Source: Desmonostoc muscorum LEGE 12446
GTDB lineage: Bacteria > Cyanobacteriota > Cyanobacteriia > Cyanobacteriales > Nostocaceae
Assembly (NCBI RefSeq): GCF_015207005.2
Contig: NZ_JADEXS020000001.1
Coordinates: 3,410,001 to 3,474,000, forward strand
Reading direction: 5' to 3'
Length of the DNA stretch: 64,000 nucleotides
Shown: positions 1 through 64,000 of the stretch, piece after piece
Layout: each line of letters opens with the position of its first letter
Numbering within the stretch: the stretch's first letter is position 1
The notes under the pieces: generated by a model
The model's database searches: none
What the model saw: only the letters and a program-made list of their open reading frames with translations
What the model was told of the DNA's origin: nothing
Program-made: the position numbers and the translations under genes

Positions 1-473
1 TTTTCTCATCAGGTCGTAATCCTGGTGACTTTGCCCAATTTCGCGGTAATGGTCAAGTCGATATCTCCGCAGATTCACGACTAGGAGAAAGTGGAGAAGT
101 TGTCATTAAGAGTATTGACCCCATTCGCAATTTAACGAGCTTACCACAAATACCTGTAGATTCTGAAATCGCGGAAGGTTGTTATAGTCCAACTCAAACT
201 CAAAGCAAGTTTGTCGTCACTGGACGCGGTGGTTTACCGACCAATCCCAAGGATGTTTTAACTAGCGATGCTGTGCAAGTGGATTGGGTGAGTCTTAAAC
301 CGAATCCAGAAAATCGACCCACAGCATCTATTAATAATCAAACTACACCAGAATCGATTGTAGAAGCCGCTGGGTGGATAATAAATGCAAAAGGGGAGGT
401 AATTCTTACAGCAAATGTTCCCACAATTAAACCTGATAGTTATTCGCAGCAACCAGTCATTTGTAGTAGGTAA
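1..473 (+). CDS. C-terminal end of a two-partner-secretion adhesin (filamentous haemagglutinin type), partial
   Basis: The frame starting at base 3 is open from the window edge to a TAA at 471-473, so only the last ~156 residues are present. The segment has the pattern seen at the C-termini of large cyanobacterial filamentous-haemagglutinin-like (TpsA) proteins: an ISADSRLGESG stretch, a single Cys (EGCYSP), then GRGGLPTNPKDVL and a short tail ending in a second Cys. Such proteins are exported through a TpsB outer-membrane partner and sit on the cell surface. The partner is not in the window. A CHAT protease gene follows in the same direction 126 bp later, a pairing common in cyanobacteria. 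Family assignment is by C-terminal motif only. Confidence 0.75.
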   Translation, partial: FSSGRNPGDFAQFRGNGQVDISADSRLGESGEVVIKSIDPIRNLTSLPQIPVDSEIAEGCYSPTQTQSKFVVTGRGGLPTNPKDVLTSDAVQVDWVSLKPNPENRPTASINNQTTPESIVEAAGWIINAKGEVILTANVPTIKPDSYSQQPVICSR

Positions 474-599
474 ACCCATTTTTTATCTCACGCAGAGGCG
501 CAGAGAAGACGAGGATTTATATAGTCAATTAAATCTCTAAAACTCTTATTCTCTCTGCGTCTCTGCGTCTCTGCGTGATACCAATTCATAGCTAAAAAC

Positions 600-3170
600 A
601 TGAAATTATTAAAACATTTTTTAATCGCACTGTTGACAGCATCAATCTGTATATTTCTCTCTCCCGTTTTTGCCATCAATCTTCCCGAAAATCCCCAAGC
701 ACAAAATCTTTATCAAGCAGGAAAATATGCTGAGGCCGTCAATATTTTAAAACAAGCAATAGCCAGGTTTCAAAGCAATGGCGATAAACTCAATGAAGCT
801 ATGGCATTGAGTAACCTATCCTTAGCCTATCAACAATTAGGACAATGGTCAGAAGCAGAAACAACTATTACCCAAAGTCTCAATTTATTATCAAAAATTA
901 ACACTTCTGAAAGTTCACAAATTTTCGCTCAAGCTTTAGATATCCAAGGTCGTCTACAATTATCCCAAGGAAATACAGAAGCAGCCCTTAACAGTTGGCA
1001 ATCAGCAGCTAAGATTTATCAACAATTAAAGGATGATGAATCTTTAACTCGCAATCAAATTAATCAAGCCCAAGCTATGCAAACTTTGGGGTTGTATCTC
1101 CAAGCTGATAAAACATTAATTTCCGTTGCCGAAAGCTTGAGTAAATTACCAGATTCCACCGTGAAAGCTACAGGATTCCTCAGTCTGGGAAATATCCGCC
1201 GCTTAGTCGGTGACTTTGAGAAATCTCAGAAATTTTTAAAGGAAGGTTTAGAAGTTGCTGAACGAGTACAATCCGAACAAATTAAAAGTGATATTTTACT
1301 AAGTTTAGGTAATACATTCCGTAGCCAGAGAAATATTCAAATTAATTTAGACAATAAAGAGAATCAAGAGGATACAAAAAAACATACAAAAGACGCAATT
1401 CAATATTATCAACAAGCGACAAATCAATCAGCAACCCCAACTACCAGAATTAATGCCCAATTAAATTTACTCAGTCTCTTCATAGAAGAAAAGAATTGGG
1501 ACAAAGTATCAACCTTATTACCCCAAATTAAATCTCAGCTTGCAGATTTACCTGTAAGTCGAACATCTGTATACGCCAAGATTAACTTTGCTCAAAGTCT
1601 GATTAAGTATGCAGATAATAAATCTTCAACCCTTCAACCTGCTGCCGAGATACTGACACAAGCAGTTCAACAAGCACAAAGCCTCAAAGATCAGCGAGCT
1701 GAATCCTATGCACTGGGCACTATGGGGGAACTATACCAGAAAACGGGAGATTTTGTACAAGCTGAGAAATTAATTCAGCAAGCTTTGTCAATCGCCCAAA
1801 GTATTAATGCTCGAGATATTGCCTATCAATGGTTATGGCATCTTGGAGGTATTCTAGAAAAACAGGGAGATGGGAAAAGTGCTAGTGCAGCTTATGAGCA
1901 AGCATGGAAAATCCTGACAGATCTCCGTACCGACTTAGTAGCAATGAATCAAAATACCCAGTTTTCCTTCCGCGAAAATGTAGAACCTGTGTATCGAGAC
2001 TTCGTTGATTTATTATTGAGAGATACTAATTCTCAAGAAAGTAATCTTACACGTGCTCGTGAAGTTATAGAGTCTCTACAAATAGCTGAAATTGATAACT
2101 TTTTACGTTCACCCTGCTCACGCCCGACAACAGCCATTGACAAATTAGTTGAAAACGATAAATCCACCGCAGTCATCTATCCAATTATTTTAGATCAGCG
2201 CTTAGAAGTTATTGTTAAATTACCTGGCACAGAAATTCGACACTACACAACTGCTATCCCCCAGAACGAAGTTGAAGACACTGTAAATAAATTAAAAGAT
2301 AGTCTAATTTTTATTTCTCAAAATATTCAAATTACTGATTTTTCTGGGAAAATTTATGACTGGTTAATTCGACCTACTGCAAGCGAATTAGATAAAAATC
2401 AGATAAAAACCTTAGTTTTTGTCTTAGATGGCTCTTTGCGAAATATCCCCATGTCAGTCCTTTATGACAAAGAACAGCAAAAATATTTGATTCAAAAGTA
2501 TGCTTTAGCTTTAGCTACTGGGTTAGAATTAGTCGAACCAAAACCCTTAAAAAATGTAAAACTAAATGCCTTACTTGGGGGAGTCGGAGCAGAAAATCCA
2601 GTCGCTGGTACAATTTTTACCCCACTAGAAAATGTGAAAGGCGAATTAGAAGAAATTCGCACCCAAATACCGCAGAGTCAAGAACTTTTTAATGAAAAAT
2701 TAACTAAAACCAACTTAGAGCAGCAAGTAAAATCTCATCCTTTTTCAGTAGTTCATCTAGCAACTCATGGACAGTTTAGTTCTAATCCCGAACAAACTTA
2801 TATTGTCATCTGGAACGATCTACTCAAAATTAACGAACTAGATAATTTATTAAGAACTAGAGATAATACTAAGCCAGAGAGTATAGAATTACTTGTGCTT
2901 AGCGCCTGTAAAACTGCTAAAGGTGATAAACAAGCTGCTTTAGGATTAGCCGGAATTGCAGTTAAATCTGGGGCACGTAGTACTCTAGCATCACTTTGGG
3001 TAGCAGATGATTCATCCGCTCGACAATTAATCAGTGAATTTTACAAACAGTTAAATAAAGGAGTGACTAAAGCCGAAGCATTACAACGCGCCCAACTCAG
3101 CCTTTTTACTCAAGAAAAAGATAATCCATACATCTGGGCACCATATGTTCTAGTAGGGAATTGGTTATAA
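600..3170 (+). CDS. Exported TPR-repeat CHAT-domain protease
   Basis: An 856-residue protein with an N-terminal signal peptide (residues 1-25, ending PVFA). About 400 residues of tetratricopeptide repeats (roughly 30-440) follow, then a C-terminal CHAT domain (roughly 560-856). The caspase-like catalytic dyad is visible: His723 in HLATHGQF and Cys770 in LSACKTAKGD. CHAT is a clan CD caspase relative; bacterial members cleave partner proteins, often after a sensor domain is engaged. Here the TPRs would be the sensor or binding part, and the signal peptide implies a periplasmic or surface location. The gene lies between an adhesin and two exported trypsin-like proteases. ATG 600 fits the signal peptide. 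The substrate is unknown. Confidence 0.9.
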   Translation: MKLLKHFLIALLTASICIFLSPVFAINLPENPQAQNLYQAGKYAEAVNILKQAIARFQSNGDKLNEAMALSNLSLAYQQLGQWSEAETTITQSLNLLSKINTSESSQIFAQALDIQGRLQLSQGNTEAALNSWQSAAKIYQQLKDDESLTRNQINQAQAMQTLGLYLQADKTLISVAESLSKLPDSTVKATGFLSLGNIRRLVGDFEKSQKFLKEGLEVAERVQSEQIKSDILLSLGNTFRSQRNIQINLDNKENQEDTKKHTKDAIQYYQQATNQSATPTTRINAQLNLLSLFIEEKNWDKVSTLLPQIKSQLADLPVSRTSVYAKINFAQSLIKYADNKSSTLQPAAEILTQAVQQAQSLKDQRAESYALGTMGELYQKTGDFVQAEKLIQQALSIAQSINARDIAYQWLWHLGGILEKQGDGKSASAAYEQAWKILTDLRTDLVAMNQNTQFSFRENVEPVYRDFVDLLLRDTNSQESNLTRAREVIESLQIAEIDNFLRSPCSRPTTAIDKLVENDKSTAVIYPIILDQRLEVIVKLPGTEIRHYTTAIPQNEVEDTVNKLKDSLIFISQNIQITDFSGKIYDWLIRPTASELDKNQIKTLVFVLDGSLRNIPMSVLYDKEQQKYLIQKYALALATGLELVEPKPLKNVKLNALLGGVGAENPVAGTIFTPLENVKGELEEIRTQIPQSQELFNEKLTKTNLEQQVKSHPFSVVHLATHGQFSSNPEQTYIVIWNDLLKINELDNLLRTRDNTKPESIELLVLSACKTAKGDKQAALGLAGIAVKSGARSTLASLWVADDSSARQLISEFYKQLNKGVTKAEALQRAQLSLFTQEKDNPYIWAPYVLVGNWL

Positions 3171-3267
3171 AATTTACTCGTAAATATTTTCTTGAAGTGT
3201 GTGTGCATGAAAATCTGTATTCATCCCGATACATATACAGAACCAAAAAGCACTTCTTCAGGAAACT

Positions 3268-3744
3268 ATGATTGATAAAACCACATTTAAAACAGCACTA
3301 CCTCAACCCAAATACTGGATACTTGGCCTTGTATCTACCGCTATAGTTCTCACGCCTACCGTTGCATTTGCTAATCGTTGGGTAGATAGCTTGCGCGCGC
3401 AACTCATACGAACAGGTGTTGCTCTAGACTTGGGTGGTAACTACGAACTAACACACGACCCTTTTGTTGATCAACTCAGTAGAAATCAAAGCAATTATAT
3501 AACAATAAATCTGCGTAGAGGTATAGATTACGGAATTGTAGGAGTATGTGACCAAGATTGCCGAGATATCGACTTAAAACTTTATGACGAAGACGGAAAT
3601 CTCATAGACTCTGATATTAATTCTGATGACAAACCTGCCGTCAGAGTCAGACCACGTTGGAGCGCTCAATTTAAGATTAAAGTAACTATGGCCAGATGTA
3701 GAGCAAATTATTGCTACTACGGTATTGGAGCCTTCGGCAGATAG
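3268..3744 (+). CDS. Small exported beta-rich protein (PPC-like), function unknown
   Basis: A 158-residue protein with a signal peptide (about residues 1-36, ending AFA). The mature part resembles a bacterial pre-peptidase C-terminal (PPC-like) beta-sandwich: RGIDYGIVGVCD, DIDLKLYDEDGNLIDSD and a terminal YCYYGIGAFG. It has two close Cys pairs (CDQDC and CRANYC) that could form disulfides after export. It starts 97 bp after the CHAT gene, in the same direction, with an AGGAAACT ribosome site just before ATG 3268. It may be an accessory of the neighbouring exported proteases; this is inference from position. I do not recognise a specific named family. Confidence 0.7.
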   Translation: MIDKTTFKTALPQPKYWILGLVSTAIVLTPTVAFANRWVDSLRAQLIRTGVALDLGGNYELTHDPFVDQLSRNQSNYITINLRRGIDYGIVGVCDQDCRDIDLKLYDEDGNLIDSDINSDDKPAVRVRPRWSAQFKIKVTMARCRANYCYYGIGAFGR

Positions 3745-3779
3745 TAAATTGTATTTTTATTGAACAGAATTCAGAACTC

Positions 3780-3986
3780 AGGAGTCAGAATTCAGTATGA
3801 ATTGGAGTCCGACTGGGTAATGAATATTGGTTTAAAACCTCGCCCCTTGTGGGCGAAACTAGGATTAAATTTTTTTCAAAAGTTAAAACTCTATCCCTTC
3901 CCTACGGGACGCTGCGCGTAGCTTGCTTCCCTGTAAGGGTACATGGGTAGAGTATTCTGAATTCTGAATTCTGAATTCTGACTCCT
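3780..3986. repeat. 207-bp inverted-repeat element (AGGAGTCAGAATTCAG termini)
   Basis: A perfect 16-bp terminal inverted repeat, AGGAGTCAGAATTCAG at 3780-3795 and its complement at 3971-3986, bounds a non-coding segment containing a Nostoc-type dispersed repeat (GGACGCTGCGCGTAGC region near 3910). The same termini recur at about 15087-15316. It fills most of the 3745-4173 intergenic stretch and looks like a non-autonomous MITE. Confidence 0.6.
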
Positions 3987-4034
3987 ATTTATAGCACTTC
4001 TTATTTAGATGCAACATACCACAATACAAGGTAG

Positions 4035-4060
4035 GGGCACAGCATTGCTGTGCCCTTTTT
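4035..4060 (+). terminator. Hairpin with T-tract, terminator-like
   Basis: GGGCACAGCA and TGCTGTGCCC form a 10-bp perfect stem directly followed by TTTTT. It lies after the 3268-3744 gene and before the COP23 gene. The same hairpin type is also a common dispersed repeat in cyanobacteria, so the terminator role is inferred. Confidence 0.5.
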
Positions 4061-4173
4061 GCCATTCAGCTACTTACCAAAATAATTTACCAACAAAATT
4101 ATTCAAATTTTCGTGCATGGTTTTTTCAACCTAACCCGATAAAGAACTAGTAGCGTAATCAGGTAATTCTGAA

Positions 4174-4836
4174 ATGGAACTTCACAACCAGCAAACTGTA
4201 GTTTGTCCCTTACAGACATTCAAAAACCGACTGATTAATATAACCTTGAAATCAAGAGCAAAAGTATTTGGTATCACTGTATTTACTACTTTTGCGACGA
4301 TTATCTGTGGTAATCAACCAAGTCTAGCCCAAGATAGCACCTTTTTCTGTGGCAACAATACACAAGGAATACCAACTACTTATGCTCGTACTCAACGTGG
4401 TAATGTCCCAGTAATTCGTTGGGTTTCCTGGGACTTTGCGGCTTCTGGTTATAATCCACAGCAACGTTGTCAGGAAGTAACTGGACGTTTTCAAACCTAT
4501 AAAAATAATGGCACTCTGAATTACATCACCACAGGTATCATGAATCGCCAATCTGTAGTTTGTGTCAGCGATACAAAAGGTGGCGGTTGTCAAGGTTTGT
4601 TATTTACTCTTAAACCAGGTGCAAATGCTAGTCGTGTTCTACAACAATTATTTAACATTGGTGATGGCACAGCTACTGGTCCTGTATACGAAGGTTCTAG
4701 AGTACCAAGCTATTCTCAAACTGAAACTACTTCTATTGATGTCAATCAGTTTTTGAGTAATAGCCCTGTAGAATCGACATCTGATGCTACCCCTAGTACT
4801 CAACCTGAAATCACATCTCCGGCAAAAATTTGGTAG
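4174..4836 (+). CDS. COP23-domain exported protein
   Basis: A 220-residue protein. Residues 1-52 hold a long N-region and hydrophobic stretch ending SLAQ, so it is probably exported. The core (about 55-185) matches the COP23 domain, named after a circadian oscillating membrane-associated protein of cyanobacteria: FFCGNN near the start, IRWVSWDF, RCQEVTGRFQ, a second pair of Cys around VVCVSDTKGGGC, and LLFTLKPG. Four conserved cysteines are visible. The C-terminal ~35 residues are Ser/Thr/Pro-rich. It sits 28 bp upstream of an exported trypsin-like protease in the same direction, so the two probably share a transcript. The molecular function of COP23 is not known. Confidence 0.8.
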   Translation: MELHNQQTVVCPLQTFKNRLINITLKSRAKVFGITVFTTFATIICGNQPSLAQDSTFFCGNNTQGIPTTYARTQRGNVPVIRWVSWDFAASGYNPQQRCQEVTGRFQTYKNNGTLNYITTGIMNRQSVVCVSDTKGGGCQGLLFTLKPGANASRVLQQLFNIGDGTATGPVYEGSRVPSYSQTETTSIDVNQFLSNSPVESTSDATPSTQPEITSPAKIW

Positions 4837-4864
4837 TCATGCAGATATCAGCGCTTGATTACAC

Positions 4865-5644
4865 ATGAACAGGAGTTTGTTAATACTGACAGTCTGTCTT
4901 GGCATTTATTTAGTTGATTTGCCTTTGCAGATATTAGCTGAAAATACTTCTTTGACGGTAGTTAACTCCTGTGTTGCATCTGAACTATCAACAGTGCAAT
5001 TGCATTCCTATGCCAAATCAATTACCGTTAAAGTTTTCTCAGGAGACACTTGGGGTTCTGGGATTTTAATCCACAAACAAGGACAAGATTATGGAGTTTT
5101 AACTAACGACCATGTATTAATCCCAGGACAAGGAAAACCATATCGTATCCAAACACCCGATGGTCGTATTTACACTGTTGTTGTTGTCGAAGCGGCTAAA
5201 TTTGAGGGACAAGATTTAGCTTTGCTAAAGTTTTTCAGCCCAAATAAAAAATATCAAGTGGCATCGTTGCAGAAAGCTGCAAAATTATCAGAAAACACTG
5301 AAGTTTTTGCAGCTGGCTTTCCTTTAGATTCAACAAATTTTTTGTTTACCCAAGGACAAATAAAACTGTTATTAAATCAACCACTAAAGGGAGGCTTCCA
5401 AATTGGATATAGCAATGAGATTCAAAAAGGCATGAGTGGTGGACCAGTTCTCAATCATCAGGGACAAGTCATAGCTATTAATGGTAGACATTCTTATCCT
5501 TTGTGGGGTAATCCTTACGTCTTTGAAAATGGTGAGATACCAAGTGCAGCTATACAAAAACAAATGATGAAACTAAGTTGGGCTGTGCCAATACAAACTT
5601 TTATCAAAATGGCACCAAAGTCAATTATTTCCCAAGGTTGTTAA
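4865..5644 (+). CDS. Exported trypsin-like serine protease
   Basis: A 259-residue S1-fold protease with a signal peptide (residues 1-25). The catalytic triad is visible as His83 (TNDHVL), Asp117 (EGQDLALLKF) and Ser191 (GMSGGPV). It has no PDZ domain, unlike HtrA proteins, and is a simple chymotrypsin-fold enzyme for the periplasm or cell surface. It follows the COP23 gene by 28 bp and is followed at 5704 by a paralogous protease, giving a probable three-gene transcript. Two Cys near the mature N-terminus and C-terminus may pair. Its substrate is unknown. Confidence 0.85.
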   Translation: MNRSLLILTVCLGIYLVDLPLQILAENTSLTVVNSCVASELSTVQLHSYAKSITVKVFSGDTWGSGILIHKQGQDYGVLTNDHVLIPGQGKPYRIQTPDGRIYTVVVVEAAKFEGQDLALLKFFSPNKKYQVASLQKAAKLSENTEVFAAGFPLDSTNFLFTQGQIKLLLNQPLKGGFQIGYSNEIQKGMSGGPVLNHQGQVIAINGRHSYPLWGNPYVFENGEIPSAAIQKQMMKLSWAVPIQTFIKMAPKSIISQGC

Positions 5645-5703
5645 TCATTTGTCTCCCTTATCTTCCCGTTGCTGATTTTTTACTATTTTTTGGAGTGGAA
5701 ATT

Positions 5704-6624
5704 ATGAGATACCAAGATAATCTTGCAGCTATTTTAGCGGGTACAGCACTTGTTAGCGTTCTTGTGGTTGTGCAACCAGTAGCTGCTTTTGCTATGACTG
5801 GAGAAGAAATTAACAATGTAGCGCGTGAAGTTACAGTTTTAATTAAAGGAAATCAAGGACATGGTTCTGGAGTAATTATTGCTAAAAACAATAATACTTA
5901 TTATGTTCTTACTGCTTACCATGTTGTTGCACCACAAGATAATTACAATATTGTCACCTTTGACAAACAAGCTTATCAACTGGGTAACATCACCCGCTTA
6001 CCAGGTGTTGATATGGCTGTTGTACAGTTTAGTAGTAATCAAAACTACAAAGTAGCTCAAATAGCCAATTCTAAACAAGCTGTTGTCGGAAAGTCAGTTT
6101 TTATTTCTGGATGGCCTGCACCTGGAAGTACTAAACAACTTGTTCGCCAATTTACATCAGGGCAAATATCAGGTTTATTAGAGCAACCAATAGAAGGCTA
6201 TCAAATGATTTACACTAATGTCACTCGTAAGGGAATGAGTGGAGGCCCCGTGTTTGATGCTGGTGGTCGTCTAGTTGGTATTCATGGATTGGGAGATACA
6301 GAAGACCCAGATTTTTTAAGAAGACAAGGACTAAATCAAGATACCGCTGAAAGCATTGCTAGCTTAATTAAGCCTGGTTTTAATTATGCAATTCCCATTA
6401 ATACTTTTTTGAGCTTGGCACCTCAACAAGGATTAATTTTGTCATTGAAAATAGATTCTCAATCTGCACCAGATAGCGCAGTAGCGTATACTCCTCCCGC
6501 ACAAACCGATAAGCGTGATGTGATTGATGATATCAATGGCGTTATAAGTCAAGTAAGGGACTTCGGAAACACATTCAACAATGGAAAAAAAGTGATAACC
6601 GATGTTCTCAGAATTTTTCGCTGA
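5704..6624 (+). CDS. Exported trypsin-like serine protease, paralogue of the preceding gene
   Basis: A 306-residue S1-fold protease. ATG 5704 was chosen over an upstream in-frame start at 5578 because it is preceded by TTTGGAGTGGAA and begins directly with a signal peptide (residues 1-30, ending AFA). The triad is His73 (TAYHVV), Asp103 (GVDMAVVQF) and Ser179 (KGMSGGPVF). About 90 extra C-terminal residues, with a Pro-rich joint and a helical tail, distinguish it from the 4865 paralogue. The pair look like a local duplication. The context of a CHAT protease and COP23 protein suggests a shared extracytoplasmic role, which is inference. Confidence 0.85.
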   Translation: MRYQDNLAAILAGTALVSVLVVVQPVAAFAMTGEEINNVAREVTVLIKGNQGHGSGVIIAKNNNTYYVLTAYHVVAPQDNYNIVTFDKQAYQLGNITRLPGVDMAVVQFSSNQNYKVAQIANSKQAVVGKSVFISGWPAPGSTKQLVRQFTSGQISGLLEQPIEGYQMIYTNVTRKGMSGGPVFDAGGRLVGIHGLGDTEDPDFLRRQGLNQDTAESIASLIKPGFNYAIPINTFLSLAPQQGLILSLKIDSQSAPDSAVAYTPPAQTDKRDVIDDINGVISQVRDFGNTFNNGKKVITDVLRIFR

Positions 6625-6657
6625 TATAGGAATCCGGTTTTATTTCTGAAAAGATAC

Positions 6658-6792
6658 GTAGTAGCGTGTCAAGGCTAAAATATTGCATTAGCTTTTCTCT
6701 TGTGGGATGGGCGTCTCGCCCGTCCAATGCGGGCAAGATGCCCACACCACAAGAAAATTTTTTGCAATATTTTAGTCTTGACACTCCACTAC
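6658..6792. repeat. 135-bp MITE-like hairpin element
   Basis: About 30-bp terminal inverted repeats with a GTGTCAAG-CTAAAATATTGCA core (6658-6687 and 6763-6792, about three mismatches) enclose an inner inverted repeat of the CTTGTGG / CCACAAG type with GGGCAAGATGCCCAC. The whole element can fold into one long hairpin and has no coding capacity. It fills the gap between the protease gene and the lectin gene. Confidence 0.6.
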
Positions 6793-6946
6793 AAAAGTTT
6801 CTTTTGCCTGGGGGTGCATGATTTTTCATACCTTACCCGATAGAGAAGTAGAAGGGTAAAAATCACGTATTCAATTAGCGTTTGATACTGCAAAAGAGAA
6901 TCCAGTGCTAGACACCCTTTGTTCATCATCTATCTAGGATTGGTAT

Positions 6947-9900
6947 ATGCCGGATTTAACAACAAAGAAAATCATCACTTTTGGCAATAGCATTTATTTA
7001 TTATCTGCTCCAGGTACGTGGAATGCTGCTCAAGTGGAAGCGCAAAGTTTTGGTGGCAATCTCGCCACTATTAATGATGTCAAAGAACAAACTTTCTTGG
7101 CAGGATTATTTGCGAATCAAAATCCGTGGATTGGTATTTCTGATGCTGGCAAAGAAGGAACATTTACCTGGATTGGTGAGCAAAGTGCTTATCAAAATTG
7201 GATACCAGGGCTACCAACTACTGACCAAGTTCGGGACTTCGTTTATTTGGGCAGTTCTGGATGGAATCATGATGTTCAAAATGCCAATCGCACTGGCATT
7301 ATTGAAATCAAAAACCCCAACACCCCAATTTTGGTAATTGAAGATTTGGGGATTATTGAACCTGCAAGCGGTATTAAACAAGTTCAATTTCAAGTCAAAT
7401 TATTTGGAACTAGCAGCCAACAAATTAAAGTCAACTATGCCACTGTCCCAAATACTGCTTTAGCTGGAATCAACTACTTGAACACCAGTGGTACCCTCAG
7501 CTTTAACCCTGGAGAAACAAAAAAACTCATCACTGTCAATATCCGTAATGATGGCGAAGCCATCACTGGTAAAGAATTTTTTGTCAATCTCAGTTCGCCA
7601 ACCAATGCCATCTTAGGAGACAATCAAGCATTAGCCACAATTTATGAAGCCAGCGATGCAATTACCTTTGGTGGTAGTACCTATTTGTTATCAAAAGCAG
7701 GTAGTTGGGGTCAAGCACAAGTAGAAGCTCAAAGTTTTGGCGGTAATCTCGTCACCATTAATAATGCCGCAGAACAAACTTTTTTAGCTGGAAAGTATGC
7801 TAATCAAAATCCCTGGATTGGTCTTTCTGATGCTGGTCAAGAACGAACATTTACCTGGATTGGTGAGCAAAGTGCTTATCAAAATTGGACACCAGGACTG
7901 CCAACTACTGACCAAGTTCGGGACTTCGTTTATTTAGGTAGTTCTGGATGGAATCATGATGTTCAATATGCCAATCACAGGGGCATTATTGAAATTCCCA
8001 CTGCTTTATCTGTTCCGATTCCCGATATGACTGCCAGAAGAATTTACACTTTTGGAGATAGTATTTATCTAACTTCTGTCGCAGGTAGTTGGGGAACTGC
8101 TCAAGTGGAAGCCCAAAGTTTTCGCGGCAATCTCGTTACTATTAATGATGTCAAAGAACAAACTTTCTTGGCAGGATTATTTGCCAATCAAAATCCCTGG
8201 ATTGGTCTTTCTGATGCTGGCAAAGAGCAGACATTTACCTGGATTGGTGAGCAAAGTGCTTATCAAAATTGGATACCAGGGCTACCAACTACTGACCAAG
8301 TTCGGGACTTCGTTTATTTGGGCAGTTCTGGATGGAATCATGATGTTCAAAATGCCAATCGCACTGGCATTATTGAAATCAAAAACCCCAACACCCCAAT
8401 TTTGGTAATTGAAGATTTGGGGATTATTGAACCTGCAAGCGGTATTAAACAAGTTCAATTTCAAGTCAAATTATTTGGAACTAGCAGCCAACAAATTAAA
8501 GTCAACTATGCCACTGTCCCAAATACTGCTTTAGCTGGAATCAACTACTTGAACACCAGTGGTACCCTCAGCTTTAACCCTGGAGAAACAAAAAAACTCA
8601 TCACTGTCAATATCCGTAATGATGGCGAAGCCATCACTGGTAAAGAATTTTTTGTCAATCTCAGTTCGCCAACCAATGCCATCTTAGGAGACAATCAAGC
8701 ATTAGCCACAATTTATGAAGCCAGCGATGCAATTACCTTTGGTGGTAGTACCTATTTGTTATCAAAAGCAGGTAGTTGGGGTCAAGCACAAGTAGAAGCT
8801 CAAAGTTTTGGCGGTAATCTCGTCACCATTAATAATGCCGCAGAACAAACTTTTTTAGCTGGAAAGTATGCTAATCAAAATCCCTGGATTGGTCTTTCTG
8901 ATGCTGGTCAAGAACGAACATTTACCTGGATTGGTGAGCAAAGTGCTTATCAAAATTGGACACCAGGACTGCCAACTACTGACCAAGTTCGGGACTTCGT
9001 TTATTTAGGTAGTTCTGGATGGAATCATGATGTTCAATATGCCAATCACAGGGGCATTATTGAAATTCCCACTGCTTTATCTGTTCCGATTCCCGATATG
9101 ACTGCCAGAAGAATTTACACTTTTGGAGATAGTATTTATCTAACTTCTGTCGCAGGTAGTTGGGGAACTGCTCAAGTGGAAGCCCAAAGTTTTCGCGGCA
9201 ATCTCGTTACTATTAATGATGTCAAAGAACAAACTTTCTTGGCAGGATTATTTGCCAATCAAAATCCCTGGATTGGTCTTTCTGATGCTGGCAAAGAGCA
9301 GACATTTACCTGGATTGGTGAACAAGGTGCTTATCAAAATTGGACACCAGGGCTACCAACTACTGACCAAGTTCGGGACTTCGTTTATTTGGGCAGTTCT
9401 GGATGGAATCATGATGTTCAAAATGCCAATCGCACAGGAATTCTTGAAATCAAAAACCCCAATACGCCAATTTTAGTAATTGAAGATTTGGGAATTATTG
9501 AATCTGCCAATGGAACGAAAGAAGCTGTTTTTATTGTCCGCCGCTATGGTAGCAACAGTGGTAGTGCAACTGTGAATTACAGCACATCTAATAATACAGC
9601 AGTTGCTGACAGTGATTATAAAGCTACTAGTGGTACGCTGACTTTTGCTCCTGGACAGAGTGTACAAACGATCGCCGTAACAATTCTTAAGGATACTGAC
9701 ACCATTACCAAAGAAAGCTTTTTTGTCAATCTCAGTTCCCCAACTAATGCCATCTTAGGAGACAACCAGGCGTTAGCCACCATTTATGAAACCAGCGACG
9801 CAGTTACCTTTGGTGGTAGCACCTATTTGTTATCAAAAGCAGGCAGTTGGGGTCAAGCCCAAGCAGAAGCCCAAAGTTTTGGCGGTAATCTCGTCACCAT

Positions 9901-10666
9901 TAATAATGCAGCAGAACAAACTTTTTTAACCGGAAAGTATGCCGGTCAAAATCCCTGGATTGGTCTTTCTGATGCTGGTCAAGAACGAACATTTACCTGG
10001 ATTGGTGAGCAAAGTGCTTATCAAAATTGGACACCAGGACTGCCAACTACTGACCAAGTTCGGGACTTCGTTTATTTGGGTGGTTCTGGATGGAATCATG
10101 ATGTTCAAAATGCTAATCGCACTGGCATTATTGAGATTGCCAATACTGTTAATTTAGTTGGCAGCACTGGTAATGATTTCCTCTATGGCAACGGGGGAAA
10201 TGATACTCTTGATGGCGGTTCTGGTAATGACAACCTGATTGGTAAGGCTGGAAACGATAACTTGATTGGTGGCGCCGGGAATGACAATCTGATTGGTAAC
10301 AGTGGCAACGATATTCTGTTAGGAGGACTAGGCAACGATATCCTGACTGGTGGTAGTGGCGCAGATCGGTTTACTTTTAATTCTCGGAATGAAGGTATCG
10401 ACACGATAACTGATTTTAGCGTGGTTGATGATGCGATCGCACTTTCTGCATCCGGTTTTGGAGGCAATCTAGTTCAAGGCACCCTGCCATCAGGGCAGTT
10501 TGTTATTGGAACAGCAGCTACCAGTGCTAGCCATCGATTTATCTATAACAATACCAACGGCGCACTATTCTTTGACCAAGATGGCATCGGTGGAACAGCA
10601 CAACTACAAATAGCAACTCTCAGTACCAAACCAGCTATGACTAATGCTGATATTTTAGTCAGCTAA
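6947..10666 (+). CDS. Secreted multi-domain C-type-lectin / Calx-beta / RTX calcium-binding protein
   Basis: A 1239-residue repeat protein. Six C-type-lectin-like domains occur at about residues 6-121, 238-352, 364-478, 595-708, 721-835 and 953-1065, each with NPWIGxSDAG, FTWIGEQ and SGWNHDVQ. Three Calx-beta domains lie at about 123-235, 481-592 and 838-950. A block of GGxGND nonapeptide (RTX) calcium-binding repeats spans about 1068-1140, followed by a C-terminal tail typical of type I secretion substrates. It lacks an N-terminal signal peptide, consistent with type I export. AGGA at 6936 precedes ATG 6947. It probably binds carbohydrate or surfaces outside the cell. A 1071-bp segment is repeated exactly in tandem. 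Confidence 0.9.
7160..9321 (+). repeat. Tandem exact duplication, 1071-bp unit, inside the lectin gene
   Basis: Bases 7160-8250 and 8231-9321 read the same at an offset of 1071 bp (two full units plus 20 bp). The first difference on the left is at 7159 versus 8230, and on the right at 8251 versus 9322. The unit is a multiple of three (357 codons) and keeps the frame, adding two lectin domains and one Calx-beta domain. Other domain repeats in the gene have diverged, so this duplication is recent. Confidence 0.9.
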
Positions 10667-10840
10667 TTTTAGATTTTAAATTTTGGATTTTGGATTCAAA
10701 ATTCCAATTTTTTTGATAAGTGATTGGTTGGAGTTGATATCAGTCCTGGTGCTAATTGAGATGCTTTTACTATGAGAAAGGTAGCAGATGGGTATAAATT
10801 ACCCACTGCTACAAACAAACGGAGGTATAAACTTGATTAT

Positions 10841-11407
10841 TTAATTGGCATGAACCAATTCTTGAGGCGCTGCGGCATCGTATTCTACGGCTTTGACAAA
10901 TTCCTTAAGAACGTCTTTGAGTCTTTGATCAATTTCTTCATCTAAGACGACGCTATTATCAGCTTGTCGTTGAACTTGTTTATCTACCGCATAAACAGTA
11001 GCTAGAATATGCCGCGCTCCTAATTCAGATAACACAGGTTTCAGTGCATATTCTATTGCTAATAAATGAGCGATCGTTCCACCAAGAGCAATTGGTAATA
11101 CGGGTTTACCTGTTAATGATTTTTGTGGCAGCAAATCTAGAAATGTTTTGAGGACTCCTGTGTAAGCAGCTTTGTAAATTGGCGTGGCAATAATCACACC
11201 ATCTGCGTTTGCGAGTAAAGCTTTTGGTTCTTCTAAAGCGGGGCTGTCATATCGTCCAAAAACTAAATCTTCAGCAGGTAAATCCCGAACTGAAATAATG
11301 TCTACATGCAAGCCTTCTTGTTGTAAAAGCTTGGCGGTGTATTCGACAAGACCGTAAGTTCTAGATGGGTGGGTTGGACTACCAGCGATCGCGAGAATAT
11401 TAGTCAT
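10841..11407 (-). CDS. ssuE: NADPH-dependent FMN reductase of sulfonate metabolism
   Basis: A 188-residue flavodoxin-fold NAD(P)H:FMN reductase. The N-terminal ILAIAGSPTHPSRT is the FMN-phosphate loop and ATPIYKAAYTGVLKTFLD is the family signature of SsuE-type reductases. It would supply reduced FMN to the SsuD monooxygenase encoded by the first gene of the same operon. Its start overlaps the end of the carbonic-anhydrase-family gene by 4 bp, indicating translational coupling. The sulfonate ABC transporter genes ssuABC are not within the window. Location is cytoplasmic. Confidence 0.88.
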   Translation of the reverse strand: MTNILAIAGSPTHPSRTYGLVEYTAKLLQQEGLHVDIISVRDLPAEDLVFGRYDSPALEEPKALLANADGVIIATPIYKAAYTGVLKTFLDLLPQKSLTGKPVLPIALGGTIAHLLAIEYALKPVLSELGARHILATVYAVDKQVQRQADNSVVLDEEIDQRLKDVLKEFVKAVEYDAAAPQELVHAN

Positions 11408-12042
11408 TCAATTAAACTCCCAATTTCTAAAACGGGTTGAGTATGTTTTGTCGTTTTGGTCTGCATAGCTGATGCTGTGTTGACCTTCTCACTCAGACGT
11501 TTGTAGGGACGGCGCAAACTCATACTCTCAACTTCCCAAATGTAGCCATGAATAACTACATCCTGGGGAATTAAAGGAGAATTACGCAGTAATTCCACCT
11601 GCTGTATGCAGATTTCATCTACATCGGTAAACGTTTTGATCCATTTGGAAAAAACACCTTTTGGTAGCTTCAATTCTGGTAAAGCAGGATCGATAGTAGC
11701 TTGATCCACATCAATACCTTGATTTCGCAATACCTCACTGAGAAGGTCTCCTGATGCTGTCATCATGCCACATTCGGTATGATTAATGACGATGATTTCT
11801 TTTGTGCCAAAAAACTGCGTAGTTAACATCGCTGACCGAATTGCATCATCTGTAACTAATCCTCCAGCATTACGGAAAATATGAGCATCTCCTTCACCAA
11901 TTCCTAATGCTTTCTCCACAGGTAAACGTTCATCCATGCACGCTAGCACCCACAAGCGCTTATTGTTAGGTATTCCCAACTGACGACGCAATGCCCAGGC
12001 TTCTTTTTCTGAGATTTTTTGGTCAATTTGTTGGTGTAGCAT
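11404..12042 (-). CDS. Beta-carbonic-anhydrase-family zinc enzyme in the ssu operon (carbonic anhydrase or COS hydrolase)
   Basis: A 212-residue beta-class enzyme. Zinc and proton-transfer residues are visible: Cys35-Met-Asp37-Glu-Arg39 near the N-terminus and His88/Cys91 in NHTECGMM, with IFRNAGG between. The CMDERL...GDAHIFRNAGG arrangement is the short, class-D-like subgroup, which also contains carbonyl-sulfide hydrolase. It lies between ssuD (27-bp gap) and ssuE (4-bp overlap) on one transcript. A sulfur-linked substrate or pH/CO2 role is therefore plausible, but the sequence alone does not decide between hydration of CO2 and hydrolysis of COS. Confidence 0.82.
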   Translation of the reverse strand: MLHQQIDQKISEKEAWALRRQLGIPNNKRLWVLACMDERLPVEKALGIGEGDAHIFRNAGGLVTDDAIRSAMLTTQFFGTKEIIVINHTECGMMTASGDLLSEVLRNQGIDVDQATIDPALPELKLPKGVFSKWIKTFTDVDEICIQQVELLRNSPLIPQDVVIHGYIWEVESMSLRRPYKRLSEKVNTASAMQTKTTKHTQPVLEIGSLIE

Positions 12043-12069
12043 GGTTGGTAATCTCCTAGTTCTTAATTA

Positions 12070-13230
12070 CTAGGATATGGACGTTGCTCTTTCTTGAGGC
12101 TTTTGCTTAGGGAAATCTTCATTTGCCACAATCTCGCCAAATGGACTCAAAACATGTTGCGTCTCTACTGCGGGTAGGTTGGCTAAGGGCAAATGGGGAA
12201 ATAGAAGTTCTGCAACTCGATAAGCTTCCTCTAGGTGAGGATAGCCAGAAAGAATAAAGGACTCAATACCCAAATCAGCGTATTCCAATATCCTGGCAGC
12301 TACGGTTTGCGGATCGCCGACTAAGGCTGTTCCCGCACCACCCCTTACCAAACCAACTCCCGCCCACAGGTTGGGACTAATTTCTAATGCCTCCCGACTA
12401 CCGTGGTGTAGTTGAGTCATTCGCCGTTGTCCTTCTGAATCCATCCGCGCATAAGCTTTTTGGGCTTTAGCGATCGCTTCGTCATCTACATATTTAATCA
12501 ATTGATTCGCCGCATCCCAAGCTTCACTCTCGGTTTCCCGCACAATCACATGTAGGCGAATGCCAAACCGCAAAGTTCTTCCTTCTGCTTCTGCGAGTCT
12601 CTTAACTGATGCAATTTTCTCGGCTACTTGCGCCGGTGGTTCGCCCCAAGTCAGATAAACATCTACGTGCTTGGCAGCAATTTTTTGAGCAATGGGAGAG
12701 GAACCACCAAACCATAAGGGCGGATATGGCTTTTGCACTGGTGGAAACAGCAGTTTGCCATCTTGAATGTTGAGATAATCGCCCTGAAGATTGACTTGTT
12801 CACCGCTAGCTATCGCTCGCCACACTGTCAAAAATTCATCTGTTAATTCATAACGCTGATCGTGATCCAAATGCAAGCCATCTCCCGCTAACTCTACGGG
12901 ATCGCCCCCTGTGACTACATTAATCAGCAAGCGTCCACTAGAAAGGCGATCGAACGTCGCCGCCATCCGCACCGCTACTCCAGGTGACACCAACCCAGGA
13001 CGAATCGCCACCAAAAAACGCATCTGTCGTGTCAGCGATAACAGTGTTGACGCTACAATCCAAGCATCTTCGCAAGAGCGACCCGTTGGCAGCAAAGCCC
13101 CTGTGTAGCCAAGGTCATCCACCGCTTGGGCAATCTGCCGCAGATAGGTAAAGCTTACTGCCCTTCCGCCCGTAGCAGTTGCAAGATAGCGTCCGTCTCC
13201 GTGGGTTGGGATGAACCATAGTAGCTGCAT
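12070..13230 (-). CDS. ssuD: FMNH2-dependent alkanesulfonate monooxygenase
   Basis: A 386-residue bacterial-luciferase-like monooxygenase. It releases sulfite from alkanesulfonates using FMNH2 and oxygen, giving the corresponding aldehyde. Recognisable segments are [13 protein letters not shown] at the N-terminus, [36 protein letters not shown] and [19 protein letters not shown] near the C-terminus, matching SsuD. The length is typical for SsuD (about 380). It is the promoter-proximal gene of ssuD-CA-ssuE. A 22-bp motif just upstream (13243-13264) recurs upstream of another gene at 58.87 kb and may be its operator. Confidence 0.92.
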
Positions 13231-13242
13231 GAATTCTATCCT

Positions 13243-13264
13243 TTTAAACTACGGCAACTTGATA
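13243..13264 (-). promoter_or_regulatory. Candidate operator upstream of ssuD
   Basis: TTTAAACTACGGCAACTTGA followed by TA, read on the + strand, ends 13 bp from the ssuD start codon. The same 22-bp word with two changes is at 58874-58895, also upstream of a minus-strand gene in the same orientation. The rest of 13265-13653 is G-rich/C-rich low-complexity STRR-like sequence without a gene. Confidence 0.4.
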
Positions 13265-13653
13265 AAAATACCGTATTTTAGTTACAGCCTTAGAGTATCA
13301 CATATTCAAATTCACTAAGCAAGAAGTTTTTTAAGAAACACGGGGAGTAGGGAGGTGTGGAAGGTGTGGGAGGTGTGGGAGGTTAGGAAGCTTTTTTTAC
13401 TAAGGGAACTCCAAAAAATAAATTATCCAATTTTCTGGACTTCACTACGACTTTCTCTCCCCCTGCTCCCTGCTCCCCTGCCCTCAAAGCGATGGGATAT
13501 TTTTTTATTTGGAAGTCCCTAATCTCCCCACACTTCCCCATCCCCCCAGACTCCCCACACTCTGGCAAATGGGATTATTAGGAGGGTTACTGCTACATAA
13601 AGTCTAGACAAAGCTAGACATTACTTGACGTTTCAACGGGAGCATGGAAGCAA

Positions 13654-14772
13654 TTATCCCTTAACTTCCAGACACGGTAAAGCCTTCCGTGCATATTTTT
13701 CGAGATTTTGAGATGCATTTAAATCTCGGTCGGCAGTATGCTGACATTTGGGACACACATAAACCCGCTCAGACAGACTAATTCCTCGAATTTGTCCACA
13801 ATTTGAACAAGTTTTACTAGATGGGTAAAATCTATCTACAAATAAGACAGTTCCACCATATCTAATTACTTTATATTCTATCTGTCTACGAAATTCAGAG
13901 AAATTAGCATCACTGACAGCACCAGCCAACTGATGATTTTTCAACATCCCCGAAGTATTCAAATCTTCCAAAGCAACGACTGCGTGGTTTTTGCAAATAA
14001 ATGTAGTTGCTTTATGGGTAGCATCAATACGTATATTAGTAATCCGTCGATGCTGCTTAGATATTCTCAATTTTTGTTTTTTATAACGATTACTACCTTT
14101 AACTTTTCTTGAAAGTTGACGTTGTAATCTGGTTAACGTTTTCCTCGATTTTTGAAAAGCTTTCGGATTGATAAAAATCACTCCTGTTGATAAAGTGGCT
14201 AAAGTTTTTATCCCTAAATCAACTCCGACATAATCATATTGTTTTTGGGTGATTTGTGCTGATATTTCATAAGAACAAGAAATGTACCAATCTCCCGCTG
14301 ATTGAGATAAAGTAAGCTTTGTGGTTGTTGTGTGTGGTAAAGATTCATGAGTTGAAACCCAGCCAATGGTGGGTAATTTTATTCGTTTACCACCCAGATT
14401 TATGGGTTTACCACCTGCATTAATTGTAAAACTATCATGTCTACCTTTGATTTTAAACTTAGGATACTCTGTGCGTTTTTCAAAGAAGTTTTTAAAAGCT
14501 TTCCCTAAATTTTCAAAAGCAAATTCTGTGATTTTTTGACAAATACCTTTTTCTTTAATCCAGGTGAGAGCTGGTTTGACCTCATTATTGAAGAACTTCT
14601 TCAAAATCAAATGATTTGGTTGATATCCTGACTGATACAAAGCCATCCATGTGGCGAGTCCCCAGTTGTATGTAAATCGGGATATGCCAGCGTGTTTTGA
14701 CATCAGATTTTTTTGTGATGATGTCAATTTTAGCTTGGTTTTGATGGCAGTCAATAACACAAATTTACTCAA
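13654..14772 (-). CDS. tnpB: TnpB-type RNA-guided nuclease (IS200/IS605 OrfB)
   Basis: A 372-residue IS605 OrfB/TnpB. The RuvC-like catalytic residues are present: Asp185 (VGVDLGIKTLATLS), Glu269 (ALEDLN) and Asp350 (TADRDLNAS). The zinc finger is intact (CSNCG, Cys322/325 and CPKC, Cys340/343). TnpB cuts DNA guided by an RNA made from the 3' end of the element. No tnpA transposase is nearby, so the element would need one in trans. The first codon is TTG at 14772; no ATG was seen close upstream in this frame. The catalytic set is complete, so it may be active. Confidence 0.9.
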   Translation of the reverse strand: MSKFVLLTAIKTKLKLTSSQKNLMSKHAGISRFTYNWGLATWMALYQSGYQPNHLILKKFFNNEVKPALTWIKEKGICQKITEFAFENLGKAFKNFFEKRTEYPKFKIKGRHDSFTINAGGKPINLGGKRIKLPTIGWVSTHESLPHTTTTKLTLSQSAGDWYISCSYEISAQITQKQYDYVGVDLGIKTLATLSTGVIFINPKAFQKSRKTLTRLQRQLSRKVKGSNRYKKQKLRISKQHRRITNIRIDATHKATTFICKNHAVVALEDLNTSGMLKNHQLAGAVSDANFSEFRRQIEYKVIRYGGTVLFVDRFYPSSKTCSNCGQIRGISLSERVYVCPKCQHTADRDLNASQNLEKYARKALPCLEVKG

Positions 14773-15590
14773 GAATGAGCAGTCATTTTCAAAATCATCA
14801 CATGACTTGTCAAACTAAGTCTAGGAGGTTGATGTAAATTTTCTTGAAATAGGTAGACGGGTTTTGGTTCGGTTTGTAAATAAATGTCAGGTTTTGTCAA
14901 GGAAATAGTTTACTAGGAGATTGCTCACCCTGATTACCTTGAGTGGGGTGAAGCGGCTCAATCGCTCATTTGTGTTTCTGACGGGTCAAGATAAACACGA
15001 CAGTACTCAGGAGCTAACAACTTCTGATGATGAAAATGATGATTAATAGTTGATAATTATGTTTTATCGAACATAATTCAGGAGTCAGGAGTCAGAATTC
15101 AGTTGGGTATTCTGACCGAAAAAGCGGATAACGTAGCGGTAGCGAGTATTCGATAGCGGAGCGTTAGCGAGTAATCGAGCGTCGCGTCTGAATAATCGGC
15201 GTTTTTGCACCCCCACCAAATTGAAAATTTGGTGGTCAACAAGACCTGCGCCGGTCTGAATCCCCTACTGATAGCGTAGCGTTAGCGAGTCCTCGAGCGT
15301 CTTGATTCTGACTCCTGAATTCTGACTTCTGAATTCTTCTTCAAATCAAACCGCGACTTGACATCGAGGACTTGACTATGAAACAAATTAATGTTTACTG
15401 TGCAAATAAACTCAAGTAGATCGGATTCCCGTCCAGCATTGTGTTGAAAAATAATTTGTTGTTTCTTAGCTAATTTTAATCAGGCTATCACGGCTAATTC
15501 AGGGCGATCGCTAATGCTAATAATTAAAGCAGGGAATACCGTACTGGAGTTGATTGGCCAGTTAACCAGAAAATAGAAAATAATAGATAT
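14773..15590. other. Gene-free stretch with repeat element at 15087-15316
   Basis: No credible gene was found here. The first part is the upstream flank of tnpB. From 15087 an element with the same AGGAGTCAGAATTCAG terminus as 3780-3986 begins, containing arrays of TAGCGTTAGCGAGT-type dispersed repeats (15130-15180 and 15265-15300), and ends in imperfect complementary termini around 15301-15337. The msrB promoter must lie in 15340-15590. Confidence 0.5.
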
Positions 15591-16085
15591 ATGGATAAAC
15601 GGTATTTTTTACAGGCTAGTGCAGTAATAGTTGGCACAGCGTTGTTATCAAGGTATATCAATTGGGGGTCAAAAGAAATGACAACTTCTAACAGTGGATT
15701 TGAAATTACCAAACCGGAAGAAGAGTGGAAGACGATTTTAACGCCAGAACAGTTTCGTGTATTGCGTAAACATGGGACTGAACGCGCTCACACCAGCCCA
15801 CTCGATAAGCAATACGATGAAGGCACTTATTATTGTGCTGCATGTGAACAACCACTGTTTACATCTGATACCAAATTTAACAGCGGTACTGGCTGGCCTA
15901 GCTTTTTTAAACCTATTGAAGGTGCGATCGCCACTACTGTAGATAGGTCGTTGTTTATGACCAGAACTGAAGTGCATTGTAGTCGCTGTGGTGGTCATCT
16001 GGGTCATGTTTTTGATGATGGTCCCGCACCCACTGGCAAGCGCTACTGCATGAACGGTGTTTCGCTGAAGTTTACTCCTGCTTGA
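15591..16085 (+). CDS. msrB: Peptide-methionine (R)-S-oxide reductase with N-terminal export/anchor segment
   Basis: A 164-residue MsrB that reduces methionine-R-sulfoxide in oxidised proteins. The zinc site is Cys82/Cys85 (CAAC) and Cys130/Cys133 (CSRC). The catalytic Cys153 lies in RYCMNG, and GTGWPSF and [12 protein letters not shown] are diagnostic. The position that often carries the resolving Cys (before GWPSF) is Thr100, so recycling may use another cysteine or a direct reductant. Residues 1-28 (basic start, hydrophobic AVIVGTALL) look like a signal or membrane anchor absent from minimal MsrB, suggesting a lumenal or periplasmic form. An alternative start, Met30, would make a cytoplasmic enzyme. 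Confidence 0.9.
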
Positions 16086-16221
16086 TCGGCGGCGTAGGTG
16101 TAGCGATCGTAGACATCCCAGGCATAACCGAAGTCATCAGATTTTGAGGCTTGACCAAGGGTGAGTCAATTTAAGAAAATGCAACTCTTGGTCTTTGCTA
16201 GAACTATTTCCCTAAATCGTC

Positions 16222-16311
16222 CTATTTGTTTGGGTCTTTTTTCTCTTTTTTGTCTTTGGCATCTTTTTTAGGTTTTTTAACTTCTTTATTACTTTTTCTT
16301 TCCTTCGACAT
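16222..16311 (-). CDS. 29-residue Lys-rich small protein
   Basis: The ORF begins ATG 16311 with a ribosome site (TTGGAG, 8-9 bases upstream) and encodes 29 residues starting MSKERKSNKEVKKP, with about 13 Lys and no hydrophobic stretch. I recall short MSKxRKSNKE-type proteins annotated as hypothetical in many bacteria, which supports a real gene, but I cannot confirm this without a search. A nucleic-acid-associated role is possible from the charge. The remainder of 16086-16552 shows no other gene. Confidence 0.55.
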   Translation of the reverse strand: MSKERKSNKEVKKPKKDAKDKKEKKDPNK

Positions 16312-16552
16312 CAGAGTTCTCCAACTAGGTTAATCAGTGAAAGCTTTCACATTCTGCCGTCAGGGAATCAGGAGGTGGCTTACCTGATATTTTTTTAAGG
16401 CAAAAAAGAAAGTATTAGACATAAATGCTACTAACTACCATAATACGGTGTTGTTTGAGTTTATTCTTAAAACTTTTGCATATATTTCAACAACAATCTT
16501 TAGTGGGGTAGTACAGCTAGCTGTGCTACCCCACTGATTTAGTAATATTTCT

Positions 16553-17104
16553 TTATTTGAAAGTACTATGATTGGGTAAACTATTCTGTAACCGACGTTT
16601 TATCCAAAAGTTATTTCTAAAGAAGTTGACCCTACCTTGTTCACGATCCGCCGCTGATTCTGCAAGGTTTTGTTTCTTTCTTCTCCAATGATCGAGGGAG
16701 TAAATATTAAAGCTGCTACCTGCAAGTAAAATAAACAGCACAATCCCGTAAGAAAGCATGGAAGTAGCTGCACCCCAGTTTTGTACCGATGTTACCCCCA
16801 ACTTCAGGATGATCATTAAGGCAAAGGTAACAATCAAAGCGCCTCTGGTTGCTAACCCAAGTGTGATTAACACGCCCACAATTAACTCTACAGGGGGCAC
16901 TAGATAGGAATTGATTCTCACTAAAAATTCGGGAAAATAAGAATCTGCCAGTTGTTTGACGGTAGCTTCAACAAATCCAGGGATGTTAAAAATGCGAGTG
17001 AATCCGTGATTAAAGTAATTCACACCTATGAGAATTCGCAACAACAAATAGGCGATCGCCACATCCTTGGGTTTGAGACTAATATAAGTTCTATTTTCAG
17101 TCAT
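16553..17104 (-). CDS. DoxX-family membrane protein
   Basis: A 183-residue integral membrane protein with four predicted hydrophobic segments (about residues 16-33, 68-85, 88-104 and 115-133) and the DoxX-like NYFNHGFTRIFN motif in the first helix region. DoxX proteins are associated with quinone or thiol redox enzymes in membranes. It lies 65 bp downstream of, and co-directional with, a type II NADH dehydrogenase gene, so the pair probably form an operon linked to quinone reduction. The C-terminal ~45 residues are basic and cytoplasmic. The exact activity is not established for this branch. Confidence 0.8.
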   Translation of the reverse strand: MTENRTYISLKPKDVAIAYLLLRILIGVNYFNHGFTRIFNIPGFVEATVKQLADSYFPEFLVRINSYLVPPVELIVGVLITLGLATRGALIVTFALMIILKLGVTSVQNWGAATSMLSYGIVLFILLAGSSFNIYSLDHWRRKKQNLAESAADREQGRVNFFRNNFWIKRRLQNSLPNHSTFK

Positions 17105-17169
17105 TGCCTGAACTCCAACTATGGTAAGCTAACGATGATTGATTTTAATTGCAGGAATTGGGAAGAGAG

Positions 17170-18432
17170 CTAACGTTTTTTCACAGAGAGAATTAAGCGA
17201 ACTGAGCGATCGCGTGATAAATAAGTATGAAGCCAAGTCAGTAACACAAAAAAACGACTGCGGTAGCCAGGAAGATATACTAAATGAACTCCTAGCCACA
17301 TCAGCCAAGCCAGGAAACCTGTAAAGGCAAATGCGCCAATTTTTCCCACACCTGAATAGCAGCCTATAATCGCTAATCTTCCTTTGTTGAAATAGCTAAA
17401 AGGCTCTGGTGATTGACCTCGAAATTGCCGCTGAATATTTCGGGCTACAGTAACACCCTGCTGAAGTGCCTCTGGTGCAACCCCACTTAATGGTTTACCG
17501 TTCTGTTCCACATAAGCTAGATCCCCAATGGCATAAACATTGGGTTGCTCTAGTAATTGTAGGGTGGGATGAACAATTAACTTTCCCTTATTGGCTAAAG
17601 ATACCTCCTGTGATATTGTCGGATAATTTGCCTCTAACCCCGCAGTCCAAATGACGGTTGCAGTTGGAATTACCTCATCGTTTTGTAGATGTACAGATTC
17701 AAAAGTCACTTTAGTAACTTTGGAAAGCAGATAAACCTCCACTCCTAGCTGATGTAATCGTTTATGAGTGTAGGCTCCCAACTTTTTTGGCAGTTCAGCC
17801 AATAAGCGATCGCCAGATTGCACGAGAATCAACCTCACATCCTGTAAAATTGTCGGATAGTCTCGACGCAACTGGCCTCGAAGCATTTCCCCAAAAGCAC
17901 CCGCCACCTCCACACCGGTTGCCCCACCACCGACAATGGTAAACGTCAGCAGTTGTTGGCGTCGTGACGAATCTGATTCGTGGATAGCTCGCTCAAAACA
18001 AGAGAAAATCTGATTGCGGATTGCTATTGCTTGTTCTAACGTTCTCATTGAGAAAGCATATTCTGAAGCTCCAGGAACTCCCAAAAACTGGGTTCGACTT
18101 CCAGTTGCTAGCACCAGAAAATCATAGGTAATTAAACAACTATCTGTCTCAACAGTTTGCCCTGAAAAATCAATTTGCTCAACCTCAGCCATCAAAAACT
18201 GAACCTTAGGCTTATTCCTCAAGAAAGAGAATCGCCGTAAGATCGTCCGAATCGGGTAAGCAATATACTCAGGTTCCAATTGACCTGTGGCAACCTGATA
18301 CAATAACGGTATAAAAGTGTGATAGTTGTGGCGATCGATTAATAACACATCTGCACCAAAATCAGCTAAAGATTGGGCAGCTTGCAACCCACCGAATCCA
18401 GCGCCAACAATGACAACGCGGCGACTGTTCAT
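17170..18432 (-). CDS. Type II NAD(P)H dehydrogenase (NDH-2), FAD-dependent
   Basis: A 420-residue single-subunit NADH:quinone oxidoreductase of the Ndb type. The N-terminal FAD-binding loop is VVIVGAGFGGLQAAQSL and the second nucleotide-binding loop is FTIVGGGATGVEVAGA. NVYAIGDLA is the C-terminal FAD contact, and QQGVTVARNI is the conserved quinone-side segment. A C-terminal amphipathic/hydrophobic region (FTGFLAWLMWLGVHLVYL) would hold it on the membrane. It oxidises NAD(P)H without proton pumping. It precedes the doxX gene on the same strand. Several ndb paralogues are usual in Nostocales, so no specific symbol is given. Confidence 0.9.
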   Translation of the reverse strand: MNSRRVVIVGAGFGGLQAAQSLADFGADVLLIDRHNYHTFIPLLYQVATGQLEPEYIAYPIRTILRRFSFLRNKPKVQFLMAEVEQIDFSGQTVETDSCLITYDFLVLATGSRTQFLGVPGASEYAFSMRTLEQAIAIRNQIFSCFERAIHESDSSRRQQLLTFTIVGGGATGVEVAGAFGEMLRGQLRRDYPTILQDVRLILVQSGDRLLAELPKKLGAYTHKRLHQLGVEVYLLSKVTKVTFESVHLQNDEVIPTATVIWTAGLEANYPTISQEVSLANKGKLIVHPTLQLLEQPNVYAIGDLAYVEQNGKPLSGVAPEALQQGVTVARNIQRQFRGQSPEPFSYFNKGRLAIIGCYSGVGKIGAFAFTGFLAWLMWLGVHLVYLPGYRSRFFVLLTWLHTYLSRDRSVRLILSVKKR

Positions 18433-18456
18433 CCTTCCCCTCTTGAATTTACTTAG

Positions 18457-18935
18457 CTAGTCGGTCAAGTTATTGACTATCAATATATTGATAATAATGG
18501 CACTGAAATTAACCTTGAGGAGAAGGCAAAACAAGATGCACAGAAAGTAACTATTCTCAATCAAGGTAGGGCAGGCGTAGCGGTGCTAACTTTTCACGGC
18601 ATCTGGAAAACCTCACTTCCATTCCTCTTCCCTAAGAAGCGAGAGGCTTTGAATTTTCCCCCTTCCCTACTAGGCAAGGGGGCTAGGGGGTTAGGTTTCG
18701 CGTTGGTTTTCCACATGACGTGAAAAGTCAGCGTAGCGGTCAAGAGATTTTCATGCTGTTTCGTGTAATTCTAAAGCGTATCTAGCTTCAAGTTAATATA
18801 AGTTAATAAATATTTTTTGAGGCATTTGTTAAAAAAAATGACATTATTTTCTCTCAAAATTTAACTCTAACTTTTGATCCCCAAGGTCAAGTTGATTTCC
18901 TCAATAAAACCCCGCTTCCAAATGGGAGTATCTAA
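18457..18935 (+). pseudogene. Degraded coding sequence interrupted by a MITE
   Basis: Two protein-like open stretches survive on the + strand. One (18457-18588) reads LVGQVIDYQYIDNNGTEINL and onward to GRAGVAVL. The other ends at a TAA at 18933-18935 and contains SQNLTLTFDPQGQVDFLNK. Stops and a 140-bp repeat element separate them. No start codon or family was recognised. It is interpreted as one broken gene or two fragments of it. Confidence 0.35.
18589..18728. repeat. 140-bp MITE-like element
   Basis: Terminal inverted repeats ACTTTTCACGGCATCTGG and the complement of CCACATGACGTGAAAAGT (two mismatches, extending through AAAACC). The interior is the GAGAGGCTTTG...GGGGGTTAGG type seen between other MITE ends here. 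Both flanks carry GCGTAGCGGT (18575-18584 and 18731-18740). It lies inside the gene relic. Confidence 0.6.
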
Positions 18936-19136
18936 GCCTTAACATGTAGGAATCTTGGGAAAAACAACACTAAATATTTGGAGAATTAATTTAAATTCCC
19001 GGTAATTATATCGGGATAGTAGGCTTATAAATTCTGGATAAAAACCCCATTGACTCCTTAAAAAGATAGGACTACTGTTATAAGTAGTCCTGACAAGGAC
19101 AATGTTAATGCATCAAGAAATCAGGAGGTATTTCCT

Positions 19137-19508
19137 ATGATGATGATGATGACTGAAACCATGACTTCAGAAATGCAAGCTTGTATTGAAGCTTGTATGG
19201 ATTGTCACAAAATGTGCATGGAAACCATGACTTACTGCATGAGCAAAGGTGGTAAGCAGATGGATAAGAGTATGATGACCATGATGACCATGATGCGTGA
19301 TTGTGCTGAAATGTGCATGATGTGTATGAACATGATGATGGGCGGTTCTGAATTCATGGGACGCACTTGTATGCTATGTGCAGAAATGTGCGATCGCTGT
19401 GCGATGGCCTGTGAAATGATGAGCGATGATTCCAAAATGATGGAATGTGCCGCTGCTTGCCGCAAATGTGCAGAATCTTGCAGATCTATGCACATGATGC
19501 CTGCATAA
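19137..19508 (+). CDS. Four-helix-bundle copper-binding protein (DUF326/Csp-like)
   Basis: A 123-residue protein with 17 Cys and about 37 Met (about 30% Met). The cysteines are spaced as CxxxCxxCxxxC along helices (CIEACMDCHKMC, CAEMCMMC, CMLCAEMCDRCAMAC, CAAACRKCAESC). This is the pattern of cytosolic copper-storage (Csp) and DUF326 proteins, where helix cysteines line a bundle and bind many Cu(I) ions. No signal peptide is visible, so cytosolic storage is expected. A strong CAGGAGG ribosome site precedes the run of ATG codons; the first, 19137, was chosen but the exact start within MMMMM is uncertain. The gene is monocistronic, with a hairpin downstream. Confidence 0.88.
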   Translation: MMMMMTETMTSEMQACIEACMDCHKMCMETMTYCMSKGGKQMDKSMMTMMTMMRDCAEMCMMCMNMMMGGSEFMGRTCMLCAEMCDRCAMACEMMSDDSKMMECAAACRKCAESCRSMHMMPA

Positions 19509-19545
19509 TTCTCCTACTTCGCAGAAGTTTGTCTGCAACCTAATA

Positions 19546-19582
19546 TTCAAGCGCTCAGACTCAAAGAGTCTGGGCGCTTGAA
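19546..19582 (+). terminator. Strong hairpin after the copper protein gene
   Basis: A 17-bp stem (TTCAAGCGCTCAGACTC paired with GAGTCTGGGCGCTTGAA, one G-T pair) with a 3-base loop, 38 bp after the stop codon. There is no long T-run, so it is a probable but not classic terminator. Confidence 0.55.
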
Positions 19583-19757
19583 GTAATTTAAGAAGTCAAG
19601 AATAAAGGCGTCATATCATATCCGGCTAATCACTTATTATTCAAATCTCTCTGCGTCCCCGCGACCATTTATAAAGTAAATCTTAAGTAGGGTGCGTTAC
19701 GGCTTTAGCCTAACGCACCATTTTGTATAGCCGTGCGTTAGGCGCTCATCTCATGTC

Positions 19758-22700
19758 ATGAACACAATAAAAAACTATCAGATTATTCAACAAATTTATG
19801 AAAGTGATAACTCGTTAGTCTATCGAGCTATCCTCAAGCCTGATAATCAACCCATTATCTTGAAGATTCTCAAAGAAAACTATCCTAATCCTTCAGAACT
19901 CAACCGTTATAAGCAGGAATATGAAATTACGTGTTCAATGAATGCTGATGGAATTATTAAAGCATATAGCTTAGAGCGATATCAGAATAGTTTAGTAATG
20001 TTTTTGGAGGACTTTGGCGGTAGCTCTTTAAAAATTTTAATATCAGAGCGGCAGTTTGTCTTAGAAGAATTTCTGACTATTGCCCTGAAAATAACTGAAA
20101 GTTTGGCTACTATTCACAATGCGAATATTATTCACAAAGATATTAATCCCTCAAATATTGTCTACAATCCAGAAACTGGGCAGGTTAAGATTATTGACTT
20201 TGGCATTTCCACTCGTTTACCTCAAGAAAATCAGACGATTCGCAATCCAAATCAATTAGAAGGAACTTTGGCTTATATCGCCCCAGAGCAAACTGGTCGA
20301 ATGAATCGGGGAATAGATTATCGCAGTGATTTTTATTCTTTAGGCGTCACTTTCTATCAACTGTTGACCAATCAGTTGCCTTTTGAAACAACTGATCCAA
20401 TGGAATTAGTCCATTGCCACATTGCACAACAACCTGATGCACCTCACCAGCGAATTCTCTCAATTCCTTTGATGGTTTCTAACATTGTGATGAAATTATT
20501 AGCCAAAATTCAAGAGGAACGATATCAAAGTGCTAGGGGATTAAAAGCTGATTTGGAAAACTGTCTTTATCAGTTACAAACTTTAGGAAAAATTAAGCAC
20601 TTTTCTTTAGGGCGTCAGGATATTTCTGAAAAATTTCAGATTTCCCAAAAACTCTACGGTCGAGAACAGGAAATCTCTCAACTCTTAACCACCTTTGAGC
20701 GAGTCAGCCAAGGTAGTACTGAGATAGTACTAGTTTCTGGTTATTCAGGCATTGGCAAATCTGCCTTAGTCAATGAAATTCACAAACCCATTACACACCG
20801 ACGAGGATATTTTATTCATGGCAAATTTGACCAGTTGCAGCGAGATATTCCTTACGCAGCAATCACACAAGCTTTTAGTGACTTAATTCGTCAACTACTA
20901 AGTGAATCTGAAATAACCCTACAAACTTGGAAAGATAAAATTTTAGAAGCTTTAGCAAATAATGGACAAATTATTATTGATGTAATTCATGACTTGGAAA
21001 AGATTATCGGTAAACAGCCATCCATTGAGCAACTAGGAGCGAGTGAAGCACAAAATCGGTTCAACTTTTTCTTTGAGATATTTATTAGAATTTTTTGTAA
21101 AAAAGAACATCCCTTAGTTATCTTTCTTGATGATTTACAGTGGGCAGATTTAGCATCTTTGAATTTAATTGAGCTATTAATCGCCAATGCTGACACTCAA
21201 TATTTATTGATAATAGGGACATACCGAGATAATGAAGTTAGTCCTACCCATCCCTTAATGTATACCTTAGAGCAAATTAAAAAAACAGAAGCTAAAGTAA
21301 ATCCAATAATGCTTCAATCTTTGAGAAGCAACCATGTTAACCAATTGGTTGCTGATACCCTAAATTGCTCAATAAAAAATGCAAAACCTCTAGCAAAGTT
21401 ATTGATTCAAAAAAGTGGTGGTAATTGTTTTTTTCTAACCCAATTACTCAAAACATTGTATAAAGAAAAACTATTATTTTTTAATGCTCCTCAATTTCCC
21501 CTTACTAAGGGAGAAACTAAAGCGATGTTTTGGCAATGGGATATTCAGGAAATCCAAAGAGTAGGAATAACTGATAATGTAGTTGAGTTAATGATCAGGA
21601 AAATTGAGAAGCTTGATGAAGCCACCCAGAATGTTTTAAAACTAGCTGCCTGTATAGGAAACAAATTTAATTTAGAAATTTTGTCACTTGTTAATAGAAA
21701 ATCTCAGACAGTTACCTCCCAAGAATTAGAGCCAGCACTCAAGGAAGGTTTGATTATTCCCTTGAGTAATGACTATCAACTTCCCTTGCTATGGAGTCAG
21801 GAGGAAATGTCAAGTGATAGTTCGGAAATCTCCTCTGCTTTCATCCCCAAATATCCCAAATCTATTCCCTACAAATTTTTACATGACCGAGTTCAGCAAG
21901 CCGCTTATATTCTAATTCAAGAAGAAGATAAAAAAGCAGTTCATCTGCAAATAGGTCGTCTCCTGTTGAAGAATTCTCAAGAAGATGAGTTAGAAGAAAA
22001 TATTTTTAATATTGTCAATCAACTCAACGAAGGTGCAGAATTAATTACTGAACAATTAGAGAGAGATGAGTTAGCTAAATTGAATCTTCAAGCAGCTAAA
22101 AAGTCCAAAGCATCGACAGCTTATGAACCTGCTCTTAAATATTTAGAAACGGGATTAAGATTCTTACCATCTAATAGCTGGCATTATGAGTATAAATTGA
22201 CATGGGAATTACATATAGAAACTTTAGAAATACTTTACTTAAACACTAAATTTGATCGATTTGAAGAACTATCTGAAAATGTTCTAGAACAAGCCAAAGG
22301 CATTCTTGATAAAGCTAAGGTCAATCAGATAAAAATATTATACTATTCGACCATATTTCAAACCGATAAAGCAATAGATATTGCCTTGAAAGCTTTACTA
22401 GAACTTGGAATAAATATTGCTCCAAATTCTGGCAGCATAGAAAATAAAATTGAACAGCAACAAGAGGTGATAAAAATATTTTTGCAGAAAAAAAATCTTG
22501 AAGATTTAGCTAAATTACCTGTGATGATAGAAGAATCGAAAATAGCGGCTACACTAATATTACAGCAAATTATTTCAGCTACACATACTACAAATTTTGC
22601 ATTATTTATTGAAGTAATATTAACCCAGCTTAATTTCTGTATTAAATATGGAAATCCACCTCACGCAGCTTACATATACAGCACTTATGGAATGCTTTTA

Positions 22701-25574
22701 TGCAGTCTAAAAAAAGATATTAATAATGGATATAAATTTGGCAAACTTGCTCTAAATATACTAAAAAAATTTAACACTCCAAAATTAGAAGCTTTTGTTA
22801 TACAGATGCATTATGGACAAATATGGCACTGGAAAGAGCCTCTCACGAGTATAATCGCACACAAAAAATTAATACATGGGTTTAAAACAGGTATAGATAC
22901 AGGAGAAAATGAGTTTGCTTCATATGCAGCTATAAATTATTCCTTGATAAAGTTTTTATGTGGACATAGTTTAGAAGATGTTCATCGAGATTATCAAAAA
23001 TATTCTAAATCGATCAAAACTTTAAAGCAACAATTTGGTATTTATTCCATAGAAATATTTCATAGACTAGCAATCAAATTATTAGAAATAAATAATACAA
23101 ATAACTTATTTATTGGCAATTCTCAAAAAGAAGAGGAAGAATATATAAAAACTTGGATACAAAACAATAGCGAATGGTTAATATTTTTTGTATATTTTGC
23201 AAAAACAGTTTATTCTTATTTTTTTAAAGATTACAATGATGCCTTCGTTAACGGAATTAATGCGGAAAAATTTGTCAAAGCTTCTAGCTCATATTTAACA
23301 GCTCCCCAACATAATTTTTATTCGTCTCTTTCTTATCTTGCTTATTATGATAAGTGTGATGTGACGCAGCAAAAAGAATTAATTTATCAAGTAGATAAAA
23401 ATCAAGAAAATCTGAAAATATGGGCTAACTATTGCCCAGCTAATTTTCAACATAAATATGCTTTAGTAGAAGCGGAAAAAGCACGATCACTAAAACAAAA
23501 TTGGCAAGCTGAGGAACTTTATGAACAAGCTATTCAAGGCGCTAAAAAATACCAGTTTATTCACGAAGAAGCCATAGCTTACGAACGCGCAGCCGAATTT
23601 TATCTTTCAATTAGTAGAGAAGAAATTGGTCAGTTTTACTTAAAAAATGCTCATCATTGTTATGCCCAATGGGGAGCAACAGCCAAAGTTAAAAATCTCG
23701 AAGCCGAATATCCCCAATTATTGGTAAATGTAAACAGCCAAACAGGGAATAAGAAAAATAGTATAACTATTTCTACAACTAACAATGATAGCGAAAAACT
23801 TGATTTGAGAACTGTTGTCAAAGCCTCACAAACCATAGCTGGTGAAATCACTCTCGATAAATTGCTCAAAAAACTCATGAAAATCTGTATTGAAAATGCA
23901 GGCGCTCAAAGAGGTTTTTTGATTCTTGAAAAAGAAGGAATTTTGGTCATTGAAGCTGAAGGATCAATAGATAATGATAATATTAATATCCTAGAATCTA
24001 TCACTATAAATTCCGTAGATACTGTTCACAATTTGCCTCTTTTATCGACTGCTATTGTTAACTATGTTGCCCATAGTCAAGAAAATGTAGTTTTAAATGA
24101 CGCAGAACATGAGGGGCAATTTATCGGCGATTATTACGTTACCGTTGTGCAACCTAAATCGATTCTTTGCATTCCTCTACTTCATCAAGGTAAATTAAGC
24201 GGCATTCTATATTTAGAAAATAATTTAATCACACATGCATTTACTCAAGAGCGCATTGAAATCTTGAAAATACTTTCTGCTCAAGCTGCTATATCTATCG
24301 AAAATTCACGTTTATATGAACAATTAGAAGATTACAATCGTACTTTAGAACAAAAAGTTAAAGAGCGAAATCAAGAACTCTTACAAACACTAGAAGAACT
24401 AAAAATTACTCAAGAAAAACTCAGATTTGAAAACGATCTACTTAAGAGTTCAGAACAACTCTCAACCTATGATTATCAAATTGGGGGTAGTTTGCCGATG
24501 GATGCTCCCACATATGTAGTGCGTTCCGCAGACCGTCACCTTTATCAAGCATTGAGGCATAGTGAATTTTGTTACATACTAAATGCACGGCAGATGGGTA
24601 AGTCAAGCCTGATGGTACGCATGATGCACTATCTTCAACAAGAAGGATTTAGTTGTACCGCAATTGATTTAACTCGCATTGGTAGTGACAACATTACCCC
24701 TGGTCAATGGTACTTGGGGTTAGCAGTGGAATTATGGCAGAATTTTGATTTGTTAGACAAGGTAAATCTTCCTGTTTGGTGGAATGAGTACAAAGATTTA
24801 TCGCCCACTCAGAAGTTAAGTCAATTTATTGAAAATATTTTACTAAAGCAAGTTCAGAGGGAAAAAATTTATATATTTATTGATGAAATTGATAGTGTCT
24901 TAGGCTTAAATTTCTCTGTTGATGATTTTTTTGCTTTGATACGCTTCTGTTACAATCAGCGTAGTATCAACTTAGAATATCGGCGTTTAACTTTTGCTTT
25001 CTTTGGAGTAGCAACTCCCTCAGACTTAATCTCAGACCATAAGCGAACACCCTTTAATATTGGTCAGTCAATTCAACTAGAGGGTTTTAAAGAAGATGAA
25101 GTTTATCCTTTAGGTGAAGGATTAAAAGAGAAAGTTAGCGATGCGATCGCCATTCGCAAAGTCATCAGAGAAATATTACACTGGACTAACGGGCAGCCTT
25201 TTCTCACTCAAAAGCTCTGTAAGCTCATCCGTAACTCTTCATCTGTGATTCCAGCAAACATTGAAGCCGAATGGATAAAAAATTTGGTAGCCACAAATCT
25301 GATAGCTAATTGGGAATCCCAAGATGAGCCGGAGCATTTAAGAACTATTCGCGATCGCATTCTCAATAGCGATTTACAAGTTAACAAACTTCTAGAGCTT
25401 TATCAACAAATTTTACACCAAGGAGAAACACTCTCCGTTGATAGTCCAGAAGAAAAAGAATTGCTCTTATCAGGGCTAATTATTAAACAACAAGGTTCTC
25501 TAAAAGTCCACAACCGTATTTACCAGTTGATATTCGATCAAAGTTGGATTGCTCGGCATATTCAGGAGTGCTGA
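19758..25574 (+). CDS. Giant Ser/Thr kinase - AAA ATPase - GAF - AAA-like (AAA_35) signalling protein
   Basis: A 1938-residue protein. Residues ~1-275 form a Ser/Thr kinase (catalytic Asp128 in HKDINPSN, IDFGIS, LAYIAPEQTGRMNRG). Residues ~295-620 are a STAND-type AAA ATPase (Walker A GYSGIGKS with Lys334, Walker B LVIFLDDLQWAD). A helical TPR-like stretch spans ~770-1330 and a GAF domain ~1350-1515, followed by a coiled coil ~1525-1580. The rest is a second ATPase of the AAA-like AAA_35 type (Walker A ARQMGKSS with Lys1615, Walker B IYIFIDEID). The first four parts match the cyanobacterial Hik-kinase fusion family, whose C-terminus is normally a histidine kinase; here that is replaced by AAA_35. 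It is probably a stress or population signalling switch. Confidence 0.88.
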   Translation: MNTIKNYQIIQQIYESDNSLVYRAILKPDNQPIILKILKENYPNPSELNRYKQEYEITCSMNADGIIKAYSLERYQNSLVMFLEDFGGSSLKILISERQFVLEEFLTIALKITESLATIHNANIIHKDINPSNIVYNPETGQVKIIDFGISTRLPQENQTIRNPNQLEGTLAYIAPEQTGRMNRGIDYRSDFYSLGVTFYQLLTNQLPFETTDPMELVHCHIAQQPDAPHQRILSIPLMVSNIVMKLLAKIQEERYQSARGLKADLENCLYQLQTLGKIKHFSLGRQDISEKFQISQKLYGREQEISQLLTTFERVSQGSTEIVLVSGYSGIGKSALVNEIHKPITHRRGYFIHGKFDQLQRDIPYAAITQAFSDLIRQLLSESEITLQTWKDKILEALANNGQIIIDVIHDLEKIIGKQPSIEQLGASEAQNRFNFFFEIFIRIFCKKEHPLVIFLDDLQWADLASLNLIELLIANADTQYLLIIGTYRDNEVSPTHPLMYTLEQIKKTEAKVNPIMLQSLRSNHVNQLVADTLNCSIKNAKPLAKLLIQKSGGNCFFLTQLLKTLYKEKLLFFNAPQFPLTKGETKAMFWQWDIQEIQRVGITDNVVELMIRKIEKLDEATQNVLKLAACIGNKFNLEILSLVNRKSQTVTSQELEPALKEGLIIPLSNDYQLPLLWSQEEMSSDSSEISSAFIPKYPKSIPYKFLHDRVQQAAYILIQEEDKKAVHLQIGRLLLKNSQEDELEENIFNIVNQLNEGAELITEQLERDELAKLNLQAAKKSKASTAYEPALKYLETGLRFLPSNSWHYEYKLTWELHIETLEILYLNTKFDRFEELSENVLEQAKGILDKAKVNQIKILYYSTIFQTDKAIDIALKALLELGINIAPNSGSIENKIEQQQEVIKIFLQKKNLEDLAKLPVMIEESKIAATLILQQIISATHTTNFALFIEVILTQLNFCIKYGNPPHAAYIYSTYGMLLCSLKKDINNGYKFGKLALNILKKFNTPKLEAFVIQMHYGQIWHWKEPLTSIIAHKKLIHGFKTGIDTGENEFASYAAINYSLIKFLCGHSLEDVHRDYQKYSKSIKTLKQQFGIYSIEIFHRLAIKLLEINNTNNLFIGNSQKEEEEYIKTWIQNNSEWLIFFVYFAKTVYSYFFKDYNDAFVNGINAEKFVKASSSYLTAPQHNFYSSLSYLAYYDKCDVTQQKELIYQVDKNQENLKIWANYCPANFQHKYALVEAEKARSLKQNWQAEELYEQAIQGAKKYQFIHEEAIAYERAAEFYLSISREEIGQFYLKNAHHCYAQWGATAKVKNLEAEYPQLLVNVNSQTGNKKNSITISTTNNDSEKLDLRTVVKASQTIAGEITLDKLLKKLMKICIENAGAQRGFLILEKEGILVIEAEGSIDNDNINILESITINSVDTVHNLPLLSTAIVNYVAHSQENVVLNDAEHEGQFIGDYYVTVVQPKSILCIPLLHQGKLSGILYLENNLITHAFTQERIEILKILSAQAAISIENSRLYEQLEDYNRTLEQKVKERNQELLQTLEELKITQEKLRFENDLLKSSEQLSTYDYQIGGSLPMDAPTYVVRSADRHLYQALRHSEFCYILNARQMGKSSLMVRMMHYLQQEGFSCTAIDLTRIGSDNITPGQWYLGLAVELWQNFDLLDKVNLPVWWNEYKDLSPTQKLSQFIENILLKQVQREKIYIFIDEIDSVLGLNFSVDDFFALIRFCYNQRSINLEYRRLTFAFFGVATPSDLISDHKRTPFNIGQSIQLEGFKEDEVYPLGEGLKEKVSDAIAIRKVIREILHWTNGQPFLTQKLCKLIRNSSSVIPANIEAEWIKNLVATNLIANWESQDEPEHLRTIRDRILNSDLQVNKLLELYQQILHQGETLSVDSPEEKELLLSGLIIKQQGSLKVHNRIYQLIFDQSWIARHIQEC

Positions 25575-25617
25575 GTGCGGAGTTATTCTTCTTGTCCTGT
25601 TGTCTCCCTCATTTCCC

Positions 25618-25770
25618 TACCGTGTATACACAAGTCTGAAGTAGTTGATGAATTCGCGTTTTACCCCACCCTAACCCTCCCCTTGGAAAGGGGAGGGAAC
25701 TAGATTTTCCGGTTTCCCCCCTTTATAAGGGGGGATTAAGGGGGGTAATTCGAGTTGTGTATACACCGTA
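25618..25770. repeat. 153-bp MITE-like element with TACCGTGTATACACAA ends
   Basis: 16-bp terminal inverted repeats with one mismatch (25618-25633 and 25755-25770). They enclose CCTCCCCTT / AAGGGGAGG and CCCCCCTTTATAAGGGGGG internal inverted repeats. Non-coding. Confidence 0.6.
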
Positions 25771-25816
25771 GCCCTCATCTCCCCGCGTAAGAGCGTCAAC
25801 CTAAATCATAACTGCA

Positions 25817-25888
25817 TGGGTCGCCCGGGATTCGAACCCGGAACTAATCGGTTAAAAGCCGAGTACTCTACCGTTGAGTTAGCGACCC
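25817..25888 (-). tRNA. tRNA-Lys(TTT)
   Basis: 72 nt on the minus strand. The acceptor stem GGGTCGC pairs with GCGACCC, and the anticodon stem-loop CGG-CTTTTAA-CCG gives anticodon TTT. The T-arm CCGGG-TTCGAAT-CCCGG is perfect. CCA is not encoded. The discriminator base is A. Confidence 0.95.
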
Positions 25889-25948
25889 TTTCGTTCATTT
25901 CGCAACTTTGCCATCATAGCACAGGCATCTGTAGATTTGTAAAGGGGT

Positions 25949-26818
25949 TCAGAAAAAATTTGCTGTTAAGCGTACAGATGCTGTGTAGCTGCCCCCTGGA
26001 TCTAATATTGTTAGATGTTCACCAGTGTTTAGAGAGTTACGAGCAGCACTCCACGGTTCCAGACAGTAGAAGTCTTTGCCTTTGAGTGTCCAAAATACCA
26101 AAATGGGATATTCATCGCCATAATCCAGAGTCAGCTTTAGCTTACGGCTATTGTCCGTCACAGTTGCCGATTTACTAGTTAGCTGCTTAAAGGCAACATC
26201 AATTTCATCCTGGTTGAAGTCAAAATTCCCGTTGAAGGGGTGAATTTCTTTGGTTCTCTGGTCTTGATACTCCTGAGAGGGAATTTCAAACTCTAGCTCG
26301 GTTTTATCAAGGGTGAGAAAATAGGGATGAAATCCTGAAGAAAAGGGCAATGATGTGGATGAAAGATTTTTATACTCCTGGCGAATTTCTAAGGTATTAC
26401 CTTGGAGTTCGTAAGTGAAAATTACCTGAAAGTCAAAAGGATAAACAGCCCGTGTTTGGTCGTTGCTGTTGAGGACGAGGGTGAGGCTAACTTTATCTTG
26501 AGTTAGTTGGTCAGTTACTTGCCAAGGTAAATCACGGGCAAAGCCATGTTGTTTGAGAGTGTATTGTTTCCCGTTGTGGGTGTAAGCGTTATCCGGTAAA
26601 TTGCCGCAGATAGGAAACAAAATCGGATTTCCGCCCCTGACGCTCAAATCAGGATTAGCAAAGCGTTCAGTGTCTAAGTAGAAAATTTCTTGCCCCTGTA
26701 TCCGCCAACGGGTGATGATACCACCCCGTTCTGGGACAATTTCCAGTTGAGAACCAGCGCTTTCATCTGAAAGAATGTAGGTTTTGTATTGTTGCTCTTG
26801 AATTGCAATGGTAAACAC
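25949..26818 (-). CDS. Aldose 1-epimerase-family protein (galactose mutarotase-like)
   Basis: A 289-residue beta-sandwich sugar epimerase-like protein. Likely catalytic residues are the His of LKQHGFARD, the second His of SSGFHPYF and the Glu of CLEPWSA, in the order expected for the family. Such enzymes interconvert alpha and beta anomers of hexoses or hexose-6-phosphates. The length fits the glucose-6-phosphate 1-epimerase (YeaD-like) and generic GalM-like groups; which one cannot be told by eye. It is followed by tRNA-Lys and preceded by a STRR-filled gap from pdhA, so it is probably monocistronic. Confidence 0.85.
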   Translation of the reverse strand: MFTIAIQEQQYKTYILSDESAGSQLEIVPERGGIITRWRIQGQEIFYLDTERFANPDLSVRGGNPILFPICGNLPDNAYTHNGKQYTLKQHGFARDLPWQVTDQLTQDKVSLTLVLNSNDQTRAVYPFDFQVIFTYELQGNTLEIRQEYKNLSSTSLPFSSGFHPYFLTLDKTELEFEIPSQEYQDQRTKEIHPFNGNFDFNQDEIDVAFKQLTSKSATVTDNSRKLKLTLDYGDEYPILVFWTLKGKDFYCLEPWSAARNSLNTGEHLTILDPGGSYTASVRLTANFF

Positions 26819-26829
26819 AAGTTTTAGTC

Positions 26830-26986
26830 CTAATGGGGAGTGGGGAGTGGGGACTGGGGATTGGGGACTGGGTATTGGGGACTGGGGATTAGGTATTGGG
26901 AGTGTTGAGTGAGGAGTTATTCTGGTTGTCGCCTTGTCCTCTTGTCTCCCTTATCCCCAGTCCCCAGTCCCCAGTCCCCAATACCC
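26830..26986. repeat. STRR heptanucleotide repeats between pdhA and the epimerase gene
   Basis: Runs of GGGGAGT/GGGGACT/GGGGATT units at 26835-26890 and the complementary CCCCAGT units at 26955-26985. These are the short tandemly repeated repetitive sequences known from heterocystous cyanobacteria. They occupy nearly the whole spacer. Confidence 0.75.
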
Positions 26987-26990
26987 AAAA

Positions 26991-28025
26991 TTACTCGTCT
27001 TCTGCAAAAACGAAGCGATATAATTCGCTGGGGTCTGGTTCAGGGCTACTTTCAGCGAATTTCACTGCTTCGTCGATTCGTTCCTGAATTTTACGGTCAA
27101 TGTCTTTGATTTCTTGCTCATCTGCCAGGTTTTGCTCTAGCAAATAAGCTGCTAACTTCTTAATTGGGTCACGGGCAAACCAAAATTCTTTTTCAGCTTT
27201 GCTTCGCATTTCATCTGGGTCTGCCAAGGAGTGACCCCGGAAGCGGTAGGTAAGTGCCTCAATTAATGTTGGGCCTTCACCTGCACGGGCGCGGGCTACG
27301 GCTTCTTGGGCAACGGCACGCACCGCCAGCACGTCCATACCGTCTACTTCCACGCCCACCATGTTAAATACGCTGGCTTTTTTGTAAATCTCTGGCTGGG
27401 AAGTGGCGCGATCGTGAGCCATACCAATTGCCCACTTATTATTTTCTACCACAAAAAGAATTGGCAGTTTCCAGAGAGCTGCCATGTTTAATGTCTCGAA
27501 AAACTGACCGTTGTTAGCTGCACCGTCGCCAAAAAAGCAAGCTGTCACTTGGTCGGCACTTTCGTCTTTTAGCACTTCGCGGCGGTATTTGGTTTGAAAA
27601 GCGGCTCCTGCTGCTACAGGAATTCCCTCTGCCACAAACGCATAGCCACCTAGCAAGCGATGTTCGGCAGAAAACATGTGCATCGAACCACCGCGCCCTT
27701 TACTGCAACCTGTGGCTTTGCCAAATAACTCTGCCATGACTTCTTTTGCTGGTACTCCCGCACTCAAAGCGTGAACGTGGTCGCGGTAGGTACTGCAAAC
27801 GTAATCTTCACCCGGCCGCATCGCTTGGATAACGCCAGTGGAAACGGCTTCTTGACCGTTGTACAAATGGACAAAACCAAACATTTTGCCCCGATAATAC
27901 ATTTCAGCGCATTTGTCTTCAAACAAACGCCCTAGTACCATGTCTTCATATAACCGTAACCCAACTTCCTTAGTAATGCGGTTAGTGGCAGCATTAAATG
28001 TGGGTAAAGTACGCTCTTGAACCAT
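26991..28025 (-). CDS. pdhA: Pyruvate dehydrogenase E1 component, alpha subunit
   Basis: A 344-residue thiamine-diphosphate enzyme subunit. It decarboxylates pyruvate and, with E1 beta, passes acetyl groups to E2 lipoyl domains. The ThDP motif is GDGAANNGQ...N, and the phosphorylation-loop-equivalent region [15 protein letters not shown] is present. GRGGSMHMF and [14 protein letters not shown] are diagnostic of the E1 alpha of cyanobacteria and plastids. It stands alone; pdhB and the E2/E3 genes are not in the window, which is usual for cyanobacteria. Start ATG 28025 fits the conserved N-terminus. Cytoplasmic. Confidence 0.95.
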
Positions 28026-28129
28026 TATTTTTGAGTATCCCTGTTGTACAACTTAAAGTTACGGTCTTAAATAAGTTGGTCTGATAACGTCTGAGCCTTT
28101 ATGAGGTTAGCGTTTGCAAGAGTCAACAA

Positions 28130-28321
28130 TCAAACTTTATTTATGCACCAAAAAAGGACTTTAGGGAATAGGTAAATTTTGAATTTTTGGGAAAGTGGAT
28201 GGTGTCGGTTTGAGTGCCACTCAACTTTCCCAGACGAATTTTTAACTTTTGTGCCCATAACCCTGTGAGGATGTGACTCTAACACCAACATTTGCCCCTT
28301 TGGGTTTTTCTGCCTGACCAT
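28130..28321 (-). CDS. Possible small basic protein, unrecognised
   Basis: From ATG 28321 an ORF of about 63 codons reads MVRQKNPKGQMLVLE and onward, rich in His, Lys and Arg. AAGGGGAA lies immediately upstream but too close for ideal initiation. No family was recognised. It may be chance; it is listed because the 28026-28838 gap is otherwise without a gene. Confidence 0.25.
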   Translation of the reverse strand: MVRQKNPKGQMLVLESHPHRVMGTKVKNSSGKVEWHSNRHHPLSQKFKIYLFPKVLFWCINKV

Positions 28322-28349
28322 TCCCCTTGATAGAGTACCAATCAAGATA

Positions 28350-28838
28350 GACTGGTTTCTGCATATCCATTAACAATTTAAAAAAAATGACGTAAAAGTT
28401 TCTATACCTAAATGGGTAATTGTAATTAAAGGTTAAATATGATATGATTTTTGTCTCCTGTTATCAGGGTCAACCCCCTAAAGTAGTAGTTTACTAACCG
28501 CATACTGGGGAAAGTCCCGAAAAAATCAATCAATAGATTCCTGTAACCACAACATTTATGCCGTTATAAAAGCGGTAGTTGTGGTTTGTGGTATCGAAGG
28601 CTGATGATAGTTGTATTAAACCAAAAATACTAAGAATTAAGACAAAAAGCTGAAGCTTTCTGGGCGAAGGCAAAAAATTAGTACTAGAATGTGACTCAAA
28701 ATTTCGGAAAGGTACAAAACAAGTAGTTGCAATATACACTTGTAGAGTAGATTCTATACGGCATTGTTATGGCACGGTTTTACAGGCCTGGAAAGCTCTA
28801 GGTGAATTATGTTGATCACGGTGCAGGGGAAGTAGGCT
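28350..28838. other. Upstream region of ftn2, no gene seen
   Basis: AT-rich non-coding sequence. An inverted repeat, CCACAACATTTATGCC...GGTAGTTGTGG (28547-28577), could be an operator or a small-RNA hairpin. No open frame with a ribosome site was found. The ftn2 promoter should lie here. Confidence 0.4.
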
Positions 28839-31166
28839 GTGCGAATTCCGCTAGATTACTACCGAATTTTAGGACTACCGTTAGCGGCAAGTGATGAACA
28901 ATTGCGGCAAGCGTACAGCGATCGCATTGTGCAATTGCCACGACGTGAGTATTCTCAGGCAGCAATTTCTTCTCGCAAACAACTTATAGAAGAAGCTTAC
29001 GTGGTTTTATCAGATCCAAAACAACGCAGTACCTACGATCACCTTTATCTTGCCCACGCCTATGACCCTGATAACGTTGCTGCTGGCACAGCAGCAGCAG
29101 AAAATCTCAGAGAAAGCCACAAAAGGGGTGTTGACGCCCAGAATTTGGGTATCGATGTTTCCCAAGAGGAATTAGTTGGCGCTTTGTTGATTTTGCAAGA
29201 ATTAGGGGAATATGAACTTGTACTAAAACTAGGTCGTCCGTACCTGGTGAATAAAAACGCTGTTGCAAGTAACAACAAGGGCAATAATCTCGCAGATGAA
29301 GAAATCACCGAAAGTCCTGAACGCCCAGATGTTGTTCTCACTGTCGCCCTTGCTTGTTTGGAACTGGGACGCGAACAGTGGCAGCAAGGTCACTACGAAA
29401 ATGCCGCTGTATCCTTAGAAACTGGTGAGGAATTGCTGGTACGCGAAGGGTTATTCGTCAGTGTACAAGCAGAAATTCAGGCAGATCTCTATAAATTACG
29501 ACCATATCGAATTTTAGAGTTACTGGCACTGCCTCAAGAAAAAACTGCCGAACGACGCCAAGGCTTGGAATTATTGCAAAACCTTTTAGAAGATCGTGGC
29601 GGCATTGATGGCACAAATAGCGATCGCTCTGGTTTAAACATAGATGATTTTCTGCGATTTATCCAGCAATTACGCAACCACTTAACAGTCGCAGAGCAAC
29701 AGAAATTATTTGAAGCAGAAAGTAAACGTCCTTCTGCTGTTGCCATTTATTTGGCTGTTTATGCCTTGATAGCAAGGGGATTTGCTCAACGACAACCCGC
29801 TTTAGTTCGCCAAGCAAAGCAAATGCTAGCGCGTCTGGGCAATCGCCAAGATGTACATTTAGAACAGTCGCTGTGTGCATTACTCTTGGGACAAACCGAA
29901 GAAGCAACTCGTGTTTTAGAACTTAGTCAGGAGTACGAAGCTTTAGCCTTTATTCGGGAAAAATCTCAAGATTCCCCAGATTTGTTACCAGGGCTGTGTT
30001 TATATACAGAACAGTGGTTGCAACACGAAGTATTTCCCCATTTTCGAGATTTGGCGAACCAGCAAGCTTCTTTAAAAGAATATTTTGCTAACCCACAGGT
30101 GCAAGCTTATTTAGAAGCATTGCCAACGGATGCCCAAACAACTAATGAATCTGGTGTAATTAATCCCCAGCTTTTTCAACAACCACAAACAAATAATCCA
30201 CGTTTTGCCAACAATTCAACTGGGACTTTTCGACAATTCGATCGCAATCCAACACCAGACCAAAATTTACCAGAAACACCAGCAAAAGAAACACCGCAAT
30301 ATTCAAATTTCTCGCCACCAAGATGGAATTCGTCTGAGGGTGTAAATCCAGAATTAACAGCTGCACCGCTTCCTACTGCTGAACGCACAACTAGAGGTAA
30401 TAATCACCATTGGAATGGTTCAGCTAGACCGGCTGCACCCGCTGAAAACCAAAAGCGTAGGCGAAGAAAACCTACTCAACCTGTTAACCGAGAGCGTATA
30501 CCTGATAATCGTCCTCGTCCACGTCCGCGACGGCGGCGGCGGACTTTTGCTAACACTATAGAAGGGAAAACACGGCTGGTGTGGAGAGTGTTTATTTCCC
30601 TAGTGATTATATTAGTTTTCTGGGTGTTAGCCACAACAGCATTTGGATGGATAAAAAATCTATTTTTTCCGACATCATCTCCCCGTGATTTACAGTTGTT
30701 CGTACAGATAAATCAACCACCAGTCTTTATTCCTGACCCAAAGAAGAAACCAGAATTCCCAGAAGGCGCTCTCACAAATGCAACGGCACAGGAAGTAATT
30801 CAAGATTGGCTATCTACCAAGGCCGCAGCTTTAGGGCCTAATCATCAAATTAATAATTTAGAGCAGATTTTAACTGGTTCAGCGTTGTCTCAATGGCGGC
30901 TGATTGCTCAACAAGATAGGATAGATAACCGCTATCGCAAGTACGCTCATAGCTTGAAGATTGAATCTGTAGAAAAAATTGATTTATTTAGCGATCGCGC
31001 CGCAGTGGAAGCTACGGTAAAAGAAGCGACACAGTTATATGAAAATGGTCAGTTTAAAAGTTCTTCTGATGAAAAGTTGCGAGTCAAGTATGATTTGGTT
31101 CGATACAACGGCAAATGGCGTATTCAGAGTATATCGGTTGTCGATCAAATAAGTTGGAATTTTTAG
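28839..31166 (+). CDS. ftn2: Cell-division protein Ftn2/ZipN (ARC6 homologue)
   Basis: A 775-residue protein. Residues 1-75 are a J-like domain (LDYYRILGLPLAASDEQLRQAY) lacking the HPD motif, followed by an alpha-helical middle to ~410. Residues ~410-570 are a low-complexity Pro/Asn/Arg-rich linker, and ~577-603 a single membrane helix (FISLVIILVFWVLATTAFGW). The C-terminal domain, ~640-775, is the IMS/DUF4101 fold (AQEVIQDWLSTKAAALGP; KYDLVRYNGKWRIQSI). Ftn2 anchors FtsZ to the inner membrane and organises the divisome; ARC6 is the plastid counterpart. Start is GTG 28839, chosen because MRIPLDYYRIL is the conserved beginning. Confidence 0.93.
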   Translation: MRIPLDYYRILGLPLAASDEQLRQAYSDRIVQLPRREYSQAAISSRKQLIEEAYVVLSDPKQRSTYDHLYLAHAYDPDNVAAGTAAAENLRESHKRGVDAQNLGIDVSQEELVGALLILQELGEYELVLKLGRPYLVNKNAVASNNKGNNLADEEITESPERPDVVLTVALACLELGREQWQQGHYENAAVSLETGEELLVREGLFVSVQAEIQADLYKLRPYRILELLALPQEKTAERRQGLELLQNLLEDRGGIDGTNSDRSGLNIDDFLRFIQQLRNHLTVAEQQKLFEAESKRPSAVAIYLAVYALIARGFAQRQPALVRQAKQMLARLGNRQDVHLEQSLCALLLGQTEEATRVLELSQEYEALAFIREKSQDSPDLLPGLCLYTEQWLQHEVFPHFRDLANQQASLKEYFANPQVQAYLEALPTDAQTTNESGVINPQLFQQPQTNNPRFANNSTGTFRQFDRNPTPDQNLPETPAKETPQYSNFSPPRWNSSEGVNPELTAAPLPTAERTTRGNNHHWNGSARPAAPAENQKRRRRKPTQPVNRERIPDNRPRPRPRRRRRTFANTIEGKTRLVWRVFISLVIILVFWVLATTAFGWIKNLFFPTSSPRDLQLFVQINQPPVFIPDPKKKPEFPEGALTNATAQEVIQDWLSTKAAALGPNHQINNLEQILTGSALSQWRLIAQQDRIDNRYRKYAHSLKIESVEKIDLFSDRAAVEATVKEATQLYENGQFKSSSDEKLRVKYDLVRYNGKWRIQSISVVDQISWNF

Positions 31167-31341
31167 GCGATGTTTACGAAGAGCTACGCCTAACGGAACT
31201 TAAACACAAAAGAAAAGAAAATACGGTATAATATTTTACGGTTTACCCAAAGATAAATTCGCTTTATTGTAACCAGGAGCAAAGAGAAGGTTATTCCCCC
31301 GTTTTTAAGGCTTGCTCGGGGGGATCTGGATATAAGCGTAG

Positions 31342-31360
31342 ACTTTTCAAACATCCTCTA
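31342..31360. repeat. Solitary MITE terminus
   Basis: ACTTTTCAAACATCCTCTA, identical (as complement) to the terminus at 50285-50305 and nearly identical to the ends of the 36740-36893 element. No partner end is visible nearby. It directly abuts the truncated acyltransferase relic. Confidence 0.55.
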
Positions 31361-31372
31361 AAGGGCAATGAT

Positions 31373-31725
31373 ATGTTCAGCCTAGTTTTGATTTTCAAGA
31401 AGTTTTTCGAGTTCCTTCTCGCTCGCCCCAATGAAGCACGTACAACAGTAGGTATGACCAATATTGGTCGAGTAAACATTCCTCAACTTTACGGTTCATT
31501 TAAACTAGAAGAAATCAGCAGCGTTGTAGCGCAGGCAGGTTTTGGGGGTTTTCTAGCTCCCGCTGTTACAAGCTTTCAGGGAAAATGCTTTTGAATTTCA
31601 TGTTTCCTGAGCCTTCAATCAGTCAATAAATTAGGTAAATTATGGCAAACAATGTAGTTTTCTGCCTTCTCGATGCTTTGCAAAACGAAAAATTAACTTT
31701 CGCCAATTATGTTCAAAACAACTAG
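31373..31725 (+). pseudogene. Remnant C-terminus of a condensation-domain/acyltransferase-type protein
   Basis: The reading RTTVGMTNIGRVNIPQLYG, then LEEISSVVAQAGFGGFLA, then VTSFQGK, followed after a one-base shift at the A-run 31582-31585 by MLLNFMFPEPSISQ, then two TAA stops and MANNVVFCLLDAL. This order resembles the end of condensation-domain-like acyltransferases (my recollection of the family, not a search). One frameshift, two in-frame stops and loss of the whole N-terminal part make it a relic. It lies 96 bp upstream of asnB, so both may be leftovers of a biosynthetic locus. Confidence 0.55.
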
Positions 31726-31821
31726 GGATTGGTTGGTGGTATTTTTAATATTAATGTTTATAAAAGATTAAAGAACACACTCTTAGAATCTCAAATCAGT
31801 CTGAAAGAATAGTGGTATTTT

Positions 31822-33747
31822 ATGTGTGGCATAGTAGCCTTGTTTTCCAAACAGGAACCAATTTCTGAATCATCTTTGAGACTAGGTATTGATTCCTTGA
31901 AGCATCGAGGTCCAGATGGACAAAAATTTTGGATTTCTCCAGATAGACGTGTTGCACTAGGACATACACGACTTAGTATTATCGACCTTCAAAACGGAGA
32001 TCAGCCGATTGCCAACCAAGATGAAACTCTACATATTATTGCCAATGGAGAGTTTTATGACTTCGAGCGTATACAGCGTGATTTGAAACAATGGGGATAT
32101 GAGCTAAAAACAAACTCTGATACTGAGATAGCTCTGCATCTATACAGCGAGTTTGGGACACAATGCCTGCATCATCTGAGGGGTGAGTTTGCTTTTGTTA
32201 TTTGGGATGAACGTAATGATTTGCTTTTTGCAGCACGAGATCGTTTTGGTATCAAGCCTTTGTATTACAGTATTTATGAAAATACTATTTATCTAGCTTC
32301 CGAAGTCAAAGCTTTATTTGCTGCGGGTGTCCCTAGTTATTGGGATCATGAATCTTTTTGGCAAGCTGAGTGCGGCATCTTAGCTCCAGACCGCACTATC
32401 TTTGCCAATGTTTACCAAGTACCACCAGGCTATTTTCTGTTGGCATCTCGCTCTGGAATACAACTGCATCGTTATTGGGATTTTGATTATCCGCTGATTA
32501 ATGATTCCTTACCTCAGTACAAAGCAGAGGATTATATTGAACAACTTCGCCATACATTAGATGAAGCTATCCAATTGCGTTTGAGGGCTGATGTGCCAGT
32601 TGGCTTTTATCTCAGTGGTGGTCTTGATTCATCTACAGTTTTAGGGATGGCAGCACATCATAGTTCTTCTCCTCTGAACGCATTTACTCTTGCTTTTGAC
32701 CATGAAGCTTATAACGAAGAACCAATTGCTCGTGAAATGGCAGCACATACTGGTGCTAATTTACAGACTATTCCTATTCGCCAATCGGACTTAGCTGAAC
32801 ATTTTGCAGATTCCATTTGGCATTGTGAAATGCTATGTATTAATCCCAACACAACTGCCAAATATCTGTTAAGTCGAGCGGCGCGAGATGCAGGTTATAA
32901 AGTTGTACTTACAGGTGAAGGCTCAGATGAAATATTTGGAGGCTATGCTCATTTCCGCCAAGATATGTTGCTCCAGAATCAACAAGGACAAGATGAGCAG
33001 ACAGTAAAACTTTTGTTAGAAGAACTGAAGTTAAAGAATAAAGTTTCAGTGGGATTATTAGCTGAAAATAGCTCAAGTCAAGCTTTAAATGGTGTTCAGC
33101 GTTTGTTAGGCTTTGCCCCTGCTTGGATGCAGGCTTCATCTGAGGGATATCTCAGGTCGGTTCCTTTATATTCACCAGACTTTCTTGCACAATTTTCACA
33201 CAGAGATGTTTATCGGATGTTTTTTAATCAGATAGATGTGCAAGAACAACTGAAGGGAAGGGAGCCTGTACACCAATCTCTCTATCTGTGGTCTAAAACT
33301 GTCTTACCTAATTACCTTTTACGGATGTTAGGTGATGGTGTTGAAATGGCACATTCTATTGAAGGGCGGCTTCCTTTTTTGGATCACAAAGTTGTGGAAT
33401 TAGTTTGCAATATGCCCGTTGCACTCAAGATTCGTGGACTGACTGAAAAATATGTACTAAGAGAAGCAGCAAAGCCGTTTATAACCGATACGATGTATAA
33501 CCGCCAAAAGCATCCATTTCTAGCTCCACCTTCAAGTGTCCAGCCAAATGAAGCCCTACAGCAACTTGTCCAAGATACTCTGCGGAGTTCTTTGATGTCT
33601 TCTGTTCCCTTCTATAACCATGCAGCAGTAATTAATTTACTTGATCAATTACCAACAATGAGTGAAAGCCAACGTATTTCCATCGATTTAGTTTTGATGA
33701 AAATGCTGAGTGCTTGTATTCTTCAAGAAAAATTCGGACTCATCTGA
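31822..33747 (+). CDS. asnB: Asparagine synthase (glutamine-hydrolysing)
   Basis: A 641-residue protein with an N-terminal class II glutamine amidotransferase domain (catalytic Cys2 after Met removal, MCGIVALFS; GHTRLSIIDL; NGEFYD). The C-terminal synthetase domain has the PP-loop SGGLDSS at residues 265-271 and TGEGSDEIFGGY. It converts aspartate, glutamine and ATP to asparagine. AsnB-like enzymes of this length also occur in natural-product clusters, where they amidate other carboxylates. The upstream acyltransferase relic leaves that possible. No other biosynthetic gene remains; the downstream genes are convergent dhaL/dhaK. Confidence 0.87.
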   Translation: MCGIVALFSKQEPISESSLRLGIDSLKHRGPDGQKFWISPDRRVALGHTRLSIIDLQNGDQPIANQDETLHIIANGEFYDFERIQRDLKQWGYELKTNSDTEIALHLYSEFGTQCLHHLRGEFAFVIWDERNDLLFAARDRFGIKPLYYSIYENTIYLASEVKALFAAGVPSYWDHESFWQAECGILAPDRTIFANVYQVPPGYFLLASRSGIQLHRYWDFDYPLINDSLPQYKAEDYIEQLRHTLDEAIQLRLRADVPVGFYLSGGLDSSTVLGMAAHHSSSPLNAFTLAFDHEAYNEEPIAREMAAHTGANLQTIPIRQSDLAEHFADSIWHCEMLCINPNTTAKYLLSRAARDAGYKVVLTGEGSDEIFGGYAHFRQDMLLQNQQGQDEQTVKLLLEELKLKNKVSVGLLAENSSSQALNGVQRLLGFAPAWMQASSEGYLRSVPLYSPDFLAQFSHRDVYRMFFNQIDVQEQLKGREPVHQSLYLWSKTVLPNYLLRMLGDGVEMAHSIEGRLPFLDHKVVELVCNMPVALKIRGLTEKYVLREAAKPFITDTMYNRQKHPFLAPPSSVQPNEALQQLVQDTLRSSLMSSVPFYNHAAVINLLDQLPTMSESQRISIDLVLMKMLSACILQEKFGLI

Positions 33748-33758
33748 TGTAATCATTT

Positions 33759-34400
33759 TCAAAATTCTCCAGAACTTTCCAACACCCCCAACAAACTCTT
33801 CAACATCAAATAAGCAGAAGTCCCTCCCGGATCTTGATGTCCAACACTCCTCTCTCCCAAATAACTAGCCCGTCCTTTTTTCGCCTGCATTGGTATAGTT
33901 TCCTCCAACGCCCTTTGGGCAGCGGCTACAGCCTGTTGCATAGCTTTCACAGTACCGTTATTTTGTTCTACAGCCTGCTGAAAAGCTCCCACAGCCGGAG
34001 ATAGCACATCTACCATTGTCTTATCCCCTAGTTGGGCTTTACCACGTTGCAGCACGCCATCTAAACCTGCTTGCAATAGCTCTAACATGTCTTGTTCTGT
34101 TAACTCATGCTTAAGAGTTACTGCTGCACTCGCTCGTAAAAACCAAGTACCGTAGAGAGGACCACTTGCACCGCCAATAGAGGAAATCAAAGTCATACTC
34201 ACGGTTTTGAGAATGCTGCCAATGTCCTTGTCTGCAACAGTGGGTAATTGAGCGATCGCTTTTTTAAACCCACGATCCATATTTATCCCGTGGTCAGCAT
34301 CTCCAATGGCTGCATCTAATTCTGTCAAATATGCTTTATTCTGCTCTATTTCCGATGCAAATGACTGCAACCATTGTAATATCTGCGCTTGACTGACCAT
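33759..34400 (-). CDS. dhaL: Dihydroxyacetone kinase, ADP/phosphate-handling subunit DhaL
   Basis: A 213-residue all-helical DhaL with the nucleotide/Mg-binding segment LDAAIGDADHGINMDRGF, SSIGGASGPLYGTWF, GDKTMVDVLSPA and GRASYLGERSVGHQDPG. ATG 34400 (MVSQAQ) was chosen. The open frame extends 29 codons further, but that part is encoded by an ATTCGTA tandem repeat and is unlikely to be translated. It works with DhaK, the next gene upstream, to phosphorylate dihydroxyacetone. DhaM, the PTS-linked donor, is not in the window, so the phosphate source for this pair is not shown. Confidence 0.9.
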   Translation of the reverse strand: MVSQAQILQWLQSFASEIEQNKAYLTELDAAIGDADHGINMDRGFKKAIAQLPTVADKDIGSILKTVSMTLISSIGGASGPLYGTWFLRASAAVTLKHELTEQDMLELLQAGLDGVLQRGKAQLGDKTMVDVLSPAVGAFQQAVEQNNGTVKAMQQAVAAAQRALEETIPMQAKKGRASYLGERSVGHQDPGGTSAYLMLKSLLGVLESSGEF

Positions 34401-34407
34401 ATCAAAA

Positions 34408-34440
34408 TAATTCGTAATTCGTAATTCGTAATTCGTAATT
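34408..34440. repeat. ATTCGTA heptamer STRR between dhaK and dhaL
   Basis: About four tandem copies of the 7-bp unit. They fill almost the whole spacer between the two co-transcribed genes and overlap the last codons of dhaK (stop near 34439). Confidence 0.8.
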
Positions 34441-35515
34441 ATGAAATTCCCCAGCGCCAACTCGGCGTTTTTACTGGTGCATCCCATAGCCGCATCATTT
34501 CATCATCTAACTTCAGCAGGGTAATGGAACAACCTTGCATTTCCAGAGATGTAATATAAGAGCCAATGAAGTTTCGTACAATCTGCAATCCTTGTTGTTG
34601 GCAGATTTCGGCGAGTTTGCGATAAACAAGATACAGTTCCGAAACCGGAGTTCCACCCATCCCGTTGACAAAAGCTAACACGCGATCGCCTTTTACAAGT
34701 GGTGGATCAATTAGTTCCACATCCGCCCATTCTCCCTTGTTTTCATCCCACTCGCGCAATGTGCGAGTGTATGCTGTATCCTCAATGAGCGATCGCGTCA
34801 AAATTTCGGTAATCTCATCTACTGATTTTATCGTTGTGCGTTCTGTTCCTGGTTCACCGTGAATACCGATACCTAATTCAATTTGGCGATCGCCCAATTC
34901 AAATGTTGGCGTTCCTTTGGCTGGCGTTGTACAAGAGGTCAGAGCAATTCCCATACTCCGCCCATGCAAATTTACCCGCCGACACAAATTTGCTAATTGT
35001 GATAAATCATACCCTTCTTCGGCTGCTGCGCCACAAATTTTTTCCGCCAATATTGTTGTTCCGACACCCCGTCGTCCTTGGGTATACAGGCTGTCCTTGA
35101 CTGCCACATCGTCATCAATCAAAATATTTAGCGATCGGATGCCCTCAGCATGAGCTAACTCCGTTGCCATTTCAAAATTCATCACATCACCACTATAATT
35201 TTTAACGATATAAAGGATACCAGCCCCTCCGTCTACTTGCTTAGCTGCTTCTAGCATTTGGTCAGGGGTAGGTGAAGTGAAAACTTCTCCAGGACAAGCT
35301 GCATCAAGCATTCCTCGTCCCACAAAACCAGCGTGCATCGGTTCGTGGCCGCTACCCCCACCAGAAATAATTGCTACTTTACCTTGTACAGGTGCATCGG
35401 CTCGATAGACAAAAGCAGGGTCATAGTTGACTTTAATTAAATCAGAATGAGCCGCCGCCATACCCTCTAGACTTTCCCGTACAAAGTCTTCTGGCTTGTT
35501 AATCAGCTTTTTCAT
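34439..35515 (-). CDS. dhaK: Dihydroxyacetone kinase, substrate-binding subunit DhaK
   Basis: A 358-residue DhaK. Substrate-binding segments include [17 protein letters not shown] near the N-terminus, [12 protein letters not shown], and [12 protein letters not shown], whose His forms the covalent hemiaminal with dihydroxyacetone. The C-terminal end (about 14 residues after MMRLWDAPV) overlaps the STRR region. It is the first gene of a dhaK-dhaL pair. Together they phosphorylate dihydroxyacetone to the glycolytic intermediate dihydroxyacetone phosphate. Length is normal for DhaK (about 356). Confidence 0.92.
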
Positions 35516-35640
35516 GGTTTGGTTGCTTGTGACAAAGAGGATTTGAATTGGGGACTAGGGACTGGGGACTGGGAAGATTTCATTGAATAATTAGTTTTTA
35601 ACAATCGCACCACATCATCAGCGCAGTATTTTTTTGCTTT

Positions 35641-36621
35641 CTACGCTGTGAGATTTGCTTCCAACCAGCTAAGTAAATCTTCAATGGCTGTAAAATCTAA
35701 TAAAGCCTCTCCAAGTGCTTCTAACTGCTCTAGAGAAAGAGTTTGAATACGCCTTTGCACCTCTTGTGGTAACTCTCCTACCCGTCTTTGTAGTTGCCGT
35801 AGCACGAGAGTTTGTCCTTGTTCTTGTTTCCCTTCCTGCTTGCCTTCTTGTTTCCCACGCTCGTAGCCAATGCGTTCGCCTGTGGTGATGTAGCTCATAG
35901 TCCGCTCCTGCTCAAACTGTTTAAACTCTTGCCAAAATTCTGCTTCCAAGGCTTTTGGTAAAATCATAACCCAATCAATAAATCGATACAGGTTACGAAT
36001 ATCTGTTTGTGGCAAGCCTAATTCATACAATCGGCGAATCAAGCTAAATTTCACAGCTTTACGTTCTTTGAGCTTTTTAGTTGTTTGCTGTGTCTGCAAA
36101 TGCGCCATTACTACAGTTGCAAATGGGTTGTCGCTGGCTTCTAATTCTTGCCAACGGTTTTGATAATCTAAAAGCTTGACGATGCCAAATTCAAAGTTCA
36201 GTCTGGTATGGGGATAACTATAACTATATTGGTTTGGTCGCCATGTTGGATCAGCATCACACAAAATCGCCAAACTTATGGCTCCTTGACCAAACTTATC
36301 AAATATTCGCAGATTGTAAGAAAACATTCTTTGGCTAAAAGCGTCTTCTGATTTGGCTTGGATTTCTACATGGATTAACAGCCAAATTTCTTGTCCTTGA
36401 AGTTGCCAAACCTTCACTAATTTATCTGCATATCGCCGACCTTGTTCTGCTTCGCGGGCGATTTGTTGAAATTCCTTATCCAGAAATTCGTGGGGACGTT
36501 GCCAATCTATTAATGCTGCTGTTTCGGGAAAGAAAAATTGCATAGCTTGGGGAAAGTAAGCTGATAAAATTTCTTTCCACGGGCTATCATTATCTGCTCT
36601 TTCTAGTTCTTCTAAACTCAT
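35641..36621 (-). CDS. PD-(D/E)XK-type transposase/nuclease-like protein with DUF4351 tail
   Basis: A 326-residue protein. The N-terminal ~200 residues contain FFPETAALIDWQRPHEFLDKEF and a predicted nuclease core ending in LLIHVEIQAK (the E-x-Q/K part of PD-(D/E)XK), as in the Rpn/PDDEXK_2 families that are very common in filamentous cyanobacteria. A run of GKQEGKQEGKQEQ (about 255-267) leads to a C-terminal leucine-rich DUF4351-like region (LRQLQRRVGELPQEVQRRI). ATG 36621 was preferred over an upstream TTG at 36636. Rpn proteins are DNA nucleases linked to recombination or defence; the role here is unknown. Confidence 0.75.
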   Translation of the reverse strand: MSLEELERADNDSPWKEILSAYFPQAMQFFFPETAALIDWQRPHEFLDKEFQQIAREAEQGRRYADKLVKVWQLQGQEIWLLIHVEIQAKSEDAFSQRMFSYNLRIFDKFGQGAISLAILCDADPTWRPNQYSYSYPHTRLNFEFGIVKLLDYQNRWQELEASDNPFATVVMAHLQTQQTTKKLKERKAVKFSLIRRLYELGLPQTDIRNLYRFIDWVMILPKALEAEFWQEFKQFEQERTMSYITTGERIGYERGKQEGKQEGKQEQGQTLVLRQLQRRVGELPQEVQRRIQTLSLEQLEALGEALLDFTAIEDLLSWLEANLTA

Positions 36622-36739
36622 ATATGGCGATCGCAATCAGCAAATACCAAAAAATCAATTATCACAACTCATACCACATGCGCGGCCTGTGTGAATTGTT
36701 TGTGAGTTTTTTGGCGATGCCTGGGTTGGGCTATGCCTA

Positions 36740-36893
36740 AGAGGTTGTTTGAAAAGTCAAAATGTATACTAAAAACCTCTCTCCTACAAGGAGAGAGGCT
36801 TTGAAACGCCCATTCCCTTGTAGGGAAGGCTTGCTCGGGGGGTTAGGTTTGGGAGGCTTATATGTTACCAAAAATACTTTTCAAGCATCCTCT
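36740..36893. repeat. 154-bp MITE, AGAGGWTGYTTGAAAAGT termini
   Basis: 18-bp inverted termini with two mismatches (36740-36757 and 36876-36893). The interior carries CCTCTCTCCT...GAGAGAGGC and CTTGCTCGGGGGGTTAGG. Half-copies lie at 31342-31360 and 50285-50305. It sits between the PDDEXK-type gene and the HMA gene. Confidence 0.65.
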
Positions 36894-36926
36894 AAGCCTT
36901 TTAGAGGCTATCCCATAATATTTAGC

Positions 36927-37508
36927 TCACTCATTACTTGTTGATTGTGGTTTGCTCACACCGTGCAGTTTAATAAAACTATCAAAGGCATACCACGCCA
37001 ACACATACCAAGGAATAATTTCAAATTGCAAACCCTTAGCTAGTAACTGTCTAATAGCAAGGATGCTCAATCCTAAGGGAAAAATAACGCGCAAGTCAAT
37101 TTCGCCTTTTGTTGCTAGTTCGACTCTTTTGTTTAAGTTCACAACTGCATTTGTAATGCCCACCGCCGCTTCAGATTTACCCTCAGTAATATCGGCGAAA
37201 ATAACTCCTAAATCTGTGAGTGTGGCAACTACATTTTTCAAAGTGTCATCTTTAGCATCGTGGTTGATCACAATACTACCGTGATCAATATTAGTCCGCA
37301 CTTGATTAATGTTTGGTTGTGCTTCTAATACATCAGCAATGCGTTGCATTTCCCCGTTTTGACGATGGGGTAGAGCAACTCTCAACCGTAGCCGTCCTGG
37401 GGTATTGCTAAGAATTTTTGTGGATATTGGTTTGGATAAATTGCTTAAAGCTGCTTGCTCAATAATTTTGGGCATCTTGGTGAGATTACCATGACTATTT
37501 GTCAACAC
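36927..37508 (-). CDS. HMA_2-type domain membrane protein of the metal-ATPase cluster
   Basis: A 193-residue protein. Residues ~28-100 form a ferredoxin-like HMA_2-type domain (TPGRLRLRVALP; INQVRTNIDHGSIVIN) without the CxxC metal motif of classic HMA domains. Two hydrophobic segments follow (about 143-157 and 167-180). GTG 37508 was chosen because GGAGGG lies 7 bases upstream. It is the last gene of a co-oriented group: two-domain HMA protein, HMA relic, P-type ATPase, DUF5132 protein, this gene. The PGRxRxR motif is shared by all HMA-type members of the group. It may present substrate or regulate the ATPase (inference). Confidence 0.75.
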   Translation of the reverse strand: MLTNSHGNLTKMPKIIEQAALSNLSKPISTKILSNTPGRLRLRVALPHRQNGEMQRIADVLEAQPNINQVRTNIDHGSIVINHDAKDDTLKNVVATLTDLGVIFADITEGKSEAAVGITNAVVNLNKRVELATKGEIDLRVIFPLGLSILAIRQLLAKGLQFEIIPWYVLAWYAFDSFIKLHGVSKPQSTSNE

Positions 37509-37542
37509 ACAACTGCCCTCCGGAGTTGCATTTTAAAGAAGG

Positions 37543-37703
37543 GGGTGGGGAGTGGGGAGTGGGGAGTGGGGAGATGAGGGGGATGAGGGAGCAGGGGAGG
37601 CAGGGGAGGCAGGGGAGGCAGGGGAGGCAGGGGGAGAAATAACCCATGCCCGATGCCCGATGCCCAATGCCCCATGCCCCATGCCCTATGCCCTATGCCC
37701 AAT
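37543..37703. repeat. Mixed STRR block downstream of the DUF5132 gene
   Basis: GGGGAGT heptamers (37543-37572), GGGGAGGCA nonamers (37590-37633) and CCCATGC/CCCTATG heptamers (37645-37703) in succession. It is non-coding and lies between two genes of the HMA cluster. Confidence 0.75.
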
Positions 37704-37731
37704 TCCCCTTTTTGACTTAGTTGGTGCAGTT

Positions 37732-38037
37732 TTAGACACCATTATCTGAGGTGTTGTCAATAGGGCTGCTAGCAGCTTCAAATACTGGAGTTTGCTTGTC
37801 TTCAGCCAGTTCGGCTCTGGCTTCAGCTACAATATCTTCCCAGCTTTCACCAAGTTCTGCAAAGGCTCCTTTGCTTTTTTCGTAGGCTAAAAGTCCGCCT
37901 TTGATTACAGACTTGGCTATGGGTTTACCAATTCCAGCGACGATGGGAATCAGAACAGGAGCCAGTATAACTGCGCCAATTCCAGCTACAATTCCCACAG
38001 GGCCAGCATCTTCAATGAAATCAGTAATTTTTGGCAT
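37732..38037 (-). CDS. DUF5132 small membrane protein next to the P-type ATPase
   Basis: A 101-residue protein. A glycine-rich hydrophobic N-terminal segment (about residues 12-38, GIVAGIGAVILAPVLIPIV) is followed by a charged amphipathic helix ending DIVAEARAELAED. This is the DUF5132 architecture. It resembles, in layout and in the VAEAR segment, the mycobacterial PacL/DUF1490 proteins that scaffold and feed metal to P-type ATPases; the likeness is my own reading. GGAGG lies 11 bases before ATG 38037. It sits 72 bp after the ATPase gene in the same direction. Confidence 0.8.
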   Translation of the reverse strand: MPKITDFIEDAGPVGIVAGIGAVILAPVLIPIVAGIGKPIAKSVIKGGLLAYEKSKGAFAELGESWEDIVAEARAELAEDKQTPVFEAASSPIDNTSDNGV

Positions 38038-38109
38038 AGTTAAAATTCCTCCAGTAAATTGAAAAATTGTCGTAAAGTTTTCTAGGATACTCTACCTAGA
38101 AGAGTTGTA

Positions 38110-40407
38110 TCATCTTGCTGATGGTAGAGCTTTTTTTGGTGAAGGTTTGAGAATTGGGCGCAAACCGTTGACTCCGGCAACTACTGTTGAGCCGTTGTTG
38201 ACTACTGTGGCTGCTAAGGGGTTAAGACCAAAGAACACAGCAACAAACATTGCAGCTATGTTAGGAAAGGCAACAATACTGGTGTTTTGATGAATTATTT
38301 GCTTGGCTTTACGAGCGATCGCGATCGCTTCTAATAAACCATGCAAGTCATTTTGCATTAACACCACGTCTGCTGTTTCCCGCGCAATTTCTGAACCGTT
38401 AGCGAAGGATACAGAAACATCTGCGTAGGCTAAAGCTGGCGAGTCGTTAATTCCATCACCCACAAATGCAACTGTTTTGCCTTGTTCGTGTAGTTGGCGG
38501 ACAACTGCCGCTTTTTGTTCCGGAAAAGCTTCGGCGTGGGTATGCTTTGGCGCGATCCCCAGTTGAGCAGCCACAGCATTAGCTGTTCGCTTGTTATCTC
38601 CGGTGAGCATGTGGACTTCTACGCCATCGACTGTCAATAACTGGGTAATTACTTCCTGACTTTCGGGACGCAGAATATCGCTATAGATTATTCTACCCTG
38701 AAGTTGATTGTTACTAGCAACGTAAATCAGCGAGTCTGCTGGCTTGTGCCCATTGAGCTGTTCCATGTCTACGCCTTGCTGACGTAAAAAGCGCTCGCTA
38801 CCTACGTAAACAGTCTCGCCGTCAATGTCGGCTTGGACGCCTAAACCCAATTGATAGTCCCATTTACTCCGGCTGGGTATCACTACTTGTTGTGCTTCGG
38901 CATAGCGAATCACTGCTTCGGCTACGGGGTGTGTCAGGCGCTGTTCAGCCGCCGCGGCTAGTTCCAACACTCGCAAATCTGATGTTGCAGGATTGAGACT
39001 CTCAACTCCAACAACTGAAACTTCTCCTTTTGTGAGAGTGCCGGTCTTATCAAACACAAGTGTATCAACTGCTGCTAGTTGTTCTAATGCCCGACCACTA
39101 CGAATGAGGATGCCGTGCTTGGCTGCATAAGTCAGTGCTGCCAAAACTGTTGTTGGAATTGATACCCTAATTCCTGTGCATAAGTCCAGGGTGAGGACAC
39201 TGGCTACTCGTGCTGGGTTACGAGTTGCGGCAAATACTGCCCCACCCAGTAACAAAGTTGGCACAACTGCTTTTTCGGCAATTTTGATGGCATAGTTTTC
39301 CATGCGGGTATCGTGGACGGGTGCTTCTTGCATTAACTTGATGCTTTGTCCAGCACGGGTGTCGTTACCTGTCCATTCCGCCAAGATATAAATTCGTCCT
39401 TCGCGCATCAAGGTTGAAGCAAAAACTGGCTGTCCTTTTCTTTTCAAGACCGGCATGGATTCGCCGGTGAGTTTTTGCTCGTCTAGCAAGGCTTTACCCC
39501 GGAGGATAGTACCATCGACTGGAACCTGTTCGCCAGGATAGACAATGACTGTATCCCCACGTTGTACATCCTGAATGGGGATTTGTTCTTTGATCCCATT
39601 GCGTTCAACCCAGACGAATTGTCCTAAGGAACTAAGTAAATCTAGAGTTTGCAATTTGGAAGAACGAGCAGTACGATCGCGGATGTTTTCACCAATTTCA
39701 ATTAAGCTCAACATCAATGATGGCGTGAGAAATTGACCTTGGACGGTAGTAATAGCGATCGCTAGAAAATCCAAAAAGTCAATGTTCAGTTTGCGTTGCT
39801 TTGTGATCCCTTCTACTGCTCTTTGGAATACCGGTAACGTCGCTAGGGCAATGGTTCCCGCCACTATTAAAGGTGGGATCGGTAGTCCCAACGGTCCTCC
39901 TAACACAGCTAAACCAGTAGCCATGGCCGAAAGTTGCATTCCAGGCCAGGAATTCTCTGCATCGTCTGTTGGTTGGGAAGCCAATGAATTGTTCGCTTTT
40001 GGTAAAATTATTCCGACTTCATTGGCCGCCACAATCAGATAACTCAAACGCGATCGCACCTTCGCATCTGCAACTGAACTAGACTTATAATTCACCACTA
40101 ACGCCGCCGCCGCCGGTTTGATTCGGACATTAGTAACGAGGGGATCGGCTTCGAGTAAAGCTATAAGACGTTGAGCATAATCGGCATCGTAACGTAATCG
40201 AGGCACGCGCAACCGTATCCTTCCGCGAATTGCATGAACAACACTGTAGGAAACTTGAGCAGTATGTGTGCGAGAATGTCCATTTCTCTCAGCCAGAGAA
40301 ACTTTGCCATTCTTTTGCACTAAAGGAATTACCTGACTCTGTTTTTCTACAATGTCGTGAGATGTTTCAACTCGAAGGGATGGTGGTTGAACTGTGACTT
40401 GTGCCAT
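38110..40407 (-). CDS. P1B-like heavy-metal-translocating P-type ATPase with altered CPx motif
   Basis: A 765-residue P-type ATPase. Residues ~50-125 are an HMA_2-type domain (RGRIRLRVPRL, no CxxC). Later landmarks are LTGES in the actuator domain, the phosphorylated Asp453 in DKTGTLT, LTGDNKRTANAVA, and GDGINDSPALAYADV in the nucleotide and hinge parts. In the metal-binding membrane helix, where Cu/Zn/Cd pumps have CPC, the sequence is LDLCTGIRVSIP, giving Leu-Cys410-Thr in place of Cys-Pro-Cys. The following KHGILIRSGRALEQL is canonical. The transported ion is therefore not predictable by rule; it may be a different metal. The flanking HMA_2 and DUF5132 genes are probable partners. Confidence 0.9.
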   Translation of the reverse strand: MAQVTVQPPSLRVETSHDIVEKQSQVIPLVQKNGKVSLAERNGHSRTHTAQVSYSVVHAIRGRIRLRVPRLRYDADYAQRLIALLEADPLVTNVRIKPAAAALVVNYKSSSVADAKVRSRLSYLIVAANEVGIILPKANNSLASQPTDDAENSWPGMQLSAMATGLAVLGGPLGLPIPPLIVAGTIALATLPVFQRAVEGITKQRKLNIDFLDFLAIAITTVQGQFLTPSLMLSLIEIGENIRDRTARSSKLQTLDLLSSLGQFVWVERNGIKEQIPIQDVQRGDTVIVYPGEQVPVDGTILRGKALLDEQKLTGESMPVLKRKGQPVFASTLMREGRIYILAEWTGNDTRAGQSIKLMQEAPVHDTRMENYAIKIAEKAVVPTLLLGGAVFAATRNPARVASVLTLDLCTGIRVSIPTTVLAALTYAAKHGILIRSGRALEQLAAVDTLVFDKTGTLTKGEVSVVGVESLNPATSDLRVLELAAAAEQRLTHPVAEAVIRYAEAQQVVIPSRSKWDYQLGLGVQADIDGETVYVGSERFLRQQGVDMEQLNGHKPADSLIYVASNNQLQGRIIYSDILRPESQEVITQLLTVDGVEVHMLTGDNKRTANAVAAQLGIAPKHTHAEAFPEQKAAVVRQLHEQGKTVAFVGDGINDSPALAYADVSVSFANGSEIARETADVVLMQNDLHGLLEAIAIARKAKQIIHQNTSIVAFPNIAAMFVAVFFGLNPLAATVVNNGSTVVAGVNGLRPILKPSPKKALPSAR

Positions 40408-40440
40408 TCGTTATATCTCGTATAGGTTTACAAAGTTGGT

Positions 40441-40597
40441 TGTTGAGGGGAGTGGGGAGTGGGGAATGGGGAATGGGAGATGACGGGGATGAGGGGGATG
40501 AGGGAGATGAGGGAGATGAGGGAGAATAATAACTCCCCAGTCCCCAGTCCCAATGCCCAGTCCCCAGTCCCCACTCCCTACTCCCCACTCCCCACCT
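40441..40597. repeat. STRR block between the ATPase gene and the HMA relic
   Basis: GGGGAGT/GGGGAAT heptamers (40447-40477), GATGAGGGA nonamers (40480-40525) and CCCCAGT heptamers (40535-40592). Non-coding. Confidence 0.75.
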
Positions 40598-40917
40598 TCA
40601 CCAGTCATTTTTGCGCTGACGGAGTAATAGAGATTTGCTGATGTCTAAAATTTTGCTAAAGGCGATCGCACTTGCAATATCTGCCGTTACATCCCTGGCA
40701 GATTGAATTACGCTAGCTATATTGCGATCTTGCCGCTTCAAAGACGTTTTATTTGCAGCAACTCCAACAGACGTTGCTGATATTGTGAATTTTCATTGAT
40801 CCCAGGCAGACATAATCCGACTTGACTCTTAAGTTTATGGGTAATGCTATGAACTACCCTTAGAGATTTTCTGTAAGTGCCAGTGCTTGAATCTAGTTGT
40901 AAGCTAGAACCCTCCAT
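40598..40917 (-). pseudogene. Small HMA_2-like gene, apparently frameshifted
   Basis: ATG 40917 has a strong GGAGGA ribosome site 5 bases upstream and opens a 59-codon frame (stop 40738-40740) with LRVVHSITHKLK...VGLCLPGI, a degenerate version of the VVHAIPGRIRFHLPRL motif of its neighbours. After that stop the next frame continues with protein-like sequence (LKRQDRNIASVIQSARDVTA to LRQRKNDW) down to a TGA at 40598. The most economical reading is one ~106-residue gene with a frameshift near 40760. Alternatively the 59-residue product is made as such. Confidence 0.45.
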
Positions 40918-40948
40918 TGTTGTCCTCCAGTGTTCCGTGTGGAACCGT

Positions 40949-42136
40949 CTATAACGGAAAGTTCGCCATCATGGCTAAGGAATAAGACAAAGTTGCAGGC
41001 TTCAAATCAGCCCATAAACTTGATAAGTCTAGAGTTGTGTTCTCTACTTCTGTTGTCTGACTCACTTCTAGAGTTGTGTCTTCCAACACATTTGTGTTGT
41101 CTGATTGTGCCGTATGACTCACTTCTAGAGTTGTGTCTTCCAATACAGTTGTAGTGTCTACTTCTTCTAGAGATGTTTGTGGTTCTAGAACTGTGATGGG
41201 ATCGCTTGGTGGATTAGTTTGCAAAGCCAATTCCATTAGATTTACCCAATGGTTGACACTAGTCTGACTAGACTTATAAGCGATCGCAATTGAGGCTGCA
41301 CCACTATTCACACGCACACTGATCGTTTGGGGATCGTTTTTGATCAACTTCTCTAGCCGCCGTGTATATGCACGATCCTCGGCTAGTCGAGGTAGATGAA
41401 ATCGGATACGTCCTGGAATTGCATGGACTACACTGTATGTTAAATTCTTACCCTTCAAATCTTGCACCTCTTGGTTCTGGCTACAAGAATTTGCTTGATT
41501 TGTGCCTTCGCCCTTTAACTCTTGCAAGTTTTCCGATCCCGAAGCTTCTGGCTCAAAACAATCAATTACCCAACGAGTTGCATCTGCGGTAATCATATAC
41601 AGTGGAATCGCTGCCAAACCGCTGATCCCCAGTCCACCTGTGACTGCTAACCCTGTCATCAAAGGAATCAAGGAAATAGACTGTTCTTTCCAAAAATCAA
41701 GGGATTTCCATGCAGCAAAGGGATCTGTCTGACTGTTTGAAGTCGGCGAAACTTGAGCTTGGTGAATATTAAATTGTTGCAGTAGTCCCAACACTTGCGG
41801 TAGTGACAGCTTTTTTTGATCAAAACTGACAACTATACTGCTTGTTTGCTCATTGGCAGCAACTTCCTTCACCCCATACTGCTGTCGTAAGCCTTGGGAT
41901 ATATTTTTGATTCTTGATTTGGAAATACCCTCACTAGCGCGGATTCTTACCCGCCCAGTAGTCGCATGAACAATTTCCAATCTCTCTGAAGATAGTTGCG
42001 CTTGTAACTGTGCAGCTACACCGCTTTTACTGGTATTTAGTTTTGCTTCATCACTTTGATGCTGAGCGGAGGTTGAGTCACTAGACATACTCATCTGCGG
42101 ACTTAACCTCTCGTGACTACTAATAATATTGGTCAT
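40949..42136 (-). CDS. Two-domain HMA_2-type membrane protein of the metal-ATPase cluster
   Basis: A 395-residue protein with an HMA_2-type domain at ~50-120 (ATTGRVRIRASEG), a hydrophobic hairpin at ~155-190 (IPLMTGLAVTGGLGISGLAAIPLYM), and a second HMA_2-type domain at ~232-305 (VVHAIPGRIRFHLPRL; VNSGAASIAIAYKS). The C-terminal region has imperfect repeats of LEDTTLEVSxT (about 325-370), also visible in DNA at 41040-41150. The membrane segment resembles the first segment of the ATPase encoded downstream, so this protein looks derived from the N-terminal part of such a pump. Neither HMA domain has CxxC. It is the first gene of the cluster. Confidence 0.75.
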   Translation of the reverse strand: MTNIISSHERLSPQMSMSSDSTSAQHQSDEAKLNTSKSGVAAQLQAQLSSERLEIVHATTGRVRIRASEGISKSRIKNISQGLRQQYGVKEVAANEQTSSIVVSFDQKKLSLPQVLGLLQQFNIHQAQVSPTSNSQTDPFAAWKSLDFWKEQSISLIPLMTGLAVTGGLGISGLAAIPLYMITADATRWVIDCFEPEASGSENLQELKGEGTNQANSCSQNQEVQDLKGKNLTYSVVHAIPGRIRFHLPRLAEDRAYTRRLEKLIKNDPQTISVRVNSGAASIAIAYKSSQTSVNHWVNLMELALQTNPPSDPITVLEPQTSLEEVDTTTVLEDTTLEVSHTAQSDNTNVLEDTTLEVSQTTEVENTTLDLSSLWADLKPATLSYSLAMMANFPL

Positions 42137-42229
42137 TTACCCGATAACTAAGCCGAACCAAAGGTTAACGTTAGGTTAAGTATAACTTAAACTTTCCGTA
42201 AACTATACATTTTAAATAATTATTTCGGA

Positions 42230-42757
42230 TTAAGTCTTATTAACTACTCGTTGTTGGTATTCCTGCTCAGTGATCATATCGAGAGTGTTTTCTATGCGGT
42301 CTACAAACACGATGCCGTCGAGGTGGTCATATTCGTGTTGAAAGATACGACCGACGAAATCGGTTAATTCTTGCTTTTGGAGATTGCCTTGGCGATCGCT
42401 ATATTCCACTTCAATAGTTTTATACCGAGGAACTAACCCCCTAATGCCTGGAACACTTAAACAACCTTCCCAATCTTTGACAACTTCCGTTGAGTGAGCA
42501 ATGATTCTAGGATTAATCATAGCAGTAGGTTCCATTTCTGGAGCATTGGGATACCTGGGATTAGGTCGGGAAGCCACAATAAATAAACGATAAGATTGTG
42601 CAACTTGAGGCGCAGCAATTCCCACCCCGTTAGCCTTGGCAACGGTAGTCATTAAGTCATCGATTAATTTTTGGATATCTTGATCTTTGATGTTATCAAC
42701 CCAAACAGCTTTTTGCCGCAGTGTGGGATTGCCTAATTGAATGATTGATTCAGACAT
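42230..42757 (-). CDS. def: Peptide deformylase
   Basis: A 175-residue zinc/iron hydrolase that removes the formyl group from new proteins. All three family motifs are present: GVGIAAPQ (44-51), EGCLSVP with metal ligand Cys99, and QHEYDH with His141, Glu142 and His145. ATG 42757 (MSESII) was chosen because AAAGGAG lies about 9 bases upstream. The open frame continues in-frame a further ~95 codons through the STRR array, which would give a [12 protein letters not shown] repeat extension and is not credible. It lies downstream of the HtrA gene on the same strand but separated by about 270 bp of repeats. Confidence 0.95.
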
Positions 42758-42774
42758 GAGAAAAACTCCTTTGG

Positions 42775-43025
42775 GAATGGGGAATGGGGAGTGGGGAGTG
42801 GGGACTGGGGACTGGGGACTGGGGACTGGGGACTGGGGACTGGGGACTGGGGACTGGGGACTGGGCATTGGGAATGGGGACTGGGCATTGGGAATGGGGA
42901 GTGGGGACTGGGCATTGGGACTGGGGACTGGGGAGTTATTATTCTCCCTCATCTCCCTCATCTCCCTCATCCCCCTCATCCCCCTCATCCCCCTCATCTC
43001 CCCATTCCCCACTCCCCATTCCCAA
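42775..43025. repeat. Long STRR array, about ten tandem GGGGACT heptamers plus variants
   Basis: A near-perfect run of GGGGACT units at about 42800-42866, then GGGCATT/GGGAATG variants to 42935, then CTCATCTCC/CTCATCCCC nonamers at 42945-43000. This is the largest STRR block of the window. It fills the spacer between the HtrA gene and def. Confidence 0.85.
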
Positions 43026-43031
43026 TAAAAT

Positions 43032-44264
43032 TTACCCTTCACGTCTTACAGGTAAAGGAGCAGGTCGAACTGCTACTTGGACAATTTGCCCATTGCGCTC
43101 TACTTCTATTGGTAGGCTGGTACCAATTTTGCTATTTTCTACTAGCTTCTGTACTTGTTCAATTTTAGTCACAGGCTGGTTATTAATGCTTTTAATCACA
43201 TCACCTGCTCGGAGTCCTGCTGCGGATGCGGGCGAACGCGGCACTATTTCCACGAGTAAAACGCCTTCTTCTGCTGTAAGATTTAAGCGATTGCCTGCAA
43301 TATTTTTGATTCTTTCTCTGTTTTCTGGTGTCAGCGTCACCATTTGCACACCCAAATAAGGATGATCTACTTTGCCTTTAGCGATTAATTCTTGAGCAAT
43401 TCTTTGGGCGGTGTTAATGGGAATGGCAAATCCCAAGCCTTGAGCGCCCCGGATAATGGCTGTATTCATGGCAATTACTTGACCACGGGTATTTAGTAGT
43501 GGCCCCCCAGAATTACCAGGGTTAATGGCGGCATCGGTTTGGATGTAATCAACCCGCTTATCACTAGCACCAATATCGCTACCAGAACGACCTGTAGCAC
43601 TAATAATCCCAGAAGTGACGGTATTATTCAAGCCTAAGGGATTGCCGATGGCGATTACTGGCTCTCCTGGTTGCAAAATGTCTGAGTTCCCTACAGACAG
43701 GGTTGGCAGGTTATTGGCCTCAATTTTGATCACAGCTACATCTGTTACCGCGTCTTCACCTAAAACTTTGCCGTCAAAAGTCCGACCATCTTTGAGTGTA
43801 ACAGTCACTCTATCAGCACCGTCTACTACGTGAGAATTCGTCAAAATCTGACCTGAGGAATTAATGATAAATCCAGAGCCGCTACCCCGCTCTACCCGTT
43901 GTCTCGGCTGTGGCGCTGCGTCTCCAAAAAACCGCCGGAATAATGGGTCGTTAAATTCGTCTGGTACACGAGAAGTGATTGTTCTGGAAGAATCAATCCT
44001 AACTACCGCAGAACCAGCATTTTGCACGACTTTTACCACAAAATTAGGATCTCCAGACGATGAGATAATTGGTGGAGGAACAATTACCGGATTGGAATCT
44101 ACTGGCTTTTCAGCTTGAGGTTCGCTTTGTTGACTCTCAAAGGTTTTGGCAGGTAGAAGAGAGCAGCTCCCCAGCAACACCACTATTGAGAGCATCCACA
44201 ACCTGTGGGGCAAACCTCTGGTATTCATATTTTTGAGCGTTAAGTTATGGTTTGTTGTCTTCAT
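43032..44264 (-). CDS. HtrA/Deg-family serine protease, lipoprotein-like
   Basis: A 410-residue HhoA/HhoB/HtrA-type protease for periplasmic protein quality control. The lipobox-like LLGSC with Cys34 suggests lipid anchoring. The triad is His145 (TNSHVV), Asp175 (TDVAVIKI) and Ser252 (NPGNSGGPL). One PDZ domain covers about 300-395 ([28 protein letters not shown]). ATG 44264 has GGAGAAG 9 bases upstream; Met13 is an alternative start. The gene is divergent from dnaA, with a 164-bp shared upstream region. Confidence 0.92.
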
Positions 44265-44428
44265 GTGTCGTTGCTTCTCCCTGTCAGTCAGTGGGTGTTA
44301 GGATCTTGCCTACCGGGTATGTCCCAAAATGATTACAACTTAAAAGCTTGTTCTAGGTCTAGGGTGTCTGGATGCTAAATTGGTGCTTTCTCTTCTATTG
44401 TGACGATTAGCAGCAAAGGTGGTGGATC

Positions 44429-45811
44429 ATGGAAATTTCCATAGAAAGTCTGTGGAGTCAGGTACTAGAGCGCCTACAGCTTGAGTTATCCCGACCTACC
44501 TTTGAAACTTGGATTAAAACTGCTAGTGCGGAGCGATTAGAAAATAATTGCTTGGTGATACGTACTCCTAACCCATTTGCTCGGAATTGGTTACAGAAGT
44601 ATTATGTCAACACCATTGCTCATGTAGTGCAAGATATTTTGGGTCATCCTGTGGAAATTTACATTACTGTTGCTCAAGGTGATGAAGTTTCTCATGTTAA
44701 TGAACGAGAGGTTTCTTGGGAATCACCAAATCCTAGCAGTATTTCCGAACCTGTTTCTCATAATGTCCAAAAAACTACGGAATTAAACTCTAAATATGTG
44801 TTTTCACGTTTTGTAGTTGGTGCTAACAATCGCATGGCTCATGCTGCTTCTTTGGCAGTTGCAGAATCTCCTGGGAAAGAGTTTAATCCTTTGTTTTTAT
44901 GTGGTGGCGTCGGCTTGGGTAAAACTCATCTCATGCAAGCCATTGGTCATTATCGCTGGGAAATTTCCCCTGGTTGTAAGATATTTTATGTTTCGACGGA
45001 ACAGTTTACTAATGATTTAATTACAGCGATTCGTAAGGATAGTATGCAAAGTTTTCGAGAGCATTATCGAGCCGCTGATGTTTTATTAGTTGATGATATT
45101 CAGTTTCTCGAAGGTAAGGAATACACCCAAGAAGAGTTTTTTCATACTTTCAATACTTTACATGAAGCAGGTAAACAAGTTGTAATTGCTTCTGACCGTC
45201 CCCCGAATCAGATTCCTAGTTTACAAGAACGTCTTTGTTCTCGGTTTTCTATGGGGTTAATCGCAGATGTGCAAACGCCGGATTTAGAAACGAGAATGGC
45301 GATTTTACAGAAAAAAGCCGAATATGAAAATATTCGCTTGCCCCGCGATGTGGTTGAATATATTGCTTCTAACTATACTTCTAATATTCGAGAATTAGAA
45401 GGAGCTTTAATTCGGGCGTTGGCTTATATTTCTATTTGGGGTTTACCGATGACGGTGGAAAATATCAGACCAGTTTTAGAGCCACCGAATGAAAAAGTAG
45501 TAGCTACCCCAGAAGCAATTTTGACAGTTGTCGCTGAGAATTTTGATGTTTCAATTGATGACCTGAAAAGTAACTCACGACGCCGGGAAATTAGCTGGGC
45601 GCGTCAAATCGGTATGTATCTCATGCGTCAACACACGCCTTTAAGTTTGCCGAGAATTGGGGAGGAGTTTGGTGGTAAAGACCATACAACGGTGATTTAC
45701 AGTTGTGAGAAAATTACTCAACTCCAGGAGAGCGATCGCACTTTAGCACAAACACTACGCCAACTGAGCGATCGCATTAATATGAAAAGCCGTCCGCAAA
45801 AATCATCGTAA
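44429..45811 (+). CDS. dnaA: Chromosomal replication initiator DnaA
   Basis: A 460-residue DnaA. Domain I is at residues 1-80 ([24 protein letters not shown]) and domain II is a short linker (~81-120). Domain III is the AAA+ ATPase (Walker [10 protein letters not shown] with Lys165, Walker [11 protein letters not shown], sensor RLCSRF). Domain IV is the DNA-binding helix-turn-helix with the DnaA signature [11 protein letters not shown]. It binds DnaA boxes and unwinds the origin. Six perfect TTTTCCACA boxes lie just downstream. Length and motifs are typical for cyanobacteria. Confidence 0.97.
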
Positions 45812-45853
45812 GTCAGAATTCAGGAGTCAGGAGTCAGAATTATGAGTTTGAAG

Positions 45854-46074
45854 TTTTCCACAACCTGCACCCTAATCATTTCCCATCAAAGCTAAACAGT
45901 TCGCCAAAGATATTAAGTAACGTATAAAAATTGATTAAATTTCACTTAGCTTGTGGAAAAAATCTTACTTTTTGGGGAAAAATCTGTGGAAAACTTCAGA
46001 TTTGTTTGACAAAACTTAATTAAGTATAATTACCTTGTGGAAAAACCACGGTGCTTTTCCACAAGTTTTCCACA
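45854..46074. other. Candidate chromosomal origin (oriC): cluster of DnaA boxes beside dnaA
   Basis: Six perfect 9-mers TTTTCCACA occur within 221 bp: + strand at 45854-45862, 46055-46063 and 46066-46074; minus strand at 45952-45960, 45985-45993 and 46036-46044. Near-matches occur around 45972. AT-rich stretches (45915-45945, 46005-46030) between them could be the unwinding element. TTTTCCACA is the box used by cyanobacterial DnaA. Confidence 0.75.
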
Positions 46075-46236
46075 GATATAGCCGATAAATCGCCGTCTGT
46101 ACAAAAAATTGATTATTGTAGAGACGCGATTTATCGCGTCTTTGCGATGTTTAAATGTAAGGTGCGTTGTCGCCAAGCGCCGCACCGTCAAAAATTGAAG
46201 GTGCGTTAGCCTACGGCATAACACACCCTACATCTT

Positions 46237-46270
46237 AATTACGAATTACGAATTACGAATTACGAATTAT
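46237..46270. repeat. ATTACGA heptamer STRR
   Basis: Four to five tandem copies, the complement of the ATTCGTA unit found at 34408 and 57423. Just upstream (46115-46225) are short dispersed hairpins of the GACGCGATTTATCGCGTC and GGTGCGTT types. Confidence 0.8.
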
Positions 46271-46275
46271 TCTAA

Positions 46276-46649
46276 CGGGACTGGTGCGACTTGAACGCAC
46301 GACCTAGCGCTTCAGATTTGTGTGAGTTTCCCCACTCTCTGGACTATACCTTCACCATAGGCTTAAAAGCCTTTAGGTGGTGGCTACCTAGTCTCTACAC
46401 CTTCTTGAATTTAATCAAGCTTGGCTCGGTATTCCCCTAGAGTGTCAACACTATGGTAAACACACAACCACTCCTACTTTCTATCAATGCCTCTTGTGAT
46501 ACTTTTTACAATCACTCAAAGCATCTTAAAAGAAGGAAATTTTCACTCTTTAGGGTTCACCGAATTCAACCACATTCACTCATAAGGTTTCCCTTATGGT
46601 GCCCGATTATTCAGGAGGCGCTCGCTCTATCCAGCTGAGCTACAGCCCC
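46276..46649 (-). tRNA. tRNA-Arg(CCT) split by a group I intron
   Basis: Exon 1 (46613-46649, 37 nt) runs from GGGGCTG through the D-arm to anticodon CCT. Exon 2 (46276-46312, 37 nt) begins AAGCGCT, contains the T-arm GTGCG-TTCAAGT-CGCAC and ends CAGTCCC plus G. The joined tRNA folds well: AGCGC/GCGCT anticodon stem, GGGGCTG/CAGTCCC acceptor with one G-T pair. The intron follows a T and ends in G, as group I splicing requires. CCA is not encoded. Confidence 0.88.
46313..46612 (-). ncRNA. Group I intron in tRNA-Arg
   Basis: 300 nt. The conserved core is visible on the minus strand: GGTGTAGAGACTAGGTAGCC near the middle, followed by GCCTAAAGGCTTTTAAGCC and then TATAGTCCAGAGAGTGGG, which can form P7 with the GACTA segment. 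No homing endonuclease frame is present. Introns at this site are known in cyanobacterial tRNA-Arg(CCU) genes. Confidence 0.8.
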
Positions 46650-46682
46650 AAAAAAAACGCCATGTTGGTGATTATAGCATTT

Positions 46683-48420
<1,738 letters not shown>

Positions 48421-48513
48421 GGTTAGCAATTCAAATAGCGACACCATACCTAGAGTGAGTTCATACTTGTATTTGGGAATACTAAGTAAAGTGAGATTTG
48501 CTATTGAAAGACC

Positions 48514-50184
48514 CTATGAAGGTATGCCTTTCCTATTTGGATTAGTAAACCATTTTTTTATTTCACCACAAAAACTCCATACATCATCATCTGAGGGTTT
48601 GAGATAATCTTGCGATTCTGGATCTTCTCCCATTTTCTCAAAGATGTTAATTAACCAATTTGGCCCGTGTCCAGTTGCACCAAGTTGAAGAAGCCAAGAC
48701 TCTAACTCTCCTTTCCGCACGACAAATAGACCATACTCTGCAAGTTTGTCAAATAAGTTATTTGCTGCTTCTTTGTCACTGCCAAATAATATATCTACAC
48801 CACCATCCCGTTTCATATTCTTTCCTACGGTATCAAACTTTTCCTTGACAGCATTTCGGAAATTAGCAAGTGACTGATACTCAAGTTCAGGGATAAAGCC
48901 GCTTTTGAGAAAGTTCGTCCAATCCTGACCACCATCTTTTAAAATATCAACATCAACAATGCCAACTGCTGGTATACCCAATTCTCTTAAAGGCTTGATA
49001 ATTATCTGAACTGTTTGCTTATTTTGAGCATTGAGGAACAAACAGTTAGGAATTCCTAACTCTGGCTTATAACGTAGCAGTCGCTCATTAATCTCCTGAT
49101 AAAAAGCGCGATCTGCATCGGATTCTGTGACGATAACAAATTCATAAAATAGCGCCCCAAGCACACCAGTTGAGCGCAACAAAGGATTTCGCATCAATCG
49201 AAGAATATCTGTGTTAGATAAAACTCTTGCAGTAGCTACCTCACTGCGATAAGTCAGTCTCACAATATTGACTGGTGCGCCTGATTGTATACAACCCATT
49301 ACAAAGTTTGGACTATGTGTTGATACAAACAATCTTTTTTGAGATCCTGAGCTAGAAATAGCAATTTCTTTTCCTAGTTTTAAAGCTAAAGATAAAGACA
49401 AAAAAGCTTCAGGTTCATCAATTAAAACAATGGCAGGATCACCAGCTATAATCTCTGTAATAATTCCAGTGAATGCTTTTACACCGTCGCTGGCTTGCTC
49501 AACAGGGAATGCTTTTGAGTGAAATTGTACAGCTTCATGGTGAATCCCACGCTCTTCAATATCTGTCTGAGGAGGACGAGATGACAAGCGTAGTCTAAGT
49601 TGACCGAGAGAAGTAGGATCTATAACGAAGTACGTCCCAAAAGCATCATAAATAATCCGTCTAACCTCATCTCTTTTGGCATCGTCACGAAACAATACTT
49701 GAAAACTTGTGTGAGGGGGTTGCTGGAGATCACCAGCGCTTTGTTGCCCAATCAAACTAATACGACTTTTACCGTCTAGTAGGAGAGTGTTAAATGAGAG
49801 ATACCACTGGCAAAACAAACTTACCTGAGTATTAGGATTCTGTAAAGCGTTCAAAAGATTCTGTCTATGAACTTGATTCCTCATTCCTCTTTTCCCAACA
49901 ATTATATGATCGGGTGAAAGCGCTTCATTTATATGTGGTTGAAGAGTGGACTTTTTAATCTTTTCTTCAGATGCTTCAACTGTGAATGTGTCAAATTCAA
50001 TCTTTTCTAGGATTACATCTGTTACGTTCTGTTGGCCGGTTGTGCAGTAATGGTAAATTTCAGAGAGAACTTTGCTTTTCCCAGAGTTGTTTGGGCCTAC
50101 AAATACAGTTATGGGTGTTGTGACTACTTCCTCTGAGGGTAATCCTGAGCCTCTTCCAAATTTCAGTTTGATCGTCTTTATCAT
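48514..50184 (-). CDS. OLD-like ATPase/TOPRIM nuclease
   Basis: A 556-residue protein. The ABC/SMC-like ATPase core has Walker A GPNNSGKSK (Lys36), a Walker B region IVLIDEPEAFLS and a following LFVSTHSPNF switch His. The C-terminal half has a TOPRIM-like domain (FVIVTESDADRAFYQEI; VGIVDVDIL; later LESWLLQL). This is the layout of OLD-family nucleases, several of which act in phage defence. No GajB-type helicase, reverse transcriptase or AriB gene is next to it, so it would be a stand-alone class 1-like OLD. Flanked by repeats on the 5' side, it is a plausible mobile defence gene. Confidence 0.8.
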   Translation of the reverse strand: MIKTIKLKFGRGSGLPSEEVVTTPITVFVGPNNSGKSKVLSEIYHYCTTGQQNVTDVILEKIEFDTFTVEASEEKIKKSTLQPHINEALSPDHIIVGKRGMRNQVHRQNLLNALQNPNTQVSLFCQWYLSFNTLLLDGKSRISLIGQQSAGDLQQPPHTSFQVLFRDDAKRDEVRRIIYDAFGTYFVIDPTSLGQLRLRLSSRPPQTDIEERGIHHEAVQFHSKAFPVEQASDGVKAFTGIITEIIAGDPAIVLIDEPEAFLSLSLALKLGKEIAISSSGSQKRLFVSTHSPNFVMGCIQSGAPVNIVRLTYRSEVATARVLSNTDILRLMRNPLLRSTGVLGALFYEFVIVTESDADRAFYQEINERLLRYKPELGIPNCLFLNAQNKQTVQIIIKPLRELGIPAVGIVDVDILKDGGQDWTNFLKSGFIPELEYQSLANFRNAVKEKFDTVGKNMKRDGGVDILFGSDKEAANNLFDKLAEYGLFVVRKGELESWLLQLGATGHGPNWLINIFEKMGEDPESQDYLKPSDDDVWSFCGEIKKWFTNPNRKGIPS

Positions 50185-50728
50185 TCGTCAAAAACTATGA
50201 GAAACTTCCGTTGTTTTTGTTACCTGTTTATTAGTATAATAGTTTACTTTCGCAATTGCCCTTCGTATTTCTCTACCAAGTTGTCTTAGAGGATGTTTGA
50301 AAAGTTCAAGATAGGTATAGTTCATCATTCTGAGCAGAACGAAGTGAGGGAAGAATCCTAATTTTTTGTTGGGGCTCAGATGCTACACTTCGCTTCACTA
50401 CGTTTATCTCAATCAATCAGACAAGAGGCTTAAGCCCCTTGTTAAAAGGCAAACTTACGCCACAGTGTACTAGATTTTTATCAATCCATTAGCTGACAGC
50501 ATAATAACATCCATCTGTAGAATACTCTTTCTTTTGATTAAGTATTAACTCCCTGGAGATAGAGCCACTTGTGTAAACACTGAGGTTATTCTGATAATTA
50601 CCAACGATTGGGTAGCAAATAAAACTCAATTTTTATCAGCAACATACGTTTTTCATATCATCAAAACCTCTTGTTTTTACAAAACTTTAGTTTCTAAATA
50701 TCGTATCTGAGGAGTTAAATCAACAGCT
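50185..50728. other. Intergenic stretch with a MITE half-copy at 50285-50305
   Basis: It contains CTTAGAGGATGTTTGAAAAGT, the same terminus as the 36740 element, without a visible partner. A complementary pair AGAGGCTTAAGCCCC/GGGG-type hairpin is near 50425. The remaining AT-rich sequence upstream of 50729 presumably holds that gene's promoter. No gene was seen. Confidence 0.5.
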
Positions 50729-51484
50729 ATGTCTATGCCCAATGAACGCGAAATCAAAAACAGTGAAGTTAGGCAAGAATCTTACACTGATACTAATGGT
50801 AATACTCACACCAACCTAACACGAACCACTGAAACACTTAACAACAGTACTAATCCCAACTCTTACCAAAACGGTTACGTGCAAGGTCGAAATTCTGAGT
50901 TTAGATACCAACAAGCAAATTTAGCCGAACGTGATGAGAAAAACACTAGTAATGGTTTGCTGTTGGGTATTATCATTACATCCTTAGCTGGCCTGATTAT
51001 CGGTGGGGTTTGGTACTTCAACCAGCGCGGTAACACAGCTGTTGACAGTACTGTGCCAGTCTTGGTTCCTTTACCGAGTGATAGCAGTCCTACCCCTACT
51101 GCTTCTCCTCAACCACAAACGACAATCATTGAAAAAACCAGAGAAGTACCTGTTCCTGTTCCTGTTCCCCAACAACAGGTTACACCCCCATCTGCACCTT
51201 CCCAACCGAATATTAATATTACCGTTCCACCCCAGCAACCTCCGGTAGAAAAAGCGCCTTCTGCAACCCAGCCAACTTCCAATGGGACACAAGGCCAAGC
51301 CACTAGTCCAAGTACTAATACTCCGACTTCCCAGAACGATAGTTCTACTAGTACCGTCACTCCAGGAACTGAAAGTAATACCTCTAAAACTACTCCATCT
51401 CAAGGAATAGATAAGTCAAACACTACATCTAATAGCGATTCTCCTAACACAGGAGATAGTACTACAGGCGGTTCTGCTCAATAG
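50729..51484 (+). CDS. Single-pass membrane protein with Pro/Ser/Thr-rich external domain
   Basis: A 251-residue protein. Residues 1-73 are polar and Asn/Thr-rich. One membrane helix spans about 75-95 (GLLLGIIITSLAGLIIGGVWYF). The remaining ~155 residues are low-complexity Pro/Thr/Ser with VPVPVPQQQ and SPSTNTPTSQ. There are no cysteines and no catalytic motif. The N-terminal region lacks a signal, so the topology is probably N-in with an extracytoplasmic Pro-rich spacer that could reach into the cell wall. I do not recognise a family. A hairpin follows the stop codon. Confidence 0.7.
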   Translation: MSMPNEREIKNSEVRQESYTDTNGNTHTNLTRTTETLNNSTNPNSYQNGYVQGRNSEFRYQQANLAERDEKNTSNGLLLGIIITSLAGLIIGGVWYFNQRGNTAVDSTVPVLVPLPSDSSPTPTASPQPQTTIIEKTREVPVPVPVPQQQVTPPSAPSQPNINITVPPQQPPVEKAPSATQPTSNGTQGQATSPSTNTPTSQNDSSTSTVTPGTESNTSKTTPSQGIDKSNTTSNSDSPNTGDSTTGGSAQ

Positions 51485-51499
51485 CGCTTCTGATTTTTC

Positions 51500-51547
51500 A
51501 GCCCACTTGCGATGTTGGTGTTCACGCCAACATAGGACAAGTGGGCT
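51500..51547 (+). terminator. Long hairpin after the Pro-rich membrane protein gene
   Basis: AGCCCACTTG pairs with CAAGTGGGCT, and an inner ATGTTGGTG pairs with CGCCAACAT, making a nearly continuous stem with a TTCA loop, 16 bp after the stop. It is followed by AATTTTA. Confidence 0.6.
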
Positions 51548-52081
51548 AATTTTAAGGAATATTTCAGAATTATTGCGATAAATTAATGGTATTCAAGTTT
51601 AGTAAACAAACATAGTAACTAAACAAACATAGTGCTAGATTAAGAGCAAGGTACAAACAGGTTAAAAGTTAAGTAAAACTTTTAAGTTAGAGCCTGTACC
51701 TCCTGCTCTAATTTTATGGCGATCGCTCTTTAGGTTGTGGCATCCGTTAAATGTGTTTTAGCCTTGTGTTCATCAATTTATTTTGGAGGTTTTAGAACGC
51801 ACAGCCAGAAAATGCCTGCCTAGTTGGAATATATACAAGGATGTCCAATTCTCTGTAAAGCGATCGTGAATAGTGTCCACCTTAGTTGAATTAGTTAGTT
51901 CTGAATTATCCAATCTTCAAGAAACCGCCCCAAGCTGCTGATATTTATCCATCGTAGCTTCCGGCGGTTTCTGTTTTGAGTGTTATGCATTTAAATTGCA
52001 CTCTGACCAGTGAGGGCTGTCATTTGTCCTTTGTCCTTTGTCCTTTGTCATTTATTTAGACCAATGACCAATGACCAATGA
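51548..52081. other. Intergenic stretch ending in heptamer repeats
   Basis: No gene was seen. A direct/inverted GTTAAAAGTTAAG/CTTTTAAG motif lies near 51660-51690. From 52018 there are tandem GTCCTTT heptamers, then CAATGAC/TAATGAC heptamers reaching into the stop-codon region of the metallophosphoesterase gene. Confidence 0.5.
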
Positions 52082-52915
52082 CTAATGACTAATTAACGTA
52101 ATAACAGTCACTTCTGGCGGACAAAATAGGCGTCCTGGTTTATAAGTTCCTAAACCACGATTGACATATAATTGATTTTCTTCCACATTGTGAAATCCTT
52201 GCGCCCATTCCCAATATCGCACGACTTTCGAGCAGTCTCCTAGTAAAAGTGTTACCCAACGCCGGAGTTTTTTGGGAATTTTTTTCAGCAGCTTTTTATA
52301 ATAAAATACAACAGGGCCAATGCCCGGAATTACGATGTGACCACCGTGGGTATGACCAGATAATTGCAAATCTACGCGCCATTGTTGCAATATCTTGGCT
52401 GTATCTGGGTTATGGGATAAAACGATGCGGGGTGTAACAGAATCTAATTGATTCATAACTGGTGCGGGATGAAATTCCTGCGACCAATAATCAGCTAGTC
52501 CTACTAGTGGTAATTCCTTTCCTAGTGGATAAGCAATTTCATTCCAAAGCACATGCACCCCAATGCTAGTTAACGCCTTTGTAACTTCTGCTTGGGAGTG
52601 GCTGTAATAGATATCGTGATTACCCAGGACGGCGTAAATACCACAGCGACTTTGCAAATGTTTTAATCGCAGCACCAATTGATTAATCGGCGTTGGGTCA
52701 TCAGTTACGTAGTCACCAGTTAATAGAATTAAATCTGGTTCAGCTTCGTTAGTAAGTGCGATCGCTTTTGCTAACATATCTTCCGATAGCCGCAAACCAT
52801 CGTAGTGAAAATCTGACAACTGCACCAGCTTTGTACCTTGTAAAGATATTGGAAGTTCCGCAATCTTAACCGTTACTTTATCTACTCTTAAATGTCCCGT
52901 AAAGAACCAATGCAT
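52082..52915 (-). CDS. Metallophosphoesterase, membrane-associated type
   Basis: A 277-residue calcineurin-like phosphoesterase. The metal-binding motifs are SDFHYDGLRLS, GDYVTDD, GNHDIYY, SHNPD and SGHTHGG. ATG 52915 was chosen to match the paralogue; a start 7 codons upstream exists. The family (YaeI/LpxH-like) includes lipid-linked pyrophosphatases and phosphodiesterases. The hydrophobic beginning (MHWFFTGHL) may touch the membrane. The adjacent gene at 53134 is a close tandem paralogue, co-directional, with a 218-bp gap. The substrate is unknown. Confidence 0.88.
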   Translation of the reverse strand: MHWFFTGHLRVDKVTVKIAELPISLQGTKLVQLSDFHYDGLRLSEDMLAKAIALTNEAEPDLILLTGDYVTDDPTPINQLVLRLKHLQSRCGIYAVLGNHDIYYSHSQAEVTKALTSIGVHVLWNEIAYPLGKELPLVGLADYWSQEFHPAPVMNQLDSVTPRIVLSHNPDTAKILQQWRVDLQLSGHTHGGHIVIPGIGPVVFYYKKLLKKIPKKLRRWVTLLLGDCSKVVRYWEWAQGFHNVEENQLYVNRGLGTYKPGRLFCPPEVTVITLISH

Positions 52916-53133
52916 AAGGCAACCGATACTCCTCATACCAGCGCTTACAGCTTACCAAAAATCAAAATGCAACTTGATAAATTGCAACAATTTCTGTCAT
53001 CTACTAGAAATATAATTAACTAATTGGTTGAAATTATGAGACTAAACTAAGCTAGTCTTGCTTTAATTTGCAAACAATTTTTAACCAGAATACTTGCTGC
53101 AATTGAGTTGTTGCATGTTGAATTTGGAATTAC

Positions 53134-53964
53134 TCACTCACCTTGTAGCGTGATTATAGTAACTTCTGGGCGGCAAAATAAACGTCCTGGGAGGTAAGTT
53201 CCCAAACCACGATTGACATATAGCTGATTTTTTCCTACGCGATGGTAACCCTGCGCCCATTCCCAATGGCTGACTACAGAAACATTTTCTTCTAAAAATC
53301 GCGCTCTACGCCGCACTTTCAGGGGTATTTTTTTGGTAATCTTGCTGTAAACCAACGCAGCTGGACCAATTCCAGGAATTACGATTTGGCCACCGTGAGT
53401 ATGACCAGATAATTGTAAATCAACTCGCCATGCTTGTAATATCTCCGCAGTATCTGGATTATGGGATAAAACAATGCAGGGCGTGTCTGGGTTTAGCTGG
53501 TTCATAACTAACTCAGGATTGAATTCTCGTGACCAAGTGTCGGCCAGTCCAACGAGTGGTAATTCTTTTCCTAGTGGATAGGCAATTTCGTTCCAAAGGA
53601 CGTGAATTCCAATGCTAGTTAACGCCTCTGTAACTTCTGTTTTTGCGTGTTTGTAATGTATGTCGTGGTTGCCAAGAATAGCATAGATCCCACAGCGACT
53701 TTGCAAATGTTTGAGTCGAAGTATTAATTGGTGAATTGGTTGGGGATCGTCAGTTACGTAATCACCTGTCAATAAAACTAAATCTGGTTCAGCTTGGTTG
53801 CTAACTGCGATCGCTTTTTCTAGCATACCTTCCGACAGCCGCAAACCATCATAGTGAAAATCTGACAACTGCACCAACTTCTTACCTTGTAACGGTGCAG
53901 GCAACCCTGCAATCTTAACCGTCAATTTCTCTGTACTCAACGGCCCAGATAACAACCAATGCAT
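53134..53964 (-). CDS. Metallophosphoesterase, tandem paralogue
   Basis: A 276-residue phosphoesterase with the same motifs as its neighbour (SDFHYDGLRLS, GDYVTDD, GNHDIHY, SGHTHGGQ) and collinear over the whole length. It differs mainly in the loop before the C-terminal WEWAQGYHRV segment. A tandem duplication is the simplest origin. Having two copies maintained with all metal ligands suggests both are functional, possibly with different substrates or conditions. Start ATG 53964. Confidence 0.88.
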   Translation of the reverse strand: MHWLLSGPLSTEKLTVKIAGLPAPLQGKKLVQLSDFHYDGLRLSEGMLEKAIAVSNQAEPDLVLLTGDYVTDDPQPIHQLILRLKHLQSRCGIYAILGNHDIHYKHAKTEVTEALTSIGIHVLWNEIAYPLGKELPLVGLADTWSREFNPELVMNQLNPDTPCIVLSHNPDTAEILQAWRVDLQLSGHTHGGQIVIPGIGPAALVYSKITKKIPLKVRRRARFLEENVSVVSHWEWAQGYHRVGKNQLYVNRGLGTYLPGRLFCRPEVTIITLQGE

Positions 53965-54136
53965 AAGACGTTTAATAAACCATAATCATAGAGCTTATAG
54001 CTTAGCTAAACATTGTCGAATTGTGTGTAGGAACCAATGAAACTTGTTGAAAATTTTATGAAACTTGCAAATTTTAGTGTATTTCTACTTATTTATAGCG
54101 GTTTGCAATTGAATGGAAATACACAGTTTGTAAATT

Positions 54137-55327
54137 ATATCAAGTTCGGATAATTACTTATAATAAAGGTGGAATCGTTGCAGTGCATCTATCCTAGCTT
54201 AGTACTATGCCGAAACAGATTGCGATCGCTAACCACTTAAGTGGAGAAGAATTATTGGTTATTTATCGTCAAGCAACAGAAGCGACAGAACGTAGCCATT
54301 ACCAAATAATTTGGTTATTAGCGACAGGAAAAACGCCTCAAGAAGTGGCGCAAGTAACAGGTTATACAAGAATTTGGATTTATCAGCTAGTCAAACGGTA
54401 TAACCAGTTCGGTGCAAGTGGGCTAGGAGACAGGCGGCATCATAACCCAGGAAAAGAACCAGGATTGACAGATGTGCAACAAGCCCAGCTTTGGCAGGTG
54501 CTGTCAGAAAAAGCGCCAGATGGCGGATTGTGGAACGGTCGTAAAGTTGCAGATTGGTTAAGTGAATTGACAGGAAAATCTATAAGTAGGCATCGGGGAT
54601 GGGAGTACCTCAAACAAATGACGTACAGACTGCGTGTTCCCAGACCAGAGCATGGAGAATCTGACCCAATAGAGCAAGAAAAGTGGAAAAAAAACTTGAT
54701 TTGAGGCTCAAATTTCTTCAAGCTAGATATCCAAACGCTGAAATAGAGCTTTGGAGCATGGACGAGCAGACGCTCGAAGACTCGGCTTAGCTTCGCTATC
54801 GTATTGGACTTCATCCAATCCTACGTCGAATTTGGGTATCAGAAGGTGAACAACCAATTGCCTCTGTGAATCAAAGGTATAAATGGATGTGGCTGTATGG
54901 GTTTGTACACCCAGAATCAGGTGAAACTTATTGGTGGATTCTTCCGAATGTAAATACTGAGATATTTAATCGAGTTTTAGCTGATTTTGCCAGGGAATAC
55001 AGTATTGGGTCTGACAAAAGAATTCTTTTAGCTGTTGACCAAGCTGGTTGGCATACAAGTAATGATCTAGATTTACCAGAAGGTGTCGATTTAATCTACT
55101 TACCCGCTTACTCACCTGAATTACAACCAGCAGAAAGGTTGTGGCCTCTAACTAACGAGATTGTAGCCAATTGTTCCCCAAGTTCTTTAGATGAACTCGA
55201 AGAACTAATGGTGTTTCGTTGCAAAGAAATTATCAAACAGCACGACTTAATCCAGGGACTAACTTGCTACCACTGGTGGCCAACAACTAGGGCGGTTTAA
55301 TTATAAGTAATCATCCGAACTTGATAT
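54137..55327 (+). mobile_element. IS630-family insertion sequence, inactivated copy
   Basis: 28-bp terminal inverted repeats with one mismatch (ATATCAAGTTCGGATAATTA and on at 54137-54164; complement at 55300-55327). TA dinucleotides at both ends agree with IS630 target preference. The element is about 1.19 kb and lies between the metallophosphoesterase genes and nifH. Confidence 0.85.
54207..55300 (+). pseudogene. IS630-family transposase, broken by a frameshift and a 30-bp insertion
   Basis: The first frame (54207-54704) gives the helix-turn-helix half (YTRIWIYQLVKRYNQFG). It meets a stop after a run of eight A at 54689-54696; a -1 shift there restores the frame into LRLKFLQARYPNAEIELWSMDE. 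Within the second catalytic motif the expected DEHRIGLHP is split: about 30 bases (roughly 54769-54798, GACGCTCGAAGACTCGGC and on), containing a TAG, sit between DE and RIGLHP. The rest (RYKWMWLYGFVHP to SPELQPAERLWP, the E motif) is intact. A-run frameshifting can be programmed in IS elements, but the in-frame stop makes this copy non-functional. Confidence 0.85.
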
Positions 55328-55380
55328 TAAACGATTGTAGGGGCGCACAGCTGTGCGCCCCTACTGCAAATTGCTATTGT

Positions 55381-57422
<2,042 letters not shown>

Positions 57423-57484
57423 GTAATTCGTAATTCGTAATTCGTAATTCGTAATTCGTAATTCGTAATTCGTAATTCGTAATT
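57423..57484. repeat. ATTCGTA heptamer STRR, about nine copies
   Basis: An uninterrupted run of the 7-bp unit. The following 57485-57860 stretch has a GGGTGCGTTATG...TAACGCAC hairpin repeat and no gene. Confidence 0.85.
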
Positions 57485-57860
57485 ACCTGTTCATAAGGGT
57501 TTGAGACCTTTGAAATGGTTGGTTTATTTACGCCGTGCTGTGCTAGGCTAAACTTTTAACACACCCGATAGAATTACTATTTGAATTTTGAACAAAATCT
57601 AACTATTTTAGGGTGCGTTATGAACTTTTTTCTAACGCACGAAACCCTTAAAAATAGAGTATTGGTCTGTCGGTAACACACTCTATATATGTTTTCAAAA
57701 ATAAAAACTGATTCATAGATAAATTTTCATTTAAATGAGGCACACGGTAGGGATGCACAGCTTTACTGCCCTACAATTTTTTTGTATTCCATGCGATCGC
57801 TGTTATAATTTCACCGCATTAGTCCTGGGCTAATAATTATTGTTCAATTTAAGCATAATT

Positions 57861-57904
57861 AAAAAATAGCGCCACCTTCTCATGAAGATGACGCTATTTT
57901 TTTT
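57861..57904 (-). terminator. Bidirectional hairpin terminator
   Basis: AAAATAGCGCCACCTTC pairs with GAAGATGACGCTATTTT (two mismatches) around a TCAT loop, with A-runs and T-runs on the two sides. It lies 73 bp downstream of the minus-strand gene ending at 57977. Confidence 0.65.
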
Positions 57905-57976
57905 GATTTAATTCACAGATAAAATAATTAAATGAATTTCCTAAACTTTCTGGGTCGGTTGACCGCAGTTTTGTTA

Positions 57977-58249
57977 CTATACAGTAGTGCGACGGGTTAA
58001 TAAGTTCCACAGGAAAACCGCTACAATTGCACCCAAAACTGCTACTGCAATACCTGGAATACTCAGAGTAGGAGCCGCTAGAGTTAACGTTCCTGTGCTG
58101 AAAAAGATACCTAAACTACCGCCAACAAAAGCACCAATAATTCCTAACAAAATTGTTCCTAGAATTCCGCCACCTTGATGACCAGGGTAGATAGCTTTAG
58201 CGATGGCACCAGCAATTAGACCTAAAACAATCCAAGCAAGAATATTCAT
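57977..58249 (-). CDS. GlsB/YeaQ/YmgE-family small membrane protein
   Basis: A 90-residue protein that is almost entirely hydrophobic and glycine-rich, with three membrane helices. It begins MNILAWIVLGLIAGAIAKAIYPG and contains GGGILGTILLGIIGAFVGG, the signature of the transglycosylase-associated (GlsB/YeaQ/YmgE) family. These are stress-induced inner-membrane proteins of unclear activity. A hairpin terminator follows the gene. Monocistronic. Confidence 0.9.
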   Translation of the reverse strand: MNILAWIVLGLIAGAIAKAIYPGHQGGGILGTILLGIIGAFVGGSLGIFFSTGTLTLAAPTLSIPGIAVAVLGAIVAVFLWNLLTRRTTV

Positions 58250-58522
58250 GGTTATTAATTTGGTAAACGTTTTTTACTTACAGAACTAATATTAGCAATC
58301 TTAATCTTGGGACTCCATCCATCATCAGAATCAATTATTCATATCCATCAGGAGTAGTTGAATTAGTACTCAGTTATTGTATATATCCTCCTATTGAGGT
58401 AGATAATCAAGCAAAAAAAAGCTCCTAGTAGGTCTTTAACTAGAAGCTATCAAACTATTGCTTGGTAATTGCAGTATATGCATTTTCAATTAGCTATCTC
58501 CTCTACTAGAAGTGTCATTTGT

Positions 58523-58562
58523 GGTTTGTGATTAGTCAGTTACGAATGACTAATCACAAACC
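58523..58562 (-). terminator. Perfect 16-bp hairpin downstream of the 86-residue protein gene
   Basis: GGTTTGTGATTAGTCA and its exact complement around an 8-base loop, starting 12 bp past the stop of the minus-strand gene. It contains ATTAGTCA/TGACTAAT units like the STRRs and lacks a T-run. Confidence 0.5.
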
Positions 58563-58573
58563 GCCACGATTCC

Positions 58574-58834
58574 TCACTTAGTACTGCTAATCTTCCATTC
58601 ATCTCGATGCACTAGAACTGGTAGCAGCTTGCTCAAATACCGATGGATTATCAGGTAAATGAAACTGATCAAAGTCAACAGCATCACACCTAAAATCGTC
58701 CCATATGCGTGAATATGCCACCAAAATACCTTGAGTTTTGTTGTAGATAGTTGTATAAACCTCGACAAAACAGCTAGATTGACGCTCTTGGAATCCTGAA
58801 ACAATGCTGCTGTGTTTTGTTGTGCAATTGTCAT
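58574..58834 (-). CDS. Small single-pass membrane protein, unrecognised
   Basis: An 86-residue protein. A polar N-terminus is followed by HIHAYGTILGVMLLTLISFIYLIIHRYL (about residues 40-67), one clear membrane helix, and a charged tail. ATG 58834 was chosen over an upstream start nine codons earlier because AAAGGAG lies 8 bases before it. A 22-bp motif 40 bp upstream nearly matches the one before ssuD, so it may be co-regulated with sulfonate use. The function is unknown. Confidence 0.65.
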   Translation of the reverse strand: MTIAQQNTAALFQDSKSVNLAVLSRFIQLSTTKLKVFWWHIHAYGTILGVMLLTLISFIYLIIHRYLSKLLPVLVHRDEWKISSTK

Positions 58835-58873
58835 TTGAATTACTCCTTTAATCCCAACCACTGAGACATTTAG

Positions 58874-58895
58874 TTTAAACTACGGTAACTCGATA
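58874..58895 (-). promoter_or_regulatory. Candidate operator, same motif as upstream of ssuD
   Basis: TTTAAACTACGGTAACTCGA plus TA; 20 of 22 bases equal 13243-13264 and the orientation relative to the downstream gene is the same. Confidence 0.4.
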
Positions 58896-58966
58896 GATTT
58901 AACGTTATTTATATGTAATATCTCATAACTTGATTCAAGAAGCAAGTATGGGCCCTGGCTGTCTAA

Positions 58967-59815
58967 TTAGTATTTAAGAGCTTGAAACTCAAGCACAGTG
59001 AGAAGTCCCTGATGTTGATTGACCAAAGATTGTATTGTGCTAACTGGATTACGATGAAGGCGACGTTTTTGTTGGCGAGGAGCTTGTGCGATCGCTAATC
59101 TACGACGTTGAGTTTTATACTCAGCTATAGGTACTTCCCGAATTTGTTGAAGTAACTGTTTTTCGTTTTGAGCTACAAATAGAACTTGATATTGGCCCAA
59201 ATCACGTAATTCAACAGTTGATTTGCGTCCACTAATACGTCGCTGATGGCGACGCAAATGACTAAATAAAGACTCGATTTTCAGGTTATCTGGTGGCAAA
59301 CCAGGGATATCATAGCAGTGTAATAAGTCAGTACTGTATTTATCCCATAAACGTTGTAACTTTTTTTTGAGAGCAAACTGTGCCGGATTTTGTTGATGGT
59401 CAGGTTGAAACATCTGTAATAACTCTTCCATCTCACGCCGAACTTGAAAGCTTGTTAAAGGGATTTGGGCAGTCTCTGTAATATCGATTACATCATCTGA
59501 GGTACGGTCAGAATTATTAGGATAGCGCAAACAATTAGCAATTCGTCGCAACCATTGGTGCGCCTCTGACAAGTCAGACGCGACTGAACGATTATTACTT
59601 AAGGCAAGGTCCACCCATACTGATAACAGAGATAAATAATCTGTATCAATTTCCCGGTATGGTAAACTACGTAGTACTTCTCCAATAGCTAATAGTTGCT
59701 GGTAGCCCATTAAACCACCCCAACTAAACGGTTTGCGACTTGTGCGATTGACACAATCCCGAATCGCCGCACGAATTTGAGCTTCCACTGCCATTAATTC
59801 TGCGTCTCGTGACAA
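58967..59815 (-). CDS. Transposase, C-terminal frame (orfB)
   Basis: 282 codons from a TTG at 59815, continuing the upstream transposase frame after a -1 shift. It carries the last catalytic acidic residue, the Glu of NLKIESLFSHLRRHQRR with ISGRKSTVELRD after it. It has no credible ribosome site of its own. It overlaps orfA by 22 bp, and the homopolymer run CCCCCCTTTTT (minus strand, about 59831-59841) just upstream is a plausible slippage site, so orfA-orfB is probably expressed as one ~600-residue fusion. Confidence 0.75.
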   Translation of the reverse strand: MSRDAELMAVEAQIRAAIRDCVNRTSRKPFSWGGLMGYQQLLAIGEVLRSLPYREIDTDYLSLLSVWVDLALSNNRSVASDLSEAHQWLRRIANCLRYPNNSDRTSDDVIDITETAQIPLTSFQVRREMEELLQMFQPDHQQNPAQFALKKKLQRLWDKYSTDLLHCYDIPGLPPDNLKIESLFSHLRRHQRRISGRKSTVELRDLGQYQVLFVAQNEKQLLQQIREVPIAEYKTQRRRLAIAQAPRQQKRRLHRNPVSTIQSLVNQHQGLLTVLEFQALKY

Positions 59816-60777
59816 ATAGGGGATGACTGAAAAAGGGGGGTACTATCTAGCTGCTGTTCGGAGCTTGGTTTTTGGGGTCTTTCAGAGTAATCAGGAACTT
59901 TTGGCAGCCCGTCTAAATCTGCCTTTAATTGCTGTCGGAGCTTTGTATCTAATGGCAGCACAGATTCACTCAAATTACTTAGGAAGTGTGCCTGACAACG
60001 TTGATGTGGTACATCTGTCCAAGTTGAATTTATTGCCGCGATGATTGCTGATTCCCCATCTGATAATGTTGCCAGCACTGTGTACGGCAACTCCTTATAT
60101 GGTTGCAGCCACTCAATTAACCGTTGTGCTTGTGCCTGTGGCAATTGAATTGCACTAACTGGTGTGCCACTTAATACCTCGTATAACACATACAACAAAG
60201 TCCCATGACCCTCTGGCTGTAAGGCATCAATTGCCCAAATCAAACCACCATGTTCAATCGCTGTCGCAGCTAACTTCTCAGCCGTATGTGCAATCGTTCC
60301 ACCCAACAGTGCCAAAAATTGACCGTATAACTTGCCCACATTGCTTTCGTTAATTTCAACACCGCGCTGGTTTAATGAGCGTTGAATTTCTACCAACTGT
60401 TGATGCTCATGTTCATGTTGCCAACCAATAAATGCCAGCACGTCTAGCCCGTAGGTACTGTAAGGCAGACTGTACTTTAGCACCCCAGTAGCGTAGTAAT
60501 GTTTACCAAAATGTGTGCAATTGGGATTGGTACATTCTTTACTTTTACCTGCCACAAACACTGCACCATCCATTGTTTGAATGGTTTTACGCATGTGCCT
60601 TGGTCTACGTAGAACTAACTCTTTACCACAATGCACACATTCGATGAGCGAACATTCTAAAATTATTCGTTTGATGTTACTGAATTTTCGTTCTGGGCGA
60701 TGGCGAGGCAACTTTACTATCACTAATTTTTTACTGCTGCTAGGTGCTTTCCTCAGCTTACCTGCTTTGTATACCAA
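59794..60777 (-). CDS. Transposase, N-terminal frame (orfA), DDE type
   Basis: 327 codons. A zinc-binding N-terminal part (CVHCGKE; CTNPNCTHFGKHYY) precedes the catalytic core with the first Asp in LIWAIDALQPEG and the second in LATLSDGESAIIAA. These are followed by VPHQRCQAHFLSNL, the C-x2-H motif of MULE/IS256-like transposases. The frame ends in a short out-of-frame tail (SPICHETQN), showing the shift into orfB. The first codon is TTG 60777, inside the terminal repeat. Confidence 0.75.
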   Translation of the reverse strand: MVYKAGKLRKAPSSSKKLVIVKLPRHRPERKFSNIKRIILECSLIECVHCGKELVLRRPRHMRKTIQTMDGAVFVAGKSKECTNPNCTHFGKHYYATGVLKYSLPYSTYGLDVLAFIGWQHEHEHQQLVEIQRSLNQRGVEINESNVGKLYGQFLALLGGTIAHTAEKLAATAIEHGGLIWAIDALQPEGHGTLLYVLYEVLSGTPVSAIQLPQAQAQRLIEWLQPYKELPYTVLATLSDGESAIIAAINSTWTDVPHQRCQAHFLSNLSESVLPLDTKLRQQLKADLDGLPKVPDYSERPQKPSSEQQLDSTPLFQSSPICHETQN

Positions 60778-60904
60778 CTAGATAGCTAGGGAGTATGGGC
60801 GTTGGGGATTGGGTATTAGTATTGAAAATTAGGTATTAGGAAACTAGTTTGCACAGCCGAATCCTAGCTTCCAATGCCCCTGCCCCATGCCCCATTCCCA
60901 ATCA

Positions 60905-61537
60905 ATGCCTAATCAAATTTGGTTATCACAGTTGCAAAAACATCGAGCGATCGCAGTTATCCGCGCTCCTAAAATGGAATGGGGGCGGGAAATGGCGATG
61001 GCTGTGGCATCTGGGGGAATGCAGCTAATTGAAATCACCTGGAATAGCGATCGCGCCGGGGAATTAATCAGTCAACTACGTTGGGAATTACCAGGCTGTA
61101 TTATTGGCACTGGTACGCTGTTCAATGTGCAGCAGCTAGAAGAAGCGATCGCTTCTGGGGCACAATTCCTGTTTACACCCCATGTTGACTCGGCAATGAT
61201 TCAAGCAGCACAAGAAAAACATGTGCCCATTATCCCAGGAGGGCTGACTCCTACAGAAATTGTTACCGCTTGGAGTCAGGGTGCTAGTTGTGTAAAAGTG
61301 TTTCCCGTGCAAGCGCTGGGAGGGGCTGATTATATTAAAAGTTTGCAAGGGCCCTTGGGTGAGATTCCCTTAATTCCCACTGGCGGCGTGACTGTGGAAA
61401 ATGCTAAAGAATTTTTACAAGCAGGAGCGATCGCCGTGGGTTTGAGCGGTGAATTATTTCCCAAAAAGCTTGTCAGTGAAGGGAATTGGGAGGCGATCGC
61501 AACCAAAGCTAGAAAGCTGATGCAACAGTTAGGTTAA
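60905..61537 (+). CDS. eda: KDPG/KHG aldolase (Entner-Doudoroff)
   Basis: A 210-residue class I aldolase splitting 2-keto-3-deoxy-6-phosphogluconate into pyruvate and glyceraldehyde-3-phosphate, and also acting on 4-hydroxy-2-oxoglutarate. The Schiff-base Lys131 is in CVKVFPVQALGG, the catalytic Glu43 in LIEITWNS, and IGTGTLF, PGGLTPTE and IPTGGV complete the family pattern. ATG 60905 was preferred to a start six codons upstream that lies in repeat sequence. The 1.84-kb IS ends only 113 bp upstream, so its insertion may have altered the promoter. Confidence 0.92.
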   Translation: MPNQIWLSQLQKHRAIAVIRAPKMEWGREMAMAVASGGMQLIEITWNSDRAGELISQLRWELPGCIIGTGTLFNVQQLEEAIASGAQFLFTPHVDSAMIQAAQEKHVPIIPGGLTPTEIVTAWSQGASCVKVFPVQALGGADYIKSLQGPLGEIPLIPTGGVTVENAKEFLQAGAIAVGLSGELFPKKLVSEGNWEAIATKARKLMQQLG

Positions 61538-61650
61538 CTTAGAATCAAATCATCAAAAATTCATGTCTATTAAAGTAGTAGATATGGAAATAAAAGTGAA
61601 AACTGATAACTTTCCTAAGACCAGATAATTTTAGTGTGAGTGTATCTAGT

Positions 61651-62166
61651 ATGAAAAGACTGATTTATCCTGACTGGGTGCGTAGCTTAAAAATACTCCT
61701 CGCTGGGACAGCACTGTCCTTAAGTGTTTTTACTACTACTGGAACTAGTGAAGTTTGGGCAAATTCCAAAAATCAAGTGATTGCACAAACAATTCAGACA
61801 TTACAAAAATCGGATAAGCGCTGGATTCAAATTAATCTTTCAAAGCAACGATTAATAGCTTGGGAAGGTGACAAAGTAGTTTATGGAAGCTCTATTTCCT
61901 CTGGTAAAAAATCTACTCCTACCCTAGTTGGTACTTTTAAGATTCAATCCAAGTTCAAAACTACACGAATGCGGGGAGAAAACTACAATGTTCCTAACGT
62001 CCCTTATGCAATGTTTTACCAAGGTAATTACGGCATTCACGGTGCTTACTGGCATAAGAAATTTGGCACTCCAGTAAGTCACGGCTGCGTAAATCTTGCA
62101 CCCAAACATGCTAAATGGCTATTCGAGTGGGCATCAGTAGGGACACCAGTAGTCATCCATAAATAG
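61651..62166 (+). CDS. Exported L,D-transpeptidase (YkuD domain), copy 1
   Basis: A 171-residue protein starting at ATG 61651 (GTG 61636 is an alternative). A signal peptide covers about 1-40. The YkuD domain (about 60-171) has WIQINLSKQRLIAWEG at its start and the catalytic pattern H..16..[26 protein letters not shown] with nucleophile Cys146. These enzymes make 3-3 cross-links in peptidoglycan or attach proteins to it. A paralogue is encoded 529 bp downstream in the same direction. A hairpin (62233-62262) follows. Confidence 0.9.
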   Translation: MKRLIYPDWVRSLKILLAGTALSLSVFTTTGTSEVWANSKNQVIAQTIQTLQKSDKRWIQINLSKQRLIAWEGDKVVYGSSISSGKKSTPTLVGTFKIQSKFKTTRMRGENYNVPNVPYAMFYQGNYGIHGAYWHKKFGTPVSHGCVNLAPKHAKWLFEWASVGTPVVIHK

Positions 62167-62232
62167 TAAGTGAACCGATCAAAAGCCAATTTGAGGAAAA
62201 TTATAAATAACTGCAAATCAAGACAATTGAGA

Positions 62233-62262
62233 GATTCCCAGCATCAAATATTGCTGGGAATC
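62233..62262 (+). terminator. Hairpin after the first L,D-transpeptidase gene
   Basis: GATTCCCAGCA and TGCTGGGAATC form an 11-bp perfect stem with an 8-base loop, without a T-run. The remaining 62263-62695 shows no gene. Confidence 0.5.
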
Positions 62263-62695
62263 TTCGGAATCGGAATTATTCAACTTCAAGTAAAATATAG
62301 AGTATGGCATTAATACAAACTTGGGATTTTAGGTTTGAGATTTTGGATGAAAAAGTTGTTCCATAAATGTCCAAAATCCTATCTATATATGCCAATTTTG
62401 GATGACACGATTTGCCTAAAATAAATAAGCGGAAATCCTGACAATTTTTGTGTGAAATTGCCAATGCAAGTATTAATTTGGGGAAAATTTGCATTTAGTG
62501 TTGAAATTACAGATTTTTTGTCAAGGTTGTTATTGGTCATTAATCATTGATCGATAACAAAGGACAAATGTCGAACATTAACGGATAAATTGCGTAAATC
62601 CTCCACAGTCAGCTAGAAGTTTTGCTAGAAATTTGTAGTTTTCTAGAAAATTACTTCACTTCATGATTTTTGCGTAGTTTAGAAGGTGAGGCATA

Positions 62696-63235
62696 ATGCA
62701 ATCCTGGATTCGCAGTGGTGGAATTCGTTCCTCAAAAACTTTTTGTACAGGCGTGGCGCTGATGGTGGCGACTTTATTTTCTTGGTCACCGCCGTTAGCA
62801 GGTACTCTTAACTCCACTACAGCCAAAGCCACGTCAGTCAATGAAAACAGCATCACTGTATCTAGTATCAGCCAAACATCCCAACCTCGCTGGATTGAAA
62901 TTGACTTGTCAGAGCAACGCTTACGTGGATGGGAAGGTAAAAAACTTGTTCATTCATACCGAATTTCTGGAGGGAAGCGATCGACCCCCACACCCATAGG
63001 TAGATTTCGGATTAATTCTAAGTATCGTACTCACCGGATGCGGGGCAGGGGCTACAATATTCCTGATGTTCCTTACACAATGTATTTCTATGGAGGCTAT
63101 GCCATCCACGGTGCTTACTGGCATAATCGTTTTGGGACTCCAGTCAGCCACGGTTGCGTGAATTTACCTGTTAAGCAAGCTCGTAATCTTTACAACTGGG
63201 CTTCAACGGGAACTTTAGTCGTGGTGCATAAATAA
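62696..63235 (+). CDS. Exported L,D-transpeptidase (YkuD domain), copy 2
   Basis: A 179-residue paralogue of the gene at 61651. Signal peptide about 1-36 (ending PLAG). YkuD domain about 66-179: [50 protein letters not shown] with nucleophile Cys154. ATG 62696 fits a GAGGC ribosome-site-like sequence. It is collinear with copy 1 throughout, with the signal peptide region the most diverged. It is likely periplasmic and acts on peptidoglycan. Confidence 0.9.
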
Positions 63236-63242
63236 TTCCTAA

Positions 63243-63345
63243 TAAGCTGTTCCACATTTAAATTGCATAAATAGGGCGTGCAAGATGCCCACCCCACAAG
63301 ACTTTCATTAAATTTAGATATGCAAAGTAGATGTGGAACAGCTTA
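63243..63345. repeat. 103-bp MITE with CTAA target duplication
   Basis: Terminal inverted repeats of about 27 bp, beginning TAAGCTGTTCCACAT (63243-63269 and 63319-63345, a few inner mismatches). CTAA lies directly outside both ends (63239-63242 and 63346-63349). The interior has GGGCGTGCAAGATGCCCACC, the motif also found inside the 6658 element. Confidence 0.65.
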
Positions 63346-63410
63346 CTAATTTGGACAAAGAATGCAGGGTACTGCTTCAGTAGAGGGTTTTGCAGTTCTC
63401 AGTCTCGAAA

Positions 63411-64000
63411 TTACAACCAATTGCCAATCAACACATAGGAAGACCAAAAGCTTGGTGCATTGTAGTTAGGATGTTTCAGGAGTTTTAGCTGGGCACGGTG
63501 GACAGCTTCGGCTTTGGTGATTTGGCCACTCTTGAGTTCTCGATAGAAGGCACTCACAAACATCGCAGTTGATTTATCATCAATTTGCCAGAGTGAGGCA
63601 ATGGTACTACGTGCGCCAGCTCGTACAGCTGCTCCTGCTAGACCAAGTGCGGCGCGGCTATCTCCTGTTGCTGTCTGGCAAGCACTCAAAACTAGTAGTT
63701 CTACTATGCTTTTACTTTGACTGCCGAAGAGAGTATCGAAATCTTTGACGTTAATCTCACCATCAAAATCCAAAATAAAAGTGTCCTCAAGGCGAGAACT
63801 AAACTGACCGTGGGTTGCCAAATGCACTATGTTGAATGAAGTAGCAGAAATTTCAGTTTCTAAATTCTTTTTCTTAAAATCTCCATCCAACAGACTAGTT
63901 GTCGAAACTCCTGCTTTGGTAATACCGTCAAATTCAGATTTGATCCCAAGTAATGGGGCAAACTTGGAAAATCCTGGCGGTGGCTGAGTTAATCCTGCCG
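63411..64000 (-). CDS. CHAT-domain protease, C-terminal part (partial)
   Basis: The frame is open from the right edge to a TAA at 63411-63413, giving ~196 residues. It contains the CHAT catalytic pair: His in IVHLATHGQFSS and Cys in LVLSACQTATGDSRAALGLAG, followed by the typical ARSTIASLWQIDD...FYRELKSGQITKAEAVHRAQ and a WSSYVLIGNWL end. It is clearly related to the CHAT domain of the 600-3170 gene (same final motif) but belongs to a different gene. The N-terminal region, which would show its sensor domain, lies outside the window. Confidence 0.9.
   Translation of the reverse strand, partial: AGLTQPPPGFSKFAPLLGIKSEFDGITKAGVSTTSLLDGDFKKKNLETEISATSFNIVHLATHGQFSSRLEDTFILDFDGEINVKDFDTLFGSQSKSIVELLVLSACQTATGDSRAALGLAGAAVRAGARSTIASLWQIDDKSTAMFVSAFYRELKSGQITKAEAVHRAQLKLLKHPNYNAPSFWSSYVLIGNWL

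Follow-up and report, generated by a model that had tools for sequence, protein, structure and literature searches.

We lean towards reading five consecutive loci of the window, i.e. the whole 64,000-nucleotide stretch of Desmonostoc muscorum LEGE 12446 DNA analysed here, as a pump platform on a PacL-type scaffold, with membrane-anchored HMA_2 proteins ('satellites') as adaptors; the pump would move a divalent metal, probably Fe2+. The direct observations behind this reading are gene content, conservation, co-occurrence, gene fusion, phylogeny, purifying selection and the linkage of relatives to FeoB.

All five loci are on the minus strand, from 42136 to 36927, with no unrelated genes between them (Table 1), which reproduces the coordinates and orientation given in an earlier note on this DNA. 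The DUF5132 gene is 72 bp from the ATPase gene, and short tandem repeats fill most of the gaps preceding the ATPase and one-domain HMA_2 genes. Two TTAACC units at a similar distance from the start codon were found by eye in five of eight upstream regions (those of the window, G101, G019, G024 and G042, the last with one base different). The terminator consensus scan yielded 10 sites vs 5.9 (sd 2.8) in shuffled sequences and is thus weak, and the promoter scan, with 9 sites vs 8.3 expected, was uninformative.

Table 1. Features of the module in 5' to 3' order (positions in the window)
Feature	Position	Strand	Basis or interpretation
TTAACC-N5-TTAACC direct repeat, upstream of the two-domain HMA_2 gene	42163..42179	-	Putative promoter/operator element
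395-aa two-domain HMA_2 satellite	40949..42136	-	Pfam HMA_2, homologues, dN/dS
Decayed HMA_2 gene (recognisable part only 40917-40753)	40600..40917	-	tblastn with the G019 gene
765-aa P1B-fold ATPase, HMA_2 N-terminus	38110..40407	-	TIGR01525, Pfam, TM4 alignment, AlphaFold2, tree
101-aa DUF5132 protein, PacL/DUF6110-like	37732..38037	-	PF17195, DUF6110 HMM, hydrophobicity, dN/dS
193-aa one-domain HMA_2 satellite, semi-hydrophobic C-terminal part	36927..37508	-	PF19991, identity to DUF5132 fusion
Terminator-like hairpin and T run, 3' of the last gene	36779..36797	-	Consensus scan, weak

The Pfam HMA_2 profile scores 47 bits with the 193-aa protein (the PF19991 match spans 10-150 of 154), 58 bits over two stretches of the 395-aa protein, and 30.0 bits, exactly the cut-off, at the N-terminus of the ATPase. 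In the 395-aa protein, a hydrophobic stretch (residues 152-187) separates the two HMA_2 domains, and two-domain homologues were found in G019, G024, G042, G078, G101 and Tolypothrix. The second domain is 47% identical over 62 aa to the N-terminus of the pump, and in one relative a dead pump is used as an HMA_2 satellite. Both findings bear out the description of this protein as a duplicated pump N-terminus without the pump. Its structural model has a mean pLDDT of 52, and Foldseek found no match for it at E < 0.001. In the sampled loci, GRxR is present in 66 and HxxxGRxR in 51 of 69 HMA_2 domains, and CxxC in none, in line with the GRxR-type motif and missing CxxC noticed in the window. The one-domain protein has no Cys, the ATPase has one (C410), and the two of the two-domain protein fall outside its HMA_2 stretches. 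Since CxxC is absent, we rejected a classical Cu/Zn-sensing role for the HMA_2 domains; we found no support for the sensing role proposed in the earlier note.

An intact 224-aa gene coding for two HMA_2 domains occupies the place of the decayed gene in G019. Using tblastn, residues 1-59 of its product match positions 40917-40753 (41% identity, E 3e-9), beyond which there are stops and a frame change, and the frameshifted HMA relic is therefore genuine. The gene is not a core part of the module: of the 40 loci searched, only those of G019 and G024 gave a full-length match. For both intact satellites, dN is lower than dS in every pair (0.11-0.42 vs 0.44-1.8, the larger dS values being near saturation); the two-domain satellite contributes dN of 0.33-0.42 vs dS of 1.2-1.8, from four comparisons that involve the window. 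Constraint is lowest on the third HMA gene (dN 0.37, dS 0.79, one pair).

The ATPase scores 513 bits with TIGR01525, and its AlphaFold2 model (pLDDT 75) has P1B ATPases as top PDB matches. Alignment to CopA places LTLDLCTGIRVSIPT in TM4 where CPC stands, such that CPC is replaced by D-x-x-T-G-x-R in the transport path. The C-terminal stretch reads VVNNGST. The HN motif of TM6, named as a P1B6 feature in PMC9374683, is absent from the window ATPase, which has NN instead; HN is present in FeoB-linked relatives, e.g. those of L103, L086 and L078. In a quick tree with SH-aLRT support and no bootstrap, HMA_2-type ATPases separate from the 15 other P1B enzymes included (SH-aLRT 99), and the group from cyanobacteria, Deinococcus and Chloroflexi is sister to 20 of 21 SCA-type entries (SH-aLRT 96). 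The sister group of the window ATPase comprises the DUF6110-paired P1B6 ATPases (SH-aLRT 96), and the enzymes sister to the cyanobacterial kind are paired with DUF6110 or ferrosome-like genes.

The 101-aa protein matches PF17195 (DUF5132) with 63 bits. It is composed of one hydrophobic stretch (residues 11-42 approximately) and a charged A/E-rich tail, and its gene has dN of 0.10-0.17 vs dS of 0.6-2.7 over four window-to-relative comparisons. We built an HMM from seven Pfam-confirmed DUF6110 proteins and searched 1652 ORFs of the cyanobacterial loci. It detected 30 ORFs at E < 1 (7e-5 to 0.45), every one of them DUF5132, with E 9e-4 for the window protein. Bridging proteins, some below cut-offs, were found in L088, L127, L135 and L184: that of L088 matches DUF5132 and DUF1490 (6e-5; 23.4 bits, DUF1490 cut-off 28.4), and that of L127 matches DUF1490 (1.6e-5) and DUF5132 (0.005). 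Because the DUF6110 HMM finds DUF5132 and a DUF5132 protein matches DUF1490, DUF5132 is probably a PacL-type scaffold. Profile-profile scores beat all 99 column shuffles with probabilities of only 21-73%; the DUF5132-DUF6110 comparison reaches only 37%, and the DUF5132-DUF1490 comparison is weak (21%, score 25.8 vs 20.8 for the best shuffle). No protein of the 146 genomes passed the curated Pfam cut-off for DUF1490, and the window protein, with neither Cys nor His, matches DUF5132 alone. Upon iteration, the DUF6110 set took in DUF5132 and DUF1490 members. The iterated HMM, built from the same loci and hence not independent evidence, listed 24 matches, 21 at D-type and three at CtpC-like ATPase loci, and none at the D-type loci L128, L131 and L133. 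A separate tally stands at 11/24 for D-type vs 3/59 for other loci; it omits L122, where the DUF1490 and ATPase genes overlap. In the library searched, no paper names DUF5132 or deals with an 'HMA_2 domain' and a P-type ATPase, and searches on DUF6110, effluxosome and HMA2 domain-containing proteins returned only PMC9374683 and PMC13043812, both on PacL; no other listed paper was recognised as bearing on the module. The PacL/DUF6110 kinship, like the iron link described below, adds to the interpretation of the earlier note, and the reading as a whole gives DUF5132 and the HMA_2 satellites a probable identity.

Using 146 cyanobacterial genomes, with ATPases called at E < 1e-95, we found that DUF5132 and HMA_2 share the same 25 genomes (HMA_2 over the cut-off in 24). 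The window-type ATPase is present in 20 of these 25 and in none of the 121 others (Fisher 2.6e-20), i.e. the homologues do co-occur, beyond chance. By our reading of the loci, 18 of the 20 ATPase genomes encode DUF5132 no more than 6 kb from the ATPase, and a separate HMA_2 protein is found at 17 of those 18 linked loci. At sister loci DUF5132 forms a fusion with the one-domain HMA protein's C-terminal part; in the window protein, this part shares 49% identity over 79 aa with the DUF5132 fusion encoded at the second locus. Separate HMA_2 ORFs also occur in D-type loci of Chloroflexi (L119), Hahella (L123), Bacteroidales (L133) and a deltaproteobacterium (L135). DUF5132 and ATPase proteins are also known from the laboratory strain Trichormus (Anabaena) variabilis ATCC 29413. 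Co-occurrence, linkage, fusion and purifying selection on the satellites thus favour the dedicated assembly proposed in the earlier note. Its restriction to one pump is not supported, as G022, G030 and G074 keep separate HMA_2 and DUF5132 sets without the window-type ATPase at that threshold; G022 instead encodes an ATPase that bears HMA_2 and a P2-type motif.

The iron link comes from relatives. FeoB lies within 8 kb of a window-kind ATPase at 11 of 23 FeoB places, with 0.14 expected (P 6e-18); the 11 cases fall in seven genera, and the genomes are not independent. In G078, genes for FeoB, a two-domain HMA_2 protein, the ATPase, DUF5132, HMA_2 and DAK1 follow each other on one strand, FeoB directly preceding a window-type (NN) module. 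An FeoB-like ORF also adjoins one SPC-type ATPase gene (L137). In other phyla, the 87 ORFs neighbouring D-type ATPases include three FeoB_N, two FeoB_C and two iron-dependent repressors, and among the neighbours of other P1B enzymes the top 25 families belong to the copper or thiol type. No iron gene was recognised beside the module of the window, and FeoB is absent from its own genome and from G101, G022, G030 and G074, which we counted against Fe2+. The metal specificity of the window copy may have shifted relative to the FeoB-linked copies, because it has NN in TM6 and CTG in TM4 vs HN and VTG in 10 of the 11 FeoB-nearest copies; the eleventh, in G078, has NN.

In the platform that we favour, the ATPase would export a divalent metal, most likely Fe2+, from the cytoplasm, with D-x-x-T-G-x-R serving in place of Cys-Pro-Cys. 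DUF5132 would be a PacL/DUF6110-type scaffold that brings its own copies and the pumps together through its membrane helix and keeps the pump stable by its charged A/E-rich tail. The HMA_2 satellites, as putative membrane-anchored copies of the pump's N-terminal domain and not Cys-type metal carriers, may dock on either the scaffold or the pump, regulating the latter or holding it. An extended version, which we regard as rather improbable, is a ferrosome-like or foci-forming iron platform that in some cyanobacteria would combine the P1B pump that lacks Cys-Pro-Cys, a P2-type pump with HMA_2, the DUF5132 PacL-type scaffold and expanded HMA_2 decoys, with DUF5132, DUF6110 and DUF1490 as one scaffold superfamily across several phyla.

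Other readings can be weighed against the same data. DUF5132 and the HMA_2 proteins might represent a general P-type ATPase platform, common to the P1B pump and an HMA_2-bearing P2-type pump encoded elsewhere, a possibility that we hold to be real if somewhat unlikely. All five DUF5132 genomes devoid of the P1B ATPase have an HMA_2-containing frame of 970-1013 aa. NCBIfam classes this frame as P2-type in G005 and G143, as it does the one in G000, and the PEGLP motif does so in G022; in G030 and G074 the class follows from length only. The P2 loci of G000 and G005 encode a DUF5132-HMA_2 fusion, and the separate sets of G022, G030 and G074 fit this reading; nevertheless, the P2 pump of the window's genome has its own fusion partner, and sharing in trans is putative. 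PacL-type efflux of Zn2+, Cd2+, Mn2+ or another divalent metal, with the FeoB link belonging to paralogous copies only, appears doubtful to us. It would account for the NN/CTG residues and the lack of FeoB in the genome, and the CtpC-like relatives of L114, L122 and L148 pair with DUF1490, CtpC and PacL1 of Mycobacterium tuberculosis conferring zinc resistance (PMC9374683). However, the NN module directly after FeoB in G078 speaks against it, as do the iron-related genes next to D-type ATPases of other phyla, as opposed to the copper or thiol type for other P1B enzymes.

A ferrosome-type role, in which the pump would load Fe2+ into membrane-bound stores that DUF5132 and HMA_2 proteins help form, is to our mind improbable. 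The ATPase clade is sister to one with Arcobacter and Sulfurospirillum enzymes. The Arcobacter locus has a DUF4405-like gene (6.8e-4) and small one-helix genes, and that of Sulfurospirillum has, by eye, a look-alike of the former and a 90-aa protein matched by the DUF6110 HMM at 0.0023. FezC is DUF4405-like (PMC10979944), and the ferrosomes of C. difficile need FezA and FezB (PMC12574912). The FeoB linkage of relatives also fits; nevertheless, DUF4405 is not among the 25 listed of the 118 families in the 93 neighbour ORFs of cyanobacterial modules. Lastly, that the satellites are functionless, decaying pump fragments is very unlikely. The pseudogene in the window, the lowest constraint being on the third HMA gene, and the dead-pump satellite of a relative are in keeping with decay, but dN < dS for the intact satellites and the recurrence of separate HMA_2 proteins at cyanobacterial and D-type loci speak against it.

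The proposed platform resembles several described systems. Like the mycobacterial effluxosome of CtpC, CtpG or CtpV and PacL (DUF1490), a scaffold that gathers metal pumps (PMC9374683, PMC13043812), it has a small one-helix protein with an A/E-rich tail whose gene adjoins that of a P-type ATPase. DUF5132 may be distantly similar to PacL in profile, and the CtpC-like and cyanobacterial ATPases are on one side of the tree, both with GRxR-type N-termini. In contrast, TM4 of CtpC has CPC, the metal-binding motif at the C-terminus of PacL1 is missing from DUF5132, and HMA_2 satellites occur as an extra in cyanobacteria. DUF6110 is called PacL-like in PMC13043812 and its pairing with P1B6 ATPases is described in PMC9374683. 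The same HMM finds DUF6110 partners and DUF5132, and these ATPases share a D ahead of the CPC position and, in 20 of 24, an HMA_2-like N-terminus; they differ by mostly having SCA in TM4 vs A/V/C/G/M-T-G in cyanobacteria, and only some of their loci have HMA_2 satellites. Compared by genes alone, the fez ferrosome (FezA, FezB, FezC) is similar in its sister ATPase clade and iron neighbourhood, unlike in that no FezC-like cytochrome is among the neighbour families listed. The classical HMA domains (PF00403) of metallochaperones and of the CopA/ZntA metal-binding domains give weak Foldseek matches, e.g. MerP (TMt 0.68), amid other folds, and cluster-type HMA_2 domains differ from them by their GRxR and missing CxxC. 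If the proposed reading is right, the role of Cys-free HMA-like domains becomes a direct question. The reading would unite the P1B6/DUF6110 pairs, an iron neighbourhood and the efflux platform of mycobacteria in one kind of system, and platform-type metal pumping would reach cyanobacteria, in which both the need for iron and its toxicity are high.

We favour, by a small margin over even odds, reading the module as a PacL-type scaffolded pump module, PacL being the DUF1490 scaffold of mycobacterial P-ATPases, with HMA_2 satellites (separate proteins with this HMA-like Pfam domain beside the pump) and probably with Fe2+ as its ion. The assembly of the parts is firm and a scaffold role for DUF5132 probable; a mechanism for the satellites is something that we infer. 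The five loci described in the earlier note were all found in place on the minus strand. Its two statements on the HMA_2 domains also held in the loci read, where CxxC occurred in 0/69 domains and the shared GRxR-type motif in 66/69.

Module loci in the window, and members of a second small family near the ATPases at other loci (L numbers)
Feature	Coordinates	Strand	Basis
Two-domain HMA_2 protein, 395 aa	42136-40949	-	two HMA_2 stretches, Pfam
Decayed HMA_2 gene	40917-40600	-	match to intact gene of genome G019
P-type ATPase, 765 aa	40407-38110	-	TIGR01525
DUF5132 protein, 101 aa	38037-37732	-	Pfam
One-domain HMA_2 protein, 193 aa	37508-36927	-	Pfam
Second small family	L068:10059-10280
Second small family	L078:13218-13496
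Second small family	L087:12074-12448
Second small family	L089:9501-9833

The ATPase scores 513 bits (cut-off 346) for the heavy-metal class, and the closest named proteins come from Nostoc and Desmonostoc. In the corresponding position G019 carries an intact 224-aa gene with two HMA_2 domains, and the decayed gene aligns with its first 59 residues (41%, E 3e-9); genome G024 has an intact 175-aa copy. Short tandem repeats, their units 7 or 9 bases long (37541-37708, 40447-40594 and 42773-43023), make up most of the spacers ahead of the ATPase and the last gene. Downstream of that last gene lies the sole non-coding minus-strand terminator-like site, from a window scan that barely exceeded chance (10 sites versus 5.9). 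The repeats also reach into the adjoining peptide deformylase gene, covering the 5' part of its ORF; the true start of that gene is probably further inside. A direct repeat, TTAACC-N5-TTAACC, was found in 5/8 upstream regions; a dyad overlapping it, TTAAGT-TAT-ACTTAA, occurs in the window alone among the eight, and the two together span 42163-42190. A DUF4351 protein (35641-36636, Pfam 88 bits) is encoded between the module and apparent dihydroxyacetone kinase genes, recognised by eye at 33759-35515; DAK1 comes after the module in genome G078 too.

The neighbourhood check proposed in the earlier note came out in favour of the module. In Pfam-model searches over 146 cyanobacterial genomes, DUF5132 and HMA_2 (24 over cut-off) were each found in 25, and the two lists are identical; these include related, non-independent genomes, yet many different family codes. 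The window-type ATPase (E < 1e-95) occurs in 20/146 genomes, every one within the DUF5132 set (Fisher 2.6e-20). Because HMA_2 matches take in the pumps' own N-termini, the independent pair is DUF5132 and the ATPase. They lie within 6 kb of each other in 18/20 ATPase genomes (exceptions G085 and G089), and 17 of these 18 loci have a separate HMA_2 protein, the exception being a 3.6-kb contig (L099). The usual order in the window's family is two-domain HMA_2, at times a third HMA_2 gene, ATPase, DUF5132 and one-domain HMA_2; the two-domain gene sits elsewhere in G042, and distant cyanobacteria have ATPase and DUF5132 with a shorter protein composed of a hydrophobic stretch and one HMA_2. Genome searches found none of the three in G068 and G125, of the same genus as the window. 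DUF5132 genes with no HMA_2 or ATPase match in the 18 kb read were seen at L081, L088 (G024) and L083 (G019).

The satellites are genes, not debris. With dS near saturation in many pairs, the two-domain protein gave dN 0.15-0.42 versus dS 0.44-1.8, and the one-domain protein 0.11-0.27 versus 0.45-1.6 (seven pairs each). DUF5132 and the ATPase are under tighter constraint (0.055-0.17 versus 0.3-2.7), and constraint is weakest on the third HMA_2 gene, which has decayed in the window (0.37 and 0.79, one pair). Between the pump's own N-terminal domain and the second HMA_2 domain of the 395-aa satellite, identity reaches 47% over 62 aa. A 522-aa satellite of Gloeothece PCC 7822 can be aligned with the pump over three blocks but has no DKTG, and is therefore a dead pump. 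These likenesses suggest that the satellites are pump-derived parts. This dead pump (L111:11825-13393, on a plasmid of Gloeothece verrucosa PCC 7822), annotated as an HMA2 domain-containing protein, lies downstream of the active pump and DUF5132. Elsewhere in the window's genome, near C1:5326645 (L005:1420-2406), a 328-aa protein combines an HMA_2 N-terminus with what by eye is a PAP2-type phosphatase-like part.

The DUF5132 protein has a single long hydrophobic stretch (residues ~11-42) followed by a charged, A/E-rich tail. An HMM built from seven Pfam-named DUF6110 proteins was run on 1652 ORFs of cyanobacterial loci picked for DUF5132 or HMA_2; all 30 ORFs at E < 1 (7e-5 to 0.45; the window's 9e-4) were DUF5132. 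Bridging proteins, several of whose matches fall under cut-offs, match DUF1490 and DUF5132 (L127, 1.6e-5 and 0.005), DUF6110 and DUF1490 (L135), or DUF6110 and DUF5132 (L184, 0.035 for the latter). The DUF5132 gene closest to DUF1490, at L088 (6e-5, under the DUF1490 cut-off), marks the place of the one match below 1e-3 in a DUF1490 search of the 146 genomes, in which none was over cut-off. Profile-profile scores exceeded the best of 99 column shuffles for DUF5132-DUF6110 (28.3 versus 15.1, program probability only 37%), DUF1490-DUF6110 (33.6 versus 16.5, only 73%) and DUF5132-DUF1490 (25.8 versus 20.8, only 21%). Kinship of DUF5132 with DUF6110 and DUF1490 is thus probable, not proven. According to two mycobacterial accounts, the DUF1490 proteins are PacL, which stabilise and cluster P-ATPases, and DUF6110 proteins are termed PacL-like and paired with P1B6 ATPases (PMC9374683, PMC13043812). 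In contrast with PacL1, DUF5132 lacks the C-terminal metal-binding motif, and the window's protein has no His and no Cys. The second small family of the table is short and weakly DUF5132-like, with one hydrophobic stretch and an N-terminal IHxxKSV-like stretch; its one member scanned, at L078:13218, had no Pfam match.

A second pump class occurs in the window's genome (G000:C1:4751016-4754618; L092:5517-9119), where a P2-type ATPase of 1005 aa, HMA_2-bearing at its N-terminus and closest in NCBIfam to a PMR1-type model (under that model's cut-off), stands beside a 175-aa fusion protein. The latter joins DUF5132 (43% to the window's, 82 aa) to the C-terminal part of a one-domain HMA_2 protein (49% to the window's, 79 aa, E 3e-24), and such a fusion is also present in G005. 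Each of the five DUF5132 genomes devoid of the window-type P1B ATPase has a 970-1013-aa frame with HMA_2, and three (G022, G030, G074) keep separate DUF5132-HMA_2 sets. The fusion and these sets suggest that DUF5132 and the C-terminal part of the HMA_2 protein are in contact; perhaps a single platform serves more than one pump.

Where CPC would stand in TM4, the motif of the pump family is D-[FL]-x-T-G-[IV]-R. Invariant columns among 46 sequences, SCA-type relatives (SCA at that position) included, take in R63 and R65 of the HMA_2 motif, D408 of TM4, and N708, N716 and N738 of the C-terminal helices. The only Cys of the window ATPase is C410 in TM4, and 12/119 relatives above 700 aa are Cys-free; a Cys-based site is therefore unlikely. 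The AlphaFold2 model (pLDDT 75) best matches CopA, ZntA and ATP7B structures. A genome-contig scan gave at least 80 loci with 83 ATPases by ORF calling, of which 24 are D-type (D before the CPC position), 20 of these with an HMA_2-like N-terminus. A DUF5132-/DUF1490-like neighbour within 700 bp accompanies 11/24 D-type ATPases versus 3/59 others (Fisher 3e-5; L122, with overlapping genes, left out). In a quick tree of 62 ATPases, with SH-aLRT support and without bootstrap, the 18 cyanobacterial sequences form one clade and, together with those of Deinococcus and Chloroflexi, are sister to 20/21 SCA-type rows (96); the SCA-type Bacteroidales row L133 branches outside (94). All of these, together with ATPases resembling mycobacterial CtpC, are set apart from 15 other P1B ATPases (99). 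From their DUF6110 partners, we infer that the SCA-type ATPases are P1B6.

Iron is the likely ion of the pump family, as judged from gene neighbourhoods. Neighbours of the cyanobacterial modules include FeoB (6/93 ORFs) and FeoA (2/93), and ten further scans added one ferritin and one DUF2202 protein. A FeoB_C search of the 25 DUF5132 genomes gave 25 places, 23 in genomes with the window-type ATPase; 11/23 are within 8 kb of it versus 0.14 expected at random (Poisson 6e-18, an overstatement because the 11 genomes represent seven genera). In G078, FeoB ends ~210 bp before a window-type module ordered two-domain HMA_2, ATPase, DUF5132 and HMA_2 and followed by DAK1, on a single strand throughout. 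D-type ATPases of other phyla neighbour FeoB_N (3), FeoB_C (2) and iron-dependent repressors (2; 87 ORFs), and at L120 a FeoB-like ORF is followed by a DUF6110 gene and the ATPase. Around other P1B ATPases the neighbours include Cys-type HMA (11/88), cupredoxins (3) and CsoR-type repressors (3), and the best 25 of 113 families contain none for iron, although a FeoB-like ORF occurs in the SPC-type locus L137. For the window's copy iron is only probable, since FeoB was not found in its genome and its TM6 has NN versus HN in 10/11 FeoB-nearest copies.

Ferrosome clusters offer a comparison. A literature search found no paper pairing ferrosomes with cyanobacteria in title or abstract, and no FezC-like gene was seen near cyanobacterial modules in the best 25 of 118 families. 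We take FezA to be a DUF6110 protein and FezB a P1B6 ATPase. One account describes FezB as a putative transporter of ferrous iron and FezC as DUF4405-like (PMC10979944); another has Clostridioides difficile ferrosomes requiring FezA and FezB (PMC12574912). The Arcobacter locus L115 combines an SCA-type ATPase with a DUF4405-like gene (6.8e-4) and small one-helix genes. The Sulfurospirillum locus L129 resembles it; the likeness of the last genes and of the small genes of L115 was judged by eye, and a profile comparison of an L115 small gene was negative. Taken with the Fez likenesses, these two loci suggest that the window's pump is perhaps a cousin of ferrosome-type pumps.
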